64,000 bases of DNA from Haloarcula salina (GTDB taxonomy: Archaea; Halobacteriota; Halobacteria; Halobacteriales; Haloarculaceae), in NCBI RefSeq assembly GCF_010119195.1, contig NZ_WRXL01000008.1, forward strand, positions 62,001 through 126,000, in the 5' to 3' direction. Position 1 is the first letter of the stretch. Every line of letters starts with the position of its first letter. The notes below the pieces were generated by a model. The model had not been told where the DNA came from. It ran no database searches and saw only the letters and a program-made list of their open reading frames with translations. This document shows, in pieces, positions 1-64,000 of the stretch. The position numbers and the translations under genes are program-made.

Positions 1-35
1 ACACAGACGACGGCGAGGGCGAGGGGGCGGCGCAT
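1..35 (-). CDS. 5' end of a divergent gene, possible secreted protein (partial)
   Basis: An ATG on the minus strand at 35-33 opens a frame reading MRRPLALAVVC before the window ends. Two arginines followed by a hydrophobic run look like the start of a signal peptide or a membrane anchor. Only eleven codons are visible, so this is weak. It would be transcribed divergently from the hydrolase at 112. Confidence 0.3.
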   Translation of the reverse strand, partial: MRRPLALAVVC

Positions 36-111
36 CTACCTGAACGTGGGCCAGCGCAGTGAAAAGTCACACGGGGTAACGTTGGTACTCCGTCGGCCCG
101 AACGTCCGCGT

Positions 112-684
112 ATGGAACTCGATCCGTCACAGACCGCGCTCGTCGTGGTGGACATGCAGAACGGCTTCTGTCACCCCGACGGGACCCTCTACGCGCCGGA
201 CAGCGAAGCGGCCGTCGACCCCTGCGGCGACCTGGTCGACCGCGCCCGCGAGGCCGGGGCCAGCGTCGTCTTCACTCGCGACGTGCACCCGCCCGGGCAG
301 TTCGAGGACGCCCACTACTACGACGAGTTCGAGCGCTGGGGCGAACATGTCGTCGAGGGCTCGTGGGAGGCCGAGCTGGTCGCGGACCTCGACCCGGCCG
401 AGGAGGACCTGGTCGTGGTCAAGCACACCTACGACGCCTTCTACCAGACGGAACTGGAGGGCTGGCTCGACGCCCACGGCGTCGAGGACCTCGTCATCTG
501 CGGCACGCTCGCCAACGTCTGCGTGCTCCACACCGCCTCCAGCGCCGGCCTGCGAGACTACCGCCCGGTTCTGGTCGAGGACGCCGTCGGCTTCATCGAG
601 GAAGACCACCGCGAGTACGCGCTGGAGCACGCCGACTGGCTGTTCGGCGAAGTGACCGACCGCGCGGGCCTCGACTTCGCCTGA
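112..684 (+). CDS. Isochorismatase-family cysteine hydrolase (nicotinamidase-like)
   Basis: This 190-residue protein has the cysteine hydrolase fold of the isochorismatase/nicotinamidase superfamily. The expected catalytic triad is visible: Asp14 in VVDMQNGF, Lys104 in VVVKHTYDAF and Cys137 in TLANVCVLH, where the last motif is the usual nucleophile context. The ATG at 112 is preferred over an upstream frame opening at 46 because family members begin a few residues before the VVDMQN strand. Nicotinamidase (nicotinamide to nicotinate, NAD salvage) is the likeliest activity, but the family also includes other amidases and isochorismatases, so no gene symbol is given. It is cytoplasmic, with no operon partner. 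Confidence 0.85.
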   Translation: MELDPSQTALVVVDMQNGFCHPDGTLYAPDSEAAVDPCGDLVDRAREAGASVVFTRDVHPPGQFEDAHYYDEFERWGEHVVEGSWEAELVADLDPAEEDLVVVKHTYDAFYQTELEGWLDAHGVEDLVICGTLANVCVLHTASSAGLRDYRPVLVEDAVGFIEEDHREYALEHADWLFGEVTDRAGLDFA

Positions 685-702
685 TGGCTGGCCGTCGCGA
701 CG

Positions 703-1554
703 CTACCCGGGGTCTGCGCCGCCAACCCCCTCGATAGTCACCCGCACCGCGTCTCCCACGTCGAGGTCGATTTCCCGGCCGACCAGTTTGACGCCGGCCC
801 GCTCTCGGTCGCAGAACAGCGCGATGCCGGTCACCGCCTCGCCGTTCGCGAGGACGGTCACGTCGTCCCACGCGACGGTGCGCCCGTCGGCCGTTCCGAC
901 CCGCTTCCCCGCGAGCGCGGCGTGCTCACCCCCACGACCGCCGAGCAAACCGCCCCCGTCGTAGTGCGGGAAGCCGCCGTCGAGGACACTGGGATTTCCG
1001 CCTCCGACACCGTTCGCGACTCCGGCGAAGCGTTCGCCCGGCGCGGGATGTTCGGGCGCGTCGAGTCGCGCCCACGTCTCACCGGCCGCGACGACCGTCC
1101 CGCGTCCGTCCCACGGGACCGCCTCGACATCGGCGGCCACGTCGACGGGGAGCGATCCCGACGCCCGATAGGAGTTCGCGTCAGGGTCGCGAAACCCCAG
1201 GTGGACGTGGTTCGGGACCCACGGCGCGAAAAAGCCCGCCCGGACCAGGTCGCCGAGGTCGTCGCCCACCGCGACCGACTCGCCGGGTTCGACGCGCGGG
1301 TCGACGTGGAGTATCCGGGCGACGTGCTCGCCCGTGTCGACCAGGACGAGGTGGTCGTGCTCGGCGGCGTAGGCCTTCGGCGGCGCGCGGACCGTCTTCG
1401 TGTCGAGGACCTCGCCGGCGACCGGCGACGGCGCACACGCGCCCTCGGGATACAGGTCGATCGCGCACCCCTCGTCGTGGGCATCGAACGGGGAGTTGTA
1501 CAGCGAGAAGCGGTAGTACTGGGCGAGTACGTCCCGGGGGAGCGTCACGGCCAT
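703..1554 (-). CDS. M23/LytM-like haloarchaeal protein of unknown function
   Basis: A 283-residue protein. Its N-terminal half has the layout of a LytM/M23 beta barrel: a histidine and aspartate in HDEGCAIDLYPEG near residue 26, PVAGEVL, and a histidine pair in PNHVHLGF near residue 133. These positions fit the HxxxD and HxH zinc ligands of M23 peptidases. Haloarchaea lack peptidoglycan, so a murein substrate is unlikely and the true role is unknown. No signal peptide is seen. The rest of the protein is glycine-rich and matches nothing I recognise. The gene converges on the hydrolase at 112-684 with an 18-base gap. The metallopeptidase fold is an inference from motif spacing only. Confidence 0.7.
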   Translation of the reverse strand: MAVTLPRDVLAQYYRFSLYNSPFDAHDEGCAIDLYPEGACAPSPVAGEVLDTKTVRAPPKAYAAEHDHLVLVDTGEHVARILHVDPRVEPGESVAVGDDLGDLVRAGFFAPWVPNHVHLGFRDPDANSYRASGSLPVDVAADVEAVPWDGRGTVVAAGETWARLDAPEHPAPGERFAGVANGVGGGNPSVLDGGFPHYDGGGLLGGRGGEHAALAGKRVGTADGRTVAWDDVTVLANGEAVTGIALFCDRERAGVKLVGREIDLDVGDAVRVTIEGVGGADPG

Positions 1555-1798
1555 CGCCGTCGGTTAGGTGCGCGCCAGCAAGTGGCTGTCGCCCGAGGGT
1601 TCAAGTCCGATGCCGGGGCCACCCGCGGACGATGCGCTGACTGTACACGCGACGGGGGCCGCGGGAGCGCGACACGTCCCGTCGCGAGGGTCGAGTGTCG
1701 CCTGTCCGCCATCGCTGCGCCAGCGGACTGCTCGGGCCGTCGGCTGTCTCCCCTACCCTGCCGCGGGCGTTTTGTCTCCGCGGACCCACTGTCGAGCT

Positions 1799-2482
1799 AT
1801 GCGACTGCTCCGGGGTCGGGCCGCCGACCCAGACCGGGACTACCGGCGGACCCGGGAGATGACCGACCGCGTCGCGTCGGACCGCGAGGCGGCGCTCCGC
1901 GTCTGGCGGCCCCACCGGCAGGTGGCGTTCGGTCGCCGGGACGCCTCCAGCGACGGCTACGAGCGAGCGCAGGCCGCCGCTCGCGACCGGGGCTACGCGG
2001 TCGTCGAGCGTTCCGTGGGCGGCCGCGCCGTCGCCTACACCGGGTCGACCGTCGCCGTCGCGCTCGCGGAGCCGACCGACGACCCTCGCGGGATTATCCA
2101 GTCCCGCTACGACCGAGTCAGCGACGCGGTCAAGCAGGCCCTCTCCGACTGCGGTGTCGACGCACGAGAGGGTGAACCGCCTGATTCGTTCTGTCCCGGG
2201 ACCCACTCGCTGCAGGCCGCCGGGAAGGTCGCCGGTCTCGCCCAGCGGGTCCGCCAGTCCGTCGCGGTGGTCGGCGCTGTCGTCGTCGTCCGTGACCACG
2301 AGGAGCTCGCCGCGGTGCTGACGCCGGTCTACGCGGCACTGGGCGTCCCCTTCGACCCGGACAGCGTCGGGAGCGTCGCCCGCGCCGGCGGGACCGACGA
2401 CCCCGACCGCGTCGCCGCGGCGCTCGAAGCGGCGCTGACGGCGGAGCGGGACGCTTCGGTGAGCCACATCCGAGACACTTAG
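1799..2482 (+). CDS. Lipoate-protein ligase A-like / biotin-lipoate transferase fold protein
   Basis: A 227-residue protein matching the LplA/octanoyltransferase fold. The family pattern of an Arg-rich strand followed by a Gly-Gly-Arg-Ala-Val loop appears as VGGRAVAYTGSTVAVAL (about residues 70-86), corresponding to the RxxGGGxVxH substrate loop. A later CPGTHSLQAAGKVAGLAQRV segment matches the conserved lysine-containing strand (K in AAGKVAG). The ATG at 1799 gives the right N-terminus; the in-frame extension back to 1568 lies in non-coding sequence. It would attach lipoate or octanoate to 2-oxoacid dehydrogenase or GcvH proteins, but the exact donor cannot be told. dihydroorotase follows 24 bases later. 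Confidence 0.75.
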   Translation: MRLLRGRAADPDRDYRRTREMTDRVASDREAALRVWRPHRQVAFGRRDASSDGYERAQAAARDRGYAVVERSVGGRAVAYTGSTVAVALAEPTDDPRGIIQSRYDRVSDAVKQALSDCGVDAREGEPPDSFCPGTHSLQAAGKVAGLAQRVRQSVAVVGAVVVVRDHEELAAVLTPVYAALGVPFDPDSVGSVARAGGTDDPDRVAAALEAALTAERDASVSHIRDT

Positions 2483-2506
2483 GGGTTCGCCCGGCCGACT
2501 GGGGGT

Positions 2507-3829
2507 ATGCTCATCCGCAACGCGACGCTGCCCGACGGTCGCCAGCGCGACGTCCGGGTGCGTGGCGAGTCCATCGCCGAGGTCGGTCGCGACCTCGACG
2601 CCGACGATCAGCACGTCATCGAAGCGACGGGCAAGCGCCTGTTCCCCGGCATGATCGACGCCCACGTCCACTTCCGCCAGCCCGGCTATCCGCACAAGGA
2701 GACGTGGGAGACGGGCGCTCGCTCCGCGGCGGCCGGCGGGGTCACGACCGTGGTCGACCAGCCCAACACCGACCCGCCGACGATCGACGGCGAGGCGTTC
2801 GATCAGAAGGCCGAATTCGCCGCCGACGCCGTCGTCGACTGGGGCATCAACGGCGGCGTCACGGCCGACTGGATCCCGAACGTCCTCCTGCGCCGGCGAC
2901 TCTTCGCCCTCGGCGAGGTGTTCCTCGCCGACTCGACCGGCGACATGGGCATCGAGGCCGACCTGTTCGCCGACGCGCTCGACGCCGCGACGGAGAAGGG
3001 CGTGCCGGTCACGGTTCACGCGGAGGACGCCGACTACTTCAACGACGACGCCCGCGCCCGCGACGACGCCGACGCCTGGAGCGCGTTCCGAACCGCGAAG
3101 GCGGAGGCGAAAGCCGTCGAACGCGCCTGTTCGGTGGCGAACGAGCGCGACGCGACGATCCACATCGCTCACACCTCTACGCCGGAGGGCGTCGACATCG
3201 CCAGCGAGGCCGGAATGACCACCGAGGTGACGCCCCACCACCTGCTGCTCTCCCGTCGCGACCTCTCCGACCTGGGTACGTTCGGCCGGATGAACCCGCC
3301 GCTGCGCCGCGAAAAGCGCCGGCTGCAGCTCTACGACCGCGTCGTCGACGGCACCGTCGACATGATCGCGACCGATCACGCGCCCCACACCCGCGAGGAG
3401 AAGGACGCGAGCATCTGGGACGCGCCGTCGGGCGTCCCCGGCGTCGAGACGGCACTCCCACTCCTGCTCGCCGAGGCCCGCGACTCGGACAGCGACCTCA
3501 CCTACGAGCGCGTCCGGGATCTCACCGCGCGCAACCCCGCCGAGGTGTTCGACCTCCCGCAGAAGGGCGCGATCGAAGCCGGCCGGGACGCCGACCTCGT
3601 CCTGGTCGACACCACTGAGACGACCGCGGTTCGCGGCGAGACCCTCCACTCGAAGTGCGACTGGACGCCCTTCGAGGGCTTCGACGCGGTCTTCCCGGAG
3701 TGGACGATGGTCCGGGGAACCGTCGTGTACGAGCGCGGCGACGCGCTGGGCGACGGGGGCGAGGAGGACGTGTTCTACGACCACCAGGGCGAGAACGTCC
3801 GCGACGCGGACGCCGAAGTGGTCGAGTAG
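2507..3829 (+). CDS. pyrC: Dihydroorotase
   Basis: A 440-residue amidohydrolase that cyclises N-carbamoyl-aspartate to dihydroorotate, step three of pyrimidine synthesis. The zinc-binding HxH lies in GMIDAHVHFRQPG (about residues 46-58), followed by the substrate Arg in HFRQPG. The later metal histidines are in HIAHTSTPEG, and the catalytic aspartate is in MIATDHAPHT. Length and motif order match type I dihydroorotases. The ATG at 2507 lies directly at the first beta strand (MLIRNATL). A related allantoinase is possible, but the HFRQPG motif favours dihydroorotase. Confidence 0.92.
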   Translation: MLIRNATLPDGRQRDVRVRGESIAEVGRDLDADDQHVIEATGKRLFPGMIDAHVHFRQPGYPHKETWETGARSAAAGGVTTVVDQPNTDPPTIDGEAFDQKAEFAADAVVDWGINGGVTADWIPNVLLRRRLFALGEVFLADSTGDMGIEADLFADALDAATEKGVPVTVHAEDADYFNDDARARDDADAWSAFRTAKAEAKAVERACSVANERDATIHIAHTSTPEGVDIASEAGMTTEVTPHHLLLSRRDLSDLGTFGRMNPPLRREKRRLQLYDRVVDGTVDMIATDHAPHTREEKDASIWDAPSGVPGVETALPLLLAEARDSDSDLTYERVRDLTARNPAEVFDLPQKGAIEAGRDADLVLVDTTETTAVRGETLHSKCDWTPFEGFDAVFPEWTMVRGTVVYERGDALGDGGEEDVFYDHQGENVRDADAEVVE

Positions 3830-3837
3830 CCGGAACC

Positions 3838-4227
3838 TCACCGCTCTCTGACCCGATCGAGCCGGAAGGCCGGGACGGGAAAGAGAAAGCCGTAGCAGAG
3901 CCGATAACACAGGACGCCGACCCCGAACCCGGAGAGCGCGCCGGCGAGGACGACAGCCACACTCGCCTCGATGACGACGACGAACCCCGCTACGACGGCC
4001 GCGAGGACGACGAGCGACGCCAGCGCGGTCACCTCCGGGTACACGCCCGGGACCGCGGCGTGTTCGACGGCGTACAGCGCCGCCGCAGTCAGCAGGCCGA
4101 CCACCGCCAGCGTCGGGAGCACGGTAAACAGCGCCGGGCCCGCCTCCGCGTAGCCGAGCACCGAGCCGCCGAGCCCGATCGCGAGGTCGGTTCGCAGGAC
4201 TCGCTGTCTCGCTTCGCGGTCCGACAT
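3838..4227 (-). CDS. Small multi-pass membrane protein, unknown function
   Basis: A 129-residue hydrophobic protein with three to four predicted transmembrane helices (around LAIGLGGSVLGY, LPTLAVVGLLTAAALYAV, VTALASLVVLAAVVAGFVVV and VVLAGALSGFGVGVLCYRL) and a basic, arginine-rich C-terminus. The start at 4227 places a short acidic-basic leader before the first helix. An alternative ATG at 4263 adds twelve residues. Frames running further upstream enter the 117-base tandem repeat and are not credible. It converges on dihydroorotase with an 8-base gap. I do not recognise a family. Confidence 0.65.
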   Translation of the reverse strand: MSDREARQRVLRTDLAIGLGGSVLGYAEAGPALFTVLPTLAVVGLLTAAALYAVEHAAVPGVYPEVTALASLVVLAAVVAGFVVVIEASVAVVLAGALSGFGVGVLCYRLCYGFLFPVPAFRLDRVRER

Positions 4228-4270
4228 CGCGGACCCTCGCGGCTCCGATCCGGGATCGCTCATCTCACCG

Positions 4271-4367
4271 ACGTGTTCGGACACGCACGGCGGGCTTCGC
4301 GGTTCCACCCCTCGTGGGCCCGAGATCCCTCCGGAATCTCGCGGTCCGAGTGGGCCTACTCGTCCGC
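4271..4367. repeat. Tandem duplication, copy 1 (contains a copied gene 3' end)
   Basis: About 97 bases that recur 117 bases further on with roughly nine mismatches. The copy carries a hairpin (4321-4341, stem CGAGAT/ATCTCG). At 4356-4358 it carries a stop codon preceded on the minus strand by codons for Ala-Asp-Glu, the same last residues as the real gene ending at 4473. So it duplicates the 3' end and downstream hairpin of that gene. Confidence 0.85.
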
Positions 4368-4387
4368 TGCAAGCGAGGCGGACGACT

Positions 4388-4484
4388 ACGTGTTCGGACA
4401 CGCACAGCGGGCTTCGCGGTTCCACCGCTCGTGGGCCCGAGATTCCTCCGGAATCTCGCTGTCCGAACTGGTCTACTCATCCGC
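4388..4484. repeat. Tandem duplication, copy 2 (original gene 3' end and hairpin)
   Basis: The partner of the repeat at 4271, offset by 117 bases. It includes the true last codons of the gene on the minus strand (stop at 4473-4475). Just downstream of that stop is a perfect 9-base-pair hairpin, CGAGATTCC/GGAATCTCG with loop TCC, at 4438-4458. That hairpin may act as a transcript end or RNA-stabilising element. Confidence 0.85.
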
Positions 4485-5210
4485 CTCGAACTCGTGGCCG
4501 CACTCCGGACAACACACCTCGTCGTGTCGCAGCGCGGCCGACTGCTCGCGGACCTCTCGCATCACGGTCGAGATGCGATCCTCGGCCTCCATCTCGTCCT
4601 CGACGGCGAGGTCGACGCCCTCGACTTCGAGCAGGAACTTCGCGACCTCCGTGGCCTCGTACATCACGTCGTCGAGTTCCTCGGCGGTGAAGAAGTCGCA
4701 CATCGCGCCGTAGAGGAACGTCGCGCCGGCCTTCCGGACCTTGTCCTCGAAGGCCGAGCGGGCCTGATTGACGGCCTGCGGAGTGTACGTGTCGGTCATG
4801 AACGGGACGAGTTCCGGGAGGTTCTCGCCGATCTTCGTCATCTCGACGCCCGTCTCGGTCCGGAAGTCGGCACAGAGGCGCGCGATAGCCCACTCGCGGG
4901 CGGTGATGTACGTCCGGTCCCTGAGGAAGTCGTTGGCCCGGTCGTAGGTCCCGCCCTCGATCTTTTTGAAGCGGTCGTACTTTCGTACGTCGGCCGGCAC
5001 GTCGGTGTTCTGGACCGCTGGGTCCTGCTCGTCGGCCGCGTCGGCGACTCCATCGTCGGCTTCCTCGGCGGTCCCCTCGTCTGCCCCGCTCGGCTCTCCG
5101 TCCCCGTCCCCAGTGTGTTCGTCGCTCTCGGTCGCCGGCCGGTCGCTCGGCTCCGGTTCGGCGTCCCCTCCGTCGATGTCCGTCTCGTCCGGCGATGCGC
5201 CCTCGGTCAT
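4473..5210 (-). CDS. Conserved haloarchaeal protein with C-terminal zinc-ribbon-like CxxC (DUF5806-type?)
   Basis: A 245-residue protein. The first 75 residues are an acidic, low-complexity tail (Glu/Asp/Ala/Gly). The folded part starts near VRKYDRFKKIEGGTYDRAN and is mostly helical, ending in CCPECGHEFEADE, a single CxxC knuckle. I recall this as a halophile-specific family (probably DUF5806), but this was not verified. The ATG at 5210 is chosen because the extension to 5270 crosses the probable promoter. Function unknown; a nucleic-acid or protein-binding role is only a guess from the zinc knuckle. Confidence 0.75.
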   Translation of the reverse strand: MTEGASPDETDIDGGDAEPEPSDRPATESDEHTGDGDGEPSGADEGTAEEADDGVADAADEQDPAVQNTDVPADVRKYDRFKKIEGGTYDRANDFLRDRTYITAREWAIARLCADFRTETGVEMTKIGENLPELVPFMTDTYTPQAVNQARSAFEDKVRKAGATFLYGAMCDFFTAEELDDVMYEATEVAKFLLEVEGVDLAVEDEMEAEDRISTVMREVREQSAALRHDEVCCPECGHEFEADE

Positions 5211-5325
5211 GGCCGACGTTGGGTCCCCGCGGCGAAAAAGGGTATCGCCGCGAGACGCCACTCCAAACAACTGTGTGACACGTTCGCCAGGTGGCTTTTT
5301 GACCGGGGGTATACAAGTCCCGGCT

Positions 5326-5697
5326 ATGAACGTACTGCTCGGTGTCGGGGGCAGCGATCTGTCCTACCGCGCACTGGATGAAACGTTGACACGAGCCTCG
5401 GAGACGGGCGACGACTTGACGGTCGCGGTCTACGAGGACGACGACGCGGACGAGGGCGTAGAGACGGTCTCTCGACGCGTGCGAGAACGGATCGAGGAGT
5501 CCGGCGTCGAGGCGACGATCCGCCGTATCGAGGGGTCGTCCCCGGGGAGCGATCTGGTGAACATCGCGGAGAGCGAGGATTTCGACCGCATCGTTCTCGG
5601 CGGCGGCAACCGCTCACCGCTCGGCAAGATCCAACTGGGCTCCATCGTCGAGTTCGTCTTGCTGAACGCACAGACCCCGATCACGCTCATCCGATGA
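5326..5697 (+). CDS. Universal stress protein (UspA family)
   Basis: A 123-residue single-domain UspA protein. The N-terminal strand (MNVLLGVGGSD) and the C-terminal nucleotide-binding loop are present, the latter as GGGNRSPLGKIQLGS, matching G-2x-G-9x-G-S. ATP binding is therefore likely. A TATA-like stretch lies shortly before the ATG at 5326. The stop overlaps the start of the GNAT gene by four bases (ATGA), so the two are probably co-transcribed. It is one of three UspA genes within 2 kb. Confidence 0.88.
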   Translation: MNVLLGVGGSDLSYRALDETLTRASETGDDLTVAVYEDDDADEGVETVSRRVRERIEESGVEATIRRIEGSSPGSDLVNIAESEDFDRIVLGGGNRSPLGKIQLGSIVEFVLLNAQTPITLIR

Positions 5698-6215
5698 CTC
5701 GCACGTACCCAGACGACCCCGCGGACGCGTTCCCGCGACCGCCGCGGACGATCACCGACGGCGAGGGCCGCGAGATCGAGGTCGTCGCCGCCGACGCGAC
5801 CGACACCGAGGACCTCGTGGAGATGTACCTCGATTTCAACCCCGAGGACCGCGCGCAGGGCATCCCGCCGGTCAAGGACGAGGCGATCCGCAAGTGGCTC
5901 GACGTCATTCTCGGCGACGAGTGTCTCAACGTCGTCGCCCGACACGAGGGCGACGCGATCGGCCACGCGACGCTCGTCCCCGACAACGAGGACGAGCAGG
6001 AACTCGCGATCTTCGTGTTACAGGCCTACCAGGGTGCTGGTATCGGGACGGCACTCGTCCAAACGCTACTCGGTCACGGGCAGGACCAGGGGGTCGGGAA
6101 GGTGTGGCTCACCGTCGAGCGCTGGAACGAACCCGCGATCGCGCTGTACGAGAAAGTCGGCTTCGAGACGAGCAACACCGAGAGCTTCGAGGTCGAGATG
6201 GCGATTCGCCTCTAG
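5694..6215 (+). CDS. GNAT-family N-acetyltransferase
   Basis: A 173-residue protein with a GNAT domain over most of its length. The acetyl-CoA pyrophosphate loop is visible as LQAYQGAGIGTALV (about residues 107-120), fitting Q/RxxGxG/A. It is followed by the typical ALYEKVGFE strand near the C-terminus. The substrate is unknown. It overlaps the preceding UspA gene by four bases and converges with the UspA gene ending at 6212 by four bases, so the three are packed tightly. The coupling with UspA suggests a stress-related modification role, which is inference. Confidence 0.88.
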   Translation: MTRTYPDDPADAFPRPPRTITDGEGREIEVVAADATDTEDLVEMYLDFNPEDRAQGIPPVKDEAIRKWLDVILGDECLNVVARHEGDAIGHATLVPDNEDEQELAIFVLQAYQGAGIGTALVQTLLGHGQDQGVGKVWLTVERWNEPAIALYEKVGFETSNTESFEVEMAIRL

Positions 6216-6646
6216 ACGGAGAGGACTGGCTGACTCGCGTACTCGATGACGTAGAAGGCCGCGCGCCCCACGGCGTCCTCCGCGTCGGCCTCGCGCGGCA
6301 CGACGATGAAGTCCGACCCGATCGCTTCGGCCACGTCGAGCACGACGCTCCCCGGGGTCTGCATCAGCCGCGTCTCGGAGAACGCCGCGGCGGCCGACGT
6401 GTCGAACGCGCCGTCGTAGGAATCGGCGAACTGCGCGTGGATGTCGTCGGCGAAGGACTTGTGGATGTCGGCGACGACCTCCGGGTCCACGTCGCCGTTC
6501 TCGATGTCGCGGTGCAGTCGCTCGTCGACGACGAACAGGAGATGGATGTCCGCGTCGTATCGCTCCGCGACGGCGATCGCGTACTCGGCCGCCCGTTCTG
6601 ACTTGTCGCTGCCGTCGACTGGCGCGAGTACGAGGTCGATGTCCAT
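6212..6646 (-). CDS. Universal stress protein (UspA family)
   Basis: A 144-residue UspA-fold protein beginning MDIDLVLAPVDGSDKSERA. That is the standard first strand and loop, so the ATG at 6646 is chosen over an upstream frame to 6682. It has the usual AIAVAERYDADIHLLFVVD strand. The C-terminal nucleotide loop (DFIVVPREADAEDAVGRAAF) lacks the GxxGxxxxxxxxxGS pattern, so ATP binding is doubtful. It is on the opposite strand to its two paralogues. Confidence 0.85.
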   Translation of the reverse strand: MDIDLVLAPVDGSDKSERAAEYAIAVAERYDADIHLLFVVDERLHRDIENGDVDPEVVADIHKSFADDIHAQFADSYDGAFDTSAAAAFSETRLMQTPGSVVLDVAEAIGSDFIVVPREADAEDAVGRAAFYVIEYASQPVLSV

Positions 6647-6762
6647 CACACGCCACTGTGACCCCACCCGGCAAAAAGCCACCGAGGTCCGGGCCCCGTC
6701 GCCCGCCGCGTCCTGTCCGGGAAGGGACTGCTTATTTAATCGTGCCCGAAATAGCGTGGCGT

Positions 6763-7227
6763 ATGTTCGATACGGTGGTCATCGCCACGGACGGGTCCGG
6801 GAGCGCAGAGCGGGCCGTCGAGGCGGCGCTCGATCTGGCGGCGCGCTTCGACGCGACCGTCCACGGGCTGTACGTCGTCGACGCCGGCGAGGTCGAGGCA
6901 ACGCCGGAGGAGGTCCGCGAGGCGCTCGAGCGCGCGCTGGCGACCACCGGCGGTCGCGCCCTGTCGTTCATCCGCGAGGCCGCCGACGCCGAGGCCGACG
7001 AGGAACTCATCACCGCGGTCCGGCAGGGCGACCCCGCCGACGAGATCTGCAAGTACGCGAACGAGCACGACGCGGACGTCATCGCGAGCGGGACCCGCGG
7101 CCGTCACGGCGAACACGGCTTCCTCCTCGGGAGCGTCGCCGAGGAAGTCGTCCGGCAGGCCCCGATGCCGGTCCTCACGGTGCGCCAGCTCGAGGGCGAC
7201 CCCAACCCCGAGCGAGAAGGGGTCTGA
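6763..7227 (+). CDS. Universal stress protein (UspA family)
   Basis: A 154-residue UspA protein starting MFDTVVIATDGSGSAERAV. The complete ATP-binding signature is SGTRGRHGEHGFLLGSVAE near residues 107-125, with Gly-2x-Gly-9x-Gly-Ser spacing. It is divergent from the UspA gene at 6212-6646. The TATA-like TTATTTAAT at about 6732-6740 sits about 27 bases before the ATG, so the mRNA is probably leaderless or nearly so. It is monocistronic. Confidence 0.9.
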   Translation: MFDTVVIATDGSGSAERAVEAALDLAARFDATVHGLYVVDAGEVEATPEEVREALERALATTGGRALSFIREAADAEADEELITAVRQGDPADEICKYANEHDADVIASGTRGRHGEHGFLLGSVAEEVVRQAPMPVLTVRQLEGDPNPEREGV

Positions 7228-7333
7228 CCGGACGCGCCTCGTCCCGTAGCGCGTCGCACGCCGTCGCCTCTCCCTTCCACCCCTTGTCATTTGATACCGT
7301 GTCTATATCCCTACCGACCGGTATAGGGAGGGT

Positions 7334-10066
7334 ATGCGTAGCCAGGTTCGCGTCCTTCACGTCGACGACGACCCGGATCTCACGGCGGTGGTCGCTCAGT
7401 TCCTCGAACGCGAAGACGACCGCTTCAGCGTCGAGACGGCAGCGAACGCGACCGACGGGCTGGCGCGGCTGGAAGACGGGGACATCGACTGTATCGTCTC
7501 GGATTACGACATGCCCGGAACGAACGGCATCGACTTCCTCGAAGCCGTCCGAGAGTTCGACTCCGACCTCCCGTTCATCCTCTACACGGGGAAGGGATCG
7601 GAGGAGATCGCCAGCGACGCCATCTCGAGCGGCGTGACCGACTACCTCCAGAAGAGCGGCGGCACGGATCAGTACACGGTCCTCGCGAACCGCATCGCCA
7701 ACGCCGTCGAGGCGTATCGGGCCACTCGCGACCTCGAACGGAAGAGCCGACAGGACGAGGCCATCGCGACGCTCAGCCGGGACGCGCTCGAGGGGCTCGC
7801 GCTCCCGTCGCTGTTCGAGCGCGCCGTCGGTCTCATCGCGGACCGTCTCGATACCGAGTACGCCGCCGCCCTTCGGTCCGTCGCCGAGGACGACCGGCTC
7901 TCACCCGTAGCCGCGACGGGGTGGGACCGCCCGGTCACCGACCGGGAGACGGTCGACGCCGGTCCTCGGACGCAGGCGGGCTACACGCTGTCTGTGTCGG
8001 AGCCGGTGGTCGTCGAGGACCTGTCCGGCGACGACCGATTCCGGGAGTCAACGCTACTCACCGACTCCGGCGTCGTCAGCGGAATCAGCGTCGTCGTCGG
8101 CAGCCGCGACGACCCGTGGGGCGTCCTCGGGACGTACGCGACCACCGGCCGCTCGTTCAGCGACGACGACGTGCGGTTCGTCCAGAGCGTCGCCAACGTC
8201 CTCGGGACCGCCATCCAGCGCCACCGCTCGGAACAGCGCCGGCGCGAGAGCGAACGCCGCTTCCGCGAGATCGCCGAGGTCAGTCCCGACACGATCTTCC
8301 GCCTCGACACCGACGGCGTGTTCACCTACGTCTCCCCCGTCGTCGAGTCCCTGCTGGGTTTCACGCGCGAGGAACTCCTCGGGGAGAACTTCCAGCAGTA
8401 CGTCGAAGCGGACACCCTCGCGACGGCGTTCGATGGGTTCTCCCGCGTCCGAGACGGCGAAACGGTCCGCGAACTCGAACTGGCGCTCGTCGACGCGGAC
8501 GGCTCGCGGGTCGACGTCGAGGTGAGCGCCAGCCCGGTTCGCCACGACGGCGCGATCGTCTTCGTCCAGGGACTCGTCCGCGATATCTCTGACCGGAAGG
8601 AACGCGAGCGCGAACTCCGCCGATACCGCGAGTACACGGACTGCGTGCTCGACGGCATCGACGACCTGCTGTTCGTCCACGACGCCGACGGCGACTTACA
8701 GCGGTGGAACGAGAGTTTCGCGGCGGTCACCGGCTACGACGACGCGACCCTCGCGACGATGAACGGGGTCGACTTCGTTCCTGAGACGCACCGGGAGGCG
8801 ACGGCGGCGGCGATAACGCAGGTGTTCGAGACCGGCCACGCCCGACATCAGGCACCGCTACTGACCAGCGACGGCTCCGAGATCCCCTACGAGTTCGTGG
8901 CCAATCGCGTCACGCATCCCGACGGAACGGTGCTCCTCGTCGGGATCGGACGCGACATCACCGATCGGAAGGAACGCGAACGGGAACGGCGGGCGCTCGA
9001 GGCCCGGTACCGGACGCTCGTCGAGAACCTCCCGGACATGGGCGTGTTCCTGTTCGACCGCGACCTCCGGTACACGCTCGCGGCCGGCAGCGAACTCGCC
9101 GCTGTGGGTCTCACCTCGGACGACTTCGAGGGAATGACGGCCCAGGACCTGTTCCCCGACGACCTGGCGGAGGAGACCGAACACTACTACCGCGAGGCGC
9201 TGGCCGGCAACGAAGGGGTCTTCGAGCAGGCGTACCAGGGCGAGCGCTACCGCGTCCAGACCGTCCCAGTGCGGGACGACGAGGGCGAGGTCATCTCCGG
9301 GCTGGCTGTCTCCGAGAACGTCACCGAGCGCAGGGCTCGCCAGCGGGAACTGGAGCGCCAGAACGAGCAGCTCCGGGAGTTCGCGAGCGTCGTGAGCCAC
9401 GACCTCCGAAACCCGCTCAACGTCGCCCGGGGGCGCCTCGAACTGGCGCGGGCGGAGTCCGACAGCGAGCACCTCGACGACATTGGGACCGCGCTCGACC
9501 GAAGCCACGCGCTCATCGACGACCTGCTGGCGCTGGCCAGGAGCGGCGACGCGGTCAGCGACACCGAACCGGTCGCGCTCGTCGACCTGGTCGAGCAGTG
9601 CTGGCAGAACGTCCCGACCGCGGCGTCGACGCTCGTCGTCGAGACGGACCAGACGATCCTCGCCGACCGCGCCCGGCTCGAACAGCTGTTCGAGAATCTC
9701 CTCCGGAACGCCGTGGAGCACGGTCCCGCACCCCTCTCCTCGCAAGCGCAGGGAGACGCCGTCGAACGCGGTCCGCCGACTAGTCCGCCGTCGTCGGAAT
9801 CCGACGACGGCGAGGAACGCGCCGTTACGGTGACCGTCGGCTCGCTCGCAGACGGCTTCTACGTCGAGGACACCGGCCCCGGCGTCCCGCCGGCGGACCG
9901 CGAGAAGGTCTTCGAGGCCGGCTACTCCACCGCGACCGACGGCACCGGCTTCGGACTGCGGATCGTCCGGCAAATCGCCCACGCCCACGGCTGGGACGTC
10001 TCCGTGACCGACGGTGCGAGCGGCGGGGCGCGCTTCGAGGTCCGCGGTGTCGAGACGGCCCCGTGA
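7334..10066 (+). CDS. Hybrid sensor histidine kinase: receiver - GAF - three PAS - HisKA - HATPase
   Basis: A 910-residue cytoplasmic signalling protein with no membrane segments. Residues 4-125 form a receiver domain with acidic pocket DDDP at 11-14, phosphoacceptor Asp57 in SDYDMPG and Lys107. A GAF domain spans about 150-300, with PAS units at about 315-430, 440-560 and 565-680, two of them ending in DISDRKERERE or DITDRKERERE linkers. The HisKA phosphoacceptor is His689 in SHDLRNPL. The ATPase shows NLLRNAVEHG, DTGPGVP and GTGFGLRIV. A low-complexity insert interrupts the ATPase near NAVEHG. Haloarchaea have many such kinases; the signal is unknown. It is monocistronic. Confidence 0.92.
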   Translation: MRSQVRVLHVDDDPDLTAVVAQFLEREDDRFSVETAANATDGLARLEDGDIDCIVSDYDMPGTNGIDFLEAVREFDSDLPFILYTGKGSEEIASDAISSGVTDYLQKSGGTDQYTVLANRIANAVEAYRATRDLERKSRQDEAIATLSRDALEGLALPSLFERAVGLIADRLDTEYAAALRSVAEDDRLSPVAATGWDRPVTDRETVDAGPRTQAGYTLSVSEPVVVEDLSGDDRFRESTLLTDSGVVSGISVVVGSRDDPWGVLGTYATTGRSFSDDDVRFVQSVANVLGTAIQRHRSEQRRRESERRFREIAEVSPDTIFRLDTDGVFTYVSPVVESLLGFTREELLGENFQQYVEADTLATAFDGFSRVRDGETVRELELALVDADGSRVDVEVSASPVRHDGAIVFVQGLVRDISDRKERERELRRYREYTDCVLDGIDDLLFVHDADGDLQRWNESFAAVTGYDDATLATMNGVDFVPETHREATAAAITQVFETGHARHQAPLLTSDGSEIPYEFVANRVTHPDGTVLLVGIGRDITDRKERERERRALEARYRTLVENLPDMGVFLFDRDLRYTLAAGSELAAVGLTSDDFEGMTAQDLFPDDLAEETEHYYREALAGNEGVFEQAYQGERYRVQTVPVRDDEGEVISGLAVSENVTERRARQRELERQNEQLREFASVVSHDLRNPLNVARGRLELARAESDSEHLDDIGTALDRSHALIDDLLALARSGDAVSDTEPVALVDLVEQCWQNVPTAASTLVVETDQTILADRARLEQLFENLLRNAVEHGPAPLSSQAQGDAVERGPPTSPPSSESDDGEERAVTVTVGSLADGFYVEDTGPGVPPADREKVFEAGYSTATDGTGFGLRIVRQIAHAHGWDVSVTDGASGGARFEVRGVETAP

Positions 10067-10168
10067 GAGCGGCGTGGCCTCGCCTCGCGGCTCCGCGGCG
10101 GGCGGTCGATCCGCATCCGCGACGGCCGAACCCGACGGCTTCTTGACGACTCGCCCGCTTGCTCGGGC

Positions 10169-11260
10169 ATGGACGATTGGCTCATCGACGACGACCGCCT
10201 CTCTCTCGGCCGCAAATCCGTTCTCCCCGGGGAGGGCTTCTTCGTCCCCGACTCCTACGAGGAAGAACAGGCCGAAGCCGAGGCCGCCGAGACCGTTTCC
10301 GACGCCGGCGTCGTGGTCATCGCGGACCCTGACGCCGACGGCCTGGCCTGCACCGCGCTGATTCGGCAGGCCCACGGCGAGGGCGCGCTGCTCCCCGCCG
10401 GCCCCCACGAACTCACCGAGGCGCTGGAGTGGACCGCCGAGTACGCCGACCCCGGCGCGACCGTCTTCGTCTGCGACCTCTGTCCCGACCGCGACTCCGA
10501 TGTCGCGCCGCTCGACGACGTGGTCGCCCGCGTCGAGCGCGTCGTCTGGTTCGACCACCACCAGTGGCCCGACGACCTCGCCGCCGCCGTCGACGCGGCC
10601 GGCGTCGAGCGCACCGTCGGCGACTCCGACGAAGTGTGCACCGCCGACGTGGCGCTGGGCGAACTCGACCACGACTTCGACGAGCAGTGGGCCGACCTCG
10701 CCGCCGTCACTCGCGACCACGACCTCTGGATCCGCGACGACCCCCGAAGCGACGACCTCGCGGATTTCTCCTACTGGAGCGAGCCCGAGGAGTACATCGA
10801 GGCGGTCCGCGAGCACGGCCCCGACCTCTCGCCCGAGGTCCACGACTTCCTCGCGGAGAAGCGCGTCGAGAAGGAGGCGCTCATCGAGAAGGCCGTCGAC
10901 CGGGCGGAACTCCGCGAGGTCGCCGACTGGACCGTCGGCGTCACGTACGGCCGCTGCTCGCAGAACGAGGTCGCCGAGGCCCTGCGCGAGCAGGGGGCCG
11001 ACGCCGCCGTCGTCGTCAAGCCCGCCGGCTCGGCCTCCATCCGCGGCACGGAGAACTTCGAGCGCGCACACGAGGTCGCCCAGCAGGTCAACGGCGGCGG
11101 CCACCCGAAGGCCGCCGGCTGCAAGCCCGACATCTACGACGACATGATGGATTACGCCCACCACTGGACGACGCAGGGGGCGGTGGCGAAGCAGGCCATC
11201 GTGGACGCGTTCCGACGGCTTCCCGAAGAAGAGGAGGAAGGCGTCGATACCGACAGATAG
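10169..11260 (+). CDS. DHH-family phosphoesterase (RecJ-like)
   Basis: A 363-residue DHH/DHHA1 protein. Motif I appears as VVIADPDADGLACTALI (about residues 49-65), the DHH motif as WFDHHQWPDD near residue 129, and the DHHA1 glycine motif as NGGGHPKAAGCKPD near the C-terminus. This is the archaeal RecJ-like or nanoRNase/pAp phosphatase group. A single-strand exonuclease or oligonucleotide phosphodiesterase role is likely, but the substrate cannot be settled from sequence. The last 30 or so codons plus downstream sequence are duplicated in tandem at 11362-11495. Confidence 0.88.
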   Translation: MDDWLIDDDRLSLGRKSVLPGEGFFVPDSYEEEQAEAEAAETVSDAGVVVIADPDADGLACTALIRQAHGEGALLPAGPHELTEALEWTAEYADPGATVFVCDLCPDRDSDVAPLDDVVARVERVVWFDHHQWPDDLAAAVDAAGVERTVGDSDEVCTADVALGELDHDFDEQWADLAAVTRDHDLWIRDDPRSDDLADFSYWSEPEEYIEAVREHGPDLSPEVHDFLAEKRVEKEALIEKAVDRAELREVADWTVGVTYGRCSQNEVAEALREQGADAAVVVKPAGSASIRGTENFERAHEVAQQVNGGGHPKAAGCKPDIYDDMMDYAHHWTTQGAVAKQAIVDAFRRLPEEEEEGVDTDR

Positions 11261-11299
11261 CGGCGTCACCCGCGAACGGAGTGAGCGGCTTTTTCGCCC
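11166..11299 (+). repeat. 134-base direct repeat, copy 1 (3' end of the DHH gene)
   Basis: This covers the last 31 codons of the DHH gene, its stop codon and 39 bases beyond, ending in GCGGCTTTTTCGCCC. The same 134 bases recur at 11362 with only two mismatches that I could count. The part after the stop holds the widespread haloarchaeal intergenic motif GAACGGAGTGAGC followed by a T-run. Confidence 0.92.
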
Positions 11300-11361
11300 A
11301 CGTTTTTCGACGAGTGGTGCGCGAACGCAGTGAGCGTTCCCGAGGAGAAAAAGGTGGACTC

Positions 11362-11495
11362 GGACGACGCAGGGGGCGGTGGCGAAGCAGGCCATCGTGG
11401 ACGCGTTCCGGCGGCTTCCCGAAGAAGAGGAGGAAGGCGTCGATACCGACAGATAGCAGCGTCACCCGCGAACGGAGTGAGCGGCTTTTTCGCCC
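11362..11495 (+). repeat. 134-base direct repeat, copy 2 (orphan DHH gene 3' end)
   Basis: A second copy, offset by 196 bases, of the 3' end of the DHH gene, including stop codon and downstream T-run. It has no start codon or upstream gene body, so it is a non-coding gene-end remnant. The 62 bases between the copies hold a related motif (GAACGCAGTGAGCG). Confidence 0.92.
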
Positions 11496-11536
11496 GTCGC
11501 AACGTTGATAGATCTCTCTGTCGACACCTCTGAGTG

Positions 11537-11974
11537 ATGTCCGAGTCCCTCCACACTCGAATCGCGCGCGAAACAGTCGTACGAAAGCGCCTCGGGAGCG
11601 CCGTCGCGGTCGGTGTGACGCTGTACGTCCTCGACGGCTCGATACGGTACGCCGCGGCCACAGCGGCGATCGCCTTCTGCGTCTGGCTGGTCGCCGACGC
11701 CGCACGGGCCGCCGTCGGTGACTACGCCGACCACGTGGTCTTCGGGCTGCTCATCTTCGGTTTCCTGGGCTACACGGTCTCGGCCGGCGGTCCGACGTGG
11801 GTCGTCGCTCCGGGGGCGCTCCTCGGCTGCTGGTTCGTCGTCGACGGCGTCCAGCACCTCCGCCACGGCGTCACGCGCGACGACGTAGAGATACGGTATT
11901 CCCGCGACGGGAGCCTCGTCACTGGCCTGCCGAAGGCGCTGCTCGCCCGACTGGCCCGGCCGTTCTCGCTGTAG
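11537..11974 (+). CDS. Small membrane protein, unknown function
   Basis: A 145-residue protein with about three to four membrane helices (around LGSAVAVGVTLYVLDG, AAATAAIAFCVWLVADA, VVFGLLIFGFLGYTV and WVVAPGALLGCWFVVDG). A soluble, basic C-terminal tail follows. The ATG at 11537 is preferred; a GTG one codon earlier is also possible. It lies 41 bases after the second 134-base repeat and converges with the gene at 11984. No family recognised. Confidence 0.65.
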   Translation: MSESLHTRIARETVVRKRLGSAVAVGVTLYVLDGSIRYAAATAAIAFCVWLVADAARAAVGDYADHVVFGLLIFGFLGYTVSAGGPTWVVAPGALLGCWFVVDGVQHLRHGVTRDDVEIRYSRDGSLVTGLPKALLARLARPFSL

Positions 11975-11983
11975 GCCCGCCGG

Positions 11984-12415
11984 CTACTGCTCGACGACCC
12001 ACTTGTCGCTGTAGCGCTCGCCACAGGCGCACACCGCGTAGGCGTGGATGACGTCGCCCTCGGCGTAGAGGCCGCCCACGTCCTCGTTTTGCTCCTCGGC
12101 GAAGGCGAAGACGAACCGCGTGGTGTGGTCGATGTCCGGTTCCTCCTCGGCGACGGGACAGTCCGCGCCGGTCAGGTCGTCGTGGACGTGGCCCTCGGTG
12201 CCCATCGCCTGCTGGGCCAGCCCCATCGGGTCGATGCCGGTCGCCGACTGGAAGGCGCTGCGGCCGTCGTCGCCGGGGAGGACGAGCACGTGGCCGTATT
12301 CGACCGCGTCGGCGTAGTCGGCCAGCGCGCCGGGGTTCGAGACGGCGTCCTCGTGCAGGAAGAAGAGCACGTCGTCGGGCCGCTCGCCCGCCAGGAACTC
12401 CGCGTGATTGGTCAT
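11984..12415 (-). CDS. Conserved haloarchaeal protein (DUF5807-type?)
   Basis: A 143-residue acidic protein starting MTNHAEFLAGERPDDVLFFL. It has no membrane segments. The C-terminus carries YAVCACGERYSDKWVVEQ, with a CxC pair, and an earlier single Cys lies in GADCPVAEEE. I recall this as a halophile-specific family, probably DUF5807, but could not check. The ATG at 12415 is chosen because upstream codons overlap the region between divergent genes (next gene starts at 12504). Function unknown. Confidence 0.75.
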   Translation of the reverse strand: MTNHAEFLAGERPDDVLFFLHEDAVSNPGALADYADAVEYGHVLVLPGDDGRSAFQSATGIDPMGLAQQAMGTEGHVHDDLTGADCPVAEEEPDIDHTTRFVFAFAEEQNEDVGGLYAEGDVIHAYAVCACGERYSDKWVVEQ

Positions 12416-12503
12416 GCCCGCCCTGAGACGCTCGCCGGGCAAAAATGGCCCGCTCTCGGTCACGACACACAGCGTTTTCACCCGGCCCGTGCTACTGCGG
12501 GGC

Positions 12504-12926
12504 ATGGTCGATCTCAGCGAGTACGTCACCGATATCGTCCACGAACCGACCCAGACCGACAGTCCGGGCTTCGATCTCACGGTCGCGGCCGTCTACGAGG
12601 TCGTCGAACCGGGCCGGATCGACTTCGGCGGCGGCGAACTCGACGCGGCCACGACCGCGCTCCACGAGACGCACAAGCGCGACCCCGACGACGACTACGA
12701 GTGGTGGACGCTCCGGGACGGGCAGTACCTCCTCGAGTACAACGAGTCGCTGACCGGCGACGCGACGGTGACGCTCCAGCCCCGAACGGAACTGCTCGAA
12801 CGCGGGGCCACGCACCCGACGCTGCACGTGGACTCCCTCCCGCGAGTGCCGCTCTCTGTCGGCGGCGCGGGACTGAAACTGAAGGAGAACGCGCGGGTCA
12901 GCACCGTCGTCGCCGCCGAGGACTGA
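12504..12926 (+). CDS. Divergent dCTP deaminase / dUTPase-fold protein
   Basis: A 140-residue protein resembling the shorter dCTP deaminase-like proteins: SPGFDLTVAAVYEVVEPGRIDFGGGEL matches the start of the real enzyme at 51927 (VDLTLGAVYEQVEPGRI). It also has the LEYNE and LQPRTELLERG strands that correspond to LLPRSSLLR. The catalytic block D-x-G-Y-x-G present in the other paralogue is replaced here by VPLSVGGAGLKL, so deaminase or dUTPase activity is uncertain. The ATG at 12504 lies 88 bases from the divergent start at 12415. Confidence 0.72.
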   Translation: MVDLSEYVTDIVHEPTQTDSPGFDLTVAAVYEVVEPGRIDFGGGELDAATTALHETHKRDPDDDYEWWTLRDGQYLLEYNESLTGDATVTLQPRTELLERGATHPTLHVDSLPRVPLSVGGAGLKLKENARVSTVVAAED

Positions 12927-12977
12927 AGCGGACGACACGACAGCGGCCCGTCCGCGTCGGGGTGCGCTCCGTCGCAG

Positions 12978-13856
12978 TCAGGCGTTCACGTCTTCCAGGT
13001 GGCGGCTGGCGACGACCTTCCCGGTCGGCGTGAGCGCGGGGCCGTCGCCTCCGTCCTGAATGAGGCCGTCCTCGGAGAGGTCCTGGAGGATCATCGACAC
13101 CTGCGAGGAGTCCTTGCCGAGGATGCTGGCGAGCGGCATCCCGTCCATGTCGCCGGTGGAGTACATCGCGACCAGCACCTCCTTCTTGTCCTTCGTGAGT
13201 TCGACGTTCCGGAGTTCCTCCATGAGTTCGGAGTACTCCCGGCGGAGGTAGCGTCCGAGGATGGACATCTTCCGGCCGGAGGCCAGCGCCGCCTGCGTCG
13301 TCATGGCGGTCCCGTCTTTCATGTGCCGGACCGTCAGCACCGGGCGCTTCGCGCCGCCGATCTCTCGCGTGTTGCGCTCGAAGTCGGAGACCGTCTTGAG
13401 GTCGACCGTGAACGCGCCGTCGTTGCGCCGGAACTCGACGGTCCCGGCCGTCAGAAACAGCCGCGCCGTCTTGAACGACTCGTCGGTGACGCGACCGCCG
13501 ACGCGGGCGCGCTCTTTGACCGTGGTCTCGGTCCCGTTGACGACGGCCTTGAACAGGACGGTCCCGAACTTCTCGATCTTCTCGTTGTCGGCCTCGACCG
13601 CCGCGATGAGACGCCGCCCGTTTCGCTCGAAGGCGACGGTCACCGTCGAGTCGAAGAAGTCACCGAGGTCGGGCGGGACCTGCCCGATGGCGATGTCGAA
13701 GATGGACTCGAGCGGAATCGTCAGCTTGTCGGACTCGCTGGCGGCCAGGACCAGTCGCTTCTGGGAGAGGACGACGCGTCCCTTGATGGGGTCGCCCCGT
13801 GAAGCCACCTCCGAGTTGAATTTGCCCACGAAATCCGCGATCACTGATTCCGACAT
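12978..13856 (-). CDS. cheF: CheF-type chemotaxis adaptor (archaellum-Che link)
   Basis: A 292-residue protein of the archaeal CheF (DUF439) family. In Halobacterium CheF proteins connect the Che system (CheY, CheC, CheD) to the archaellum. Features include an N-terminal KGRVVLSQKRLVLA strand pair and a C-terminal winged-helix-like region (KKEVLVAMYSTGD...MILQDLSEDGLIQ). A second family member lies at 14862-15725 and shares the KRLVLA and VLMALYSG motifs. It is separated from the main che array by rps6e and one unknown gene and probably has its own promoter. Confidence 0.85.
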   Translation of the reverse strand: MSESVIADFVGKFNSEVASRGDPIKGRVVLSQKRLVLAASESDKLTIPLESIFDIAIGQVPPDLGDFFDSTVTVAFERNGRRLIAAVEADNEKIEKFGTVLFKAVVNGTETTVKERARVGGRVTDESFKTARLFLTAGTVEFRRNDGAFTVDLKTVSDFERNTREIGGAKRPVLTVRHMKDGTAMTTQAALASGRKMSILGRYLRREYSELMEELRNVELTKDKKEVLVAMYSTGDMDGMPLASILGKDSSQVSMILQDLSEDGLIQDGGDGPALTPTGKVVASRHLEDVNA

Positions 13857-13955
13857 CGGACGTTACGGGAGCTACACGAGCCCCGATATTGAGCGTTTCG
13901 CGCGAGTATCAACTGAGAAAATCGGACGAGATCGAGCGAGCGGCGCGAACTGTCG

Positions 13956-14384
13956 TCAATTATCGAGGTTTCTGGCGATGTCCGACAGCGACGAGTCCGG
14001 GCCGTCGGTCGCGGTGTAGACGACGCGCTTGCCGGGCGTCCGGAGGCCGTACTCCTCGCCGGCGGTGATCACGTCGAGGTGAGCGGACCCGCCGAGGGAC
14101 ACCTCGCTCGACTCGACCCACTCCGCGAGCCGGTTCGGCCCCTCGCTCTCGCGGGCCAGGCGGCGGTTGTCGGCGACGTGCGAGAGCACCGGTTCGCCGT
14201 CGAAGTTCTCGCCGACGGCGGCGTGGTAGCCGTCTCCGTCGAGCGCCAGCCGAACGGCGTCGCCTTCCTCGAGGCCGAGGTCCGCGGGGAGGACGACGCG
14301 CGGGCGGTCGGTCCGGCCGATCGATTCGACGGGGACGCGATGCGTCTCGACGGTATCGTGGTCGCTGGGAACGCGGTCCGGCAC
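13956..14384 (-). CDS. Conserved haloarchaeal hypothetical protein
   Basis: A 142-residue acidic soluble protein. The first half resembles a small beta-barrel (RPRVVLPADLGLEEGDAVRLAL), reminiscent of AbrB/SpoVT-like or other swapped-hairpin modules, but the match is too weak to claim. The C-terminus ends in SLSDIARNLDN. It starts 7 bases after the rps6e stop, so the two are probably co-transcribed. It may be the family catalogued as DUF7112 (from memory, unverified). Confidence 0.65.
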   Translation of the reverse strand: MPDRVPSDHDTVETHRVPVESIGRTDRPRVVLPADLGLEEGDAVRLALDGDGYHAAVGENFDGEPVLSHVADNRRLARESEGPNRLAEWVESSEVSLGGSAHLDVITAGEEYGLRTPGKRVVYTATDGPDSSLSDIARNLDN

Positions 14385-14390
14385 GCGGGC

Positions 14391-14780
14391 TTACTCGTCG
14401 TCGCCGCCGAGCAGGTCGTCGACGTCGTCGCTTCCGCGATCCGTGATCTTCGCGTTGATCTGGCGCGTGTCGTCGCTGACCTCGCGGCCGCGGACGGTGA
14501 TGCGCTTTCGCTCGCCGTCGGTGGTCGGCTCGAAGCCGACGCCGCCGTCGGACATGATCTCCTTCGTCGCGACGCCGCGGACGTCCGGGCGCATCGGTCG
14601 GCCGGCCGTGTCGGAGCCGCCGGTGAGTTCGAGCGTGTAGCCGTCGAGGCCGACCGCGCCGCCGTCGACCTCGTCGCCGAGCTCGCGGCCGATGAATCGG
14701 TTGGCGTCCTGTCCGTCGACGTCGATCTGGTAGGTGTGGCCGCTTTCCGGGTCGGAAACGGCGACCGTAAATTCTGCCAT
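14391..14780 (-). CDS. rps6e: Small ribosomal subunit protein eS6 (S6e)
   Basis: A 129-residue protein with the archaeal/eukaryal S6e hallmarks: N-terminal [20 protein letters not shown], then [29 protein letters not shown] with the conserved glycine-rich turns, and [21 protein letters not shown]. It is a structural component of the 30S subunit. It sits between two cheF genes, and an AT-rich stretch before the ATG suggests its own promoter. Confidence 0.96.
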
Positions 14781-14861
14781 ACCTGTGGTCTATCGACCGC
14801 GCTTCAAAAACGCGTCGAACCGTCGTTCCCCACTGTGACTCGTTGACGCGGGCCCGTGTGG

Positions 14862-15725
14862 CTACTGGTCGGCCATCGCGTCGCTCGCGATGGACCGCCC
14901 GCGGGCTTCGAGTTGGACTTCCCGGCGGGTCCGGACCGGTTCGAGGATCTCCGACTCGATGAGCCGGTCGTAGACGCCTTCGACCTCGCCGATCTCCATA
15001 TCGACGAAGTCCGGGATCTTGAACGGCGAGATACCGGAGTACAGGGCCATCAAGACCTGCGTCTCCGCGTCGGAGAGCTCCACGTCGTCGGCGATGTTGC
15101 GCTGTTCGCCCTGGCGGACGAGCCCCTCCAGCAGCGAGACGTGCCGGGGGACCCCGGAGACGTGCGTCTCGACGCTGGTCCCCTCGATGGTGTGTTCGAC
15201 CTCAAGAACCGGGCGCTCCTCGCCGCGGACCTCCTTCTCTTTGGCCTCGACGGTCCCCACGTCGTCGATATCGAGCTCGACGAACGTGCCGCTGGAGATG
15301 GCGAGATTGAGGCAGTCGCCGTCGAGTTTGAGACGGGTCTTCTCCCAGCCGCCGTCTTGCACGACGCCGCCCTTGACCGCGGGGTGTTTGACCAGGATGA
15401 CGATCTGGTCCAGCAGGGTGCTGTAGAGATTCGACTGGAACTCCTCGTCCTGTCTGGCGGAGACGAGCGTCACGTCGCGGCCGGACTGAATCTTGACGTA
15501 GCTGTCGACCTGCGCCAGCGACTGGTTCATCTGACTCGCCGTGACGCTGGTGAGCTTCGACAGCGGGATGGTCCGCTTGCCCTGGTTCGTCGCGAGGACC
15601 AGCCGCTTGTTCGACAGGAGGATTCGACCGGGTAGCCACTCGATGTCGTTTCGCTTCCGACCGTCCGAGACGACCTGGACGAACTTCCCCTTCGTGTCGA
15701 CCAGCGCGTGTTCTCCGTCGCTCAT
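14862..15725 (-). CDS. cheF: CheF-type chemotaxis adaptor (second copy)
   Basis: A 287-residue CheF-family (DUF439) protein, paralogous to 12978-13856. Shared signatures are the N-terminal LPGRILLSNKRLVLATNQGKRTIPLS strands and a C-terminal helix-turn-helix-like part with VLMALYSGISPFKIPDF. It lies 59 bases after the HEAT-repeat gene, on the same strand as cheB-cheA-cheR, so it is probably the last gene of that transcript. In Halobacterium, CheF proteins bind CheY, CheC2 and the archaellar accessory proteins, and are needed for switching. Confidence 0.87.
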   Translation of the reverse strand: MSDGEHALVDTKGKFVQVVSDGRKRNDIEWLPGRILLSNKRLVLATNQGKRTIPLSKLTSVTASQMNQSLAQVDSYVKIQSGRDVTLVSARQDEEFQSNLYSTLLDQIVILVKHPAVKGGVVQDGGWEKTRLKLDGDCLNLAISSGTFVELDIDDVGTVEAKEKEVRGEERPVLEVEHTIEGTSVETHVSGVPRHVSLLEGLVRQGEQRNIADDVELSDAETQVLMALYSGISPFKIPDFVDMEIGEVEGVYDRLIESEILEPVRTRREVQLEARGRSIASDAMADQ

Positions 15726-15784
15726 CGGTCAGCTCGCTGTCGACGTGACGTACGCCCCGGCGGGTCTTAATCCACTCGGCCGGC

Positions 15785-17017
15785 TCATCTGCGACCACCG
15801 AGCTTCGAGATGGCCGAGAACGCCTTCTTTCGGATCACGTCGTGTTCGGTGTCGTCGATGAGCCGGTCGAGCGTCTTCCGAGAGCGCTCGCCGCCGACCT
15901 TTCCGAGCGTGAAGATGGCCTGGCCCCGTATCTGCGGATCGACGCCGTCGTCTTTCACGATGTCGAGCAGCCGCCGCTCCACCATGTTGTCGTCGCCGCC
16001 CAGTTCGGCGAGCGAGGTGGCGGCGAACTGCCGGAGCATCTGGTCGTCGCCGGAGATTGCGTCGACGAGCGAGTCGATGACGCGGTCGCGCTCCTCCTCG
16101 CTGGTGACGCGCCCGAGGAGCCAGGCGGTGTTGCGTCGCTGGGCGGCCTGCGAACTCTCCTCCAAGATCTCGACCAGCGGGAGGACGACGCTCCGGTCGT
16201 CGGTGTTCGAGAGCTTCTCGACGACGGTGTCGCGGATCTCGTGACTCTGCTCCGTCGGGACGTTCGAGAGCAGTTCGATGAGCGAGTACACCGCGGTCCG
16301 TCGAACGGCTGCCGAGTCGTCCGACAGCGCCTCGACGAGGTAGTCGACGGGGCGGTCGTTCTCGAAGTTGCCGAATGCCCCCACAGCGATCCGGCGGACG
16401 CGTTCGTCGTCGTCCTCGTACAGCGGGAGGAGCGCCTGGAGCGCCTGCCGATTGCCGATGTTGCCCAGCGCGTCGGCGGCCTCGCGCCTGACGGCGGCTT
16501 TCGGATCCGTCAGGACGCCTTCGAGGGGCGTCGTCGCCCGCGAGTCGCCGATCTTCCCGGCCGAGCGCGCCGCCCGCGCCCGGACGCGCGAGTCGGGGTC
16601 CTCGAAGCGTTCGGCGAGCTTCGGGACCGCGTCGGCCTGATCGAGGGTCCCGAGGCCGTTGGCGGCCGCCATCCGAAGCTCGGCCACGTCGGCGTCGAGC
16701 GCCTGCATGTAGGCCTTGGCTTTCACCCAGTCCGCGGCGTCGTCTTCGAGGTCGACGCCGGCCATGCTCCCGATGAGTTCGGTGATGGCGTCGTCGCCGA
16801 GTTCGTCGAGCGAGTCGATGGCGGCGGCGGTCACGGCCTCGCTGTCGCCCTGTGCCGCCCGCACGAGCGCGTTGACCACGTCGCGTCGGTCGTCGTGGTC
16901 GTCGAAGTTCCCCAGGAGCTCTGCGGCGCGGGCCGTGACCCGCTCGTTGTCGCTCTCCCTGAGCAGGCGGATGAGTTCCTGGGCCTTGCCGTCGCGTTCG
17001 AGTTCGTAGAGGCTCAT
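15785..17017 (-). CDS. HEAT-repeat protein of the chemotaxis operon
   Basis: A 410-residue helical-repeat scaffold. It is built of about a dozen HEAT/PBS-lyase-type units of 30-35 residues, recognisable from recurrent motifs such as ARAARSAGKIGD, VRREAADALGNIGN, VRRIAVGAFGNF and LRQFAATSLAELGG. Halobacterium has a comparable HEAT protein beside its cheF genes, identified as an interaction partner of Che proteins. Here it lies between cheR (6-base gap) and cheF. It probably scaffolds the Che-archaellum interface. No enzymatic motif is seen. Confidence 0.87.
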   Translation of the reverse strand: MSLYELERDGKAQELIRLLRESDNERVTARAAELLGNFDDHDDRRDVVNALVRAAQGDSEAVTAAAIDSLDELGDDAITELIGSMAGVDLEDDAADWVKAKAYMQALDADVAELRMAAANGLGTLDQADAVPKLAERFEDPDSRVRARAARSAGKIGDSRATTPLEGVLTDPKAAVRREAADALGNIGNRQALQALLPLYEDDDERVRRIAVGAFGNFENDRPVDYLVEALSDDSAAVRRTAVYSLIELLSNVPTEQSHEIRDTVVEKLSNTDDRSVVLPLVEILEESSQAAQRRNTAWLLGRVTSEEERDRVIDSLVDAISGDDQMLRQFAATSLAELGGDDNMVERRLLDIVKDDGVDPQIRGQAIFTLGKVGGERSRKTLDRLIDDTEHDVIRKKAFSAISKLGGRR

Positions 17018-17023
17018 CGGTCG

Positions 17024-17833
17024 CTACACTCGCCGGTAGATCCGGTGGCGCTTGTCGACCGGGTCGAAGTCGCCCCGACACTCGGTCGGCAGCGTCTCGG
17101 TCATGCCGATCATCAGGTAGCCGCCCTCCCGCAGCGACCCGCGGATCGTCTCGAAGATGGGGACCTTGAACTCGGCGTCGATGTAGATGAGGAGGTTCCG
17201 ACAGAACACGAGGTCGAAGTCCTGTTTCGGGTCGCCGCGGATGAGGTCGTGTTGCTCGAAGGAGACCATGTCCCTGACCCGGTCCCGGACGGTGAACGTG
17301 TTGCCGTCCTGTTCGATGTACTGCGTGTAGTCGTCGAGCGGCTCTAACTCCTCGGCGATGTCGGTGGTCTGTGACGTGGCGTAGGTCGCCGCCCGCGCCT
17401 CTTCGAGGATGTCGGCGTTGATGTCCGTCGCCGTGATCTCGACGCGCCGGGCGTCGATTTCCGGGTCGTCAAGCGCGAGCATCGCCGCCGAGTACGGCTC
17501 GCGGCCGTCCGCGCTCGGGGCGGACCAGAGCTTGACGCGGCGGTTGTCATCGGTCAGTTCCCGCAGCACCGGCCGCAAGTGTTCCCACGCATCGGGGTTG
17601 CGGAAGAAGCCGGTGACGTTGATCGACAGGGAATCGAGCAGTTCCTCGCGCTCGCCGTCGTCGCGCTCCAGCAGCCGCTGGTAGGAGCGGTAGTCATCGG
17701 TGTCCGTCCGGCGCATCCGCGCGGTGATCCGGCGGTCGAGGTACGAGTCGTTGTAGAAGCCCGACTCGAAGTCCATCTCCTCGCCGATGAACTCGACGAG
17801 GTCCTCGAACGTCCGCTCGCTGCCCTTGTTCAT
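17024..17833 (-). CDS. cheR: Chemotaxis protein methyltransferase CheR
   Basis: A 269-residue S-adenosylmethionine-dependent methyltransferase that methylates glutamates of transducers. The N-terminal helical domain carries the YLDRRITARMRR arginine stretch. The SAM domain shows VKLWSAPSADGREPYSAAM and DLVFCRNLLIYID. The first of these is SAPSADGREPYS where the usual motif is SAxCSTGEEPYS, a difference shared by some haloarchaeal CheRs as far as I recall. Its ATG overlaps the cheA stop by four bases. Confidence 0.95.
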   Translation of the reverse strand: MNKGSERTFEDLVEFIGEEMDFESGFYNDSYLDRRITARMRRTDTDDYRSYQRLLERDDGEREELLDSLSINVTGFFRNPDAWEHLRPVLRELTDDNRRVKLWSAPSADGREPYSAAMLALDDPEIDARRVEITATDINADILEEARAATYATSQTTDIAEELEPLDDYTQYIEQDGNTFTVRDRVRDMVSFEQHDLIRGDPKQDFDLVFCRNLLIYIDAEFKVPIFETIRGSLREGGYLMIGMTETLPTECRGDFDPVDKRHRIYRRV

Positions 17834-19794
17834 AGCGTCACCACGTCGAGGATGTGGACGATGTTCCCGTCGCCCAGCACGGCCGTCCCGGAGAGGCCGG
17901 GCGTCCCGGAGAGGATGCCTTCGAGGGGCTTGACGACCACCTCCTCCTGGCTGTCGACCGAGTCGCAGTGCAGCGCGACCTGGCGCTCGGACTCGCGGAT
18001 GCGGACGAGCATCCCGTCGCCGTTGGCCGTCTCGCCCTGGATGTCGAAGGTGTCGTCGAGGTGGACGACCGGGTAGATCTCGTCGTTGTGCTTGATGACT
18101 TCCTTGCCGTTGACCTGCTTCGCGGCGTCGGTGCCGGTGATCTCGTCGACGTTCTTGATCGGGACGCCGTACTCCTCGTCGCCGACCTTCACGAACAGCA
18201 CCTTGACGATGGCCATCGTCACCGGCAGGCGCAGGGAGACGGTCGTCCCCTCGCCGGGTTCGGAGTCGACGTTGACCGACCCGTCGAGCTGGGAGACCGT
18301 GTCGTGGACCACGTCCATGCCGACCCCGCGCCCGCTCGTGTCGGTCACCTCGTCGGCCGTCGAGAAGCCGGGGTGGAAGATGAGGTCGTACACCGAGGAG
18401 TCGTCCATCGCGTCCAGTTCCTCGGGCGAGCGGACCCCCTTCTCGATGGCCTTGTTCCGGATGCCCTCCACGTCCAGGCCCGCGCCGTCGTCCTCGACTT
18501 CGATGATGACGTGATCGCGCTCGCGCGAGGCCCGGAGCGTGATGTGGCCCGTCCGGGGCTTGCCGGCCGCTTCTCGCTCGTCGGGGGATTCGATCCCGTG
18601 GTCGACCGAGTTGCGCAGGATGTGCATCAGCGGGTCCGAGATCTCGGTGAGGATCGTCCGGTCGAGTTCGATGTCCTCGCCCTCGATGGTGAACTCCACG
18701 TCCTTGTCGAGGTCCCGGGCGAGGTCGCGGACGAGTCGCGGGAACTTCCCGACGACCTTCTTCAGCGGGATGAGCCGCATGTCCATCACCGTGTTCTGGA
18801 GGTTCGCGGTGATCTTGTCCAGCTCGTTCAGCGTCTCGCTGGTCGAGTCGAGGTTGTTCTGCTCGACGCCGCGCCGGAGCTTGATGCGGCTGGTGACGAG
18901 CTGTTCGACGAGCCCGTGGAGGTCGTCGAGCTGGTCGACGTCCACGCGCACGGACTTGATCTCGTCGACGCTGTGTTCCTGTTCGGGGTTGGAACCGTCG
19001 TCCGCCGCGTCCGCGGGCTCGTCACCGACGCTCGTTTCGCCCGCCGCGTTCGTCACCTCGTCGGTCACGTCGGTCACGTCGAAGGAATCGACCTTACCGG
19101 TCGTCCCGAGTTCGGCGTCGGCGGTCGAGGCGTCGGGCGCGTCGAGGTAGAGCACGAACGTCTCATCGAACTTCCCGTCCTCGATGTCGGCCCGGTCCGG
19201 GGTCGAGTCGAGGAGATCGAAGCGCTCCTCGATGGCCTCGACGGCCAGCATCGCGTCGACCCCGAGCATGTCCGAGTCGCCGACGCCGATCTCGGCCCGC
19301 AGGACGCGGTCCTCGATGGCACCGGCGTCGACATCGACGCTGTCGACGACCGCCTCGGCCGCGTCGTCTGTCGGCTCCTCGTCGGATTCGGTCGCGCCGT
19401 CGCCGGCGGCCGCCGCACCCTCTTCGAGGACCGCGCGCAGCTCCGCGACCATCTCGTCGGTCTCGGTCTGTGACTCGCCGTGCTCCTCGATCTCGCCGAC
19501 GATGACCTCGATCTGGTCGACCCCGGCGAAGACGAGGTCCATCAGGTCGGGCGTGACTTGCATCTCGCCCTGGCGCATCTCGTCCAGCAAGTCTTCCATC
19601 GCGTGTGCGAGGTTCGCGGCGTCGTCGAAGCCCATCGCGCCGAAGTTGCCCTTCAGCGTGTGGGCCGTCCGGAAGATCGAGTCCATCGCCTCCGTGTTGG
19701 AGGGGTCCGATTCCAGGTCGAGCAGCGAGTTGTTCAGTTCGGTGATCGCTTCCTCGCTCTCGCGGATGAATGCGTCCAGGTATTGGTCGTTCAT
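17830..19794 (-). CDS. cheA: Chemotaxis histidine kinase CheA
   Basis: A 654-residue kinase with the P1 phosphoacceptor His45 in RTAHTLKGNFGAMG. An acidic linker follows, then a P2-like response-regulator-binding region around residues 160-235 and a second acidic linker. The P3 dimerisation helices come around 280-345, and the ATPase shows NSVDHGIESPDERE, DDGAGLD and GRGVGMDVV. A CheW-like P5 domain ends the protein. It phosphorylates CheY and CheB in response to transducers. It lies two bases after cheB and overlaps cheR by four, so it is part of a tight operon. Confidence 0.97.
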   Translation of the reverse strand: MNDQYLDAFIRESEEAITELNNSLLDLESDPSNTEAMDSIFRTAHTLKGNFGAMGFDDAANLAHAMEDLLDEMRQGEMQVTPDLMDLVFAGVDQIEVIVGEIEEHGESQTETDEMVAELRAVLEEGAAAAGDGATESDEEPTDDAAEAVVDSVDVDAGAIEDRVLRAEIGVGDSDMLGVDAMLAVEAIEERFDLLDSTPDRADIEDGKFDETFVLYLDAPDASTADAELGTTGKVDSFDVTDVTDEVTNAAGETSVGDEPADAADDGSNPEQEHSVDEIKSVRVDVDQLDDLHGLVEQLVTSRIKLRRGVEQNNLDSTSETLNELDKITANLQNTVMDMRLIPLKKVVGKFPRLVRDLARDLDKDVEFTIEGEDIELDRTILTEISDPLMHILRNSVDHGIESPDEREAAGKPRTGHITLRASRERDHVIIEVEDDGAGLDVEGIRNKAIEKGVRSPEELDAMDDSSVYDLIFHPGFSTADEVTDTSGRGVGMDVVHDTVSQLDGSVNVDSEPGEGTTVSLRLPVTMAIVKVLFVKVGDEEYGVPIKNVDEITGTDAAKQVNGKEVIKHNDEIYPVVHLDDTFDIQGETANGDGMLVRIRESERQVALHCDSVDSQEEVVVKPLEGILSGTPGLSGTAVLGDGNIVHILDVVTL

Positions 19795-19796
19795 TG

Positions 19797-20882
19797 TTAG
19801 CTCTCCTCAGTAGTTATCGTGTCTATAATGCCGTCCGCAATGTCGTCGATCGGTAACACCGAGTCGACACAGCCCGTCTCGACGGCGCGTTTGGGCATCC
19901 CGTACACCGCGGACGTGGCCTCGTCCTGTGCGATGGTGCTGCCGCCGGCCGCCTTGATGCGCCGGATACCGTCCGCCCCGTCCTCGCCCATCCCCGTGAG
20001 GATGAGTCCGACGAGGGGGTCGTCGATCGTCTCCGCGGCGGTCTCCATCGTCACGTCGACCGCCGGTCGGACGCTGTTGACCGGTGCGTCCTCGGTCAGT
20101 CGAGCCCGAAGTCGCCCGTTCCGGTAGTTCTTGACCCGCATGTGCCGGTCGCCCGCGGCGACGAGTCCTTCGCCGCCGCCGATGCGCGCCCCGTCGGTCG
20201 CCTCGCTGACCTCGTACTCGCTTCGAGCGTTGATCCGCTCGGCGAAGCGCCCGGTGAATCCCTCGGGCATGTGCTGGACGATGAGCACGCGGAGGTCGGC
20301 CGCCGCGGGCAGGTTCTGCATCACCGTCTCGACCATCTTCGGACCGCCGGTCGAGGAGCCGACGACGAGCGTCGGGTTCTCGACGTAGGTGTCGCCGGCA
20401 CCGGCCGACGTCGATGACTGGGTCGTCGCCGTCCGTTCGGACCCCGTCGAGGATCGCTTGGCCTTGCCCGCCGCGGTCACGTCGACCGCCGCGACGGAGA
20501 CGACCATCTCCACCAGCTGGTCTTTCAGTCTGGACATCTCCATCGACACCTCGCCGCCGGGCTTCGTGAAGAAGTCGACCGCGCCCTTATCGAGCGCCTC
20601 GAAAGTCACGTCCGCGTTCTCGTCGGTGTGGGCCGACAGCATCAACACCGGCGTCGGTCGCTCGGCCATGATGCGTTCCGTGGCCTCGATGCCGTTCATC
20701 ACCGGCATCTCGACGTCCATCGTCACGGCGTCCGGTTCGTGTTCGATGACGGCCTCGACCGCGTTCTCCCCGTCGCGCGCCTGTGCGACGACGTCGATTC
20801 CCCCGTCGTCGAGGATATCGGAGATGACGCTCCGCATAAAGTGGGAATCGTCTGCGACCACGGCGCGGACACCACCTACCAT
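19797..20882 (-). CDS. cheB: Chemotaxis protein-glutamate methylesterase/deamidase CheB
   Basis: A 361-residue CheB with an N-terminal receiver (acidic DD at 11-12, phosphoacceptor Asp56 in TMDVEMPVMNG). A linker of about 40 residues rich in Ser/Thr follows, then the esterase domain. The catalytic triad is Ser177 in GSSTGGP, His204 in VQHMPEGF and Asp301 in MGEDGADG. It is the first gene of the minus-strand array cheB-cheA-cheR-HEAT-cheF. Its promoter (TATA-like ATTTATT, read on the minus strand near 20971-20963) lies 13 bases from the operator-like site at 20984, which also faces cheW. Confidence 0.97.
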   Translation of the reverse strand: MVGGVRAVVADDSHFMRSVISDILDDGGIDVVAQARDGENAVEAVIEHEPDAVTMDVEMPVMNGIEATERIMAERPTPVLMLSAHTDENADVTFEALDKGAVDFFTKPGGEVSMEMSRLKDQLVEMVVSVAAVDVTAAGKAKRSSTGSERTATTQSSTSAGAGDTYVENPTLVVGSSTGGPKMVETVMQNLPAAADLRVLIVQHMPEGFTGRFAERINARSEYEVSEATDGARIGGGEGLVAAGDRHMRVKNYRNGRLRARLTEDAPVNSVRPAVDVTMETAAETIDDPLVGLILTGMGEDGADGIRRIKAAGGSTIAQDEATSAVYGMPKRAVETGCVDSVLPIDDIADGIIDTITTEES

Positions 20883-20983
20883 GTCACTGACGCTCCCGGG
20901 ACGCGGGGCGCACCAGCGAACGAGACATCCTCATACCTACCTCGAAATCCCGTTCGGCCCCGAAATAAATACTCCGCCCACGT

Positions 20984-20997
20984 AATCAAAGTTGATA
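20984..20997. promoter_or_regulatory. Operator-like site AATC-N6-GATA between divergent cheB and cheW promoters
   Basis: The site is AATCAAAGTTGATA, one base from the palindrome TATC-N6-GATA found at six other motility promoters. It lies about 13 bases from the cheB TATA-like box (minus strand, near 20971-20963) and about 15 bases from the cheW TATA-like box (CTTTATG, near 21011). That is the same spacing as at the other promoters. One site could therefore serve both directions. Confidence 0.55.
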
Positions 20998-21051
20998 GCC
21001 CAGGAGGCAGCTTTATGCGCTCCTGTCCGAGACAGACGAACCAAGAGTTCT

Positions 21052-21486
21052 ATGTCAGCCCAGTCAGCCACGACCGGCCAGGTGCTCGAGTTCCAGCTCG
21101 GGTCCGAGACGTACTGCGTGAGCATCGATTACGTCACCGAAATCGTCGACGTAGGGGAGCTCACCGCCGTCCCGAACGCGCCGCCCCACGTCCGGGGCGT
21201 CATGGACCTCCGCGGGCGCACGACGTCTATCGTCGACCCGAAGGTCGTCTTCGGCATCGAGGACGAGGGCGCGGAGAAGCGCATCATCGTTTTCGACCCT
21301 GATATCGTCGAGGACCAGGGCGCGGCCGGCTGGCTCGTCGACGAGGTGTACCAGGTGGTTCAGGTCACCCCGGACCAGGTGGATCAGTCGCCCGCGAACG
21401 ACACCGGCTCGATCCGCGGCGTCGTCAAGCGCGACGAGAGTTTCGTCATCTGGGTCGACCCCGCGATCGTCCACGCCGGGAACTGA
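21052..21486 (+). CDS. cheW: Chemotaxis coupling protein CheW
   Basis: A 144-residue CheW domain: VLEFQLGSETYCVSIDYVTEIVDV at the N-terminus, PNAPPHVRGVMDLRGRTTSIVD with the conserved arginine and glycine motif, and a C-terminal GSIRGVVKRDESFVIWVDP strand. It couples transducers to CheA. It is divergent from cheB, and the start at 21052 follows a TATA-like CTTTATG by about 35 bases. Confidence 0.95.
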   Translation: MSAQSATTGQVLEFQLGSETYCVSIDYVTEIVDVGELTAVPNAPPHVRGVMDLRGRTTSIVDPKVVFGIEDEGAEKRIIVFDPDIVEDQGAAGWLVDEVYQVVQVTPDQVDQSPANDTGSIRGVVKRDESFVIWVDPAIVHAGN

Positions 21487-21641
21487 ACCGAACTGCCGCC
21501 GTCTCGGCCCGGCGGTCGTCGGACCGGGCCGACGATCACCGACGACAATCCGTTTGAATCCGGGCGCTGTGGCAGGATACCAGCAAGACTTTTTAACATT
21601 CCCGACTGAAAAGTATCTAATCGACTAGCTGACTCTGACCT

Positions 21642-22367
21642 ATGATAGAGCAAACCAAGACGGGGATCGAAGGCCTCGACGACATTCTGAACGGGGGCAT
21701 TGTCAAGAATTCGACGACACTGGTGAGCGGCAATCCGGGCGCTGGGAAGTCCATTCTCTGTCTCCAGTACATCTACAACGGCGTCGAGCAGTTCGACGAG
21801 AAGGGGATCTACCTCTCGTTCGAGGAGGACGAAGAAGACCTCCGCGAGGCCGCCGAGTCGATCGGCTTCGAGAAGTGGGGCGAGTTCGTCGACAACGGCG
21901 ACATCAAGATCTACGACAAGCAGGTCTTGCTGCGCGAGAACGACTTCACCTCCTCCCTCGACATCCTCCTCGAAGAACTGGAGGAGGGGGACTACGACCG
22001 ACTCGTGCTCGACTCCCTCGCCATGTTCGCGCTGTTCTTCGAGAACGAGAAGGAGAAGCGGACCTACCTCCTGAAGTTCACCGACATCCTCAGCGACAGC
22101 GGCCTCACCACGCTGATGACGAACGAGCAGGGGGCCGTCTTCCCGGACACCGAGATCGGACTGGAGAACTACCTGACCGACGGCAACATCTACCTCATCC
22201 AGACGCCGACCGAGAACGGCGTCAGCCGATACGTGTGGGTCGCGAAGATGCGAAAGCAGAACATCGAGACGGACATCTATCCGATGGAGATCGATGCGGG
22301 CGGCATCAAGGTCCACCAGAACGCGAGCGCTTTCTCGATGATGAGCGAGGAAGAATCCCCGATCTAA
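21642..22367 (+). CDS. KaiC-like RecA-superfamily ATPase (single domain)
   Basis: A 241-residue single KaiC/RAD55-type domain: TGIEGLDDILNGGI at the N-terminus, Walker A SGNPGAGKS with Lys36, and Walker B YDRLVLDSLA. Catalytic glutamates occur in SFEEDEED. It lies between cheW and the winged-helix gene inside the motility locus. KaiC-like (Cir) proteins are known in haloarchaea, and one has been linked to archaellum expression in Haloferax. A regulatory rather than structural role is therefore plausible, but this is inference. It is distinct from arlH at 33252. The AT-rich TTTTTAACATT near 21590 may be its promoter. Confidence 0.85.
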   Translation: MIEQTKTGIEGLDDILNGGIVKNSTTLVSGNPGAGKSILCLQYIYNGVEQFDEKGIYLSFEEDEEDLREAAESIGFEKWGEFVDNGDIKIYDKQVLLRENDFTSSLDILLEELEEGDYDRLVLDSLAMFALFFENEKEKRTYLLKFTDILSDSGLTTLMTNEQGAVFPDTEIGLENYLTDGNIYLIQTPTENGVSRYVWVAKMRKQNIETDIYPMEIDAGGIKVHQNASAFSMMSEEESPI

Positions 22368-22472
22368 GGGCGGAATAACTCGTTATTATTGCGGATAACG
22401 TCGGGTACAGGTACCGTACCTGACGTATCTCGGTCCTCTGTTCGTAAGTGCTTTACCCCGGTCGATCCCCGA

Positions 22473-22486
22473 TATCACAGGCGATA
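22473..22486. promoter_or_regulatory. Palindromic operator TATC-N6-GATA, winged-helix gene promoter
   Basis: The site reads TATCACAGGCGATA, immediately before a TATA-like TTTATTA at 22489-22495. The box is 27-33 bases from the ATG at 22522, so the mRNA is nearly leaderless. A weaker match (TATTATTGCGGATA, one mismatch) lies at 22384-22397. Binding here would overlap the BRE/TATA region and so probably repress. Confidence 0.7.
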
Positions 22487-22521
22487 GCTTTATTATCGAC
22501 AGAATTTATGTTTTGATAACG

Positions 22522-22857
22522 ATGGCTTCAGGGGAGATTCTTCAGACGCTTGGCAATAAATACAGCGCCGAAATCCTCGATGCGACGGACGAACCCGTGT
22601 CCGCGCAGGAACTCAGCGACGATCTCGGGATTCCCATCGCGACGTGTTATCGTCGCATCGACGAGCTCACCGAACACGACCTGCTCGAACTCCACGACAA
22701 CATCCTCTCCGACGACCGCCGACGGATCAAGGTATACCGTCGGAACGTCGACGAAGTGCGCGTCGACTTCGACGACGAACTGACCGTTCACGTGGAGGAG
22801 CGGTCCGAGGTGACGAACAAGCTCGACGAGGCCTGGCGGACCCTCTCCGAGCGGTAA
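22522..22857 (+). CDS. Winged-helix (ArsR-like) transcription regulator of the motility locus
   Basis: A 111-residue winged-helix protein: ILQTLGNKYSAEILDATDEPVSAQELSDDLGIPIATCYRRIDELTEHDLLEL is a classic helix-turn-helix followed by a wing (DDRRRIKVYRR). The C-terminal part would allow dimerisation. The ATG at 22522 is used; a TTG three codons earlier is not needed. Its promoter carries the palindrome shared with archaellin, cheY and arlCE promoters, so it is the best candidate for the protein that binds it. It recalls EarA, the archaellum activator of Methanococcus, in size and context, but orthology is not shown. Confidence 0.85.
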   Translation: MASGEILQTLGNKYSAEILDATDEPVSAQELSDDLGIPIATCYRRIDELTEHDLLELHDNILSDDRRRIKVYRRNVDEVRVDFDDELTVHVEERSEVTNKLDEAWRTLSER

Positions 22858-22875
22858 CGTCCCGTCTCCTGTCGT

Positions 22876-22889
22876 TATCAGCGGCGATA
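22876..22889. promoter_or_regulatory. Palindromic operator TATC-N6-GATA, small membrane protein promoter
   Basis: The site reads TATCAGCGGCGATA and is followed after 13 bases by the TATA-like ATTTAATAA (22902-22910). The ATG of the small membrane protein is at 22941. The spacing to the TATA box matches that at the archaellin promoters. Confidence 0.7.
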
Positions 22890-22940
22890 TTTTCGTGCAT
22901 GGATTTAATAACGGGATCGGTGTAGGCCCGGATAGTGCAG

Positions 22941-23216
22941 ATGATAGAACTTCTCTATGCCATCTCGACGCTGGTGTTCGTCGTGGCCGGACTGACGATG
23001 GTCGGGATGGCGATGCGGGCGTACGTCCAGACATCCCGGCAGGCGATGCTCCACCTCTCGGTTGGGTTCTCGCTCGCGATCGCGGGGGCGGCCGCCACGA
23101 TGATCAGTGCGTTCATAAACGACTTCCAGGGAGTCCGGTCCCTCCTGCTGGTGAACAGCGGCCTGACCACGTTTGGGTACCTGTTCGTCATGTACAGCCT
23201 CGTCACCTACGAGTAG
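22941..23216 (+). CDS. Small three-helix membrane protein of the motility locus
   Basis: A 91-residue protein that is almost entirely three transmembrane helices (IELLYAISTLVFVVAGLTMVG, LHLSVGFSLAIAGAAATMISAF and LLLVNSGLTTFGYLFVMYSLV). It resembles small halobacterial membrane proteins often encoded beside HTH regulators (possibly DUF7521, from memory). The ATG at 22941 is preferred over a GTG at 22935. It carries its own TATC-N6-GATA promoter site, so it is predicted to be co-regulated with archaellins. A sensor or membrane tether for the adjacent winged-helix protein is possible but unproven. Confidence 0.75.
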   Translation: MIELLYAISTLVFVVAGLTMVGMAMRAYVQTSRQAMLHLSVGFSLAIAGAAATMISAFINDFQGVRSLLLVNSGLTTFGYLFVMYSLVTYE

Positions 23217-23456
23217 CGTCCGGCCAGTCCGACCGACACACCAGTGGCGGATTCTCTTTTGCACCTGTCTCTGTGAGTTCGTCTGTTCTCCAGTCGCGTC
23301 GGTGACCGAGCGCGCGTCTGCTCGCGAGGAGACCGGTTTCCGATTCAGTGCTGATACCGATTGTCTCGTCTTTCTCGATTATGAACTTCGGTGATCGGGG
23401 CTGTCTCGATTTACCGCTGTCCGACCGAAGTAGCGTCCTAGGCCCCTCTACCGCCC
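23217..23456. other. Intergenic region before the first archaellin
   Basis: About 240 bases (the gap reaches 325 if the promoter to 23541 is counted). No credible gene, tRNA or repeat is seen here. The block shared with the second archaellin begins abruptly at 23446. Confidence 0.5.
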
Positions 23457-23532
23457 GTTATCACGGTCGATAACTCGGGGAGAGGTATTATTACCCGTGA
23501 AAGAATCGGTATCGGTAGGGTCAGACAGACCC
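23457..23532 (+). promoter_or_regulatory. arlA1 promoter: operator palindrome, TATA box, leader hairpin
   Basis: GTTATC-N6-GATAAC (core TATC-N6-GATA at 23459-23472) is followed after 12 bases by the TATA-like GTATTATTA (about 23485-23493). That predicts a start near 23515-23520. The leader then contains GGGTC-AGACA-GACCC (23518-23532), a 5-base-pair hairpin ending nine bases before the ATG. The whole block is repeated at the second archaellin. Confidence 0.75.
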
Positions 23533-23541
23533 GGATAACCA

Positions 23542-24153
23542 ATGTTAACGGAACTCACGAACGACGACGACCGCGGGCAGGTCGGTATCGGCACGCTGAT
23601 CGTGTTCATCGCGATGGTGCTGGTGGCCGCAATCGCCGCGGGCGTCCTGATCAACACGGCCGGCTTCCTCCAGAGCAGCGCCGAGGAGACCGGACAACAG
23701 AGCAGCGACCAGGTGACCAATCGACTCCAGCTCGTCAACGCCGTCGGTGAAGACATCAACGACAACGGCGTACAGACGGTGAACCTGACGGTCAAGCGCG
23801 CGCCCGGTGCGGCGAACATCGACATCGGGAGCACGATCGCGCAGTGGGTCGACTCCTCCGGGTCCTACGATCTGACCGTCGACGACAACAACCCGAAAAC
23901 GTCCGACAACGACAACTTCGGCGTCACGGAAGTGCAGGACGATGACGGCTCTATCTCGGATAGCCAGGTGCTGAACGATCCAGCCGACCGCGCGCGACTG
24001 GAATTCAGTGCTGAGGCTATCCGCGGCGGGAGTAATCCGCTGCCCGAGGGTGCGACGGGGACGGTTCGCCTGAACACTCAGTCCGGTGGGACGACGACCG
24101 TGCGCCTGGTCGTTCCGGAGACTCTGTCTGGTAACTCCGCCGTCAGCCTCTAA
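23542..24153 (+). CDS. arlA1: Archaellin (archaellum filament subunit) 1
   Basis: A 203-residue archaellin. The class III signal peptide ends at DDRGQ, with cleavage by PibD/ArlK before [15 protein letters not shown]. The long hydrophobic helix that follows forms the filament core. One N-glycosylation sequon is visible in TVNLTVKR. The C-terminal [19 protein letters not shown] is typical. It is almost identical to the gene at 24425 except around the variable outer-domain loop, after SYDLTVD. Both genes carry identical promoters with an operator-like palindrome. Confidence 0.97.
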
Positions 24154-24328
24154 GCTTCGACGACCACTGATTTCTGCGTCGCTCTTTTTGCTTCTTTCGC
24201 TCATCACGAACGACCACGCTCTGCCGTCCCAATACCGCTGAGCGGACGTCTTCCGTTGTCGCTCGATGTGCTCTCGAATCGTTCCAACACGGAAAATACG
24301 AGACAGACGATAAAGGCTCCAAAACACT

Positions 24329-24424
24329 CTCTACCGCCCGTTATCACGGTCGATAACTCGGGGAGAGGTATTATTACCCGTGAAAGAATCGGTATCGGTA
24401 GGGTCAGACAGACCCGGATAACCA
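24329..24424 (+). promoter_or_regulatory. arlA2 promoter: exact copy of the arlA1 upstream block
   Basis: From 24329 to the start codon the sequence repeats 23446-23541 base for base as far as I can see. It includes the palindrome (core 24342-24355), the TATA-like GTATTATTA and the leader hairpin (24401-24415). The repeat continues into the gene, so the duplication unit is about 883 bases. Confidence 0.8.
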
Positions 24425-25042
24425 ATGCTAACGGAACTCACGAACGACGACGACCGCGGGCAGGTCGGTATCGGCACGCTGATCGTGTTCATCGCGATGG
24501 TGCTGGTGGCCGCAATCGCCGCGGGCGTCCTGATCAACACGGCCGGCTTCCTCCAGAGCAGCGCCGAGGAGACCGGACAACAGAGCAGCGACCAGGTGAC
24601 CAATCGACTCCAGCTCGTCAACGCCGTCGGTGAAGACATCAGCAATAACGGTATCCAGACGGTGAACCTGACGGTCAAGCGCGCGCCCGGTGCGGCGAAC
24701 ATCGACATCGGGAGCACGATCGCGCAGTGGGTCGACTCCTCCGGGTCCTACGATCTGACCGTCGATACCGACAATAACCAGCCGAAGTTATCCGATGCTG
24801 ATCATTTCGGTGTCACGGAAGTGCAGGACGATGACGGCTCTATCTCGGATAGCCAGGTACTGAACGATCCGTCTGATCGCGCGCGACTGGAGTTCAGTGC
24901 TGAAGACATCCGCGGCGGGAGTAATCCGCTGCCCGAGGGTGCGACGGCAACGATCCGTCTGAACACCCAGTCAGGTGGGACGACGACCGTGCGCCTGGTC
25001 GTTCCGGAGACTCTGTCTGGTAATTCCGCCGTCAGCCTCTAA
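24425..25042 (+). CDS. arlA2: Archaellin (archaellum filament subunit) 2
   Basis: A 205-residue archaellin, tandem copy of arlA1. It has the same signal peptide with the DDRGQ processing site, the same core helix and the same C-terminus. Differences cluster in two patches: DINDNGVQ to DISNNGIQ, and [13 protein letters not shown] to [15 protein letters not shown], plus a few substitutions later. That mosaic pattern suggests gene conversion between the copies. Its stop is followed by a T-rich stretch (CTTTCCTTTTCTT near 25050), a possible transcription end. Confidence 0.97.
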
Positions 25043-25119
25043 GTTCGCTTTCCTTTTCTTGACGCTCTCTCAGCTCGAACGGCGACGGAGTTATACCACT
25101 TCCTCACACAGTACGACGT

Positions 25120-25689
25120 ATGGCTCGGCGGTCAGACGAACCGAATCCGGAAGAAGGCAAGGTACTCTCGCCCGAGGAGCTCGACATCGCCGACGACGAG
25201 CACGTCACCGAGATCGACGAGGGCCGCTACGTCGTCTCCTCGGACGTCCGCACCGACGACTCCTACGGGAACCAGATCCCGTCGGATTCGGCGTCAGACC
25301 CGTCGGAGTCGTCCTCGGGGAACCCGCCCGAACCCGAGTTCACCGACGCGAACGTCCATCAGTGGCTCGCCGAACAGATGGCGGACTCGAACGCTCGGTA
25401 CGGGTTCGACGTGACCGCCAAGTTCGACGGGGAGGTCGACCAGCAACAGTTGGTCTCCAACGACATCGTCACCGTCTTCGAGAGCTTCATGCTCTGGTAC
25501 GGTCGGCAGATGGACGGCTCGACCGCGGTCGAGGACGTTCTCGGAATCCTGCTTTCGGAGTCGAACGTCCCGGTCCGGTATCCGCCGGGGGCCGTGAGAG
25601 AACTCGTCAAGTCGACGCAGCTCTCGCCCGACGACTCCATCGCGGACCTGTTGCACGCGGTCGAAGACGACGACGGCGTCCAGTTCTGA
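25120..25689 (+). CDS. Uncharacterised acidic protein of the archaellum locus
   Basis: A 189-residue acidic soluble protein. The N-terminus contains EGKVLSPEELDIADDEHV and EGRYVVSSD, a motif I recall from small haloarchaeal proteins often placed near archaellins (possibly DUF7500, unverified). A disordered Ser/Pro/Glu linker follows, then a helical C-terminal domain (VHQWLAEQMADSNARYGFDV...FESFMLWYGRQMDG). No catalytic motif is seen. It follows arlA2 by 77 bases and precedes two more unknown genes. A role in archaellum function is suggested only by position. Confidence 0.75.
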   Translation: MARRSDEPNPEEGKVLSPEELDIADDEHVTEIDEGRYVVSSDVRTDDSYGNQIPSDSASDPSESSSGNPPEPEFTDANVHQWLAEQMADSNARYGFDVTAKFDGEVDQQQLVSNDIVTVFESFMLWYGRQMDGSTAVEDVLGILLSESNVPVRYPPGAVRELVKSTQLSPDDSIADLLHAVEDDDGVQF

Positions 25690-25735
25690 CCGGCGAGAGA
25701 TTTAACTGCGGCCACGGCGGTTGGTGGGGTAGCTG

Positions 25736-26212
25736 ATGGACCGCTTCGAGCCACAGACCGTCACGGCCCTGTTCGTTCTGGCGACGCTCGTCGCCACCGG
25801 ACCGCTCGTCGGCGTCGGCGCGTTCGAGCCGCGGGCCACGACCATCGGCGACGGGACCGCCTCCGTCGGGGGCGTTCACGTGGACACGACCCAGTTTCGG
25901 GTCACCGACGGCCGCTTCGGAACCGCGGTTCCGTACCTCAGAGTCCCGGACGCGTCCGTCACCGTGGACGCCGTGACGGGGCGTCCCAGACTGCTGTACC
26001 AGATTTCGATTCCCCGTCTGGACGCTTCGATGACATCCGAACGCGTGTTCTCGACGGCCGGGACGTACCGACTCGCCCCGGGTGATCGGGCGCTGGAGCC
26101 CTCTTCGGTCGGCCGGGAGCGATACAACGGGACCGTGCGAATCACCGTCCAGAGCTTCGAAGCGACCGAGACGGTGTACGACGAGAACGTCACCGTGGCG
26201 GTGATCGAATGA
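25736..26212 (+). CDS. Uncharacterised membrane-anchored or secreted protein
   Basis: A 158-residue protein with an N-terminal hydrophobic segment (VTALFVLATLVATGPLVGVGAF, residues 8-29) that is either a signal peptide or an anchor. A beta-rich extracellular part with an N-glycosylation sequon in YNGTV follows. It overlaps the large membrane-protein gene downstream by four bases (ATGA), so the two are translationally coupled and likely form a unit. No known family recognised. Confidence 0.72.
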   Translation: MDRFEPQTVTALFVLATLVATGPLVGVGAFEPRATTIGDGTASVGGVHVDTTQFRVTDGRFGTAVPYLRVPDASVTVDAVTGRPRLLYQISIPRLDASMTSERVFSTAGTYRLAPGDRALEPSSVGRERYNGTVRITVQSFEATETVYDENVTVAVIE

Positions 26213-28257
26213 CCCGCCACATCGACTCACTCGGTAACCGCGGACGGGCGGTCGCCCGCCGCGTCTTCGGCGACCGGTACGGCGTCGCGCTCTGGCTCGG
26301 CCTGCTCGTCGCCGTCTCGCTGTACTGGCGGGTCGGAATCTTCATCGCCGACACCTACACCACGGCCAACACGCTCGCGGCCGTCGCCGACGGCCACCTG
26401 AACATCGTCGAAACGCCGTACTCGCTGACGCTCGGTTCCCAGCCCGGGCTCCACCACGTCGGCGGCGAGCTCTACGGCCGGAACTACGGACAGGTCGCCC
26501 TGGCGGTCCCGCTGGTCTGGACCTTCCGGGCCCTCTCCGTGGTCGCCGCCCCGCGACTGCTCCTGCTCGGCCTCTGGTCGGGGCTGGCGCTGGCGTTCGT
26601 CTCCCAGATCGGGACGCTCGGCAACCGCCACACCGGTGCGTCGCGGCGGGCGATCCTGTTGGGCGGGAGCGCCGTCGTCGCGGCGCTGTTTCTGGTCGGC
26701 GTCTCGTCGGCCACGGCGCTCTCCGACTCCGCGCTCGCCCTGGCCGCGTTCCAGTTCTCGACGATGCTCGCGGCGGCCACGACCGGCCTCGTCCTGTACC
26801 GGCTGGTCGGGCTCTGGCACGGACGCCCGGTCGCGCTGGCGACCGGCGTGGCCGTCGGACTCGCCTCCTCGGTCGGCTTCTGGGCGTCGCTCCCGAAGCG
26901 TCACGTCCTCGTCGCCGCGCTCCTGCTGACGACCGTCTACGCGTTCGCTCGCAGCCGGATCGCCTACCGAGACGATCGGTTCCGCCGAGCGCTGGCGTTT
27001 CGCGCCGCCGCGTACCTGACGGCGTCGCTCGTCACCTGGACGCACGCCTTCGAGGGGTTCTTCCTGGTCGCGACCCTCGGCGTCGTCGACCTCGCCACCG
27101 CGCGGCGGAACGCGCTCTCGGACCTCCTGGTGGTCGGCTGCGCGCTGCTGGTCGGCTCGCTGCCGATGCTCCTGACGAACTACCTCATCTCGGGCAATCC
27201 CGCCAAGCCCCCGCGCCTGCTCCCGCGAGTCGACGGGGCCAACGCCGAGTTCGTGCCCGACACCACGTTCTCCGACGCCGGAGCGTCGGGCGGCTCCGAC
27301 GCGGGGACCGGTGGAAGCGATGGGAGCGGGGGGAGCGGTGGCACTGGCAGCGACGGCAGTAGCGGGAGTGAAACCGGCGGCGATTCGTCGGCCGGTGATA
27401 CCGGCGCAGCCAGTTCCGATGGCATCGGCGACGTCCCCGTCCTCGGGTCGCTCCTCGCCGTCGTCGACCGAATCGGCGACGTCATCGGTCCCGCGATGGC
27501 GTTCGTCCCGGCGGCGTTGCTCGGCGGGTTCGAGTCGCTGACGGACCTCGACCGGATGTCCCACGTCTTCCTTCGGAGCGGTCACATCCCGAGCGTCCGC
27601 TACCACCTCAACGGGTACGCCATCATCGAGCTCACGATGCTCGAATCCGTGCCGGTGCTGGGCGCGCTCGCGGCCGCCCCGATCCACGGGGTCCGACTGC
27701 TCCGACGGCGGGCGAGCGACCTCGGCCACCTGCCGAGTCAGTACTCGCCACGGGCCCAGACCGACCTGTTCGTCGCGGCGCTCGCTGTCGTCTTCACCGT
27801 GATCTACCTGGAACGGCTCCCGCTGTACTCGCAGCTCACGGTCCGGTATCTCCTCCCGACGGTCCCGCTGTTGCTGTACGGCGTCGCGCGGCTCCCGGCG
27901 GTGAACGGGGCCGCCCGGGACGCGACCCGCTGGCTCGTCGGCGGATACGCCGCGAGCACCCTGGGTGGAATCGCGCTCTGTCTCGCCGCCGTCGCCGGCC
28001 TCGACCTGGCGCTGGGCGAGGCCGTGCAGTTCCACGCGCTTCTCAACCTCGCCGGTGCGGCCGTCTGTGCCGCGGTCGTCGTCGGCGGGACCGTCGCCCC
28101 GGACCGCGTCCCGTCTCGGGTCGTCGCGGTCGGCGTTGCGCTCCCGGCCGGACTGACCACGGCGTTCGTGGCGCTGTCCGGACTGAGCTATTTCCAGTAC
28201 GGTCCCCACGCCCTCGACGTGGTCCGGATCGCCGTCGAATATCTCCCGGCGGTGTAA
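26209..28257 (+). CDS. Large polytopic membrane protein of the archaellum locus, possible GT-C-like fold
   Basis: A 682-residue protein with at least eleven membrane helices. A first extracytoplasmic loop (FIADTYTTANTLAAVADGHLN) near residue 44 is placed like the acidic loop of GT-C glycosyltransferases. A Gly/Ser/Asp-rich low-complexity insert spans about residues 350-405. Glycosylation of archaellins and S-layer is common in haloarchaea, and position next to archaellin genes makes a glycan or lipid-linked sugar role worth testing, but no diagnostic motif is seen. It is coupled to the 25736 gene by a four-base overlap and ends 89 bases before cheY. Confidence 0.75.
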   Translation: MTRHIDSLGNRGRAVARRVFGDRYGVALWLGLLVAVSLYWRVGIFIADTYTTANTLAAVADGHLNIVETPYSLTLGSQPGLHHVGGELYGRNYGQVALAVPLVWTFRALSVVAAPRLLLLGLWSGLALAFVSQIGTLGNRHTGASRRAILLGGSAVVAALFLVGVSSATALSDSALALAAFQFSTMLAAATTGLVLYRLVGLWHGRPVALATGVAVGLASSVGFWASLPKRHVLVAALLLTTVYAFARSRIAYRDDRFRRALAFRAAAYLTASLVTWTHAFEGFFLVATLGVVDLATARRNALSDLLVVGCALLVGSLPMLLTNYLISGNPAKPPRLLPRVDGANAEFVPDTTFSDAGASGGSDAGTGGSDGSGGSGGTGSDGSSGSETGGDSSAGDTGAASSDGIGDVPVLGSLLAVVDRIGDVIGPAMAFVPAALLGGFESLTDLDRMSHVFLRSGHIPSVRYHLNGYAIIELTMLESVPVLGALAAAPIHGVRLLRRRASDLGHLPSQYSPRAQTDLFVAALAVVFTVIYLERLPLYSQLTVRYLLPTVPLLLYGVARLPAVNGAARDATRWLVGGYAASTLGGIALCLAAVAGLDLALGEAVQFHALLNLAGAAVCAAVVVGGTVAPDRVPSRVVAVGVALPAGLTTAFVALSGLSYFQYGPHALDVVRIAVEYLPAV

Positions 28258-28281
28258 GGACCCCGCTGCCGTCCCCGATAA

Positions 28282-28295
28282 TATCACACGCGATA
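28282..28295. promoter_or_regulatory. Palindromic operator TATC-N6-GATA, cheY operon promoter
   Basis: The site reads TATCACACGCGATA and is followed after about 14 bases by the TATA-like CTTTATCTAA (28309-28318). The cheY ATG is at 28347. The half-sites and the initial A of the spacer agree with the archaellin sites. Confidence 0.72.
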
Positions 28296-28346
28296 ATTTA
28301 CGGGACACCTTTATCTAACTCATCGGGATAGGTTGCGTTGATAGGC

Positions 28347-28706
28347 ATGCCAGACGTACTGATCGCCGACGATTCGGAATTTATGCGTAACCTCCTCCGC
28401 GAAATCCTGGAAGAGGACCACCAGATCGTAGGAGAAGTCGAGAACGGCGTCGAAGCCGTCGAAGTGTTCAAAGAAGAGACGCCGGACCTCGTGATGATGG
28501 ACATCGTGATGCCCATCCGCGACGGCATCGAGGCCACGGACGAAATCAAGTCGAACAACCCCGACGCCAACGTCATCATGTGTACGAGCGTCGGGCAGGA
28601 AGAGAAGATGAAAGAGGCGGTGAAGGCCGGGGCCGACGGGTACATCACCAAGCCGTTCCAGAAACCGAGCGTGATCGAGGCCATCGAGGACGTCGTGCCC
28701 TCATAG
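28347..28706 (+). CDS. cheY: Chemotaxis response regulator CheY
   Basis: A 119-residue stand-alone receiver: acidic pair DD at 8-9, phosphoacceptor Asp52 in MMDIVMP, Thr80 and Lys102 in YITKPFQKP. Phosphorylated by CheA, it would signal to the archaellum motor through CheF and ArlCE. The ATG at 28347 is used; an upstream TTG at 28338 is a poorer choice. It abuts cheC directly (stop TAG then ATG at 28707), forming cheY-cheC-cheD. Confidence 0.96.
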   Translation: MPDVLIADDSEFMRNLLREILEEDHQIVGEVENGVEAVEVFKEETPDLVMMDIVMPIRDGIEATDEIKSNNPDANVIMCTSVGQEEKMKEAVKAGADGYITKPFQKPSVIEAIEDVVPS

Positions 28707-29924
28707 ATGAACGTCGACATCCAGTCGCTCGGGACGTTCAACCAACTCGCTCACGAGGGTGCCGAGGAAGCCACGCGCTCGATGGCGCAGATGACCGGCA
28801 TCGACGCCGTCGTCGACGTGACCAAGATCACGCTCCTGAACCGGGACGACGTCGGCGAAGAACTGACCGGCCGCGAGTTCGTCGGCGTTCAGTTCGCCTT
28901 CGACGGCGTGCTCGAAGGCGACACCGTGCTGGTGTTCGACGCCGACAGCGCCGCGACGATCGCCGACGCGCTGGTGCCCGGCGACAGCCCAGACGAGGCG
29001 ATGGCCCGCAGCGGTGTCAAGGAGATCGGCAACATCATGATGAGCGGCTTCATCGACGGCTGGGCCGACTACGTCGAGGCGACCATCGATCACTCGCCGC
29101 CGGAGTACATCGAGAAGTCCGGGGCGGACGTGCTCCCGGACGCGCCGACCGACGCCGACCATCAGCAGGTCTTCGTCTTCAAGTCACAGATCGAGTGGAT
29201 CGACGAGTCCGTGAACTTCTACATCTACATGCTCCCGGAGTACGAGCCGCTCGCGGAGCTGATGATGGAACAGGCCGACACCGAGGACGACGCCATCCCC
29301 ATCGACAAGCTCCAGACGTTCAACGAGATGACCACGAAGGGGACCCAGAAAGCCGCTGACAACGTCGAGATGATGACCGGCATCCCGACGGACGCGGAGG
29401 TGACGCAGATCAGCTTCGCGCCGATCACCGACGTGCCAAAACAGGTCGGCACGGAGACCTACGTCGGGACGGTCGTGGAGTTCACTGGAACCCCCAGCGG
29501 CTACCTCATGGTGCTGTTCGACGAGGTTTCGGCGGTCACCGTCGCCGAGGCGATGATGCCGATCGAGATGGAGGGCGACGAACTGACCGACCAGCACACG
29601 GCCGCCATCGAGGAACTCGGCAACATCATGACCAGCGGGTTCGTCGACGGCTGGGCCAACGTCCTCCAGACCTCCGTCGAGCACACGCCCCCGCGGGTCG
29701 TTCACGACATGGGGCGGGCCATCGTCGACCCGCTCGCGGCCCAGGTCGGCCAGCACCAGGAACACGCCTTCATCATCGAATCGGAGATGAAGACTGAGGA
29801 CATCGAGTTCGAGTCGGAGATCCTGGCCCTCCCGAACGAGAAGGAACTGCGCGAAGCGCTCGAAGCCCTCGACGTCGAGCGAGCGAACGAGACGCAGGCA
29901 GACGTGGAACAGATCTTCGAATAA
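28707..29924 (+). CDS. cheC: CheC-type phosphatase/adaptor, two fused CheC domains
   Basis: A 405-residue protein with two full CheC units in tandem (about residues 1-195 and 200-390). Each has the D/S/E-x3-N-x22-P-type signature region: KEIGNIMMSGFIDGWADY with SPPEY in the first, and EELGNIMTSGFVDGWANV with TPPRV in the second. CheC dephosphorylates CheY-P and binds CheD. Haloarchaea have several CheC paralogues, and the double-length form is a known variant. It overlaps cheD by one base. Confidence 0.93.
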   Translation: MNVDIQSLGTFNQLAHEGAEEATRSMAQMTGIDAVVDVTKITLLNRDDVGEELTGREFVGVQFAFDGVLEGDTVLVFDADSAATIADALVPGDSPDEAMARSGVKEIGNIMMSGFIDGWADYVEATIDHSPPEYIEKSGADVLPDAPTDADHQQVFVFKSQIEWIDESVNFYIYMLPEYEPLAELMMEQADTEDDAIPIDKLQTFNEMTTKGTQKAADNVEMMTGIPTDAEVTQISFAPITDVPKQVGTETYVGTVVEFTGTPSGYLMVLFDEVSAVTVAEAMMPIEMEGDELTDQHTAAIEELGNIMTSGFVDGWANVLQTSVEHTPPRVVHDMGRAIVDPLAAQVGQHQEHAFIIESEMKTEDIEFESEILALPNEKELREALEALDVERANETQADVEQIFE

Positions 29925-30445
29925 TGAAAGTATACGACGGCAGCCAGTCGGAGAGTACGACCCAGAACGCTCCCGAGCGAATCAAGGTCGGCATCGCCGA
30001 GTACAAGGTCACGACGGACGCGGCGCTGTTGACGACGAGCGGGCTGGGATCCTGTATCGGGGTCGCCATCTACGACGAACTCAACGGAGCCGCCGGACTC
30101 GTCCACGTGATGCTCCCGTCGGCGGCCGACATCGACGGTGGTAATCGCGCGAAATTTGCCGACACCGGCGTCGAGGTGCTCGTGGAGGCGCTCGAAGCAG
30201 CGGGGTCGACGACGGACGCGATGCGGGCGAAGATCGCCGGTGGGAGCGACATGCTCGACTTCTCGGAGAACGGGTCGTCGATCGGATCCCGCAACGCGAA
30301 ACAGGTGCGCCGGACCCTCGAGGAGTACGACATCCCGATCGTCGGTGAGGATCTCGGCGGCGATCACGGCCGATCGATCAAACTCGAAGCGGCGACCGGC
30401 GAACTCATCGTCAAGAGCGCCAACACCGAGTCTATCACGTTGTGA
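29924..30445 (+). CDS. cheD: Chemoreceptor glutamine deamidase CheD
   Basis: A 173-residue CheD. The catalytic Cys is in LTTSGLGSCIGVAIYD, the His in GLVHVMLPSA, and the later GGSDMLDF and VGEDLGGDHGRSI motifs are conserved. The N-terminal 25 residues are extra and polar. It deamidates transducer glutamines and interacts with CheC. The TAATG overlap with cheC indicates coupling. Confidence 0.95.
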   Translation: MKVYDGSQSESTTQNAPERIKVGIAEYKVTTDAALLTTSGLGSCIGVAIYDELNGAAGLVHVMLPSAADIDGGNRAKFADTGVEVLVEALEAAGSTTDAMRAKIAGGSDMLDFSENGSSIGSRNAKQVRRTLEEYDIPIVGEDLGGDHGRSIKLEAATGELIVKSANTESITL

Positions 30446-30646
30446 CAGACCGTCGGTGACGCCCGTGTAGATAGCCGGAGTAGCTCTGCGCAGACTCGTC
30501 AGACGGGTGGCTGCCACTCGTCTGCCGGGCACGCGGGGCCTCACTCTCTGTTCTTCATCTCAGTAGCTGGAATTAATTTGAAATGTAAGACGATAGTAAC
30601 TAGAACGTTTATTTTGCGATTCTGGGTCGGGAATTTGGCCAATTAT
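30446..30646. other. AT-rich intergenic region before arlCE
   Basis: The 261 bases between cheD and arlCE include a markedly AT-rich stretch (about 30558-30680) for this genome. It leads to the palindrome at 30647 and the arlCE promoter. No tRNA or small gene is recognisable. Confidence 0.5.
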
Positions 30647-30660
30647 TATCAGATATGATA
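30647..30660. promoter_or_regulatory. Palindromic operator TATC-N6-GATA, arlCE operon promoter
   Basis: The site reads TATCAGATATGATA, a nearly perfect inverted repeat over its whole length. It is followed after ten bases by a TATA-like AATATTG (30671-30677). The ATG of arlCE at 30707 is 30 bases further, so the operon mRNA has a very short leader. Confidence 0.72.
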
Positions 30661-30706
30661 CGCTAGGGGGAATATTGAAGGGTAGCAGAAGCGTCCATTA
30701 CGGAAG

Positions 30707-32386
30707 ATGAGTAGTCTCGCTCTCGAGCCGCTGGCCGCAGCCGTCTCGCCGGTACTGGTCGGGCTGGCACCCGTCCTCTTCGTTCTCCTGACGGGCGGGC
30801 TGGTCGGCATGAGCATCAAGAACATGTTCGACTCGATTCTGTCGGACGACGAGAGCGAGAACGGGAGTGACGGGAACGACGAGATGGCCGACGGGGGCGG
30901 CGGACTGATGGCCGACGACGGCGGTGACGGCGGCGACGACTTCGGCGGCCTCGGCGGCCTCGACGACGACGATGACATGGGCGGGTTCGGCGACGACGAC
31001 TTCGGCGACATGGAGGACGCGAGCGGTCCGGACACCGACGAGCTCGAACACCGGCTCGACGAGCTGGAAAACGAGGTCGGCAGCCTCTCCTCGACGGTCA
31101 ACACGGTCCGGACCGAGAACGAGAGCATCTCCGAATCGGTCGAAGAGACGGAGGAGAACGTCCGGAAACTGCTCGACATCTACGAGATGGTCACCCGCGG
31201 CGTCAACCCCTTCGCCGACGACGTCGACGGGGGCATGGGCGGTATGGGCGAGGGCGGTGGCTCCTTCGGGCTGTTCGACGACGGCGGCGACGAACCGGAG
31301 GAGGACATCGACGACGACGTCGCCAACGCCGACGCCGAAGGCTTCTTCGACGAGGACCTCACTGAGGGCGCTGGCGGCGACATGGGGATGGGTGACAGTA
31401 TGGACATGGACGACGGCAGCGTCGACGACGTGTTCCCGGACGAGGGGGACGACATGGGCGGCTTCGAGGACGACGGCGGGTCCTTCGACGAGGAGTTCGA
31501 CGACTTCGACGACGCGGGAGACGATGACATGAGTATGGATGACGGGATGAGCATGGACGACGCGAGCACCGACGACGGAGACAGCGACGACGGCGAGGGC
31601 GGCAAGTCCTTCGCCGAACTCAAAGACGAGTACGAGTCCGGCGACGCCGAGTGGGCCGAGGGCGACGAGGAAGCCGACGCCGACGAGGACGAGTTCGAGG
31701 ACGACGGCGACCTGCTGGCCGACGACGACGGGGAGTTGTTGGCCGAGGACGACGGCGACGAGGACGCGCTCGCAGACGACGACCTCTTCGACGAGGTCAT
31801 CGAGGACGACGGGGCCGACGGCGACGGTCTGGCAGACGACGGGGCCGACGCGGGTTCCGAATCCGTCACCGAGCCAGAGCCGGAACCCGAGCCCGAACCG
31901 GTCGCCGAACCGGAACCCGAGCCAGAGCCGGAACCCGAGCCAGAACCGGTCGCAGAGCCAGAGCCCGAGCCCGAACCGGACACAGAGTCCACCGACACCG
32001 GTTCCGCGGCAACTGGCGACGACGCCGAGACGACGGACGGCGATGGGGGGAAGCCGTACCTGTCGACGATGCCCGAAGGGTTCGCGGCGGACCTCATCAT
32101 CGTCGAGTGGCTGGAGTACCTGGTCCAGAACTCCGGGTACCGCGAGACGGCCCGCGCCATCGACTACTACGAGACGATCGACTGGATCGACGAGTCCGTC
32201 GCGGACCAACTCAAGGAGTACCTCCGCGGCTTCGACGGCGTGGACGACACCGGAGCGGGGCTCTCTATCGACCACCACACGGAGAGCTTGCGATACATCT
32301 CGCAGCTGGACGGCGACAGCGGTGCCGACGCCGTCATGCTCTCGAAACTGGTCGGCGGAGGTGGTTCCGATGGGCTTCAGCGTTAG
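30707..32386 (+). CDS. arlCE: Archaellar switch-complex protein ArlCE (FlaCE fusion)
   Basis: A 559-residue fusion typical of haloarchaea. An N-terminal membrane helix (AVSPVLVGLAPVLFVLLTGGLVG) is followed by a coiled-coil ArlC domain near residues 108-170 (LEHRLDELENEVGSLSSTVN). A very acidic Asp/Gly/Met region and a Pro-Glu repeat come next, with long runs of EPEP around residues 388-426. The C-terminal ArlD/E domain (YLSTMPEGFAADLIIVEWLEYLV) closes the protein. It forms the cytoplasmic ring that receives Che signals through CheF. It overlaps arlF by 17 bases and heads arlCE-F-G-H-I-J. Confidence 0.93.
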   Translation: MSSLALEPLAAAVSPVLVGLAPVLFVLLTGGLVGMSIKNMFDSILSDDESENGSDGNDEMADGGGGLMADDGGDGGDDFGGLGGLDDDDDMGGFGDDDFGDMEDASGPDTDELEHRLDELENEVGSLSSTVNTVRTENESISESVEETEENVRKLLDIYEMVTRGVNPFADDVDGGMGGMGEGGGSFGLFDDGGDEPEEDIDDDVANADAEGFFDEDLTEGAGGDMGMGDSMDMDDGSVDDVFPDEGDDMGGFEDDGGSFDEEFDDFDDAGDDDMSMDDGMSMDDASTDDGDSDDGEGGKSFAELKDEYESGDAEWAEGDEEADADEDEFEDDGDLLADDDGELLAEDDGDEDALADDDLFDEVIEDDGADGDGLADDGADAGSESVTEPEPEPEPEPVAEPEPEPEPEPEPEPVAEPEPEPEPDTESTDTGSAATGDDAETTDGDGGKPYLSTMPEGFAADLIIVEWLEYLVQNSGYRETARAIDYYETIDWIDESVADQLKEYLRGFDGVDDTGAGLSIDHHTESLRYISQLDGDSGADAVMLSKLVGGGGSDGLQR

Positions 32387-32807
32387 CGGCTCCGCGGCGA
32401 TCATCTTCGTCGCCGCCTTCATCGGTTTCGGAATGTTCTACTCGGCGACCGCGAACAGCTTCGAGCGCGTTCAGGACGCGCGCGGAGCCCAGCAGGACCG
32501 GTTCCTCGACCAGCAGAACACCGCGGTCGAGATCACGGCGGCGACGTGGAACGCGAGCGGAACCGACGACCTCGACGTCACCGTCGAGAACACCGGCTCG
32601 ACGACGCTCGCGGTGAGCGACACCGACTTGCTGGTCGACAACGCCTACCAATCGGGCTACGACACGGCCGTCGACGCCGACGCGTCGACCGACGTCTGGG
32701 CTCCCCAGGAGACGCTCACGATCACGGTGACGACCTTCGACAGCCGGCCCGGCCGAGTGAAGGTCGTCACCGAGAACGGACTCGCGGACACCGCGGTGGT
32801 GAGCTGA
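32370..32807 (+). CDS. arlF: Archaellar stator protein ArlF
   Basis: A 145-residue protein with an N-terminal membrane helix (SGSAAIIFVAAFIGFGMFYSA), a short coiled stretch and an extracellular immunoglobulin-like beta domain (DDLDVTVENTGSTTLAVSDTDLLVD). ArlF binds the S-layer and anchors the motor. The ATG at 32370 overlaps the end of arlCE by 17 bases. The arlG ATG follows one base after the stop. Confidence 0.93.
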   Translation: MGFSVSGSAAIIFVAAFIGFGMFYSATANSFERVQDARGAQQDRFLDQQNTAVEITAATWNASGTDDLDVTVENTGSTTLAVSDTDLLVDNAYQSGYDTAVDADASTDVWAPQETLTITVTTFDSRPGRVKVVTENGLADTAVVS

Positions 32808-32808
32808 G

Positions 32809-33255
32809 ATGGCGAGCGTCTCCGTCTCGCACCTGATCCTGTTCATCGCGTCGATGGCCATCGCGGCGAGCGTCGCCGGCGTGTTCACGAGCAGCATCGG
32901 CGAACTCAGCAACGCCGTCTCCGAGCAGGGCCTCGACGTGAGCAGCGAGGTCCGGAGCGACGTCGAGATCATCTCCGACGGCGGGAGCGACGCGATCTAC
33001 GACAGCGGCACGATCACGCTCTACGTGAAAAACACCGGGTCGGAGACGCTCGCGCCGGTCCCCGGACAGCTGGACGTCTTCGTGGACGGCCAGTTCGCCA
33101 CCGAGTACACGGTGACGCTCGAACCGAACGGCGGCGACTCCTGGCGGGCCGGCGACGTGGTCCGCCTCGAGATCAGCCAGAGCCTCAGCGGCGGTGATCA
33201 CCGCGTCATGATCATCGTCAACGGCGACGAGGAGGTGTTCGAGTTCAACCTATGA
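32809..33255 (+). CDS. arlG: Archaellar stator protein ArlG
   Basis: A 148-residue protein: an N-terminal archaellin-like hydrophobic helix ([22 protein letters not shown]), then an Ig-like beta domain ([26 protein letters not shown]). It partners ArlF in the periplasmic stator. It overlaps arlH by four bases. Confidence 0.93.
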
Positions 33256-34010
33256 GCATCGCAAGCACCGACCTGTTCTCGCTCGGACTGGACGACCACG
33301 ACCGACTGAACAAGGAACTGGGCGGCGGTATCCCACCCGGCAGTATCATCCTCGTCGAGGGCGACTACGGGGCCGGCAAGTCCGCCATGAGCCAGCGGTT
33401 CACCTACGGCCTCTGCGAGGAAGGCCACGAGGTGACGTACCTCTCGACGGAGCTCACCGTCGGGAGCTTCCTCGACCAGATGCACTCGCTGTCCTACGAC
33501 ATGGTCGACCACATCCTCGACGAGAACGTGCTGTTCCTGCACGCCGACATCGGCGAATCGAACGCCCTCACCGGCGGCGAGCAGAAAGAGCGCAAGGAAC
33601 TGCTCAAGCGGCTCATGGAGGCCGAGGTGATGTGGGAGGCCGACGTCATCGTCATCGACACGTTCGACGCCATCCTCCGGAACGACCCCAAGTTCGAGGC
33701 CCTGGTCCGGCAGAACGAGGAGCGCCAGGCCGCCCTCGAGGTCATCTCCTACTTCCGGGACGTGATCTCCCAGGGCAAGTGCATCATGCTCACCGTCGAC
33801 CCGTCGACGCTGGACGAGGAGGCGATCGGCCCGTTCCGGGCGATCGCTGACGTGTTCATCGAACTGGAGATGATCGAGGTCGGCAACGACGTGCGCCGGC
33901 AGATCAACGTCCTCCGCTTTGCCGGCATGGGCGAACAGGTGGGTGACACCGTCGGGTTCTCCGTGCGCTCGGGGACCGGCATCGTCATCGAATCGCGGAG
34001 CGTCGCATAG
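33252..34010 (+). CDS. arlH: Archaellar ATPase-like regulator ArlH
   Basis: A 252-residue RecA/KaiC-family protein. Walker A is [10 protein letters not shown] (Lys43), Walker B is VIVIDTFDA, and it has HTYLSTE-like and [20 protein letters not shown] elements typical of ArlH. ArlH binds ATP, associates with ArlI and regulates motor assembly. Its start overlaps arlG by four bases; arlI begins 14 bases after the stop. Confidence 0.95.
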
Positions 34011-34024
34011 GGGTGACCTAAGAC

Positions 34025-35698
34025 ATGACAGACCACGGACGAGCGAAACCGTCGGACGAACTTCGGCAGATCGCAGCGCGGCGACCGCACCTGCGGGACC
34101 ACCTGAAGAAGTTCAAACAGATCACCGGCGAGTTCCCCATGCTCATCGACGAGGCCGACGGCGAGTTCGAGTCCGACCGGCCCAACGTCCTCTACCCCGT
34201 CGGTGGCCCCATCTTCTGTCACGTCTACGGCGACGTGGGCCAGGACACGAAGTACTACGCCATCGAGCCGGAACTCGACGACGACGAGCGGACGGTGTTC
34301 AGCAAGGTCCGCAACCGCCTGCTCCAGCGCAGCGTCAACAAGCCCGCCCCGGAGAACGAGGCCCAGTTCGACGACCGCATCGAGGAACTCCTCCAGGAGA
34401 CGACGAAGATCCGCGACGAGGACAGCGACAGCGGCGTCCTCACGCGCCTGTCGAACCTCACCGACGTGAGCAGCGTCGAGGTCACCCAGGAAACCTACGA
34501 GAACATCCTCTACCGCCTCAACAGGGACATCGTCGGTCTCGGCCCGCTCGAACCGGTCATGCGCGACCCGGCCAACGAGGACATTCACGTCATCGGCCGC
34601 AGCGAGTGCCACGTCGACCACGGCGTGTACGGGATGCTGGAGACCACCGTCGAGTGGGAGAGCGAGGAGGCCTTCGACCAGTGGCTCCGCAACATGGGCG
34701 AGCGGATGGGCGACCCGGTGTCAGATTCGGACCCTATCGTCGACTCGACGCTGCCGGACGGCTCGCGTCTGAACCTCATCTACTCCGACGACGTGAGCCT
34801 CAAGGGCCCCTCGCTCACCATCCGTCAGGGCGACGAGATCCCCCTGTCGGTGTTCCAGATCACGAAGTGGATGACGTTATCGCCGGAACTGGCGGCGTAT
34901 CTCTGGCTCTGCCTGGAGAACGAGCAGACGGTGTTCGTCGTCGGTGAGACGGCGTCAGGGAAGACGACGACGCTGAACGCCATCACCTCGTTCATCCCCG
35001 ACGACGCGAAGATCTACACCGCGGAGGACACCGCCGAGGTGCTGCCGCCGCACAACACCTGGCAGCAGTTACTGACCAGGGAGGGCGAAGACGAGGGGAC
35101 CAGCATCGACATGTTCGACCTGGTCGCGGCCGCCCTGCGTTCGCGTCCCGACTACATCATCGTGGGCGAGGTCCGTGGCGAGGAGGGTCGGATGGCGTTC
35201 CAGGCGGCCCAGACCGGGCACCCGGTGATGCTGACCTTCCACGCGAGCGACATCGTCTCGATGATCCAGCGGTTCACCGGCGAACCGATCAACGTCCCGG
35301 AGACGTTCATGGACGTGGCCGACGTGGCGCTGTTCCAGAACCGCGTCAAGCAGGGCGACCGCGTCCTGCGCCGTGTCACCTCGGTCCAGGAGATCGAGGG
35401 CTACTCGAAGGAGATGGACGGCGTCGTCACCCGGCAGGTGTTCAACTGGGACCCCGTCGAAGACGAGATCATCTTCCAGGGGATGAACAACTCCTTCGTC
35501 CTCGAAGAGCAGATCGCGACCCTGCTCGGCTACGAGGACACCCGCGACATCTACGACGACCTCCGGTTCCGGGCCGACATGATCGAACGCGCCATGCAGG
35601 AGGGCATCCTCGGCTATCACGAGGTCAACGACTTCATCTCGGACTTCCAGCGCGACGGCGTCGAAGGCATCCCGTTCAACATCTCGCGGCCCGACTAA
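34025..35698 (+). CDS. arlI: Archaellar motor ATPase ArlI
   Basis: A 557-residue type IV pilus/archaellum secretion ATPase. Walker A is GETASGKTTT with Lys313. The Asp box and Walker B fall in SRPDYIIVGEVRGEEGRMAFQ, and the His box is in TGHPVMLTFHASD. The N-terminal third is the mobile domain with KPAPENEAQFDDR. It powers assembly and rotation of the filament with ArlJ, whose ATG follows two bases after the stop. Confidence 0.97.
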   Translation: MTDHGRAKPSDELRQIAARRPHLRDHLKKFKQITGEFPMLIDEADGEFESDRPNVLYPVGGPIFCHVYGDVGQDTKYYAIEPELDDDERTVFSKVRNRLLQRSVNKPAPENEAQFDDRIEELLQETTKIRDEDSDSGVLTRLSNLTDVSSVEVTQETYENILYRLNRDIVGLGPLEPVMRDPANEDIHVIGRSECHVDHGVYGMLETTVEWESEEAFDQWLRNMGERMGDPVSDSDPIVDSTLPDGSRLNLIYSDDVSLKGPSLTIRQGDEIPLSVFQITKWMTLSPELAAYLWLCLENEQTVFVVGETASGKTTTLNAITSFIPDDAKIYTAEDTAEVLPPHNTWQQLLTREGEDEGTSIDMFDLVAAALRSRPDYIIVGEVRGEEGRMAFQAAQTGHPVMLTFHASDIVSMIQRFTGEPINVPETFMDVADVALFQNRVKQGDRVLRRVTSVQEIEGYSKEMDGVVTRQVFNWDPVEDEIIFQGMNNSFVLEEQIATLLGYEDTRDIYDDLRFRADMIERAMQEGILGYHEVNDFISDFQRDGVEGIPFNISRPD

Positions 35699-35700
35699 CG

Positions 35701-37449
35701 ATGGCGCAGGGCGAAGCCGAGAGCGACCTGGATCTGACGATCACCGAGACGATCCAGGGGCTCGTCGAGTCCTACCGGCACATGTCGATGCCGCTGGAGC
35801 GGTACCTCTCGCTGATCTTGCTCCCGTCGGTCGCCTTCTTCGTCCTCTCGTCGATCGCCGCGCTGTTGCTCGACCTCCCGCTCTCGATTCGCGCTCCGAT
35901 CCCCCTCCTCGGCTTCCTGGCGATGGCGTCGGCCATCTTCTACCCGAAGATCGTCCTGAGCCAGCGCAAGCGCGAACTCAACAACCGATTCCACCTGCTC
36001 ATCACGCACATGACCGTGCTCGCGACGACGAAGATCGACCGGATGGAGGTGTTTCGCACCCTGGCCGAGGAAGACGAGTACGGCGAACTCGCGATGGAGA
36101 TGCACCGCATCGTCCAGCTGGTCGACACCTGGAACCTGAGCCTCGACGACGCCTGTCGCCGCCGGGCGAAACAGGTCCCCAGCCGCGCCGTCTCTGACTT
36201 CTTCGACCGCCTCGCGTACACCCTCGGGGCCGGCCAGGGGCTCGACGACTACCTCCTGACCGAACAGGAGCAGATCATCCAGCACTACTCGACGGTGTAT
36301 CAGAGCACCCTCGACAGCCTCGAGGTCATGAAGGACCTCTACCTGTCGATGATCCTCTCGATGACGTTCGCGCTGGTGTTCGCCGTCGTGCTGCCGGTGC
36401 TGACCGGGACGAACCCGACCATGACCGTCAGCGCCGTCATCGTCATGTTCGTCTTCGTCCAGAGCGGCTTCTACCTCGCCATCCGCTCGATGTCCCCCTA
36501 CGACCCCGTGTGGTTCCACCCCGAGGAGTACCCCTCGCCGATCGAGGAGCGCCTCGACAAGTCCATGGCCGCCGGCGTCGGCCTGTCCCTGCTGCTCGCG
36601 TTCGTCACGCTCGGCGGCATGCTCGGCGTCTCGCCGGTGACGCTCAACGACCTCCTGTTCATGTTCGAGTCCGTGCCGCTGCCCCTCTACGCGGTCGTCC
36701 CCATCACGCCCATGCTCATCCCCGGTATCGTCTTTCGGCAGGAGGAACAGCGCATCAAGGGCCGCGACGAGGAGTTCCCCAACTTCATCCGCGCGCTCGG
36801 GGCGACCGAGGGGGCGAAGCAGTCGACGACCGGGATGGTGCTGCGGACGCTCCGGAAGAAGGACTTCGGGCCGCTGACCGACAACATCGACGACCTCTAC
36901 AAGCGCCTCAACATGCGCATCGAACCGACCTCGGCCTGGCGCTTTTTCACCGCCGACTGCCGGTCGTACCTCATCCAGACGTTCTCCGAGATGTACCTCA
37001 TCGGCCGCGAGATGGGCGGTTCGCCCAAGCAACTGGGCGAACTCATCTCCGAGAACATGAACCAGGTGCTTCAGCTCCGCCAGAAGCGCAAGCAGGCGAC
37101 GACGACGCTCATCGGCCTGCTGTACGGGATGACGGCCGCCTCGACGTTCGCCTTCTTCATCGGCCTGCAGGTCGTCAACATCCTCGCCGACATGTCGCTG
37201 AACCTGAGCACCGGGAGCCGCCTCGACGCCGCCTCGCTCATCAACACCAGCGTCTACAACATCCCGCTCATCGAGTTCCTGCTCATCATCATCATCATGT
37301 TCTCCGCCATGCTCTCGGCGCTGATGATCCGGACCGTCGACGGCGGCCACTACGCCAACACCTACCTGCACTTCGTCGTCCTCGCGTGGATCGGCGCGGT
37401 CACCGGGACCTTCACCAAGTGGCTGGTGTCGCAGTTTCTCGCAATCTGA
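35701..37449 (+). CDS. arlJ: Archaellar platform membrane protein ArlJ
   Basis: A 582-residue polytopic protein with about nine membrane helices and two large cytoplasmic loops. Conserved ArlJ/TadC elements include KIVLSQRKRELNNRFHLLITHMTVLATTKIDR in loop one and RDEEFPNFIRALGATEGAKQSTTG in loop two. It is the membrane platform on which ArlI acts. It is the last gene of the arl operon; a T-run (CTTTTTACTT, about 37454-37463) lies just after the stop. Confidence 0.96.
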   Translation: MAQGEAESDLDLTITETIQGLVESYRHMSMPLERYLSLILLPSVAFFVLSSIAALLLDLPLSIRAPIPLLGFLAMASAIFYPKIVLSQRKRELNNRFHLLITHMTVLATTKIDRMEVFRTLAEEDEYGELAMEMHRIVQLVDTWNLSLDDACRRRAKQVPSRAVSDFFDRLAYTLGAGQGLDDYLLTEQEQIIQHYSTVYQSTLDSLEVMKDLYLSMILSMTFALVFAVVLPVLTGTNPTMTVSAVIVMFVFVQSGFYLAIRSMSPYDPVWFHPEEYPSPIEERLDKSMAAGVGLSLLLAFVTLGGMLGVSPVTLNDLLFMFESVPLPLYAVVPITPMLIPGIVFRQEEQRIKGRDEEFPNFIRALGATEGAKQSTTGMVLRTLRKKDFGPLTDNIDDLYKRLNMRIEPTSAWRFFTADCRSYLIQTFSEMYLIGREMGGSPKQLGELISENMNQVLQLRQKRKQATTTLIGLLYGMTAASTFAFFIGLQVVNILADMSLNLSTGSRLDAASLINTSVYNIPLIEFLLIIIIMFSAMLSALMIRTVDGGHYANTYLHFVVLAWIGAVTGTFTKWLVSQFLAI

Positions 37450-37719
37450 GAGTACCTTTTTACTTCGTCGCCCTTCCTCGCGGCGCTTCGCGCCGCTGTG
37501 GGAGGGCTCCTCGCAAAAATCTACGCTAAAAACGTCCTCCGAGTCGCGCTCTGCGAGCGCGCTCGGAGTGAAACCGCGCGCCGTCGGCGCGCGGTACGGT
37601 GCCAGTGTCACGGCCGCGGCGACACCTACCCTTCCCCGAGTCGCGCCACGGAGGGCGCTCTCGGCCAACAGCACCGCGGCAGCCGCTTCCGACCGACGGC
37701 ACCGCCAGCACCGCAGCGA
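37450..37719. other. Hairpin-rich intergenic region between convergent arlJ and the M29-like peptidase gene
   Basis: It contains a T-run directly after arlJ. Several GC palindromes follow: GCGGCGC-TTC-GCGCCGC (near 37480-37497), GCGCTC-TG-CGAGCGC-like (near 37550) and CGCGCGCC-GTC-GGCGCGCG (near 37577). These fit transcription ends or structured RNA at a convergent junction. No gene is supported. Confidence 0.5.
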
Positions 37720-38817
37720 CTACGCCTCGAAGCCGTCTTCCCACCGGAACACGCCGTCTCGCTGGACGACCTCGCCGTCGACTTCAAGCCGCGAGCCGTC
37801 GCCCATCGTCGTGATGAGGTCCTCGTGGACGGCGCTGTCGGTGCCGGACTGGCCCTCGGGCAGGCAGGCGTCGTACGCGCGCCCGAGCGCGAGGTGGACC
37901 GTCCCGCCCATCTTCTCGTCGAAGAGGATGTTGTCCGTGATTCGGTCGACGCCGCGGTTCATGCCGATGCCGAGTTCGCCCAGCTGTCTCGACCCGCCGT
38001 CGGTTTCGATGACTTCCGTGATGACCGACTCGCCCTGCTCGGCCGACCAGTCGACCACGACGCCGTCCTTGAAGGTGAGTTCGACGTTCTTCACGCGGCG
38101 GCCCTGGATGGTCATCGGCACGTCGAAGGTCACGACGCCGGCCGTGTCGTAGGGCGCGGTGAACACCTCGCCCGAGGGGAGGTTGTGGGAGTCGTAGGCC
38201 ACGCTGGCGGCGGAGTTGACGGCGATGCGGTCGCCGATGAACAGCGTCAGGTCCGTCCCGTCGGTGACGAGGTGGACCTTGTCGCCGTCGTCCAGAATCT
38301 CCTTCAGCCGGGCCTGTTCCTCGGCGAGCGCCTCCCAGTCGCGCAGCGTCGCGTCGTAGACGAAGTCCCGGTAGTCGGCGTAGGCCATCCCGGCCTGCTG
38401 GGCCATCGCCCGCGTCGGGTGCTGGGTCGACACCCAGTCCGTGTCGAGGCGGGCCTCCCGGATCGCCTGGCGGGCCGTCGAGTACGCCCGCCGCGTGTCG
38501 CCGTCAACGTCGGCCGTCTCCGCGGTGTTTCGCGACCCCTTCAGGAACAGCACGCTGTCGGCCCGCTCGTACAGCGCGAGTTCGTACGCAGGGCTCTCTT
38601 CGAACTCTCCGTCGTGGGAGTCCAGATAGGCACGCGTCAGTTCGTCGGACTGGTACGTCGAGAGCAGGTTCGCGCCGCGCTCGCCCAGTTGCTCGGCGAC
38701 GGCGACGGCGAGGTCGTGTGCGCCCTCGTCGACGGCGAGGACCACGTCGTCGCCGGCCTCGATGCGGGCGCTCCACTCCACCAGCGTCCGGGCGTGCTCG
38801 CGAATGCGGTCGTCCAT
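37720..38817 (-). CDS. M29-type leucyl aminopeptidase-like protein
   Basis: A 365-residue protein of the thermophilic aminopeptidase (M29, AmpS/PepS) family: N-terminal VVLAVDEGAHDLAVAVAEQL, the middle YADYRDFVYDATLRDWEALAEEQ, then the metal-ligand region with SGEVFTAPYDTAGVV (Glu), MNRGVDRITDN and a C-terminal HLALGRAYDACLPEG. Expected to be a dimetal aminopeptidase. The ATG at 38817 gives the usual N-terminus. Upstream codons to 38952 are arginine-rich and non-coding in character. It converges on arlJ. Confidence 0.85.
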   Translation of the reverse strand: MDDRIREHARTLVEWSARIEAGDDVVLAVDEGAHDLAVAVAEQLGERGANLLSTYQSDELTRAYLDSHDGEFEESPAYELALYERADSVLFLKGSRNTAETADVDGDTRRAYSTARQAIREARLDTDWVSTQHPTRAMAQQAGMAYADYRDFVYDATLRDWEALAEEQARLKEILDDGDKVHLVTDGTDLTLFIGDRIAVNSAASVAYDSHNLPSGEVFTAPYDTAGVVTFDVPMTIQGRRVKNVELTFKDGVVVDWSAEQGESVITEVIETDGGSRQLGELGIGMNRGVDRITDNILFDEKMGGTVHLALGRAYDACLPEGQSGTDSAVHEDLITTMGDGSRLEVDGEVVQRDGVFRWEDGFEA

Positions 38818-39125
38818 ACCGCGGCCACGGGCGGCGCGGGCAAAACACCGGTGGTCGGTCGCGGTCGCGCCGTCGGCCGGAGCGCTGGCACGGGCGCCTT
38901 CCGTAGATTTTTTGCGCCAGCGGCGCGAATTTAGCCTCGCCGGACGCGGCACGGCCCGCGGCGACCGCCGGTGTCACGCATTGATCCAACCGTTCCCCAC
39001 CGCGCCACCGAACGGCGCTGGTCGAAGTGGGCCCAGAGACTGACTGACGACGGCACGACTGGTGTTCGTGCCGCGCTTTTCCGCCGAATCGCAACCACTA
39101 CCTGTGCGCTCGGTGACCGCCAGGT
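38818..39125. other. Intergenic region between divergent peptidase and gnd genes
   Basis: It is 308 bases long and holds the two divergent promoters. A T-run with a small GCGCC-AGC-GGCGC hairpin lies at 38907-38926. No gene, tRNA or repeat is recognised. Confidence 0.45.
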
Positions 39126-40025
39126 ATGGAACTGGGCGTCATCGGACTCGGACGCATGGGCCGTATCGTCGTCGACCGCGTGCTCGAAGCGGGCCACGAG
39201 GTCGTCGTCTTCGATATCAACGAGGAGAGCGTCGCCGACGCGGCGGACGCCGGCGCGCGGCCCGCGGCGTCGATCCCGGACCTCGCCGACGAACTCGGCT
39301 CGGAGAAACGCATCTGGCTGATGGTCCCGGCGGGCGACCCGGTCGACGCCGCCCTGGACGAACTGGCCCCGACGCTCGACTCGGACGACGTCGTCGTCGA
39401 CGGCGGAAACTCCTACTTCGAGGACTCGGTGCGCCGCGCCGAGTCGACCGACGCGGCCTACCTCGACTGCGGGACCTCCGGCGGCCCCGCGGGCGCGGAA
39501 CTGGGCTTCTCGCTGATGGTCGGGGGGCCGCAGTGGGCCTACGACGAACTGGTGCCGGTGTTCGACGCCGTCGCGACGGGGCCCGACGGCCACGACCGGA
39601 TGGGGCCGGCCGGCTCTGGCCACTACGTCAAGATGGTGCACAACGGCGTCGAGTACGCCCTGATGCAGACCTACGGCGAGGGCTTCGAACTGCTGGCGAA
39701 CGGCCGATATGACCTTGACCTCGAAGCCGTCGCCCGGACGTGGAACAACGGCGCGGTCATCCGCTCGTGGCTGCTGGAGCTCTGCGAGGAGGCGTTCCGC
39801 GAGGAGGGGACCGACCTCGGAACCGTCGCCGACCGCGTCGAGGGCGGGTCGACCGGGACCTGGACCGTCCAGGAAGCCCTGGAACAGGAGGTCCCCGTCC
39901 CGCTCATCTACCAGGCGCTCGCCGAGCGGTTCGGCTCGCGGGCCGACGACGGCCGCTTCTCGCGCCGCCTCGCCAACCGCCTCCGGTACGGCTTCGGTCG
40001 CCACGAGGTCCCGCGCCGGGAGTAG
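39126..40025 (+). CDS. gnd: 6-phosphogluconate dehydrogenase (short, decarboxylating form)
   Basis: A 299-residue short-form 6PGDH: N-terminal Rossmann motif MELGVIGLGRMGRIVVDRV, DGGNSYFEDSVRR, DCGTSGGPAGAELGFSLMVGG and the active-site KMVHNGVEYALMQTYGEGFELL with its Lys and His-Asn. It decarboxylates 6-phosphogluconate to ribulose 5-phosphate, the haloarchaeal oxidative route to pentoses. About 300 residues is normal for the YqeC/GndA type. An AT-poor promoter precedes it; it is monocistronic. Confidence 0.93.
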   Translation: MELGVIGLGRMGRIVVDRVLEAGHEVVVFDINEESVADAADAGARPAASIPDLADELGSEKRIWLMVPAGDPVDAALDELAPTLDSDDVVVDGGNSYFEDSVRRAESTDAAYLDCGTSGGPAGAELGFSLMVGGPQWAYDELVPVFDAVATGPDGHDRMGPAGSGHYVKMVHNGVEYALMQTYGEGFELLANGRYDLDLEAVARTWNNGAVIRSWLLELCEEAFREEGTDLGTVADRVEGGSTGTWTVQEALEQEVPVPLIYQALAERFGSRADDGRFSRRLANRLRYGFGRHEVPRRE

Positions 40026-40176
40026 CGCCACGGTTCCGATTGCCCCCGCTACGTAGCGCTGGCCTGCTCTCACGCTCGGCCGAATCTGCCAGGGCCTGTG
40101 TCCCCGTCCGTCGGTGTCGGAGGCGCCCTGCGGCGGAAACAACAGCTAATTAAACCAGTGTTCCATAGCCGCCCAC

Positions 40177-40761
40177 ATGGTAGAACTCGTTGGACTCGCC
40201 GGCGGGGCCGTGCTCACCCTGATCGTGGTGGCGCTCCACTACGCCAAGGGGACCGGCTGGGAGGCACCGGAAGACATCTCCCAGGAGGTCCTCGAGCAGC
40301 GGGCCGCGTCGGTCCCCGAGACGGACTTCCCCGAGCCGTACAACCGCTCTATCGGTGGCGGCGGCGCCGCCGCGATTCCGGCCGGCGACGCCGAGGGCGA
40401 ACTCGGCGAGGGCGAGGAAGCCGAGGAAGCGGACGAGGGCTTCGACCCCGACACCATCGCCGACGACGAGGTCGAGTACTACGAGATCGAGTTCGCGAAG
40501 GAGGGCGAGACCATCGAGGTCGCGAACAACGAGACGATCCTCGAAGCCGGCGAGGAGGAGGGCTGGGACCTCCCCTACGCCTGCCGAGAGGGCCAGTGTA
40601 TCTCCTGTGCCGGCCACATCGATGACGGCCCGGCCGAGGACTACATCCGCCACAGCAACAACGACTCGCTGATGGACGACGACATGGAAGAGGGCTACTG
40701 CCTGACCTGCGTCGCCTACCCGACCAGCGAGTTCACCATCGAGACCGGCGAATCTCCCTGA
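40177..40761 (+). CDS. 2Fe-2S ferredoxin with N-terminal membrane helix
   Basis: A 194-residue protein: an N-terminal hydrophobic helix (VELVGLAGGAVLTLIVVALHYA), an acidic Gly/Glu-rich linker, then a plant-type ferredoxin domain from about residue 100. The cluster ligands are CREGQCISC (C-x4-C-x2-C) and CLTC about 30 residues later. The membrane anchor differs from the main soluble haloarchaeal ferredoxin, suggesting an electron carrier held at the membrane. The tRNA-Arg gene follows 59 bases downstream. Confidence 0.9.
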   Translation: MVELVGLAGGAVLTLIVVALHYAKGTGWEAPEDISQEVLEQRAASVPETDFPEPYNRSIGGGGAAAIPAGDAEGELGEGEEAEEADEGFDPDTIADDEVEYYEIEFAKEGETIEVANNETILEAGEEEGWDLPYACREGQCISCAGHIDDGPAEDYIRHSNNDSLMDDDMEEGYCLTCVAYPTSEFTIETGESP

Positions 40762-40820
40762 CTGCGATCTGTTCTCGCGTTCACAACCGTTAAGGTAGCC
40801 TGTCGAATAGCCAGTGTCGA

Positions 40821-40893
40821 GGGCGGCTAGTTCAGCGGACAGAACGCCTGGTTCCGGACCAGATGGTCGGGGGTTCAAATCCCTCGCCGCCCG
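40821..40893 (+). tRNA. tRNA-Arg (anticodon CCG)
   Basis: A 73-base cloverleaf: acceptor stem GGGCGGC/GCCGCCC with discriminator G, D arm GTTC/GAAC, anticodon loop TTCCGGA (anticodon CCG, reads CGG), and T arm GGGGG-TTCAAAT-CCCTC. The first anticodon-stem pair is a C-A mismatch. No intron and no encoded CCA. A T-run (CTTTT) follows. A box-A-like TTAAGGT lies about 27-30 bases upstream. Confidence 0.93.
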
Positions 40894-40934
40894 CTTTTCC
40901 TGCGAACAGAGTGAGTCAGTGAAAAGCGACACAA

Positions 40935-40949
40935 GAGGGATTTGAACCC
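40935..40949 (-). repeat. Inverted copy of the tRNA-Arg T arm
   Basis: GAGGGATTTGAACCC is the exact reverse complement of the T-loop region GGGTTCAAATCCCTC of the tRNA-Arg gene 42 bases upstream. It is part of a small scar made of tRNA-derived pieces. Confidence 0.7.
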
Positions 40950-40995
40950 GGGGAGCCGCAGCGGCCGAGCGAAGCGAGGCCGACCGTCTCCACTC

Positions 40996-41017
40996 GGCTC
41001 AAATCCCTCGCCGCCCG
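40996..41017 (+). repeat. Direct copy of the tRNA-Arg 3' end
   Basis: These 22 bases match the last 22 bases of the tRNA-Arg gene (from the T loop to the discriminator base) with one C for T change. A T-run follows, as after the real gene. Such 3'-end copies are typical attachment-site remnants of integrating elements, but no integrase gene is nearby. Confidence 0.75.
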
Positions 41018-41159
41018 TTTTTCGGCGTCCACGCGAGTGACACGAGTGCGGGCTCGTGACGGCTTGCCGTCACGGCGAACCCATGTGAGCGAGACCGGTC
41101 CGACACCGCCACCACATTTTATCTCGGTTCTCCGCGAACGCTATAGTGGTGTTATCAGA

Positions 41160-41939
41160 ATGTCACTTCTCGATGGCAAGACGGCCGTCGTCACGGGCGG
41201 CAGTTCGGGAATCGGTCGCGGCATCGCTAGCGGATTCGCGGACCACGGCGCGAGAGCGGTCGTTGTCGCCGACGTCCGCGACGACCCGAAAGAGGACGGC
41301 CGGCCGACACACGAACTGATCGAGGACGAAACGGACGCCGACGCCGCGTTCGTCGAGTGCGACGTCACGAACCGGTCGGACCTGACCGAGGCGGTGGAGG
41401 CCGCCGAGGCCGCCGCCGGGCTCGATATCATGGTGAACAACGCGGGAATCTGGCACGCCGAGGACTTCTTCGACGTGACCGAGGCGGACTACCAGCGGAT
41501 GATGGACATCAATCTCAAAGGGGCGTACTTCGGCTCGCAGATCGCCGCGGACCGGATGGTCGACCACGGCGCAGGCGGGACCATCATCAACACCTCGAGC
41601 ATCGCCGGGCTCTTCGGCAACGGGGACTGGCCGACGTACTCCGCGTCGAAGGGCGGGCTGACGACGCTCACCTACTCGCTGGCGCACAAGCTCGGCGAGC
41701 ACGACATCAGGGTAAACGCGATTCACCCCGGCGGGATCGAGACGATGATCGGCGGCGAGTCGGACGATCCGGAAGCGGCGGCCGAACAGGCGGAGCAGTT
41801 CACGCAGATGGTGCCGCTCGGACGCTACGGACAGCCCGAGGACATCGCCGGCGCGGCGACGTTCCTCGCGAGCGACCTGGCGAGCTACGTGACCGGGGAA
41901 TCGCTCGTCGTCGACGGCGGCTGGACCAGCTGGCGGTGA
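41160..41939 (+). CDS. Short-chain dehydrogenase/reductase (SDR)
   Basis: A 259-residue classical SDR. The cofactor motif is TGGSSGIGRG (about residues 12-21), NNAGIWHAED carries the NNAG motif, the catalytic Ser lies in INTSSIAG, and the Tyr/Lys pair is in YSASKGG. NAD is likely since an acidic Asp-Val-Arg-Asp (DVRDD) follows the second strand. The FabG-like C-terminus ends LVVDGGWTSWR. The substrate is unknown. It lies just after the tRNA-Arg scar and has its own promoter. Confidence 0.9.
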   Translation: MSLLDGKTAVVTGGSSGIGRGIASGFADHGARAVVVADVRDDPKEDGRPTHELIEDETDADAAFVECDVTNRSDLTEAVEAAEAAAGLDIMVNNAGIWHAEDFFDVTEADYQRMMDINLKGAYFGSQIAADRMVDHGAGGTIINTSSIAGLFGNGDWPTYSASKGGLTTLTYSLAHKLGEHDIRVNAIHPGGIETMIGGESDDPEAAAEQAEQFTQMVPLGRYGQPEDIAGAATFLASDLASYVTGESLVVDGGWTSWR

Positions 41940-42048
41940 CAGGCCGGCCGGCGCCGTCGGCCCGACCGCCTCCCCGCCGCGTGGAGCGTGGCCGCGACCG
42001 GCTCGCTCCCACAGCGTTATGACGCGCGTCACCGTCTGACGTGGTGTG

Positions 42049-43110
42049 ATGCGCGCAGCTGTGTTCACCGGACACGGAGAGCCGCTGGCGGTCAGAGAGG
42101 TCGACGAGCCGGAGCCCGACGAAACGGGAGTCGTGGTCGAGACCGAGGCGTGTGGCATCTGCCGGAGCGACTGGCACGCCTGGCAGGGCGACCCGCTCTG
42201 GGAGTCCCGCGGGTTCTCGGAGGGGCACGTGTTCGGACACGAGCCCGCCGGCGTCGTGGTCGATGTCGGCGACGAGGTCGAGACGGTCCGCGAGGGTGAC
42301 CGCGTGGCGGTGCCGTTCAACCTCGCCGACGGGACCTGCCCGTCCTGCCGCCGGGACATGTCGAACCTCTGTGACGAACGGATTCCGCTGGGGCTCGCGC
42401 CCGAGTCGCCCGGCGCGTTCGCCGAGCGGTTCCACGTCCCGTGGGCCGATTTCAACGCCGTCCACCTCCCCGACGGCATCTCGCCGGTCGAGATGGCGGG
42501 TCTGGGCTGTCGGTTCATGTCCTCGTTTCACGGCCTGGTCGACAGGGCCGACGTGAACGGCGGCGACTGGGTCGCCGTCCACGGCTGCGGCGGCGTCGGG
42601 CTGTCCGCCGTCCACATCGCCGACGCCCTGGGTGCGAACGTCGTCGCCGTCGATCTTTTCGACGAGAAACTGTCCCTCGCGGCCGACCTCGGGGCCGTCG
42701 AGACGGTCAACGCCGAGCGGGTCGACGACGTGCCCGCGGCGGTGACGGCCGTCACCGACGGCGGGGCCGACGTGTCGGTCGACGCGCTCGGTATCGCGGA
42801 GACGTGCCGCAACTCCGTCCGCTGTCTCCGAAAGCGCGGACAGCACCTCCAGATCGGCCTGACGTCGAGCGCCGAGGGCGGCGAGGTGGCGCTTCCCACC
42901 GACCTGATGGTCGCGAAGGAGCTCCAGTTCGTCGGGACGGTCGGGATGCCGCGGCCGCACTACGACGACATCTTCCGGATGATCGACCACGGGAAGCTCG
43001 ATCCGACCGCCATCGTCTCCGAGACGGTGTCGCTCGAACGAGCGCCGGAACTGCTCGACGCGATGACCGACTTCGAGACGACCGGCATTCCGGTCATCGA
43101 CGAGTTCTGA
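42049..43110 (+). CDS. Zinc-dependent alcohol dehydrogenase (MDR family)
   Basis: A 353-residue medium-chain dehydrogenase. The catalytic zinc ligands are in CGICRSDWHAW and GHEPAG, and the structural-zinc cysteines are in CPSCRRDMSNLC (one fewer than the usual four, with the fourth ligand uncertain). The NAD motif is GCGGVGLSAVHIA. Substrate unknown; similar archaeal enzymes act on alcohols or sugars. The ATG at 42049 is used in place of a GTG just before it. It ends 42 bases before an NAD-binding protein on the same strand. Confidence 0.9.
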   Translation: MRAAVFTGHGEPLAVREVDEPEPDETGVVVETEACGICRSDWHAWQGDPLWESRGFSEGHVFGHEPAGVVVDVGDEVETVREGDRVAVPFNLADGTCPSCRRDMSNLCDERIPLGLAPESPGAFAERFHVPWADFNAVHLPDGISPVEMAGLGCRFMSSFHGLVDRADVNGGDWVAVHGCGGVGLSAVHIADALGANVVAVDLFDEKLSLAADLGAVETVNAERVDDVPAAVTAVTDGGADVSVDALGIAETCRNSVRCLRKRGQHLQIGLTSSAEGGEVALPTDLMVAKELQFVGTVGMPRPHYDDIFRMIDHGKLDPTAIVSETVSLERAPELLDAMTDFETTGIPVIDEF

Positions 43111-43152
43111 CGGCACAACGACCTTGGGGGTGCGATACGACAGCACAGATAC

Positions 43153-44037
43153 ATGCGAGTGTTGGTCGTCGGCGCGACCGGATTCATCGGACAGCGACTC
43201 GTCCGCGCCCTGAACGACGCGGGCCACCACGTGGTGGCGTTCTCCCGGAGCGCGAGCGAGGAGTCGTTTCCCGAGGGCGTCGAGCCGTTCGACGGCGACC
43301 TCGGCGACCCGGACTCGCTGTCCGGACTCTGTGAGGGCGTCGACGCGGCGTACTACCTCATCCATTCGCTGACCGCGGATAATTTCGCGGAACTCGACCG
43401 CGAGTACGCGCGTCGCTTCAGTGAAATCGCGTCCGATGACGGCGTCGACCGGGTGGTGTACCTGAGCGGCATCAGCGGCGACGAGGAGAACCTCTCGCCG
43501 CACCTCGCCTCGCGGCGCGAGGTGGAGTCGGTGCTGGCCGAGGGGAGTTACGACCTGACGGTGCTCAGAGCCGCGGTCATCATCGGCGCCGAGAGCGCGA
43601 GCTTTCGCATCCTCAACGACCTGACCGACCGCCTCCCGCTGATGCTCGTCCCGAAGTGGGTCCGGACGCCCTGTCAGCCCATCGGCGTCCGCGACGCTAT
43701 CTCATATCTCGTCGCGGTGCTCGAGGCCGACGAGACGCGCGGCGAGACCTACGACATCGGCGGGCCGTCGGTGTGGTCCTACGAGTCGCTGCTGAAGCTG
43801 ACCGCTCGCGAGAAGGGCAAGCGGGTGTTCATCGTTCCCGTGCCGGTGATGACGCCGGCGCTGTCATCGCACTGGCTCCGCCTGACGACGGACGTGCAGT
43901 ACGCCATCGCGCGGCCGCTGGCCGAGAGCATGCGCAACCCCGTGACCGTCGACCCCGAACTGGACCTCCAGACCGTCGTGCCCATCGACCAGACGCCCAT
44001 CGAGGAGGCGGTTCGCGAGGCGCTCGTCTCGGCCTGA
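43153..44037 (+). CDS. NAD(P)-binding epimerase/NmrA-like protein
   Basis: A 294-residue extended-SDR (NmrA/atypical) protein. The motif GATGFIGQRL at residues 7-16 binds the dinucleotide. VYYLIHSL-type (AAYYLIHSLT) and VYLSGISGDEE segments follow, characteristic of the YwnB/NDUFA9-like group. The usual Tyr-x3-Lys is replaced, so it may be a non-catalytic or flavin/quinone-associated protein. A C-terminal amphipathic region (VPVPVMTPALSSHWLRL) may contact the membrane. It follows the alcohol dehydrogenase closely. Confidence 0.85.
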   Translation: MRVLVVGATGFIGQRLVRALNDAGHHVVAFSRSASEESFPEGVEPFDGDLGDPDSLSGLCEGVDAAYYLIHSLTADNFAELDREYARRFSEIASDDGVDRVVYLSGISGDEENLSPHLASRREVESVLAEGSYDLTVLRAAVIIGAESASFRILNDLTDRLPLMLVPKWVRTPCQPIGVRDAISYLVAVLEADETRGETYDIGGPSVWSYESLLKLTAREKGKRVFIVPVPVMTPALSSHWLRLTTDVQYAIARPLAESMRNPVTVDPELDLQTVVPIDQTPIEEAVREALVSA

Positions 44038-44098
44038 TCGGCCGCGGCACGCGCCGGCCTGCGTGGCTGTTTTCACCCCCCGGACCGAGTCGGCGGAT

Positions 44099-44998
44099 AT
44101 GGCCGAGACGGTCGCCGTCACCGGCGGGAACGGGCGCGTCGGCGGGCACGTGCTCGCTCATCTGAACGACGCGGGGTATCGAACGGTCAATCTCTCGCGA
44201 GGTGGGCGCGACGAGGAGCGCGCCGACGCGTACGTCACCGCAGACCTGCTCGACGCGGGCGAGGTGTACGGGGCCGTCGCGAAGTCCGACGCCGACGCGG
44301 TCGTCCATCTCGGCATGATTCCGACGCCCGACCGGACGCCGGGGTACCGGACCTACGAGAGCAACGTCATGACGACGTATCACGTGCTCGAAGCTGCCGG
44401 CGAACTGGGCGTCGACACGGTGGCGCTGGCGTCGAGCTGCAGCGCCATCGGCGGCGGCTTCGAGCCCGACCCGATCACGGTCGACTCCCTCCCCGTCGAC
44501 GAGTCCCACCGGCTCACGCCGTCGAATCCCTACGGCATGGGCAAGCAGGCGCTCGAACTCGCCGCCGACGGCTTCGCCCGCCGCGCTGCGGGCGCGCCGC
44601 GGACCATCACCTCGCTGCGGTTCCCGTGGGTCGTCGACGACGACCTGGCGCGCGAGACGTTCGTCGAGGCCGACCGCTCGCTCGCCGCCCTCCGCGACTC
44701 GCCGCACTTCCACACCCAGCGAAACACCCTGTTCTCCTACGTCCACGCCGACGACGCGGCCTCGCTCGTCCGGCGGGCCGTCGAGGCCTCCTTCGACGGC
44801 CACGAACGGGTCTGGGTGTCGGCCCCCGACACGAGCGCCGAGACGCCGAGCGCGGACCTCGCGGCCGAACTGTTTCCCGACGCCGACCGTCGCGAGTCGC
44901 TCGCCACCGGGGACCCCTACGCGGCGCTGGTCGACACGTCGAAGGCCGAGCGGCTGTTCGACTGGGAGCCGACCTGGCGCTGGCGGGACGCGGCCTGA
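44099..44998 (+). CDS. NAD-dependent epimerase/dehydratase family protein
   Basis: A 299-residue extended SDR: N-terminal TGGNGRVGGHVL, strand SDADAVVHLGMIP, catalytic-type region ASSCSAIGGGF and NPYGMGKQALEL with the Tyr-x3-Lys pair. The substrate (nucleotide sugar or otherwise) is not evident. The ATG at 44099 gives the correct first strand; the extension to 44063 is not needed. It lies 61 bases after the preceding NAD-binding protein gene. Confidence 0.87.
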   Translation: MAETVAVTGGNGRVGGHVLAHLNDAGYRTVNLSRGGRDEERADAYVTADLLDAGEVYGAVAKSDADAVVHLGMIPTPDRTPGYRTYESNVMTTYHVLEAAGELGVDTVALASSCSAIGGGFEPDPITVDSLPVDESHRLTPSNPYGMGKQALELAADGFARRAAGAPRTITSLRFPWVVDDDLARETFVEADRSLAALRDSPHFHTQRNTLFSYVHADDAASLVRRAVEASFDGHERVWVSAPDTSAETPSADLAAELFPDADRRESLATGDPYAALVDTSKAERLFDWEPTWRWRDAA

Positions 44999-45138
44999 GG
45001 CGCGTCGCGGCCTCGGTCGGCAGGTCGACCTGGACGTATGTCCCTCGCGGACGGAGACCGCCACCGAGTTCCGGGACGTCTCGGCCCGTCAGAGCACGTC
45101 GACCGATTTTATGTGCGCTCGTCACCGTCTCTCCGAAC

Positions 45139-45471
45139 GTGAATCCCCTCCCGCTGTTCGCCGCCCTGTTCGTCGTCCCCGTCGCCGTCGCGCTGGTCCT
45201 CGTCGACGCCGGGAAGCGCGGCCTCTCCCGACGGACGCGCCGCCGGTGGAGCGGCGGCGTCGGCGTCGTCAGCCTCGGCGGCTTCGTCGCGTCGGCCGCG
45301 CTCGACGGCGCGCTCGTCCCGGCCTACAACGCGCTCCTGGGTCGCCCCGTCGTGGTCGTCACCCCGCTCCAGTTGCTCACCGGACTGGTCCTCGTCGGTC
45401 TCGCGGTCAGCGCGCTCGCGGTCCTGACATACGGCGTCGCCAGTCGGTACGGTCCGCTCGCGGCGACCTAA
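45139..45471 (+). CDS. Small membrane protein, unknown function
   Basis: A 110-residue protein with three predicted membrane helices (LPLFAALFVVPVAVALVLVDA, GVGVVSLGGFVASAALDGALV and LLTGLVLVGLAVSALAVLTYGV) and a short basic cytoplasmic loop between helices one and two. The start is a GTG at 45139; there is no in-frame ATG nearby. No family recognised. Confidence 0.6.
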   Translation: MNPLPLFAALFVVPVAVALVLVDAGKRGLSRRTRRRWSGGVGVVSLGGFVASAALDGALVPAYNALLGRPVVVVTPLQLLTGLVLVGLAVSALAVLTYGVASRYGPLAAT

Positions 45472-45522
45472 GCGCTCGCTCGCACCCGTAGTTTCAAACG
45501 CGTCACGGCCGCACCGTGGAGC

Positions 45523-46851
45523 ATGAGCGACACCGACTGGATCGGCGAGACGTTCACCAGCGACGCCGGCTGGGACCACCTGGAGACGCTGGTCGACATC
45601 GAGAACCGGATGGCGGGCAGCGAGGGCGAGCGGGCCGCCGCGGCGGAGACGCGCGACGCCCTCGCCGAACACGCCCGGAACGCCCGTCTCTCCGAGTTCG
45701 AGATACAGGGCTGGGAGCGCGGCCAGAGCGCAATTCGGGCCGACGGCGAACCGGTCGCCGCGCGGGCCCACGAGTGCATTGCCCTGCCGCGCTCGCCTGC
45801 CGACGAGGTGACCGGCGACCTGGTCGACGTGGGCCACGGCCTCCCCGAGGAGTTCGCGGACGCCGACTGCGAGGGAGGCGTCGTGATGGTGCGCTCGGAC
45901 GTGCCCGACTGGTACGACCGGTACATCCACCGCCGCGAGAAGTACTACCGCGCCGTCGAGGCGGGCGCGGCGGCGTTCGTCTACCGGAACCACGTTGAGG
46001 GCGTCCTCCCGGCGACGGGCAGCGTCGGGACCGCCGACGCACCGATCGGCGAGATCCCCGCCGTCGGCGTCGCCAGCGAGACTGGGGCCAGACTGGCGAG
46101 GCGCTACGACGGCGACGCGGTGACCGTCGCGGTGGACTGCGAGACGCCCGAGGCGACGAGTCGGAACGTCCACGCCGACCTCGGGCCGGACACCGACGAG
46201 CGCCTGCTGGTGACCAGCCACGTCGACGCCCACGACATCGCCGAGGGTGCGATGGACAACGGCGCGGGGACGGCGATGGTCGTCGAACTCGCCCGGGCGC
46301 TCGCCGGTCGCGAGCACGAACTCGACACCCGCGTGGAGTTCGTCGCGTTCGGTGCGGAGGAGGTCGGACTGGTCGGCTCGAACCGCCTCGCCCGCGACGC
46401 GGCCCTCGACGACGTGACCGCCGTCCTCAACCTGGACGGCGTGGTCCAGGGCCGAACGCTCGAGTGTTACACTCACGGCTTCGATGCCCTGGCCGACGCC
46501 GCCGAGCGGGTGGCCGGCCGCTTCGACCATCCGATCTCGCTCACACCGGAACAGGGGCCACACAGCGACCACTGGCCGTTCGTCCGTCGGGGCGTCCCCG
46601 GCTACCACGTGACCAGCGAGACGGGCGAGTCCGGCCGCGGGTGGGGCCACACCCACGCCGACACGCTCGACAAACTGGAGCCCCGGAACTTCCGCGAGCA
46701 GGCCGTCCTGCTGACGGAACTGGCGGTGACGCTCGCCGACGGGACGGTCGACCCCGAGCCGGTCGACCCGTCGGTCATCGCCGACGCGCTGGAATCCCAG
46801 GACCTCGCCGAGGGGATGCGGGTCACCGGTGACTGGCCCTTCGAGGAGTGA
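45523..46851 (+). CDS. M28-family zinc aminopeptidase
   Basis: A 442-residue peptidase. It has a PA-type insert (about residues 90-190) within the M28 catalytic domain. Metal ligands: His-x-Asp in TSHVDAHDIAEGAMDNGAGTAM, the catalytic and bridging Glu pair in FGAEEVGLVGSN, an Asp in LNLDGVVQG, and a C-terminal His in HTHADTLDKL. No signal peptide, so it is probably cytoplasmic. Expected substrate: N-terminal residues of small peptides. Confidence 0.9.
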   Translation: MSDTDWIGETFTSDAGWDHLETLVDIENRMAGSEGERAAAAETRDALAEHARNARLSEFEIQGWERGQSAIRADGEPVAARAHECIALPRSPADEVTGDLVDVGHGLPEEFADADCEGGVVMVRSDVPDWYDRYIHRREKYYRAVEAGAAAFVYRNHVEGVLPATGSVGTADAPIGEIPAVGVASETGARLARRYDGDAVTVAVDCETPEATSRNVHADLGPDTDERLLVTSHVDAHDIAEGAMDNGAGTAMVVELARALAGREHELDTRVEFVAFGAEEVGLVGSNRLARDAALDDVTAVLNLDGVVQGRTLECYTHGFDALADAAERVAGRFDHPISLTPEQGPHSDHWPFVRRGVPGYHVTSETGESGRGWGHTHADTLDKLEPRNFREQAVLLTELAVTLADGTVDPEPVDPSVIADALESQDLAEGMRVTGDWPFEE

Positions 46852-47329
46852 GCGTTCCGCGTAGCGGTCGCGTCACGTGGACTGCGAGCGTCGCGACTCG
46901 CTGACGGGCGGTAGTACTAGAATTTTTACATATGCCGGGTCGCTGTCATTCTGGGCCTGCACGCGCTCTCCCGTCTACAAAGGATTTACTCGGTACAGAA
47001 GTAACATATTTCGTAGGTTATTTATCGTTGCATTGCATGTCAACCAATGGCAGGTAGGCTGGACTACCTACCGTAGCCCGCAACGGACGCCGTCGCCGGG
47101 GTCCGCTGCTGAGCTCCCATGCTATACCGGTCTCGCGGAGTCCGAGGCCGGGCCGACGTGAGCGAAGCCACGCCTGCCGTCGTCAGTCAACACCAACACC
47201 AATACGCGACACGAACCGGCCGTCATCGTGCCACGACGGCTATCGTGTCCTTCTAGCGCGGTTCGCCGGCGAGTCGTTGCCGTCGCGTCCGCTGACCGGA
47301 AGCCTCGAGCGACGACGCCGTTGCGCCGC
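46852..47329. other. Intergenic region of 478 bases with an AT-rich island
   Basis: Bases about 46915-47055 are clearly AT-richer than the surroundings (TTTTTACATA, AAGTAACATATTTCG, GGTTATTTATCG) and hold a hairpin GGTAG-GCTGGA-CTACC near 47054-47075. No reading frame shows haloarchaeal codon use. A frame of about 95 codons at 46877-47161 is rich in Ser/Thr/Arg and Trp and looks random. It could hold a small RNA or a decayed gene. Confidence 0.5.
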
Positions 47330-48022
47330 TCACTCCTCGTAGGCCTGCTCAACGTCTGCCGTCGCCTGTGGGATGACGCGCTCCTCGGCCTTTCCCATCG
47401 AGCGTAGCGCCTCGTCGGTGAACTCCACGGTCAGCGACGGCAGGGCCCGGGCGAGTCCGCCGAGCACCTCGCCGGGATCGATGGTGAGTTCGAAGGCGAA
47501 GGCGTCACGTTCCTCACGGAGCGGCACGGTGAACTCGAGGTGCTCCCGCAGCACCTCGGTCGCTGTCTCCCGGTCGTAGGCCTCTGCGACGGCCGCCCAG
47601 AAGTCGTCGGTGTCGGCGGCCACGAGCGGCGCGAGGTCGTCGCCGAACGAGCGCTGTCGCGCCAGCAGCCGCCCGCGGATCTGTTCGCGGCGGTCGCCGC
47701 GGACGCCGTCTCTGAGCGCGTTCCAGTACAGGTCGCGGGCCAACACCTCGTCGGCGTACGCGTCGAACGCCGCGTCGGAGTCCTGAGCGTAGTCCAGAAC
47801 GGGCTCCAGCTGGTCCAGGATCTGCTGCTGGTACGCCCGCAATTTCGGCCGGACGACGTGGCGCTCGACCGGCCGGCTGTTCTTCAGGAGCTTGCTCGCC
47901 ACCCGGCTCCCGCCGCCTCCCGAGCCGCGCAGGACGGCCCCCACGTCGAAGGCCGCGTACGTCTCGTCGACGAACTGCGAGAGGTAGCGTTCGAACTGCC
48001 GTTCTACGGCACGTCGTGTCAC
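47330..48022 (-). CDS. Conserved haloarchaeal hypothetical protein
   Basis: A protein of about 230 residues, helical and acidic/basic mixed, with no membrane segments. Landmarks are RAVERQFERYLSQFVDETYAAFD at the N-terminus and the repeated Leu/Arg helices LRAYQQQILDQLEPVLDYA. Only GTG starts are available. The one at 48022 (VTRRAVERQ) is preferred because helices begin at once; the GTG at 48067 would add 15 residues. It is divergent from queD. Function unknown. Confidence 0.65.
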   Translation of the reverse strand: MTRRAVERQFERYLSQFVDETYAAFDVGAVLRGSGGGGSRVASKLLKNSRPVERHVVRPKLRAYQQQILDQLEPVLDYAQDSDAAFDAYADEVLARDLYWNALRDGVRGDRREQIRGRLLARQRSFGDDLAPLVAADTDDFWAAVAEAYDRETATEVLREHLEFTVPLREERDAFAFELTIDPGEVLGGLARALPSLTVEFTDEALRSMGKAEERVIPQATADVEQAYEE

Positions 48023-48102
48023 ACTCGTCCGTGAGGGCCGGACCCCCCTATCGCTTACGGCGATCACGGTGGAGTTAAGACAGACCGAGATAATCTCGAA
48101 GT

Positions 48103-48552
48103 ATGTCCCAGCGAATATCTTCTTCCGAGGAGTCGGTCGCGGACGCCGGCGAGCGCGAACTCGTCGTCGGCGGCGACCGCCCGCTCAGGCTCTCTACGGG
48201 CCACCGCCTGCGCCACCACGACGGGAAGTGCTCGCGCCCGCACGGGCACAACTACGAGGTCACCGTCCGCATCACCGGCGAACTCACCGCCGAGGGGTGG
48301 GTCGTCGACAAGGGCGAGGTCACGGCCGTGGTCGACGAGTGGGACCACCGTTTCCTGCTCGAAGCCGGCGACCCGCTGGTCGACGCGTTCGAGGAAAGCG
48401 GCGACGGCGACGCGGTGGTCGTCCTGGAGCGCCCGCCGACGGCCGAGGTGATGGCCGAGACGCTGGAGCAGCGTCTCGCCGACCGACTCCCCGAGACGGT
48501 GTCGTCCGTGGCCGTCTCCGTCCGGGAGACCGGCGAACTCTGTGTCCGCTGA
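48103..48552 (+). CDS. queD: QueD, 6-carboxy-5,6,7,8-tetrahydropterin synthase (6-pyruvoyltetrahydropterin synthase family)
   Basis: A 149-residue PTPS-family enzyme. The zinc histidines occur in STGHRLRHHDGKC and RPHGHNYEV, with the catalytic Cys in DGKCSRPHGH, and a later VVDEWDHRFLLE segment carries the Asp-His pair. It makes carboxytetrahydropterin in the route to preQ0, the precursor of archaeosine in archaeal tRNA. It abuts queE (one-base overlap) and then queC, a complete preQ0 operon apart from queE partners encoded elsewhere. Confidence 0.93.
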   Translation: MSQRISSSEESVADAGERELVVGGDRPLRLSTGHRLRHHDGKCSRPHGHNYEVTVRITGELTAEGWVVDKGEVTAVVDEWDHRFLLEAGDPLVDAFEESGDGDAVVVLERPPTAEVMAETLEQRLADRLPETVSSVAVSVRETGELCVR

Positions 48553-49361
48553 TGCCCGTCGCTAGCGACGATGCGGTCGGTGTGACCGACGCCGACGCCG
48601 ACCGCGCCGAAACCGACTGCGGCACCGATGGCGAGAGCGGCGGCGACCTGCCGATCAACGAGCTGTTTCACTCGCTCCAGGGCGAGGGCCGACTGGCCGG
48701 CGTCCCGAGCGTGTTCGTCCGCACGAGCGGCTGTAACCTCCGTTGCTGGTTCTGTGACTCCTACCACACCTCGTGGGAGCCGACCCACGACTCCCTCTCC
48801 GTACTGGACGTGCTCGCGGCGGTCGAAGACTACGACGCAGACCACGTCGTCCTCACCGGCGGCGAGCCGCTGATCCACGACGCCAGCGAGACGCTGCTGG
48901 CCGAACTCGCCGACCGGGGCTACCACACCACCGTCGAGACCAACGGCACCATCGTCCCGGACGCGCCCATCGACCTCGCGAGCGTCAGCCCGAAACTGGC
49001 CTCCAGCACGCCGACCGCGGAGCGCGACCCCGCCGGCGACGGCGAATGGGCCGAGCGCCACGAGGACCGCCGACTCGACGTGTCGGCGCTCGCCGACCTC
49101 GTCGAGACCTACGAGACGCAACTGAAGTTCGTCGTCACTGGGTCCGAGGACACGGCCGAAATCGAGCGCGTCGTCGAGCGCGTCCGCGACGCCGCTTCGG
49201 CCCGCGTGCGCGACGACGACGTCCTGCTGATGCCCGAGGGCCAGACGCGAGCGGAACTGAACGAGACCCGCGAGGTCGTCGCGGACCTCGCGCTGGAGTA
49301 CGGCTACCGCTACACGCCGCGGCTCCACGTCGACCTCTGGAACGACGCCCCGGGAACGTAA
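48552..49361 (+). CDS. queE: QueE, 7-carboxy-7-deazaguanine synthase (radical SAM)
   Basis: A 269-residue radical SAM enzyme. The 4Fe-4S cysteines are in TSGCNLRCWFCDSYHT (C-x3-C-x2-C). A GGEPLIH motif marks the SAM-binding GGE. FHSLQGEGRLAGVPSVFVR matches the QueE N-terminus. The first 30 residues are an acidic extension. It ring-contracts the pterin product of QueD to carboxydeazaguanine. Its ATG overlaps the queD stop (TGATG). Confidence 0.93.
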   Translation: MPVASDDAVGVTDADADRAETDCGTDGESGGDLPINELFHSLQGEGRLAGVPSVFVRTSGCNLRCWFCDSYHTSWEPTHDSLSVLDVLAAVEDYDADHVVLTGGEPLIHDASETLLAELADRGYHTTVETNGTIVPDAPIDLASVSPKLASSTPTAERDPAGDGEWAERHEDRRLDVSALADLVETYETQLKFVVTGSEDTAEIERVVERVRDAASARVRDDDVLLMPEGQTRAELNETREVVADLALEYGYRYTPRLHVDLWNDAPGT

Positions 49362-49382
49362 CTGCATGATCTCACTCCGACC

Positions 49383-50081
49383 ATGACCGACGACACCCGC
49401 GCTGTCGTGCTCGCCTCCGGCGGCATGGACAGCGCCACGGCGGCCTACGAGGCACAGACCCGCGGGTACGACGACCTGTACCTGCTGCACACGAGCTACG
49501 GCCAGAACACCGAGGATCGGGAGTACGAGTGCGCCAGCGCGCTGGCCGACCACGTCGACGCGGCGGACTTCCTCCACGTCGAGACCGGCCACCTCCGACA
49601 GATCGGCGACTCGTCGCTGACCGACGACGAGATGGCGGTCGCGGACGCGGACACCGACAGCGACGAGATCCCTACGTCGTACGTCCCGTTCCGCAACGCG
49701 AACCTCCTGTCGATGGCCGTCTCCTACGCCGAGGCGAACGACTGCGGGGCGGTCTTCATCGGCGCGCACAGCGAGGACTTCTCGGGCTACCCCGACTGCC
49801 GACCCGCCTTCTTCGAGGCCTTCCAGCGGGTGATCGACGCGGGGACGAAACCGGGGACGGAGATCGACCTCGTCGCCCCCTTCGTCGAGTGGTCCAAGAC
49901 CGACATCGCGGAGCGCGGCGTCGAACTCGGCGTCCCCTACGCGGACACCTGGAGCTGTTACCGCGACGACGAACCGGCCTGCGGGACCTGCGACGCCTGC
50001 GCGTTCCGACTCGAAGCGTTCCAGCGCATCGGCGAGCGCGACCCCATCGACTACGCCGAGCGGCCGAGTTACGCCGACTGA
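49383..50081 (+). CDS. queC: QueC, 7-cyano-7-deazaguanine synthase
   Basis: A 232-residue PP-loop ATP-pyrophosphatase. The PP loop is LASGGMDSATAA, and zinc cysteines occur in SCYRDDEPACGTCDACAFR near the C-terminus. VPFRNANLLSMAVSYAE and GAHSEDFSGYPDCR are conserved QueC blocks. It converts carboxydeazaguanine and ammonia to preQ0. It lies 21 bases after queE and completes queD-queE-queC. The queuine-type product is used by archaeal TGT for archaeosine. Confidence 0.95.
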   Translation: MTDDTRAVVLASGGMDSATAAYEAQTRGYDDLYLLHTSYGQNTEDREYECASALADHVDAADFLHVETGHLRQIGDSSLTDDEMAVADADTDSDEIPTSYVPFRNANLLSMAVSYAEANDCGAVFIGAHSEDFSGYPDCRPAFFEAFQRVIDAGTKPGTEIDLVAPFVEWSKTDIAERGVELGVPYADTWSCYRDDEPACGTCDACAFRLEAFQRIGERDPIDYAERPSYAD

Positions 50082-50085
50082 GGTC

Positions 50086-50469
50086 TCAGCCGTCCGTTTC
50101 GTCTCGAATCAGGCCTTCGAGCAGGAATTCGGCCGAGGTTCGCGTCGTCGCCAGCGGCACGTCGTGGACGTCACAGATGCGCAACAGCGCGGAGATGTCC
50201 GGCTCGTGTGGCTGGGCCGTCAGCGGGTCCCGCAAGAAGACGATGCCGTCGATGCGGTCTTCGGCGACCTCCGCACCGATCTGGGCGTCGCCGCCGAGCG
50301 GGCCGCTCTCCTTGCGTTCGACCGTCAGGTCGGTCTCCTCCATGATTCGCTTGCTCGTCGTGCCCGTCCCGACGAGGTCGAACCCCGAGAGCGCGTCCTC
50401 GTAGCTCTGTGCGAGGTCGATTATCTCCGGTTTCTCGTCGTCGTGGGCGATGAGCGCGACGCGAGTCAT
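50086..50469 (-). CDS. mgsA: Methylglyoxal synthase
   Basis: A 127-residue MGS: MTRVALIAHDDEKPEIIDLA at the N-terminus, GTGTTSKRI as the phosphate-binding turn, then GPLGGDAQIGA carrying the catalytic Asp region and FLRDPLTAQPHEPDI with Asp and His. It converts dihydroxyacetone phosphate to methylglyoxal. The MGS-like domain also occurs in carbamoyl-phosphate synthase, but the stand-alone length and the GGDAQ and HEPD motifs are those of true MGS. It converges on queC with a 4-base gap. Confidence 0.93.
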   Translation of the reverse strand: MTRVALIAHDDEKPEIIDLAQSYEDALSGFDLVGTGTTSKRIMEETDLTVERKESGPLGGDAQIGAEVAEDRIDGIVFLRDPLTAQPHEPDISALLRICDVHDVPLATTRTSAEFLLEGLIRDETDG

Positions 50470-50572
50470 ACCAGTGGCTCACGGGCGACCGACTTATGTC
50501 ATTGGGTGGACGCAGACGGGTGTGCCGATCCAGAAACGGCAAGCGAGAACGCGAGGACAGTTTCGACTTCCG

Positions 50573-50848
50573 TCAGCTGTCTACTTCGACGGCCCCGTTC
50601 CGGCCGATCGTCACGTCGTGGCCTTCGACGGCGAACGTAAGCGATTCCTCGTCGCCGTCGACCACCACGGCGCGGAGCGTGTCGGTGTCGATGTAGGAAT
50701 CGAGTTTGTCGATGTCGTCGACGTGTAGGTCCGTCGCCTCCACGACGGCGTCGGTGATGACTTCGGTGGCGGGTCTGGGACTTACCCAGCCGTCGCCGTC
50801 GGTGCCGCCGTCCCGGAGCACGTAGACTGTACCATCCTCGTAGCTCAT
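50573..50848 (-). CDS. HalOD1 output-domain protein
   Basis: A 91-residue acidic protein matching the stand-alone halobacterial output domain HalOD1: PATEVITDAVVEATDLHVDDIDKLDSYIDTDTL followed by LTFAVEGHDVTIGRNGAVEV. Such proteins are common in haloarchaea and probably act in signal transduction, but the output is not established. It lies beside a bat-type HTH protein at 50937 on the same strand. The ATG at 50848 has an A/T-rich stretch upstream. Confidence 0.8.
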   Translation of the reverse strand: MSYEDGTVYVLRDGGTDGDGWVSPRPATEVITDAVVEATDLHVDDIDKLDSYIDTDTLRAVVVDGDEESLTFAVEGHDVTIGRNGAVEVDS

Positions 50849-50936
50849 GGACGTACGTACGGTCGCTTCCGTTATAACAGCGCACGAGCGATTTCAGCGC
50901 GTGAAACAACCCCGTCCGGTGAGCGGGACGATTCGC

Positions 50937-51596
50937 CTACTCCGGCGGCGAGCCGACCAGCGGCCGCTCGGGGGCCGCGAGCGTGTTCTGGACGAGCGTT
51001 CGCGTCCCGCGGCGTAGCCGCTCGGAGGCGGCCTGGCTGGAGATACCGAGCTCGGCGGCGAGGTCGGAGAGCGACGACTCCCGCGGAACGGTGAAGTACC
51101 CGCGGTTGAGCGCGAGCAACAGCACTTCCTTCTGGGGGTCGGTCACACCGAACTGCGGGGACGCTTCGGTGTCGTCGGTGATCGTCTGGATGTCGATGTT
51201 GATGTCGCTGGTGACGAGGGCGTCGCGGAACGCGAGGACCGAGCTCTTCTCGGGGAACCGGGCCCGGAAGATCCAGTCGTCTCCGGTCTGCGCCGCGCCG
51301 AGGAGGAATCCGTCGGCGTTCAGCAGCGACTGTGAGACGCTGTCGATGGTCGCGTTCGCCGTGTGGACGGTGTACCAGTGCCCGTCGCCTTCGGCGGCCA
51401 CGTGGGCGTAATCGGTGATACTCTCGTCCTGTGCCAGCCCCGCCTCGACGGCCGGTCGGTCTACGGGACCGATCCAGGCGACGGCGCGACAGCCGTCGCC
51501 CTCGCAGTGGAGGCGTTGTATCCGTATCGCCGAGTTACCGAGCGTTTCCGCGGTACGCTGCAGGAGGGGAACGTCGATGTGAAATTCTACTATCAT
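50937..51596 (-). CDS. Bat-type helix-turn-helix transcription regulator
   Basis: A 219-residue protein with the haloarchaeal bacterio-opsin activator layout. An N-terminal sensor domain of mixed strands covers residues 1-150, and a C-terminal HTH_10 domain reads VTDPQKEVLLLALNRGYFTVPRESSLSDLAAELGISSQAASERLRRG. The target is unknown. A TATA-like ATATATGATAG region (reading the minus strand) is near 51597. An AT-rich start region suggests its own promoter. Confidence 0.88.
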   Translation of the reverse strand: MIVEFHIDVPLLQRTAETLGNSAIRIQRLHCEGDGCRAVAWIGPVDRPAVEAGLAQDESITDYAHVAAEGDGHWYTVHTANATIDSVSQSLLNADGFLLGAAQTGDDWIFRARFPEKSSVLAFRDALVTSDINIDIQTITDDTEASPQFGVTDPQKEVLLLALNRGYFTVPRESSLSDLAAELGISSQAASERLRRGTRTLVQNTLAAPERPLVGSPPE

Positions 51597-51777
51597 ATAT
51601 CAGTGTGAAAACAGCGATGGTGATAAACCCCGGTCAGACGATTGTCGTACTCGAGAGCGATACCGCTGTAACTCCCGGTCACTGACGGCTGTCGGGGACT
51701 CGCGCCGGAAGTCGGTATCGTTCAACACCAATGAGTACGTCTCGGGAGATACACTTAAATTCACGGCATGGTCTACC
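51597..51777. other. Intergenic region between the bat-type regulator and the dCTP deaminase side
   Basis: The full gap between recognised genes (51597-51926) is 330 bases. The first half holds AT-rich promoter sequence for the minus-strand regulator and a TATA-like ACTTAAAT near 51753-51760 that faces the small open frame at 51778. Nothing else is recognised. Confidence 0.45.
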
Positions 51778-51945
51778 ATGCTCAGCGACGCGCCACGTCA
51801 GCGGCCGCTCGCGTGCTCAGGCTGCTCGTTCAGCGTCGAGAATCACGAGAACGGTCGAAAATACGCACGAAGGAACCATTTTCAGATCGTCTGTCGGGGC
51901 GACGCCGTGGCGTCGTTCCGTCGGTATTACAAGTTCTCTCCCTGA
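51778..51945 (+). CDS. Possible small CxxC protein (55 residues)
   Basis: An ATG at 51778 opens a 55-residue frame with ACSGCSFSVENHENGR followed later by IVCRGDAV, three cysteines in a small basic protein. A TATA-like ACTTAAAT lies about 20 bases before it, which would suit a leaderless message. Haloarchaea encode many CxxC micro-proteins. Against it: only one CxxC pair, basic composition, and a 19-base overlap with the 3' end of the dCTP deaminase gene on the other strand. It is a candidate only. Confidence 0.35.
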   Translation: MLSDAPRQRPLACSGCSFSVENHENGRKYARRNHFQIVCRGDAVASFRRYYKFSP

Positions 51946-52388
51946 TACGATCCCTCGTAGGTTCCCTCGTGGGCGGCTTCGGCGAGGACGAGCTGAGCGA
52001 TGCGGGCGCCCGCTTCGAGCTCGATCGGGTGGTGGACCTCCAGGAGGCCCTCGCCGCGGCCCTCGTAGCCGGCGTCCCAGACGGCCGTGTCCAGCATACA
52101 CGAGTTTCGAAGCAGCGACGAACGGGGCAGGAGGAAGCCGACGTGGCCCTCCGGGATGGCGACGCGGTCGGCGTACTCCACGATGTAGCCCCCCCGGTCG
52201 AGGCGGTAGACGCCGTCGTCGTCGTCGCACTCGCGGCGCTCGCCGACCGTCTTGCCGCCGCGTTCGATTCGCCCCGGCTCGACCTGTTCGTAGACCGCGC
52301 CGAGCGTGAGGTCGACGCCGTTCGGTTGCACCTGCGAGTCCCTGAGGTCGCCGAGCGCGTCGGCGACGAACCGGCCGCTCTTGAACAT
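51927..52388 (-). CDS. dcd: dCTP deaminase / dUTPase-family enzyme
   Basis: A 153-residue trimeric dUTPase-fold enzyme: QPNGVDLTLGAVYEQVEPGR at the N-terminus, IPEGHVGFLLPRSSLLRNS (phosphate-binding Arg-Ser-Ser), and the catalytic block DTAVWDAGYEGRGEGLLEV. ARIAQLVLAEA follows. It would deaminate dCTP or bifunctionally hydrolyse to dUMP. The start at 52388 gives the standard MFKSGRF-type N-terminus; upstream in-frame codons extend to 52640 in the aconitase 5' region. It is shorter than most bacterial dCTP deaminases (about 190), but haloarchaeal ones can be shorter. Confidence 0.85.
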   Translation of the reverse strand: MFKSGRFVADALGDLRDSQVQPNGVDLTLGAVYEQVEPGRIERGGKTVGERRECDDDDGVYRLDRGGYIVEYADRVAIPEGHVGFLLPRSSLLRNSCMLDTAVWDAGYEGRGEGLLEVHHPIELEAGARIAQLVLAEAAHEGTYEGSYQGENL

Positions 52389-52498
52389 GCGCCGAAATGT
52401 GACGTTCTGGCGCATAGACCTGCCGGTCTGATTCACTCGTGGCCGAGTGACAGACGGGAGGGGGTTTTCCACGCAAAATGGGGAGGAATACGCGGGAT

Positions 52499-52505
52499 TT
52501 ATACG
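52499..52505 (+). promoter_or_regulatory. TATA box of the aconitase gene
   Basis: TTATACG lies 26-32 bases before the ATG at 52531 within an AT-rich stretch (GGATTTATACGG). That distance predicts transcription beginning at or within a few bases of the start codon, i.e. a leaderless mRNA. Confidence 0.65.
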
Positions 52506-52530
52506 GGCGCGGTATCGATTGACAGACGTT

Positions 52531-54504
52531 ATGGGACAGACGCTTACGGAAAAGATTCTCGACGACCACCTCGTCGAAGGGGAGCTGACACCCGGAGAGG
52601 AGATCGGAATCGAGATCGACCAGGTGCTGACGCAGGACACGACCGGGACGCTCGTCTGGCTCCAGTTCGAGGCCCTCGACCTCGACGAAGTCCAGACGGA
52701 ACTCGCGGCCCAGTACTGCGACCACCAGACCTACCAGTTCGACTTCAAGAACACGGACGATCACCGCTTCCTCCGTTCCGCCGCAGGGACGTTCGGTGCC
52801 CACTTCTCGCGGCCCGGCAACGGAATCTGTCACAACGTCCACAAGGAGAACTTCGCCGCGCCCGGCAAGACGATGCTCGGCTCGGACTCCCACACGCCGA
52901 CCCCCGGTGGCCTCGGCGAACTCGCCATCGGTGCCGGCGGGCTCGACGTGGCCGTCGCGATGGGCGGCGGTGCCTACTACATCGACATGCCGGAAGTCGT
53001 CAGCGTCCGCCTCGAGGGCGAACTGCCCGACTGGGCGACCGCCAAGGACGTCATCCTCGAGCTTCTGCGCCGCCTCTCCGTCAAGGGCGGCGTCGGTAAG
53101 GTGCTCGAGTACACCGGCCCCGGCGTCGAGACGCTGACCGTCCCCGAGCGGACGACCATCACCAACATGGGGACCGAACTCGGTGCCACGTCCTCGATCT
53201 TCCCGACGGACGAGCAGACCGAGGACTACCTCGAACGCCTCGGCCGCGAGGACGAGTTCGTCGAGATCGGCCCCGACGAGGACGCCGAGTACGACGACGA
53301 GATCGTCGTCGACCTCTCGGACCTCGAACCGCTCATCGCCCAGCCGTCCATGCCCGACAACGTCGTGCCCGTCACCGAGGTCGAGGGCGTCGACGTCGAG
53401 CAGGTCATGATCGGCTCCTGTACGAACGGCGCGTACGAGGACATCCTCCCGTCCGCGAAGATGCTCGAAGGCCGGAACATCGACAAGAAGACCGAGATGA
53501 TCGTCGCCCCCGGTTCGAAGCAGGCCTCCGAGATGCTGGCCCGCGAGGGCTGGACCGCGGAGATGATGGCCGCCGGCGTCAACTTCTCCGAGGCGACCTG
53601 CGGTGCGTGTATCGGTATCGGCCACGTGCCCGCCTCCGACTCCGTCTCGCTGCGGACCTTCAACCGCAACTTCGAGGGCCGCTCCGGCATCGAGGACGAC
53701 AACGTCTACCTCTGCTCGCCGGAAGTCGCCACCGCGGCCGCCATCGCCGGCGAGATCATCGATCCGCGGAACCTCGCCGACGAACTCGGCGACCTCGACG
53801 CACCCGGCCTGGAGATGCCCGACTCGTACATCGGCAACTCCGAGTCCGACCTCATCGCGCCGGACGACGCGGTCGACGACGAGCTCATCAAGGGCCCGAA
53901 CATCGGCGACGTGCCGCTGAAGGACCCGCTGGAGACCGAAGTCGGTGGTGAAGCCCTCCTGAAGATGGAGGACAACATCACGACGGACCACATCATCCCG
54001 GCCACGCAGGACATCCTGATGTACCGGTCGAACGTCCCGAAGCTCTCCGAGTTCACGCTCTCGCGCGTCGACGACACGTTCGCGCAGCGCGCACTCGACG
54101 CCGACGGCGGCGTGCTCGTCGCTGGCGAGAACTACGGCCAGGGCTCCTCGCGCGAACACGCGGCCCTGTGCCCGATGTACCTGGGTATCGAGACGGTCCT
54201 CGCACAGAGCTTCGCCCGCATCCACAAGGCGAACCTGTTCAACTTCGGGATCGTCCCGCTCACCATCGACGAGGAGACCTACGAGAAGATCGAGCAGGGC
54301 GACGACATCGAGGTCGTCGACGACGCTGCCGAGGCCGTCAAATCCGGTCAGACGGAGTTCACCATCCGCGTCAACGACGACTGGGAAGCGACCGGCCAAC
54401 TCGACGCCTCAGAGCGCGAACGCGAGATCCTCGCCGCGGGTGGCAAGCTCTCGCACACGAAGATGCAGCACGACGAGGGCGGCGCGGCACCTGCTGACGA
54501 CTAG
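52531..54504 (+). CDS. acn: Aconitate hydratase
   Basis: A 657-residue aconitase with fused swivel domain. The Fe-S cysteines are in IGSCTNGAYED and ATCGACIGIGH. The N-terminal domain has FSRPGNGICHNVH and LGSDSHTPTPGGLG, and the swivel has GENYGQGSSREHAAL with the catalytic Ser-Arg. This is the shorter, isopropylmalate-isomerase-like aconitase of archaea and several bacteria. It isomerises citrate to isocitrate in the TCA cycle. It is monocistronic; a strong hairpin follows the stop directly. Confidence 0.95.
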   Translation: MGQTLTEKILDDHLVEGELTPGEEIGIEIDQVLTQDTTGTLVWLQFEALDLDEVQTELAAQYCDHQTYQFDFKNTDDHRFLRSAAGTFGAHFSRPGNGICHNVHKENFAAPGKTMLGSDSHTPTPGGLGELAIGAGGLDVAVAMGGGAYYIDMPEVVSVRLEGELPDWATAKDVILELLRRLSVKGGVGKVLEYTGPGVETLTVPERTTITNMGTELGATSSIFPTDEQTEDYLERLGREDEFVEIGPDEDAEYDDEIVVDLSDLEPLIAQPSMPDNVVPVTEVEGVDVEQVMIGSCTNGAYEDILPSAKMLEGRNIDKKTEMIVAPGSKQASEMLAREGWTAEMMAAGVNFSEATCGACIGIGHVPASDSVSLRTFNRNFEGRSGIEDDNVYLCSPEVATAAAIAGEIIDPRNLADELGDLDAPGLEMPDSYIGNSESDLIAPDDAVDDELIKGPNIGDVPLKDPLETEVGGEALLKMEDNITTDHIIPATQDILMYRSNVPKLSEFTLSRVDDTFAQRALDADGGVLVAGENYGQGSSREHAALCPMYLGIETVLAQSFARIHKANLFNFGIVPLTIDEETYEKIEQGDDIEVVDDAAEAVKSGQTEFTIRVNDDWEATGQLDASEREREILAAGGKLSHTKMQHDEGGAAPADD

Positions 54505-54533
54505 AGAGACTCCGAACGCAGTGAGGAGTCTCT
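54505..54533 (+). terminator. Hairpin directly after aconitase
   Basis: AGAGACTCC and GGAGTCTCT form a perfect 9-base-pair stem around a GAACGCAGTGA loop, starting at the base after the stop codon. The loop is the common haloarchaeal GAACG-AGTGAG motif, followed by TTAC. It may terminate transcription or protect the mRNA end. Confidence 0.55.
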
Positions 54534-54543
54534 TACAGGTCGA

Positions 54544-54648
54544 ACGGCGCGTTGCGCCGTGAGATACGCGAGATTCTGTTCGGAATCTCGATTATTGCGA
54601 GCGAGGAGTGCGAGGCGCAACGCGCCTCGAAGTGAGCGGCGTAGCCGC
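54544..54648. repeat. Row of four further hairpins downstream of aconitase
   Basis: ACGGCGC-GTT-GCGCCGT (54544-54560), CGAGATTC-TGTTCG-GAATCTCG (54569-54590), CGAGGCGC-AAC-GCGCCTCG (54611-54629) and GCGGC-GTA-GCCGC (54636-54648) stand side by side. The second hairpin shares its arms with those at 4321 and 4438. With the one at 54505 this makes five hairpins in 145 bases. Confidence 0.7.
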
Positions 54649-54792
54649 GAAGGGGCGCGACCCGCGAGATCCCGACCGACACCGCATTTTTTGCGAGCGC
54701 TCACGTGTTCTGCACTGCCCAGCGGGTGCGCTACCCGGACGCCGTAGCACCCGGACTGTGAAATTAACTCGCTCCGCCGCGTAGCCGCGGCC

Positions 54793-54996
54793 ATGACCGA
54801 CCCCTCCCTCCGCGAGTCGCTGGCGAACCGGCAGACCGGCGCGTTCTTCCTCATCGGTAGCGCCGCCGTCGGACTCCTCGTCGTTTCGATCATCAAGGGG
54901 ACGGCCCCGACGAGCGGGGTCGTCGGACTGCTCTCGTTTGCCGCCGGAGCCATCCTGTTCTTCGTGGTGGCCTCGTACCTGCAGTACGGTCGGTGA
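54793..54996 (+). CDS. Small two-helix membrane protein
   Basis: A 67-residue protein with two membrane helices (TGAFFLIGSAAVGLLVVSIIKG and GLLSFAAGAILFFVVASYLQYG) and a short N-terminal cytoplasmic segment. It starts with a good ATG after an AT-rich stretch (GTGAAATTAACTCG) that may be its promoter. This is a common type of halobacterial micro-protein of unknown role. Confidence 0.65.
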   Translation: MTDPSLRESLANRQTGAFFLIGSAAVGLLVVSIIKGTAPTSGVVGLLSFAAGAILFFVVASYLQYGR

Positions 54997-55251
54997 GCAG
55001 CGCCGTCGCTCGACGTTTCAGAGAGCGACGGCGGAAAGAACGGAAAGAGGGGTGGGGGTGGGGGTGGTGGCACCCAAAACGGGTGCGCTTATAAGTAAGG
55101 CCGTCTCGGTAAAGAACCTTGCGACGTTTCACTCGCGATCCCGTTCGCCGCCCATGAACTGTGAGGGTGCGTTTCGTGCCGTGTTCGGACGCGGGATCGT
55201 TCAGTGTCGCGCGGCGACAACACATATGTGGGCGCGCCCCGAAACACGGCT
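54997..55251. other. Intergenic region before rimI
   Basis: 255 bases with a purine-rich run (GAAAGAGGGGTGGGGGTGGGGGTGG near 55042-55066), a possible G-quadruplex, and a TATA-like CTTATAAGTAAG near 55088-55099. ACACATATGT near 55220-55229 may be the rimI promoter element. No gene seen. Confidence 0.45.
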
Positions 55252-55749
55252 GTGACGACCGTCGCTCCATCGGGCTCGGGGTCGCCCGACGCACCGCCGA
55301 TCCGACAGGCCGTTCGCGCGGACCTCATCGAGATCCACCGGATCGAGCAGGCGTCGTTTCCCCAGCCCTGGCCGTTCTCCGCGCTGGAGAGCTACCTCGG
55401 CGAGGACGGCTTTCTCGTCGCCGAGACGGAAAACGAGGACGGCGACCCGCCCGCCGTCGCGGGCTACGTCATCGCGGACACGGTTCCGAACCACGGGACG
55501 CCGCTCGGTCACGTCAAGGATCTGGCGGTCCGGCCGTCCTATCGTCGTCGGGGCGTCGCGAGCGCGCTGTTGAAACGCGCGCTGTCCGTCCTCGACGCGA
55601 CCGGGGCCGGCTCGGTCAAGCTCGAAGTCCGGGCCGACAACGACGGGGCACGCCGGCTCTACCGTCGCTTCGGCTTCGAGCACCGCAAGACCATCCCGAA
55701 CTACTACAGCAACGGCGCGGACGCGCTCGTGATGGTCCGACTCCTGTAG
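55252..55749 (+). CDS. rimI: Ribosomal protein alanine N-acetyltransferase-like GNAT (RimI)
   Basis: A 165-residue GNAT enzyme. IEIHRIEQASFPQPWPFSALESYL is the RimI N-terminal pattern, DLAVRPSYRRRGVASALL the acetyl-CoA loop (RRRGVA), and LEVRADNDGARRLYRRFGFEHRKTIPNYY the C-terminal substrate strand with the conserved Asn and Tyr pairs. In archaea such enzymes acetylate many protein N-termini. The GTG at 55252 is preferred; a GTG at 55204 would add 16 residues and overlap the probable promoter. The DUF5810-like gene follows 43 bases later. Confidence 0.88.
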   Translation: MTTVAPSGSGSPDAPPIRQAVRADLIEIHRIEQASFPQPWPFSALESYLGEDGFLVAETENEDGDPPAVAGYVIADTVPNHGTPLGHVKDLAVRPSYRRRGVASALLKRALSVLDATGAGSVKLEVRADNDGARRLYRRFGFEHRKTIPNYYSNGADALVMVRLL

Positions 55750-55792
55750 ACCCCGACACCATATACGGCTCCGCGCCCTTCTCCCGATACCG

Positions 55793-56254
55793 ATGGGATA
55801 CGCCTGTCCAGTGTGCGACGACCCGCAAGCCGACGCCGGCCACCTCGCGAACCACCTCGCGTTCACGGCGATGACCGGCGGCGACGACCACGAGGCGTGG
55901 CTCGACGAGCGCGTCCCCGGCTGGGGCCAGCTCGGCGAGGACGAACTCTCTGGGGAGGTCGTCGAGTACGCCGAGGAGACGGAGTTCCCGCAGATGTTCG
56001 AAGACACCGTCGACCGGAGCGGCGGCGGACACGATCACGACCACGATCACGGCGACCTCCCGGCGGGGGCGTCTCGTCACCGCGGGAAGAACGCACTCCG
56101 AGACCAAGACAGCGAGGTGCTGGCCGAGGCTCGCGAACTGACCAGAGCGATGCTGGACGAGGACGACGAGAGCGACGACTCCGACGGGTCCGCAGACAGC
56201 GCTGACGCCGACGCCGAGCGCGACCAGACCGACGACGGAGACGAAACCCAGTAG
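55793..56254 (+). CDS. Conserved haloarchaeal C2H2-like protein (DUF5810-type?)
   Basis: A 153-residue acidic protein. The N-terminus CPVCDDPQADAGHLANHLAF has the C-x2-C...H-x3-H layout of a zinc finger. A histidine repeat HDHDHDHGD follows in the middle and could bind metal. The last 45 residues are an acidic tail. I recall it as a halophile-specific family (probably DUF5810). It lies between rimI and the 56279 gene (24-base gap), all on the plus strand. Function unknown. Confidence 0.75.
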   Translation: MGYACPVCDDPQADAGHLANHLAFTAMTGGDDHEAWLDERVPGWGQLGEDELSGEVVEYAEETEFPQMFEDTVDRSGGGHDHDHDHGDLPAGASRHRGKNALRDQDSEVLAEARELTRAMLDEDDESDDSDGSADSADADAERDQTDDGDETQ

Positions 56255-56278
56255 TCCCGCCGGCGACTACGGGGCGAC

Positions 56279-56692
56279 ATGGAGACCGAGGGGCAGTTCT
56301 CGCCGGCATCGGCCGAAGAGGCGCGCGAGCGCTACGAGGCGCTCGGGTCGACCGCACAGGTCGTCGTCAAGGAAGTCGCGAAGGCGATGGGACTCGACGC
56401 CGAGACGTACGAAGCGCAGGTCACCAGCGATGTCGTCGAGACCGCGCGCGACGTGCTGTTCGCCGAGTCGCTCGCAGTCCGCGTCGGGACGATGGACGAG
56501 TTCGAGTTCTGGCGGGCCGACACGGCGTGTGAGATCACGCTCGTCGGCGCGGAGAACGTCGACAACGTCGTCTGGCACGCTGCGCCGTTCGCCGAGCGGG
56601 CCGTCGCGGCGACGTTCCAGAGCGAGCGACGGGCGGCCGTCGGGACGCTCCGCCGGCAGGCGTTCGGTCGCATCTACCGCGAGGTCGTCTGA
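56279..56692 (+). CDS. Conserved haloarchaeal protein (DUF5809-type?)
   Basis: A 137-residue helical protein starting METEGQFSPASAEEARERYEALG. A conserved-looking block EFWRADTACEITLVGAENVDNVVWHAAPF sits in its middle. I recall a halophile-specific family (probably DUF5809) beside DUF5810, consistent with the order here. Its stop overlaps the next ATG by one base. Function unknown; no metal or catalytic motif seen. Confidence 0.75.
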   Translation: METEGQFSPASAEEARERYEALGSTAQVVVKEVAKAMGLDAETYEAQVTSDVVETARDVLFAESLAVRVGTMDEFEFWRADTACEITLVGAENVDNVVWHAAPFAERAVAATFQSERRAAVGTLRRQAFGRIYREVV

Positions 56693-57105
56693 TGCGCCCG
56701 GTCACCCGGAACACGCTGCTGGGCCTGCTCGCCGTCGCGGTCCTGCTGCTCGCGCTGGGTGCCCTGCCGAGTTACCTCAAGAGCGGCGACCCTTACTACG
56801 TCGTCGCGACGCCGACCGACGGCGAGTACAGCGTCGAGAACGGGACGGCGGTGAACTGGAGCCAGCAGTCGCCCCGGCGCTACCCGTACACGACGGCGGC
56901 CCTCGACGCGGCGACGCCGACCGAGACTGGGCAGTCCGAGCCCTACTGGCGGGGGCCGGTCGGCTTCAAGGGCGCGTTCACCCACTCGCCGTTCGACGAG
57001 CGCGACGCGCTCCGCCAGCAACACCCCGACGCCGTGACCGACGCGGGCGTCGTCGTCCGGGACAACGCCACGTTTTACCACGTCGCGGTCCGACAGCAGG
57101 TATGA
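56692..57105 (+). CDS. Membrane-anchored hypothetical protein
   Basis: A 137-residue protein with one N-terminal membrane helix (TLLGLLAVAVLLLALGALPSYL) and an extracytoplasmic domain with sequons NGT and NAT. It overlaps both neighbours (one base with the DUF5809-like gene, four bases with the Nudix gene). The three are thus one translational unit. No family recognised. Confidence 0.72.
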   Translation: MRPVTRNTLLGLLAVAVLLLALGALPSYLKSGDPYYVVATPTDGEYSVENGTAVNWSQQSPRRYPYTTAALDAATPTETGQSEPYWRGPVGFKGAFTHSPFDERDALRQQHPDAVTDAGVVVRDNATFYHVAVRQQV

Positions 57106-57644
57106 CCCGCGAATCGGCCCACGAGTGGCCCGTCCTCGAGAGCGAGTCCGAGTACGAGACCGGCTGGTACACCGGCGGCTACGACCGGGTCCGTCAGCCC
57201 GACGGCTCCGAGAAGGACTACTACTGGGCCGACCTGCCCGCCGCCGTCGTCGTGGTGGCGTCTACCGGCGACGAGCTGGTCATGGTCGACCAGTACCGCC
57301 CGACCATCCGCGAGCAGTGCCTCGAACTCCCCGCCGGTATCGTCGAGGACGACGAGTCCTACACGACCGCCGGCGCGCGCGAACTCCGCGAGGAGACGGG
57401 CTTCGAGGCCGCCGGCGTCTCGCTCGTCGAGGAGTTCTGGTGCTCGACCGGCGTGCTCCGCCACCGCCGCGGCATCGTCTTCGCGGAGGGACTGGAGCCG
57501 GTCGACCAGGACCTCGACGACAACGAGTTCCTCTCGGTGACGACCGTCCCCGTCGACGAGGCGCTGGCTGTGGCGCGGCGCGAACCAGCGAACGACGCGA
57601 CTATCGAGGGCATCCTGCTCGCCCAGGCCGACGGGCTGCTGTAG
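57102..57644 (+). CDS. Nudix hydrolase (ADP-ribose pyrophosphatase-like)
   Basis: A 180-residue Nudix enzyme. The Nudix box fits G-x5-E-x7-REUxEExGU exactly: GIVEDDE, seven residues, then RELREETGF. The preceding MVDQYRPTIREQCLELPAG is the hallmark of the ADP-ribose pyrophosphatase group. It probably clears ADP-ribose or related sugar nucleotides. It overlaps the previous gene by four bases. Confidence 0.9.
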   Translation: MTRESAHEWPVLESESEYETGWYTGGYDRVRQPDGSEKDYYWADLPAAVVVVASTGDELVMVDQYRPTIREQCLELPAGIVEDDESYTTAGARELREETGFEAAGVSLVEEFWCSTGVLRHRRGIVFAEGLEPVDQDLDDNEFLSVTTVPVDEALAVARREPANDATIEGILLAQADGLL

Positions 57645-57682
57645 TCGGTGCCGATTTAGGCGTCGACCCCGACCCACTGGAT

Positions 57683-58066
57683 ATGGACGGCGAAATCGGT
57701 ACCGAGGAGCTCCGGTCGCTGGTAGACGAGGCCGACGCGCGCGTGATCGACATCCGCTCGCCCGGGGCGTTCCGCCGCGGACACATCCCCGGCAGCGAGA
57801 ACGTCCCCCTCCCGACCATCGTCGACGACGTCGAACGGTTCGACGGCGACGACCGGGTCGTGACGGTCTGTCCTCACGGGAAATCGAGCGTGCAGGCCGC
57901 CCGCCTCATCGCCTCCTACGAGGGATTCGACGGCGAAGTCGTGAGCTTCGCGCCCGGCCTCACCGGCTGGGACGGCCCGCTGGAGGAGGCGGACTCGTCC
58001 GGGTCGGAGAAATCGACCGCGGCCGCCGACGGGGGCTCCGACGAGGGCCCCGACGCGCCGTTCTGA
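57683..58066 (+). CDS. Rhodanese-like domain protein
   Basis: A 127-residue single rhodanese domain: VIDIRSPGAFRRGHIPGSENVPL (typical D-R...GHIPGA block) and the active-site loop VTVCPHGKSSVQAA with the nucleophilic Cys. A Ser/Gly/Asp-rich acidic tail of about 30 residues ends the protein. A sulfurtransferase or thiol carrier role is expected; the partner is unknown. It is 38 bases after the Nudix gene. Confidence 0.9.
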   Translation: MDGEIGTEELRSLVDEADARVIDIRSPGAFRRGHIPGSENVPLPTIVDDVERFDGDDRVVTVCPHGKSSVQAARLIASYEGFDGEVVSFAPGLTGWDGPLEEADSSGSEKSTAAADGGSDEGPDAPF

Positions 58067-58153
58067 CGCCGCGGACTCGATAATCCGACAGTCGGCCACT
58101 CTCGATCCGCAATATCGGCAGAATAATCAGCCCACGCGGTTTTGAGAGAGCAC

Positions 58154-59479
58154 ATGAGTAGTTCTCCGGACGACTTCGACACGATTCGCCTCTTCTGGGC
58201 GGATATCCACGGTGTCGTGCGCGGCGTCTCGATGTCGGCGGACGCCTTCGAGGCCGCTCGCGACGAGGGGGTCGGCTTCGCTAACGGCGTCGCCGAACTC
58301 ACGCTCGAACCGGGGATGCTCGACGACCCGCAGTTCGGTCCCGAGACAGGCGACATGCTCGCGATACCGGCGGTCGACACGCTCGCGCCGCTCTCTTGGC
58401 GGGACGGCGAGGGAGCGGTCTTCGCCGACCTGCGGACCGTCGACGGCCGGCCGTTCCCGCTCTGTGGCCGAACGGCGCTCCAGTCTGTCCTCGGAGAGTT
58501 CCGAGACGCGGGGTTCGAACCCCTCGCCGGCGTCGAAGTCGAGTTCTCGCTGTACGCCGACGAGGAGGGTCGAGAGCCGTTCAACGCGCGGACCTCGTAC
58601 GACATGGCCGCCATCGACCGGGCCGCCGAGGTCATCGACGAGTGGGACGACGCGATGGGCGCGGCGGGCCACGACCTCGCGAGCGTCCACCAGGAGTCAC
58701 GGCCGGGTCAGTACGAGGTGACCCTGGAGTACGGCGATCCGCTCTCGACGATGGACGGTGCGGTGTTCCTCCGACACGCGGTCAGCGCGCTCGCCCGTCG
58801 GCGAGGGATCGACGCGACGTTCATGCCCCGCCCGCGGGGCGGCGAGGCCGCGAACGGGACGCACTTCCACGTCAGCCTGTGGGACGGGGACGGCGAGGAG
58901 AACCGCTTCGCCGGCGAGGCCGACGACGCGCTCCAGTTCCCCGCCGGCCGCCGGCCCGACGGCGCGGGGCTCTCGGAGACGGCTCGGCACTTCGTCGGCG
59001 GCCTGCTGTCGCACGTCGACGCGCTCACGGCCGTCTGCGCGCCGACGGTGAACTCCTACAAGCGCCTCGTCCCGGACATCTGGGCACCCACGACGGTCGG
59101 GTGGGGCCTCGACAATCGCTCGACCGTCCTCCGTGTCCCGCCCGAACTCGGCCCAGGTGCCCGCGTCGAGCACCGTCTCCCCGATTCGGCCTGTAACCCA
59201 TATCTCGCCATGGCGGCGACGCTCGCGGCCGGACTCGACGGGATTCGATCCGAGACGGACCCCGGCCATCCGGTCGAGACGGGCACGGCGACCGAGGGCG
59301 ACCGACTCCCGCGAACGCTCTGGAGCGCGCTCGACGCGCTGGCGGCCGACGACGTGCTCCGGGACGCGCTGGGGGCGGACCTCGTCACCGAGTTCGTGAA
59401 GCTCAAGCGCGACGAGTTCGACCGCTATCAAGACAGCGTCGGCGACTGGGAGACCGACGAGTACTTCGACGCGTTCTAG
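58154..59479 (+). CDS. Glutamine-synthetase-family ligase (gamma-glutamylpolyamine synthetase-like)
   Basis: A 441-residue GS-fold ligase. It has the grasp-type N-terminus with FWADIHGVVRGVSM instead of the GlnA DxxG segment, EVEFSLY as the metal Glu block, NGTHFHVSLWD with the conserved Gly-His-His, NSYKRLVPDIWAPTTVGWG and NRSTVLRVP. Lack of a clean GlnA adenylylation Tyr region and the NSYKRL motif fit the GlnA3/PuuA/ethanolamine-type glutamyl ligases. Together with the Pot-like transporter it suggests polyamine glutamylation, an inference. The ATG at 58154 is used; a TTG four codons earlier is possible. It converges on the bat regulator by four bases. Confidence 0.87.
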   Translation: MSSSPDDFDTIRLFWADIHGVVRGVSMSADAFEAARDEGVGFANGVAELTLEPGMLDDPQFGPETGDMLAIPAVDTLAPLSWRDGEGAVFADLRTVDGRPFPLCGRTALQSVLGEFRDAGFEPLAGVEVEFSLYADEEGREPFNARTSYDMAAIDRAAEVIDEWDDAMGAAGHDLASVHQESRPGQYEVTLEYGDPLSTMDGAVFLRHAVSALARRRGIDATFMPRPRGGEAANGTHFHVSLWDGDGEENRFAGEADDALQFPAGRRPDGAGLSETARHFVGGLLSHVDALTAVCAPTVNSYKRLVPDIWAPTTVGWGLDNRSTVLRVPPELGPGARVEHRLPDSACNPYLAMAATLAAGLDGIRSETDPGHPVETGTATEGDRLPRTLWSALDALAADDVLRDALGADLVTEFVKLKRDEFDRYQDSVGDWETDEYFDAF

Positions 59480-60225
59480 TCGCTGTTGGCGGCGTTGGCC
59501 CGCGTTCCCGCCGACGACTCGGGCGCGTTATCCCGGAGGAGCGACCCGACGGCGTTCAGGATCTTCGCCTCCGAGCGCCGGAGGTGCTCGCCGACCGTCG
59601 AGGTGTTGGCCGAGTCCATCGCCGCGAGGTCCTCGATCCCGCAGCTCCGCGGCGAGTCGTAGTACCCGGCTTCCACCGCGTTGGCGAGGATCTCTTGCTG
59701 CCGGGGCGAGAGATCGGCGATGGCCTCCTTGATCTCGGCCAGGCCGGTCAGGAACTGGTCGTGATTCGGCGTCTTGAGGGAGTTCACCTCGACGGAGCCG
59801 AGCGACTGGAGTTCCTCGTGTGTCTGGGAGACGCTCTCGTGGTCGCTCGCGAGGACGTTCCAGTGTTCCGTGCCGTCGGTGACCGTCGGCGGAACGGTCG
59901 GGAAACACCGGTTCCGGAGGAGGACGTTCAGTACGGGCTCCGTGTCGGTGTCCGGGTCGTACTCCCCGGCGAGGCTGACGTAGGCCGTCTCCCGCCCCTC
60001 GTCGTAGCTGATGAGCCGCGCCGCGGTCATGATCGGGTGGTCTCCGAGCCACGCGACCAGCGGGTCGACTCGGTCGGCCGACACGCCCGTCGCCTCGATC
60101 ATCGTGATGCTGGTCCCGAACAACTGGTACGAGTACACGATAGTCGCGGCGACCGCGGGGAACGAGTCGTTCATCGTCTCCGTCCAGCAGTTCTCGTGGG
60201 TTATCTCGAAGGTGTACTCGATCAT
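59476..60225 (-). CDS. Bat-type helix-turn-helix transcription regulator
   Basis: A 249-residue protein of the halobacterial bat/HTH_10 group. Residues 1-160 form a sensor-like domain starting MIEYTFEITHENCWTE. The C-terminal HTH reads LSPRQQEILANAVEAGYYDSPRSCGIEDLAAMDSANTSTVGEHLRRSEAKIL. It sits between the glutamine-synthetase-like gene and the ABC transporter, so it probably regulates them. The ATG at 60225 follows a strong TATAAATA box. An upstream in-frame start at 60282 is unlikely. Confidence 0.88.
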   Translation of the reverse strand: MIEYTFEITHENCWTETMNDSFPAVAATIVYSYQLFGTSITMIEATGVSADRVDPLVAWLGDHPIMTAARLISYDEGRETAYVSLAGEYDPDTDTEPVLNVLLRNRCFPTVPPTVTDGTEHWNVLASDHESVSQTHEELQSLGSVEVNSLKTPNHDQFLTGLAEIKEAIADLSPRQQEILANAVEAGYYDSPRSCGIEDLAAMDSANTSTVGEHLRRSEAKILNAVGSLLRDNAPESSAGTRANAANSD

Positions 60226-60263
60226 CTCGGTATCGCCGTTCGGTTGGAACGGCGGCCCTCCCC

Positions 60264-60271
60264 TATTTATA
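60264..60271 (-). promoter_or_regulatory. TATA box of the bat-type regulator
   Basis: Read on the minus strand this is TATAAATA, one of the best archaeal TATA boxes in the window. It lies 39 bases before the ATG at 60225, predicting a leader of about 10-15 bases. Confidence 0.75.
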
Positions 60272-60357
60272 CACTTCGTCAAAAGTGTGGGGACGACTTA
60301 ATGTAATATAAGGCGAATCGAGATATTTACGACAAAACGTCTGGTCCTACGGACTTT

Positions 60358-61179
60358 TCACGAGTGTTCGTCACCTTCTGACTTGTTGTACTCGAACAGC
60401 GCGACGACCACGACGAGCAGGACCGACGAGTAGAAGATCAGCGAGGAGACCGCCGGAACGGTCGGAGTGAATCCCTGCGTCATCTTTGCGTGAATCCACG
60501 TCGTGATGGTGCTCTGTGCACCGGAGAGATACGAGACGATGTAGTAGTTGTTCCAGGCGAGGACGAACGCGAAGATCGCGCCGGAGACGATCCCGTCGGC
60601 GATGAGCGGCAGGACGACGTCCTTGTACAGCGTGACGGTGTCGGCACCGAGGTCCCGCGCGGCTTCCTCGATGTCGGGGTCGACGCCGAGCGCGGTGATA
60701 GAGACGACGAACATCACGATGGGCGAGATCCACACGAGCTCGCCGATGACCGACGGGAGGATGCCGTAGCCGAGGTTCGTGACGTTCGCCCACAGCGACA
60801 TCCCCAGCCCGAGTAACAGGAGCGGAAAGAAGATGGGCAACAGCGCCAGGAGCTTGAACTGCTCCCGGAAGGGGAACTCGTGGCGGGTGTACGCGACCGC
60901 TCCGCCGGTCCCGATGACGGTGCTGAGTAGCGTCACCGGGACGGCGATCTTGGCGGTGTTCAGGAACGCCGACTGGATGCTGGTCGAGGCGAACGCGACC
61001 TCGTACCAGTGCAGCGTGAACGCGTAGTCCACGATGGAGAGGAACCGCCCGTCGTAAAAGGAGGCGATGACCAGCGTGAACAGCGGCGTCATCAGGAACA
61101 GCGCCACGAGCAGGACGTAGCCGTACCACGCGCCGGCCCGGAGCCGCGGCGCGGACAGCCGGGGAGTGTTCGCGCTCAT
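60358..61179 (-). CDS. ABC transporter permease, PotC-type
   Basis: A 273-residue inner-membrane permease with six helices. The EAA loop is visible as EEAARDLGADTVTLYKDVVLPLIADGIVSG. It is the last gene of the transporter block; its ATG overlaps the stop of the first permease by four bases. In PotABCD systems it would be PotC, the second permease for spermidine/putrescine, but related systems carry phosphonates, iron or thiamine. Confidence 0.9.
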   Translation of the reverse strand: MSANTPRLSAPRLRAGAWYGYVLLVALFLMTPLFTLVIASFYDGRFLSIVDYAFTLHWYEVAFASTSIQSAFLNTAKIAVPVTLLSTVIGTGGAVAYTRHEFPFREQFKLLALLPIFFPLLLLGLGMSLWANVTNLGYGILPSVIGELVWISPIVMFVVSITALGVDPDIEEAARDLGADTVTLYKDVVLPLIADGIVSGAIFAFVLAWNNYYIVSYLSGAQSTITTWIHAKMTQGFTPTVPAVSSLIFYSSVLLVVVVALFEYNKSEGDEHS

Positions 61180-62126
61180 CGGCTCTCACCCCGCGAGGCG
61201 ATCTCTCGGAGGTCGAGCGACCGCAGGATGACGACCCCCGCGACGATGGTGATTAGCAGCAGGCCCACGGCCTGTGCCGACCCGAGCGGCCAGTTCTGCG
61301 AGTAGCCAAAGGAGTAGTTGATGTTGCTCGCCATGGTGAACACGGAGCCGCCCCCGAGTATCTGGGCCTCCACGTCGGCCCCGAGGCTGAGGACGAACAC
61401 GAACAGCGAGCCGATGACGACTCCCGGCATGCTGAGTGGAAAGACGATCTTCCGGAAGATGGTGAGCGGACCCGCCCCGAGATCGCGCGCCGCCTCGAAC
61501 GTCACGTCGTCGATGGTCAGCAGCGAGAGGTAGATCGGGAACAGCATGAACGGCAGGTAGACGTACGTCGTCCCGAACAGCACCGTGTAACGGTTGTACA
61601 GCAGCGACGGGTACTGCCCGATTCCGACCAGATTAAAGATGCTGTGGAGCACGCCGTTCTCCACGAGGAACAGCGCCCAGCCGAACACGCGGACGTTCAC
61701 GCTCGTGAACAGCGGGATGATGAGAAGCAGCAGGAAGACGACCTTGTACCGCTTTATCTTGCGCGCCAGGGCGTACGCAGCCGGGTACGAGACGACCAGC
61801 GTGGCGAGCACGGTCGCGGCGCTGACGAGGGCGGTGTTGCCGAGGACCTGCCCGTAGACGCCGGTTCCGGTGGCCATCCCGGTAACGATCTCGGCGTAGT
61901 GCGCGAGCGTCCAGTGCAGCGGGTTCGGGTCGATCGTGTTGCCGGACTGCAGCGAGAAGACGACGATGGCCAGCATCGGCCCGACGAACATGAACAACAG
62001 GAGCGCGACGATGGGAGCCATGAACAGCCACGGCGGGCGCACCAGCGCGAACAGCGGGTTGCTGCTGTCGCGGGTGTAGCCGGCCGCGCGGTCGAAGTGG
62101 CTCTTGAGTCGGTGTTTCGTGGACAT
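61176..62126 (-). CDS. ABC transporter permease, PotB-type
   Basis: A 316-residue permease: an N-terminal cytoplasmic extension of 33 residues, six helices starting at PPWLFMAPIVALLLFMFVGPM, and the EAA loop FEAARDLGAGPLTIFRKIVFPLSMPGVV. The ATG at 62126 follows the ATPase stop by two bases. It would form the heterodimeric channel with the PotC-type permease. Confidence 0.9.
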   Translation of the reverse strand: MSTKHRLKSHFDRAAGYTRDSSNPLFALVRPPWLFMAPIVALLLFMFVGPMLAIVVFSLQSGNTIDPNPLHWTLAHYAEIVTGMATGTGVYGQVLGNTALVSAATVLATLVVSYPAAYALARKIKRYKVVFLLLLIIPLFTSVNVRVFGWALFLVENGVLHSIFNLVGIGQYPSLLYNRYTVLFGTTYVYLPFMLFPIYLSLLTIDDVTFEAARDLGAGPLTIFRKIVFPLSMPGVVIGSLFVFVLSLGADVEAQILGGGSVFTMASNINYSFGYSQNWPLGSAQAVGLLLITIVAGVVILRSLDLREIASRGESR

Positions 62127-62128
62127 TG

Positions 62129-63190
62129 TCACTCGGGAACCGGGATGGATTTCTCGGCCTCCCACTGGAAGTAGGCCCGGTCGCCGATTTCGATGTCGAC
62201 CGTCTGGAACCAGTCGAACGGGACCTCGGCCACGTAGTCGTCCTCGGTGTCGGCCGAGCACTCGATGAGGACGGTGTTCCCGCGGACGAGGATGTTGTCG
62301 ACGTCCACCGCGACGCCGACTGGCGTTTCGAGCGTCGGTCGGACGACGCAGTCGTCGTAGCGCACGACGAGGTCGGTCGGCTCGCGCCCGTCGTGGTCGT
62401 CCTCGACGGTTACTTCGCCCTCGAACTCGTCGCTTGTGACCGTGAACGCGCCGTCGCCGGTCGGCTCCGCGTCGACGGCGAAGACGTTGGCGTCGCCCAT
62501 GAAGTCAGCGATGAACGTCGACTTCGGCGACTGATAGATGTCTTCGGGCGCGCCGGTCTGTGCGACCTGGCCCTCGTCGAGGACGAACAGCGTGTCGCTC
62601 ATGACCAGCGCGGCCTCCAGCGAGTGGGTGACGTAGATGAACGTCATGTCGAGTTCCCTGTTGAGGTCGGCGAGTTCGCGCTGGAGCTGTTTCTGCAGCG
62701 CGTAGTCGAGCGACGCCAGCGGCTCGTCGAGCAGCAGGATGTCCGGGTCGTAGGCGAGCGATCGGGCGAGCGCGACGCGCTGTTTCTGCCCGCCGGAGAG
62801 TTCGCTCGCGCTCTTGTCCGCGTGTTCCTCGGGGTCAAGACGGACCAGTTCGAGCAGTTCCTCGACCGACCTGTCGAGGTTCCGGCCCGCGGTTTCGATG
62901 GGGAACTCGATGTTCTCTCGGACCGTCATGTGCGGGAACAGCGCCCACGTCTGAAAGACCAGGCTCGTCGGTCGGTCCTGCGGTCGCGTCGCCGTGATGT
63001 CCTCGCCGTCGAGCACGATCCCGCCCGAAGTCGGTTCGAGGTGGCCGGCGAGCATCCGGAGCAGCGTCGTCTTGCCACACCCGGAGGGGCCGACGATGGA
63101 CGCGAACTCGCCGGTCTCGATTTCGATGTCGATGTCCTTGACCGCAACTGTGCTTCCGTACTCCCGTCGTAGTGCTGCCGTTTGTAGCAT
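62129..63190 (-). CDS. ABC transporter ATPase, PotA-type
   Basis: A 353-residue ATPase: Walker A GPSGCGKTT with Lys40, signature LSGGQKQRVALARSL, Walker B ILLLDEPLAS, then a C-terminal OB-fold (TOBE-like) extension from about residue 240 that is characteristic of PotA/FbpC/CysA-type polyamine and sulfate or iron transporters. It energises the transporter. It starts 31 bases after the binding-protein gene. Confidence 0.93.
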   Translation of the reverse strand: MLQTAALRREYGSTVAVKDIDIEIETGEFASIVGPSGCGKTTLLRMLAGHLEPTSGGIVLDGEDITATRPQDRPTSLVFQTWALFPHMTVRENIEFPIETAGRNLDRSVEELLELVRLDPEEHADKSASELSGGQKQRVALARSLAYDPDILLLDEPLASLDYALQKQLQRELADLNRELDMTFIYVTHSLEAALVMSDTLFVLDEGQVAQTGAPEDIYQSPKSTFIADFMGDANVFAVDAEPTGDGAFTVTSDEFEGEVTVEDDHDGREPTDLVVRYDDCVVRPTLETPVGVAVDVDNILVRGNTVLIECSADTEDDYVAEVPFDWFQTVDIEIGDRAYFQWEAEKSIPVPE

Positions 63191-63221
63191 TGGTTGTGTC
63201 TCGTCGGTCGAACTCGGTCCG

Positions 63222-64000
63222 TCAGATCCTGGTCTTGGCCTCGCGCCAGATCGGCTCGAACTTGTCCAGGTCGGGCACGCCGGTGTAGAAGACGCTCCGG
63301 TCGAGGATGTCCGGGATGTCGTCGACCCGGAGGACCTCGCGCTGGAAGTCGTCGTACTCGTCCCAGGCCGTCGCGTGCGGGACGACGTTGGTCCCGCCGG
63401 AGGTCGGCCACGAGAGGTTCAGCGCCGTCTCCCCGCGCTGCATGTGTGCGAGGTAGTTGTCCGAGACGGTCGGCTGCTCGCCCTTGACGAACGTCGTGGT
63501 CTCGACCCAGATGACGCCGCCCTCCTCGGGGACGTGGGCCTCGAACTGGAGGTTCTCGCCGCGGCGCAGCGTTCCGTTGATCCAGTTTCCGGAGATGAAC
63601 CCGATGTCGATCTCGCCCGACTTGAGCGCCTGATTCATCGACGCGAAGTCCGGAAGCAGCGTCTTGGCGTTGTCGAAGAGGTCGAACGTCGCCTGTCGGA
63701 CCTGTTCGACCTCCTCCTCGGTGTGCTCTTTGTACGGGTCGATGCCCTCCCGGAGCATGATGATCTGGATGCCCCAGAACATCAGGTCGTAGACGCCCAC
63801 GTCGTAGTCTTCCGACCAGGCGGCGTCGTAGCTGCTGTAGTCGGACGAGGAGACGGTGTCCGTGTTGACGACGAACGACGCCCACCCGAACCGCTGAGGC
63901 GCGCCGTACATCGTGCCGTCCACGTCGAAGGAGTAGTCGTCTTCGTTGAGGAAGGCGTACTTGTACCCGTTCTCGGGTTTGAAGATGTCGATGTACTTAT
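63222..64000 (-). CDS. ABC transporter substrate-binding protein, PotD-type (5' end outside window)
   Basis: The C-terminal 259 or so residues of a periplasmic-binding-type protein. The frame continues to the window edge (KYIDIFKPENGYKYAFLN...), so the start and any lipoprotein signal are missing. Segments such as YGAPQRFGWASFVVNTDTV, IGFISGNWINGTLR and WVETTTFVKGEQPTVSDNYLAHM resemble PotD/spermidine-putrescine binding proteins. It would be the first gene of the block. Which ligand it binds is not certain. Confidence 0.85.
   Translation of the reverse strand, partial: KYIDIFKPENGYKYAFLNEDDYSFDVDGTMYGAPQRFGWASFVVNTDTVSSSDYSSYDAAWSEDYDVGVYDLMFWGIQIIMLREGIDPYKEHTEEEVEQVRQATFDLFDNAKTLLPDFASMNQALKSGEIDIGFISGNWINGTLRRGENLQFEAHVPEEGGVIWVETTTFVKGEQPTVSDNYLAHMQRGETALNLSWPTSGGTNVVPHATAWDEYDDFQREVLRVDDIPDILDRSVFYTGVPDLDKFEPIWREAKTRI

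Follow-up and report, generated by a model that had tools for sequence, protein, structure and literature searches.

Three genes of the Haloarcula salina contig NZ_WRXL01000008.1 stand in a row between cheW and the archaellin genes, and they raise the question of what a KaiC-like ATPase, a winged-helix protein and a small membrane protein do together at an archaellum locus. The original prediction saw in them a local signalling circuit governing archaellum expression. Our analysis of the window, which is the whole stretch of 64,000 nucleotides around these genes, showed that the block is the Haloarcula-type version of the haloarchaeal CirA/CsmR switch of swimming and cell shape. CirA and CsmR, two thirds of the block, are already known from Haloferax volcanii phenotypes; the new element is the small DUF7521 membrane protein next to CsmR, under a CsmR-type DNA site. 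The three genes are intact, lie on one strand between the end of cheW (21486) and the start of arlA1 (23542), and encode what had been proposed from the letters alone: a KaiC-like ATPase, a 111-residue winged-helix protein and a 91-residue three-helix protein, on which the Pfam matches (PF06745, PF12840 and PF24365) and an AlphaFold2 model agree. The genes are as follows (window coordinates).

21052..21486, plus strand: cheW, upstream neighbour and CsmR-box target, start near 21052 (PF01584, 1.2e-27)
21642..22367, plus strand: cirA orthologue, single-domain KaiC-like ATPase, 241 aa (PF06745 KaiC, 1.1e-49)
22522..22857, plus strand: csmR orthologue, winged-helix transcription factor, 111 aa (PF12840 HTH_20, 3.2e-12)
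22941..23216, plus strand: DUF7521 three-helix membrane protein, 91 aa, proposed CsmR partner (PF24365, 7.2e-8)
23542..24153, plus strand: archaellin arlA1, a target (PF01917, 2.6e-37)
24425..25042, plus strand: archaellin arlA2, a target (PF01917 match at 24458-24994, in genome coordinates G000:C13:86458-86994)

The winged-helix and KaiC genes are, judged by sequence and predicted fold, orthologues of csmR (hvo_1209) and cirA of H. volcanii, which lie beside arlA1 and arlA2 and were described in a June 2026 paper (PMC13286277). The orthology was drawn through a Haloferax-like intermediate (genome G115, locus L239), as H. volcanii itself is outside the named loci. The homologues of this intermediate are 62% (CsmR, best match) and 66% (CirA) identical to those of the window, and its gene order (cirA>, <arlA, <arlA, <csmR) fits the published H. 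volcanii description. The best fold match of the window CsmR model was Phr (2P4W), the same nearest solved fold as reported for H. volcanii CsmR, which argues for the orthology.

In H. volcanii, deletion of csmR abolished motility, yet arl and che transcripts were raised, while deletion of cirA led to hypermotility and permanent rods; the csmR cirA double mutant resembled the csmR deletion, and overexpression of CsmR by itself increased motility (PMC13286277). Promoter binding by CsmR, its effects on motility and cell shape and the genetics of CirA have been shown experimentally in this species only (PMC13286277). Even there, CsmR may be either an activator or a repressor, and the route of environmental signals to CsmR was posed as an open question (PMC13286277). 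Since deletions of the orthologues alter motility, archaellation and cell shape (PMC13286277), the proposal that the block controls the archaellum was well founded.

The two loci share orthologous winged-helix and KaiC genes beside the archaellins but differ in their arrangement. The Haloarcula order is cheW-cirA-csmR-DUF7521-arlA on one strand, whereas the Haloferax cirA gene is convergent with arlA2 and has an overlapping RNA, hvo_1211s; the convergent layout that hosts this RNA is absent in the Haloarcula window, and no known RNA family was found in 20800-25800 as its counterpart. In Haloarcula, DUF7521 adjoins csmR, whereas the Haloferax-like locus showed none next to csmR, and the work on H. 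volcanii may therefore have missed it.

Judged by CsmR, Haloarcula species are the closest relatives of the window's genome. The triplet was maintained next to archaellins in most of the named Haloarculaceae loci, where the order cheW-CirA-CsmR-DUF7521-arlA-DUF7500 is retained. A CirA gene lay near CsmR in all of the 80 loci retrieved with CsmR and was directly adjacent in nearly all of them (an exception, L106, has CirA at approximately 2.5 kb). CsmR and DUF7521 adjoined in 43 of approximately 80 genomes of the order (manual tally over genomes whose CsmR is at least roughly 46% identical).

According to a published statement, csmR and archaellins always occur together in Halobacteria, but this was not upheld in our sample. 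CirA and CsmR were present, with no DUF7521 alongside, in G076, Halolamina rubra and Halolamina salifodinae, whose genomes gave no PF01917 match, and this retention of CirA-CsmR in archaellin-free genomes fits a role in cell shape. Archaellins were present with no close csmR in G043, G051 and G067. At five loci (L108-L110, L112 and L242), CirA and CsmR were found together with no archaellins nearby.

We then examined the palindrome which had been said to be shared by the promoters of the second and third genes, and which was indeed present before both, at 22473-22486 and 22876-22889. By its letters, it is the operator TATCA(N4)TGATA found near BRE/TATA as the CsmR ChIP-seq motif of H. volcanii (PMC13286277), and as in H. 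volcanii it lies upstream of TATA. The window contains seven sites with at most one mismatch to this pattern, against 0.05 expected from Markov-shuffled sequence, and all seven lie in che/arl promoters.

20984..20997, unstranded: CsmR box in the divergent cheB/cheW promoter region (pattern scan and conservation)
22473..22486, unstranded: CsmR box upstream of csmR, TATCACAGGCGATA; TATA (TTTATT) begins 2 nt after
22876..22889, unstranded: CsmR box upstream of DUF7521, TATCAGCGGCGATA; TATA (TTTAATA) begins 14 nt after
23459..23472, unstranded: CsmR box upstream of arlA1 (pattern scan)
24342..24355, unstranded: CsmR box upstream of arlA2, surrounding sequence as at arlA1 (pattern scan)
28282..28295, unstranded: CsmR box upstream of cheY (pattern scan and conservation)
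30647..30660, unstranded: CsmR box without mismatch, before the operon with arlCE (pattern scan and conservation)

The cirA promoter of the window had no site within one mismatch. Genome-wide, 48 sites were found at this threshold against 20 for the reversed pattern, and the presence of seven of these 48 in a cluster of approximately 10 kb is a strong local excess.

Comparison of the 80 named loci showed that the box was kept upstream of cheB (42/47), cheW (43/45), cheY (45/57), arlCE (9/9) and DUF7521 (45/53), while it was found upstream of csmR in 31 of 80 loci and in none of 77 regions upstream of cirA; the shuffled control gave 2/341. Upstream of arlA, a box with at most one mismatch was found for 28 of 108 archaellin genes, many of which are downstream tandem copies. 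At cheB, cheW, DUF7521, arlA and cheY, the TATA hexamer, located with a simple six-base score, mostly began 12-15 nt beyond the box, with a tie at nine DUF7521 loci where a T-run stands at offset 0; the arlCE promoters had a weaker TATA and a less clear phasing. This spacing suggests that CsmR would act next to the BRE at its targets. At csmR, by contrast with Haloferax csmR, the gene in the Haloarcula/Halomicrobium clade has its own box abutting the TATA, which starts 1-2 nt after it (16 loci). Such an arrangement suggests autorepression, and in this clade, to which the autoregulatory box is confined, CsmR may repress itself by occlusion of its own promoter. From the phasing of box and TATA, sites of activation by CsmR and sites of possible self-repression can be predicted.

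The boxes go with csmR: a Haloferax-like region containing csmR has four, whereas in G043 and G051 (one genus), which have archaellins but lack a close csmR and a close cirA, the 10-12.5 kb around arl/che contained none. The loci of G051 and G043 (L272 and L273), from the same family, have archaellins and che genes with no close CsmR, CirA or archaellum-type DUF7521.

Elsewhere in the window's own genome, boxes with the same phasing were found before genes for an archaellin, MCP-signal, HAMP, HisKA_7TM kinase, FIST and Cache/PAS proteins, and salactin. These distant sites were listed at one mismatch, where approximately 20 of the 48 are expected by chance, so that individual distant targets are predictions. 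Salactin is an actin-like protein (NF053533, 600 bits), and a direct link from CsmR to this shape protein is predicted from a perfect box. This box (G000:C7:214933-214946; L132 1501-1514) lies 46 nt before the salactin gene with a TATA spacing of 12 nt. At a great distance from the main cluster, a third archaellin gene (G000:C8:525161-525787, L190) has its own CsmR-like box. Two further KaiC-family genes (C8:133079-133738, L003, and C8:466244-466909, L004) have one-mismatch CsmR-like boxes close upstream, that of L003 without the usual TATA spacing.

The CirA protein has the PF06745 ATPase core, a Walker A motif and the conserved glutamate pair in common with cyanobacterial KaiC and archaeal ArlH; its own motifs are GNPGAGKS (Walker A), FEE and a Walker-B-like LVLDSL. 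The Walker A glycines and lysine and the FEE residues are invariant in the alignment of CirA orthologues, and the orthologues next to CsmR are 54-93% identical. Unlike cyanobacterial KaiC, CirA consists of one domain, which is CI-like rather than CII-like (99.8 bits to the first domain, CI, of the closest solved KaiC and 46.5 to the second, CII). It is not ArlH, which is a separate gene at 33252-34010. The Ser/Thr phosphorylation pair of KaiC CII falls in an alignment gap and has no aligned counterpart in CirA, which makes a KaiC-type phosphoswitch doubtful. The missing dyad would argue against the phosphotransfer suggested for the H. volcanii protein (PMC13286277), and it bears on the mechanism only, not on the orthology of CirA.

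The third protein was modelled by AlphaFold2 as three helices (2-31, 34-59 and 65-89; pLDDT 94) and scored 33.1 bits against the PF24365 profile (gathering cut-off 27). The conserved stretch RAYxxTxRxAM lies between helices 1 and 2. The three-helix membrane protein of the original prediction was confirmed, while its designation as a sensor remains a guess, as the model consists of three helices and short loops with no extracytoplasmic domain. Comparison of the model with PDB folds gave no significant match, and a literature search on DUF7521, confined to the library at our disposal, found no paper that mentions the family. Kinship with the HisKA_7TM sensors or another known membrane family was considered and rejected, as no Pfam cross-match was convincing; weak DUF5985 matches were obtained for 13 of 35 DUF7521 members (best 3e-4).

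DUF7521 occurs with CsmR-type regulators well beyond the archaellum locus. PF24365 has nine matches in the window's genome, and at all eight of the loci examined the gene directly before it, on the same strand, encodes a CsmR-type winged-helix protein. In 24 genomes of the order, some of whose loci overlap, 78 of 91 DUF7521 occurrences had a CsmR-type neighbour, with a median gap of 42 nt, and in 77 of the 78 this neighbour preceded DUF7521 on the same strand; the same winged-helix profile gave one weak match in 121 kb of other loci. The within-family distances of CsmR and DUF7521 were strongly correlated in 69 pairs (Mantel r 0.79, against a permutation maximum of 0.12), and the correlation persisted when only divergent pairs were used (Mantel r 0.57); these pair statistics rest on DUF7521 matches chosen across one order, kinship ignored, in genomes some of which are drafts. 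Sampled species have roughly 2-10 DUF7521 genes per genome. The CsmR-type and DUF7521 genes thus look like a pair of transcription factor and membrane partner, and we infer both a physical contact between CsmR and DUF7521 and an inhibitory sign of that contact. Same-frame fusions of the two, sought as a direct proof of interaction, were found in 0 of the 91 occurrences. The remaining 13 of 91 had no CsmR-type neighbour. Among these, the upstream ORFs at five loci resembled, as judged by eye, P-type metal ATPases (L160 and L171), a halocyanin (L170) and a bacterio-opsin-activator-like protein (L200 and L209).

The reading that we consider probable is a switch centred on CsmR, which CirA damps and for which DUF7521 is the cognate membrane partner that holds or inactivates CsmR in a feedback loop. 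CsmR would bind next to the BRE, at TATCA(N4)TGATA boxes that stand 12-15 nt before TATA, and would so set the transcription of che, arl and DUF7521, as well as that of genes for motility and shape elsewhere in the genome (archaellin 3, chemoreceptors, a 7TM histidine kinase and salactin), while the box abutting the csmR TATA would make csmR self-limiting in the Haloarcula clade. CirA, as a CI-like KaiC ATPase with a CsmR-independent promoter, would damp the output of CsmR after transcription. DUF7521, itself under CsmR control, would most likely hold or inactivate CsmR at the membrane as a feedback inhibitor or tether, and a signal derived from the membrane would open this loop. A DUF7521 that co-evolves with CsmR and is controlled by a CsmR box is a concrete candidate for the signal input to CsmR. 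Against this reading stand the Haloferax-like, Halonotius and Halobaculum loci, in which CsmR and archaellins occur with no neighbouring DUF7521, so that CsmR can act without the membrane protein. The 13 of 91 DUF7521 genes that lack a CsmR-type neighbour, the opposed effects of the csmR deletion on transcripts and motility in H. volcanii, the restriction of the autoregulatory box to one clade and the presence of arlA boxes at only 28 of 108 archaellin genes also count against it.

The opposite sign, in which DUF7521 is a signal sensor required for switching CsmR on in a positive loop, or delivers it by placing the motility genes or CsmR near the pole, is rather unlikely. The DUF7521 gene belongs to the CsmR regulon, and its archaellum-locus copy usually stands with motility genes (che or arl genes are present at 52 of its 53 loci), which both speak for activation, as does the motility gained in H. 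volcanii by overexpression of CsmR alone, the Haloferax-like locus being without a neighbouring DUF7521. However, CsmR functions without a DUF7521 neighbour in Haloferax-like genomes. In LytTR systems, moreover, the best-studied pairs of regulator and membrane protein, the membrane protein is an inhibitor (PMC6193735).

It is also improbable that only CirA-CsmR forms a real module and that DUF7521, though regulated by CsmR, is a passenger whose role in motility is unrelated, such as the anchoring of a che or arl part in the membrane, and whose neighbourhood is historical. This would account for CirA and CsmR standing together while DUF7521 is absent in the three archaellin-free genomes named above, and for published genetics that ties only CirA and CsmR (PMC13286277). 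Against it, the pairing of DUF7521 with CsmR-type regulators (78/91) and the co-evolution extend outside the motility locus, which is unlike a motility-specific passenger.

A relay in which DUF7521 senses, CirA transduces with ATP and CsmR executes is very improbable, for although the three genes adjoin in Haloarculaceae and some Haloferacaceae-type genomes, there are whole families in which CsmR stands with only CirA or only DUF7521, and cirA lacks a CsmR box at 77 of 77 loci. Adjacency of CsmR and DUF7521 was found in families f1, f4, f10, f11, f12 and f17, and was kept without a neighbouring CirA in f10, f11, f12 and f17, while CirA adjoined CsmR in f1, f4 and f9 and a close CirA homologue was absent from f12 and f17; conversely, Haloferax-like, Halolamina, Halobaculum and Halonotius genomes have retained CirA-CsmR with no DUF7521 next to it. 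The occurrence of each with CsmR alone points to two separate attachments and does not support a linear relay from a membrane sensor via an ATP switch to a DNA-binding output. Of the local circuit, the archaellum control block stood; the single circuit of three proteins did not.

On the preferred reading of DUF7521 as a membrane partner that restrains CsmR, the unit resembles known systems without belonging to them. Like the LytTR regulatory systems HdrRM and BrsRM (PMC6193735), it consists of two genes, for a DNA-binding regulator and an adjacent membrane protein, with operators in its own promoters; however, CsmR is a winged-helix HTH_20 protein and not of the LytTR family, its operators are inverted rather than direct repeats, and DUF7521, whose inhibition of CsmR is only predicted, is unrelated to the LytTR-system membrane proteins. 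In ArnR/ArnR1 of Sulfolobus acidocaldarius (PMC6396743), compared by description, a DNA-binding regulator likewise controls the transcription of archaellins in a membrane-linked manner. ArnR is a single polypeptide bound to the membrane, which acts as an activator and is phosphorylated by ArnC (PMC6396743), whereas in Haloarcula the DNA-binding and membrane parts are encoded by separate genes and none of the 91 DUF7521 occurrences is a same-frame fusion with an HTH. Membership of CsmR-DUF7521 in the LytTR or ArnR class fails on these defining features. We give about even chances to the broader reading that pairs of winged-helix regulator and DUF7521 are a class of membrane signalling systems in haloarchaea that is so far undescribed and does not depend on phosphorylation, and in which the three-helix protein would control its neighbouring regulator and CsmR-DUF7521 would be the archaellum-dedicated member with a membrane input. 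As the pairing recurs at several loci per genome, one result could assign a general role to the uncharacterised DUF7521 family.

Three minor observations concern the surroundings of the block. The promoter regions of arlA1 (23449-23530) and arlA2 (24332-24412) are near-identical, CsmR box included, which suggests a recent tandem duplication of the gene together with its promoter. DUF7500 (PF24332, window 25120-25689) follows the archaellins in most of the related loci and often remains close to them where the cluster is rearranged. The arlCE-type protein (559 aa, window 30707-32386) carries a very long insertion of acidic residues and EP repeats.
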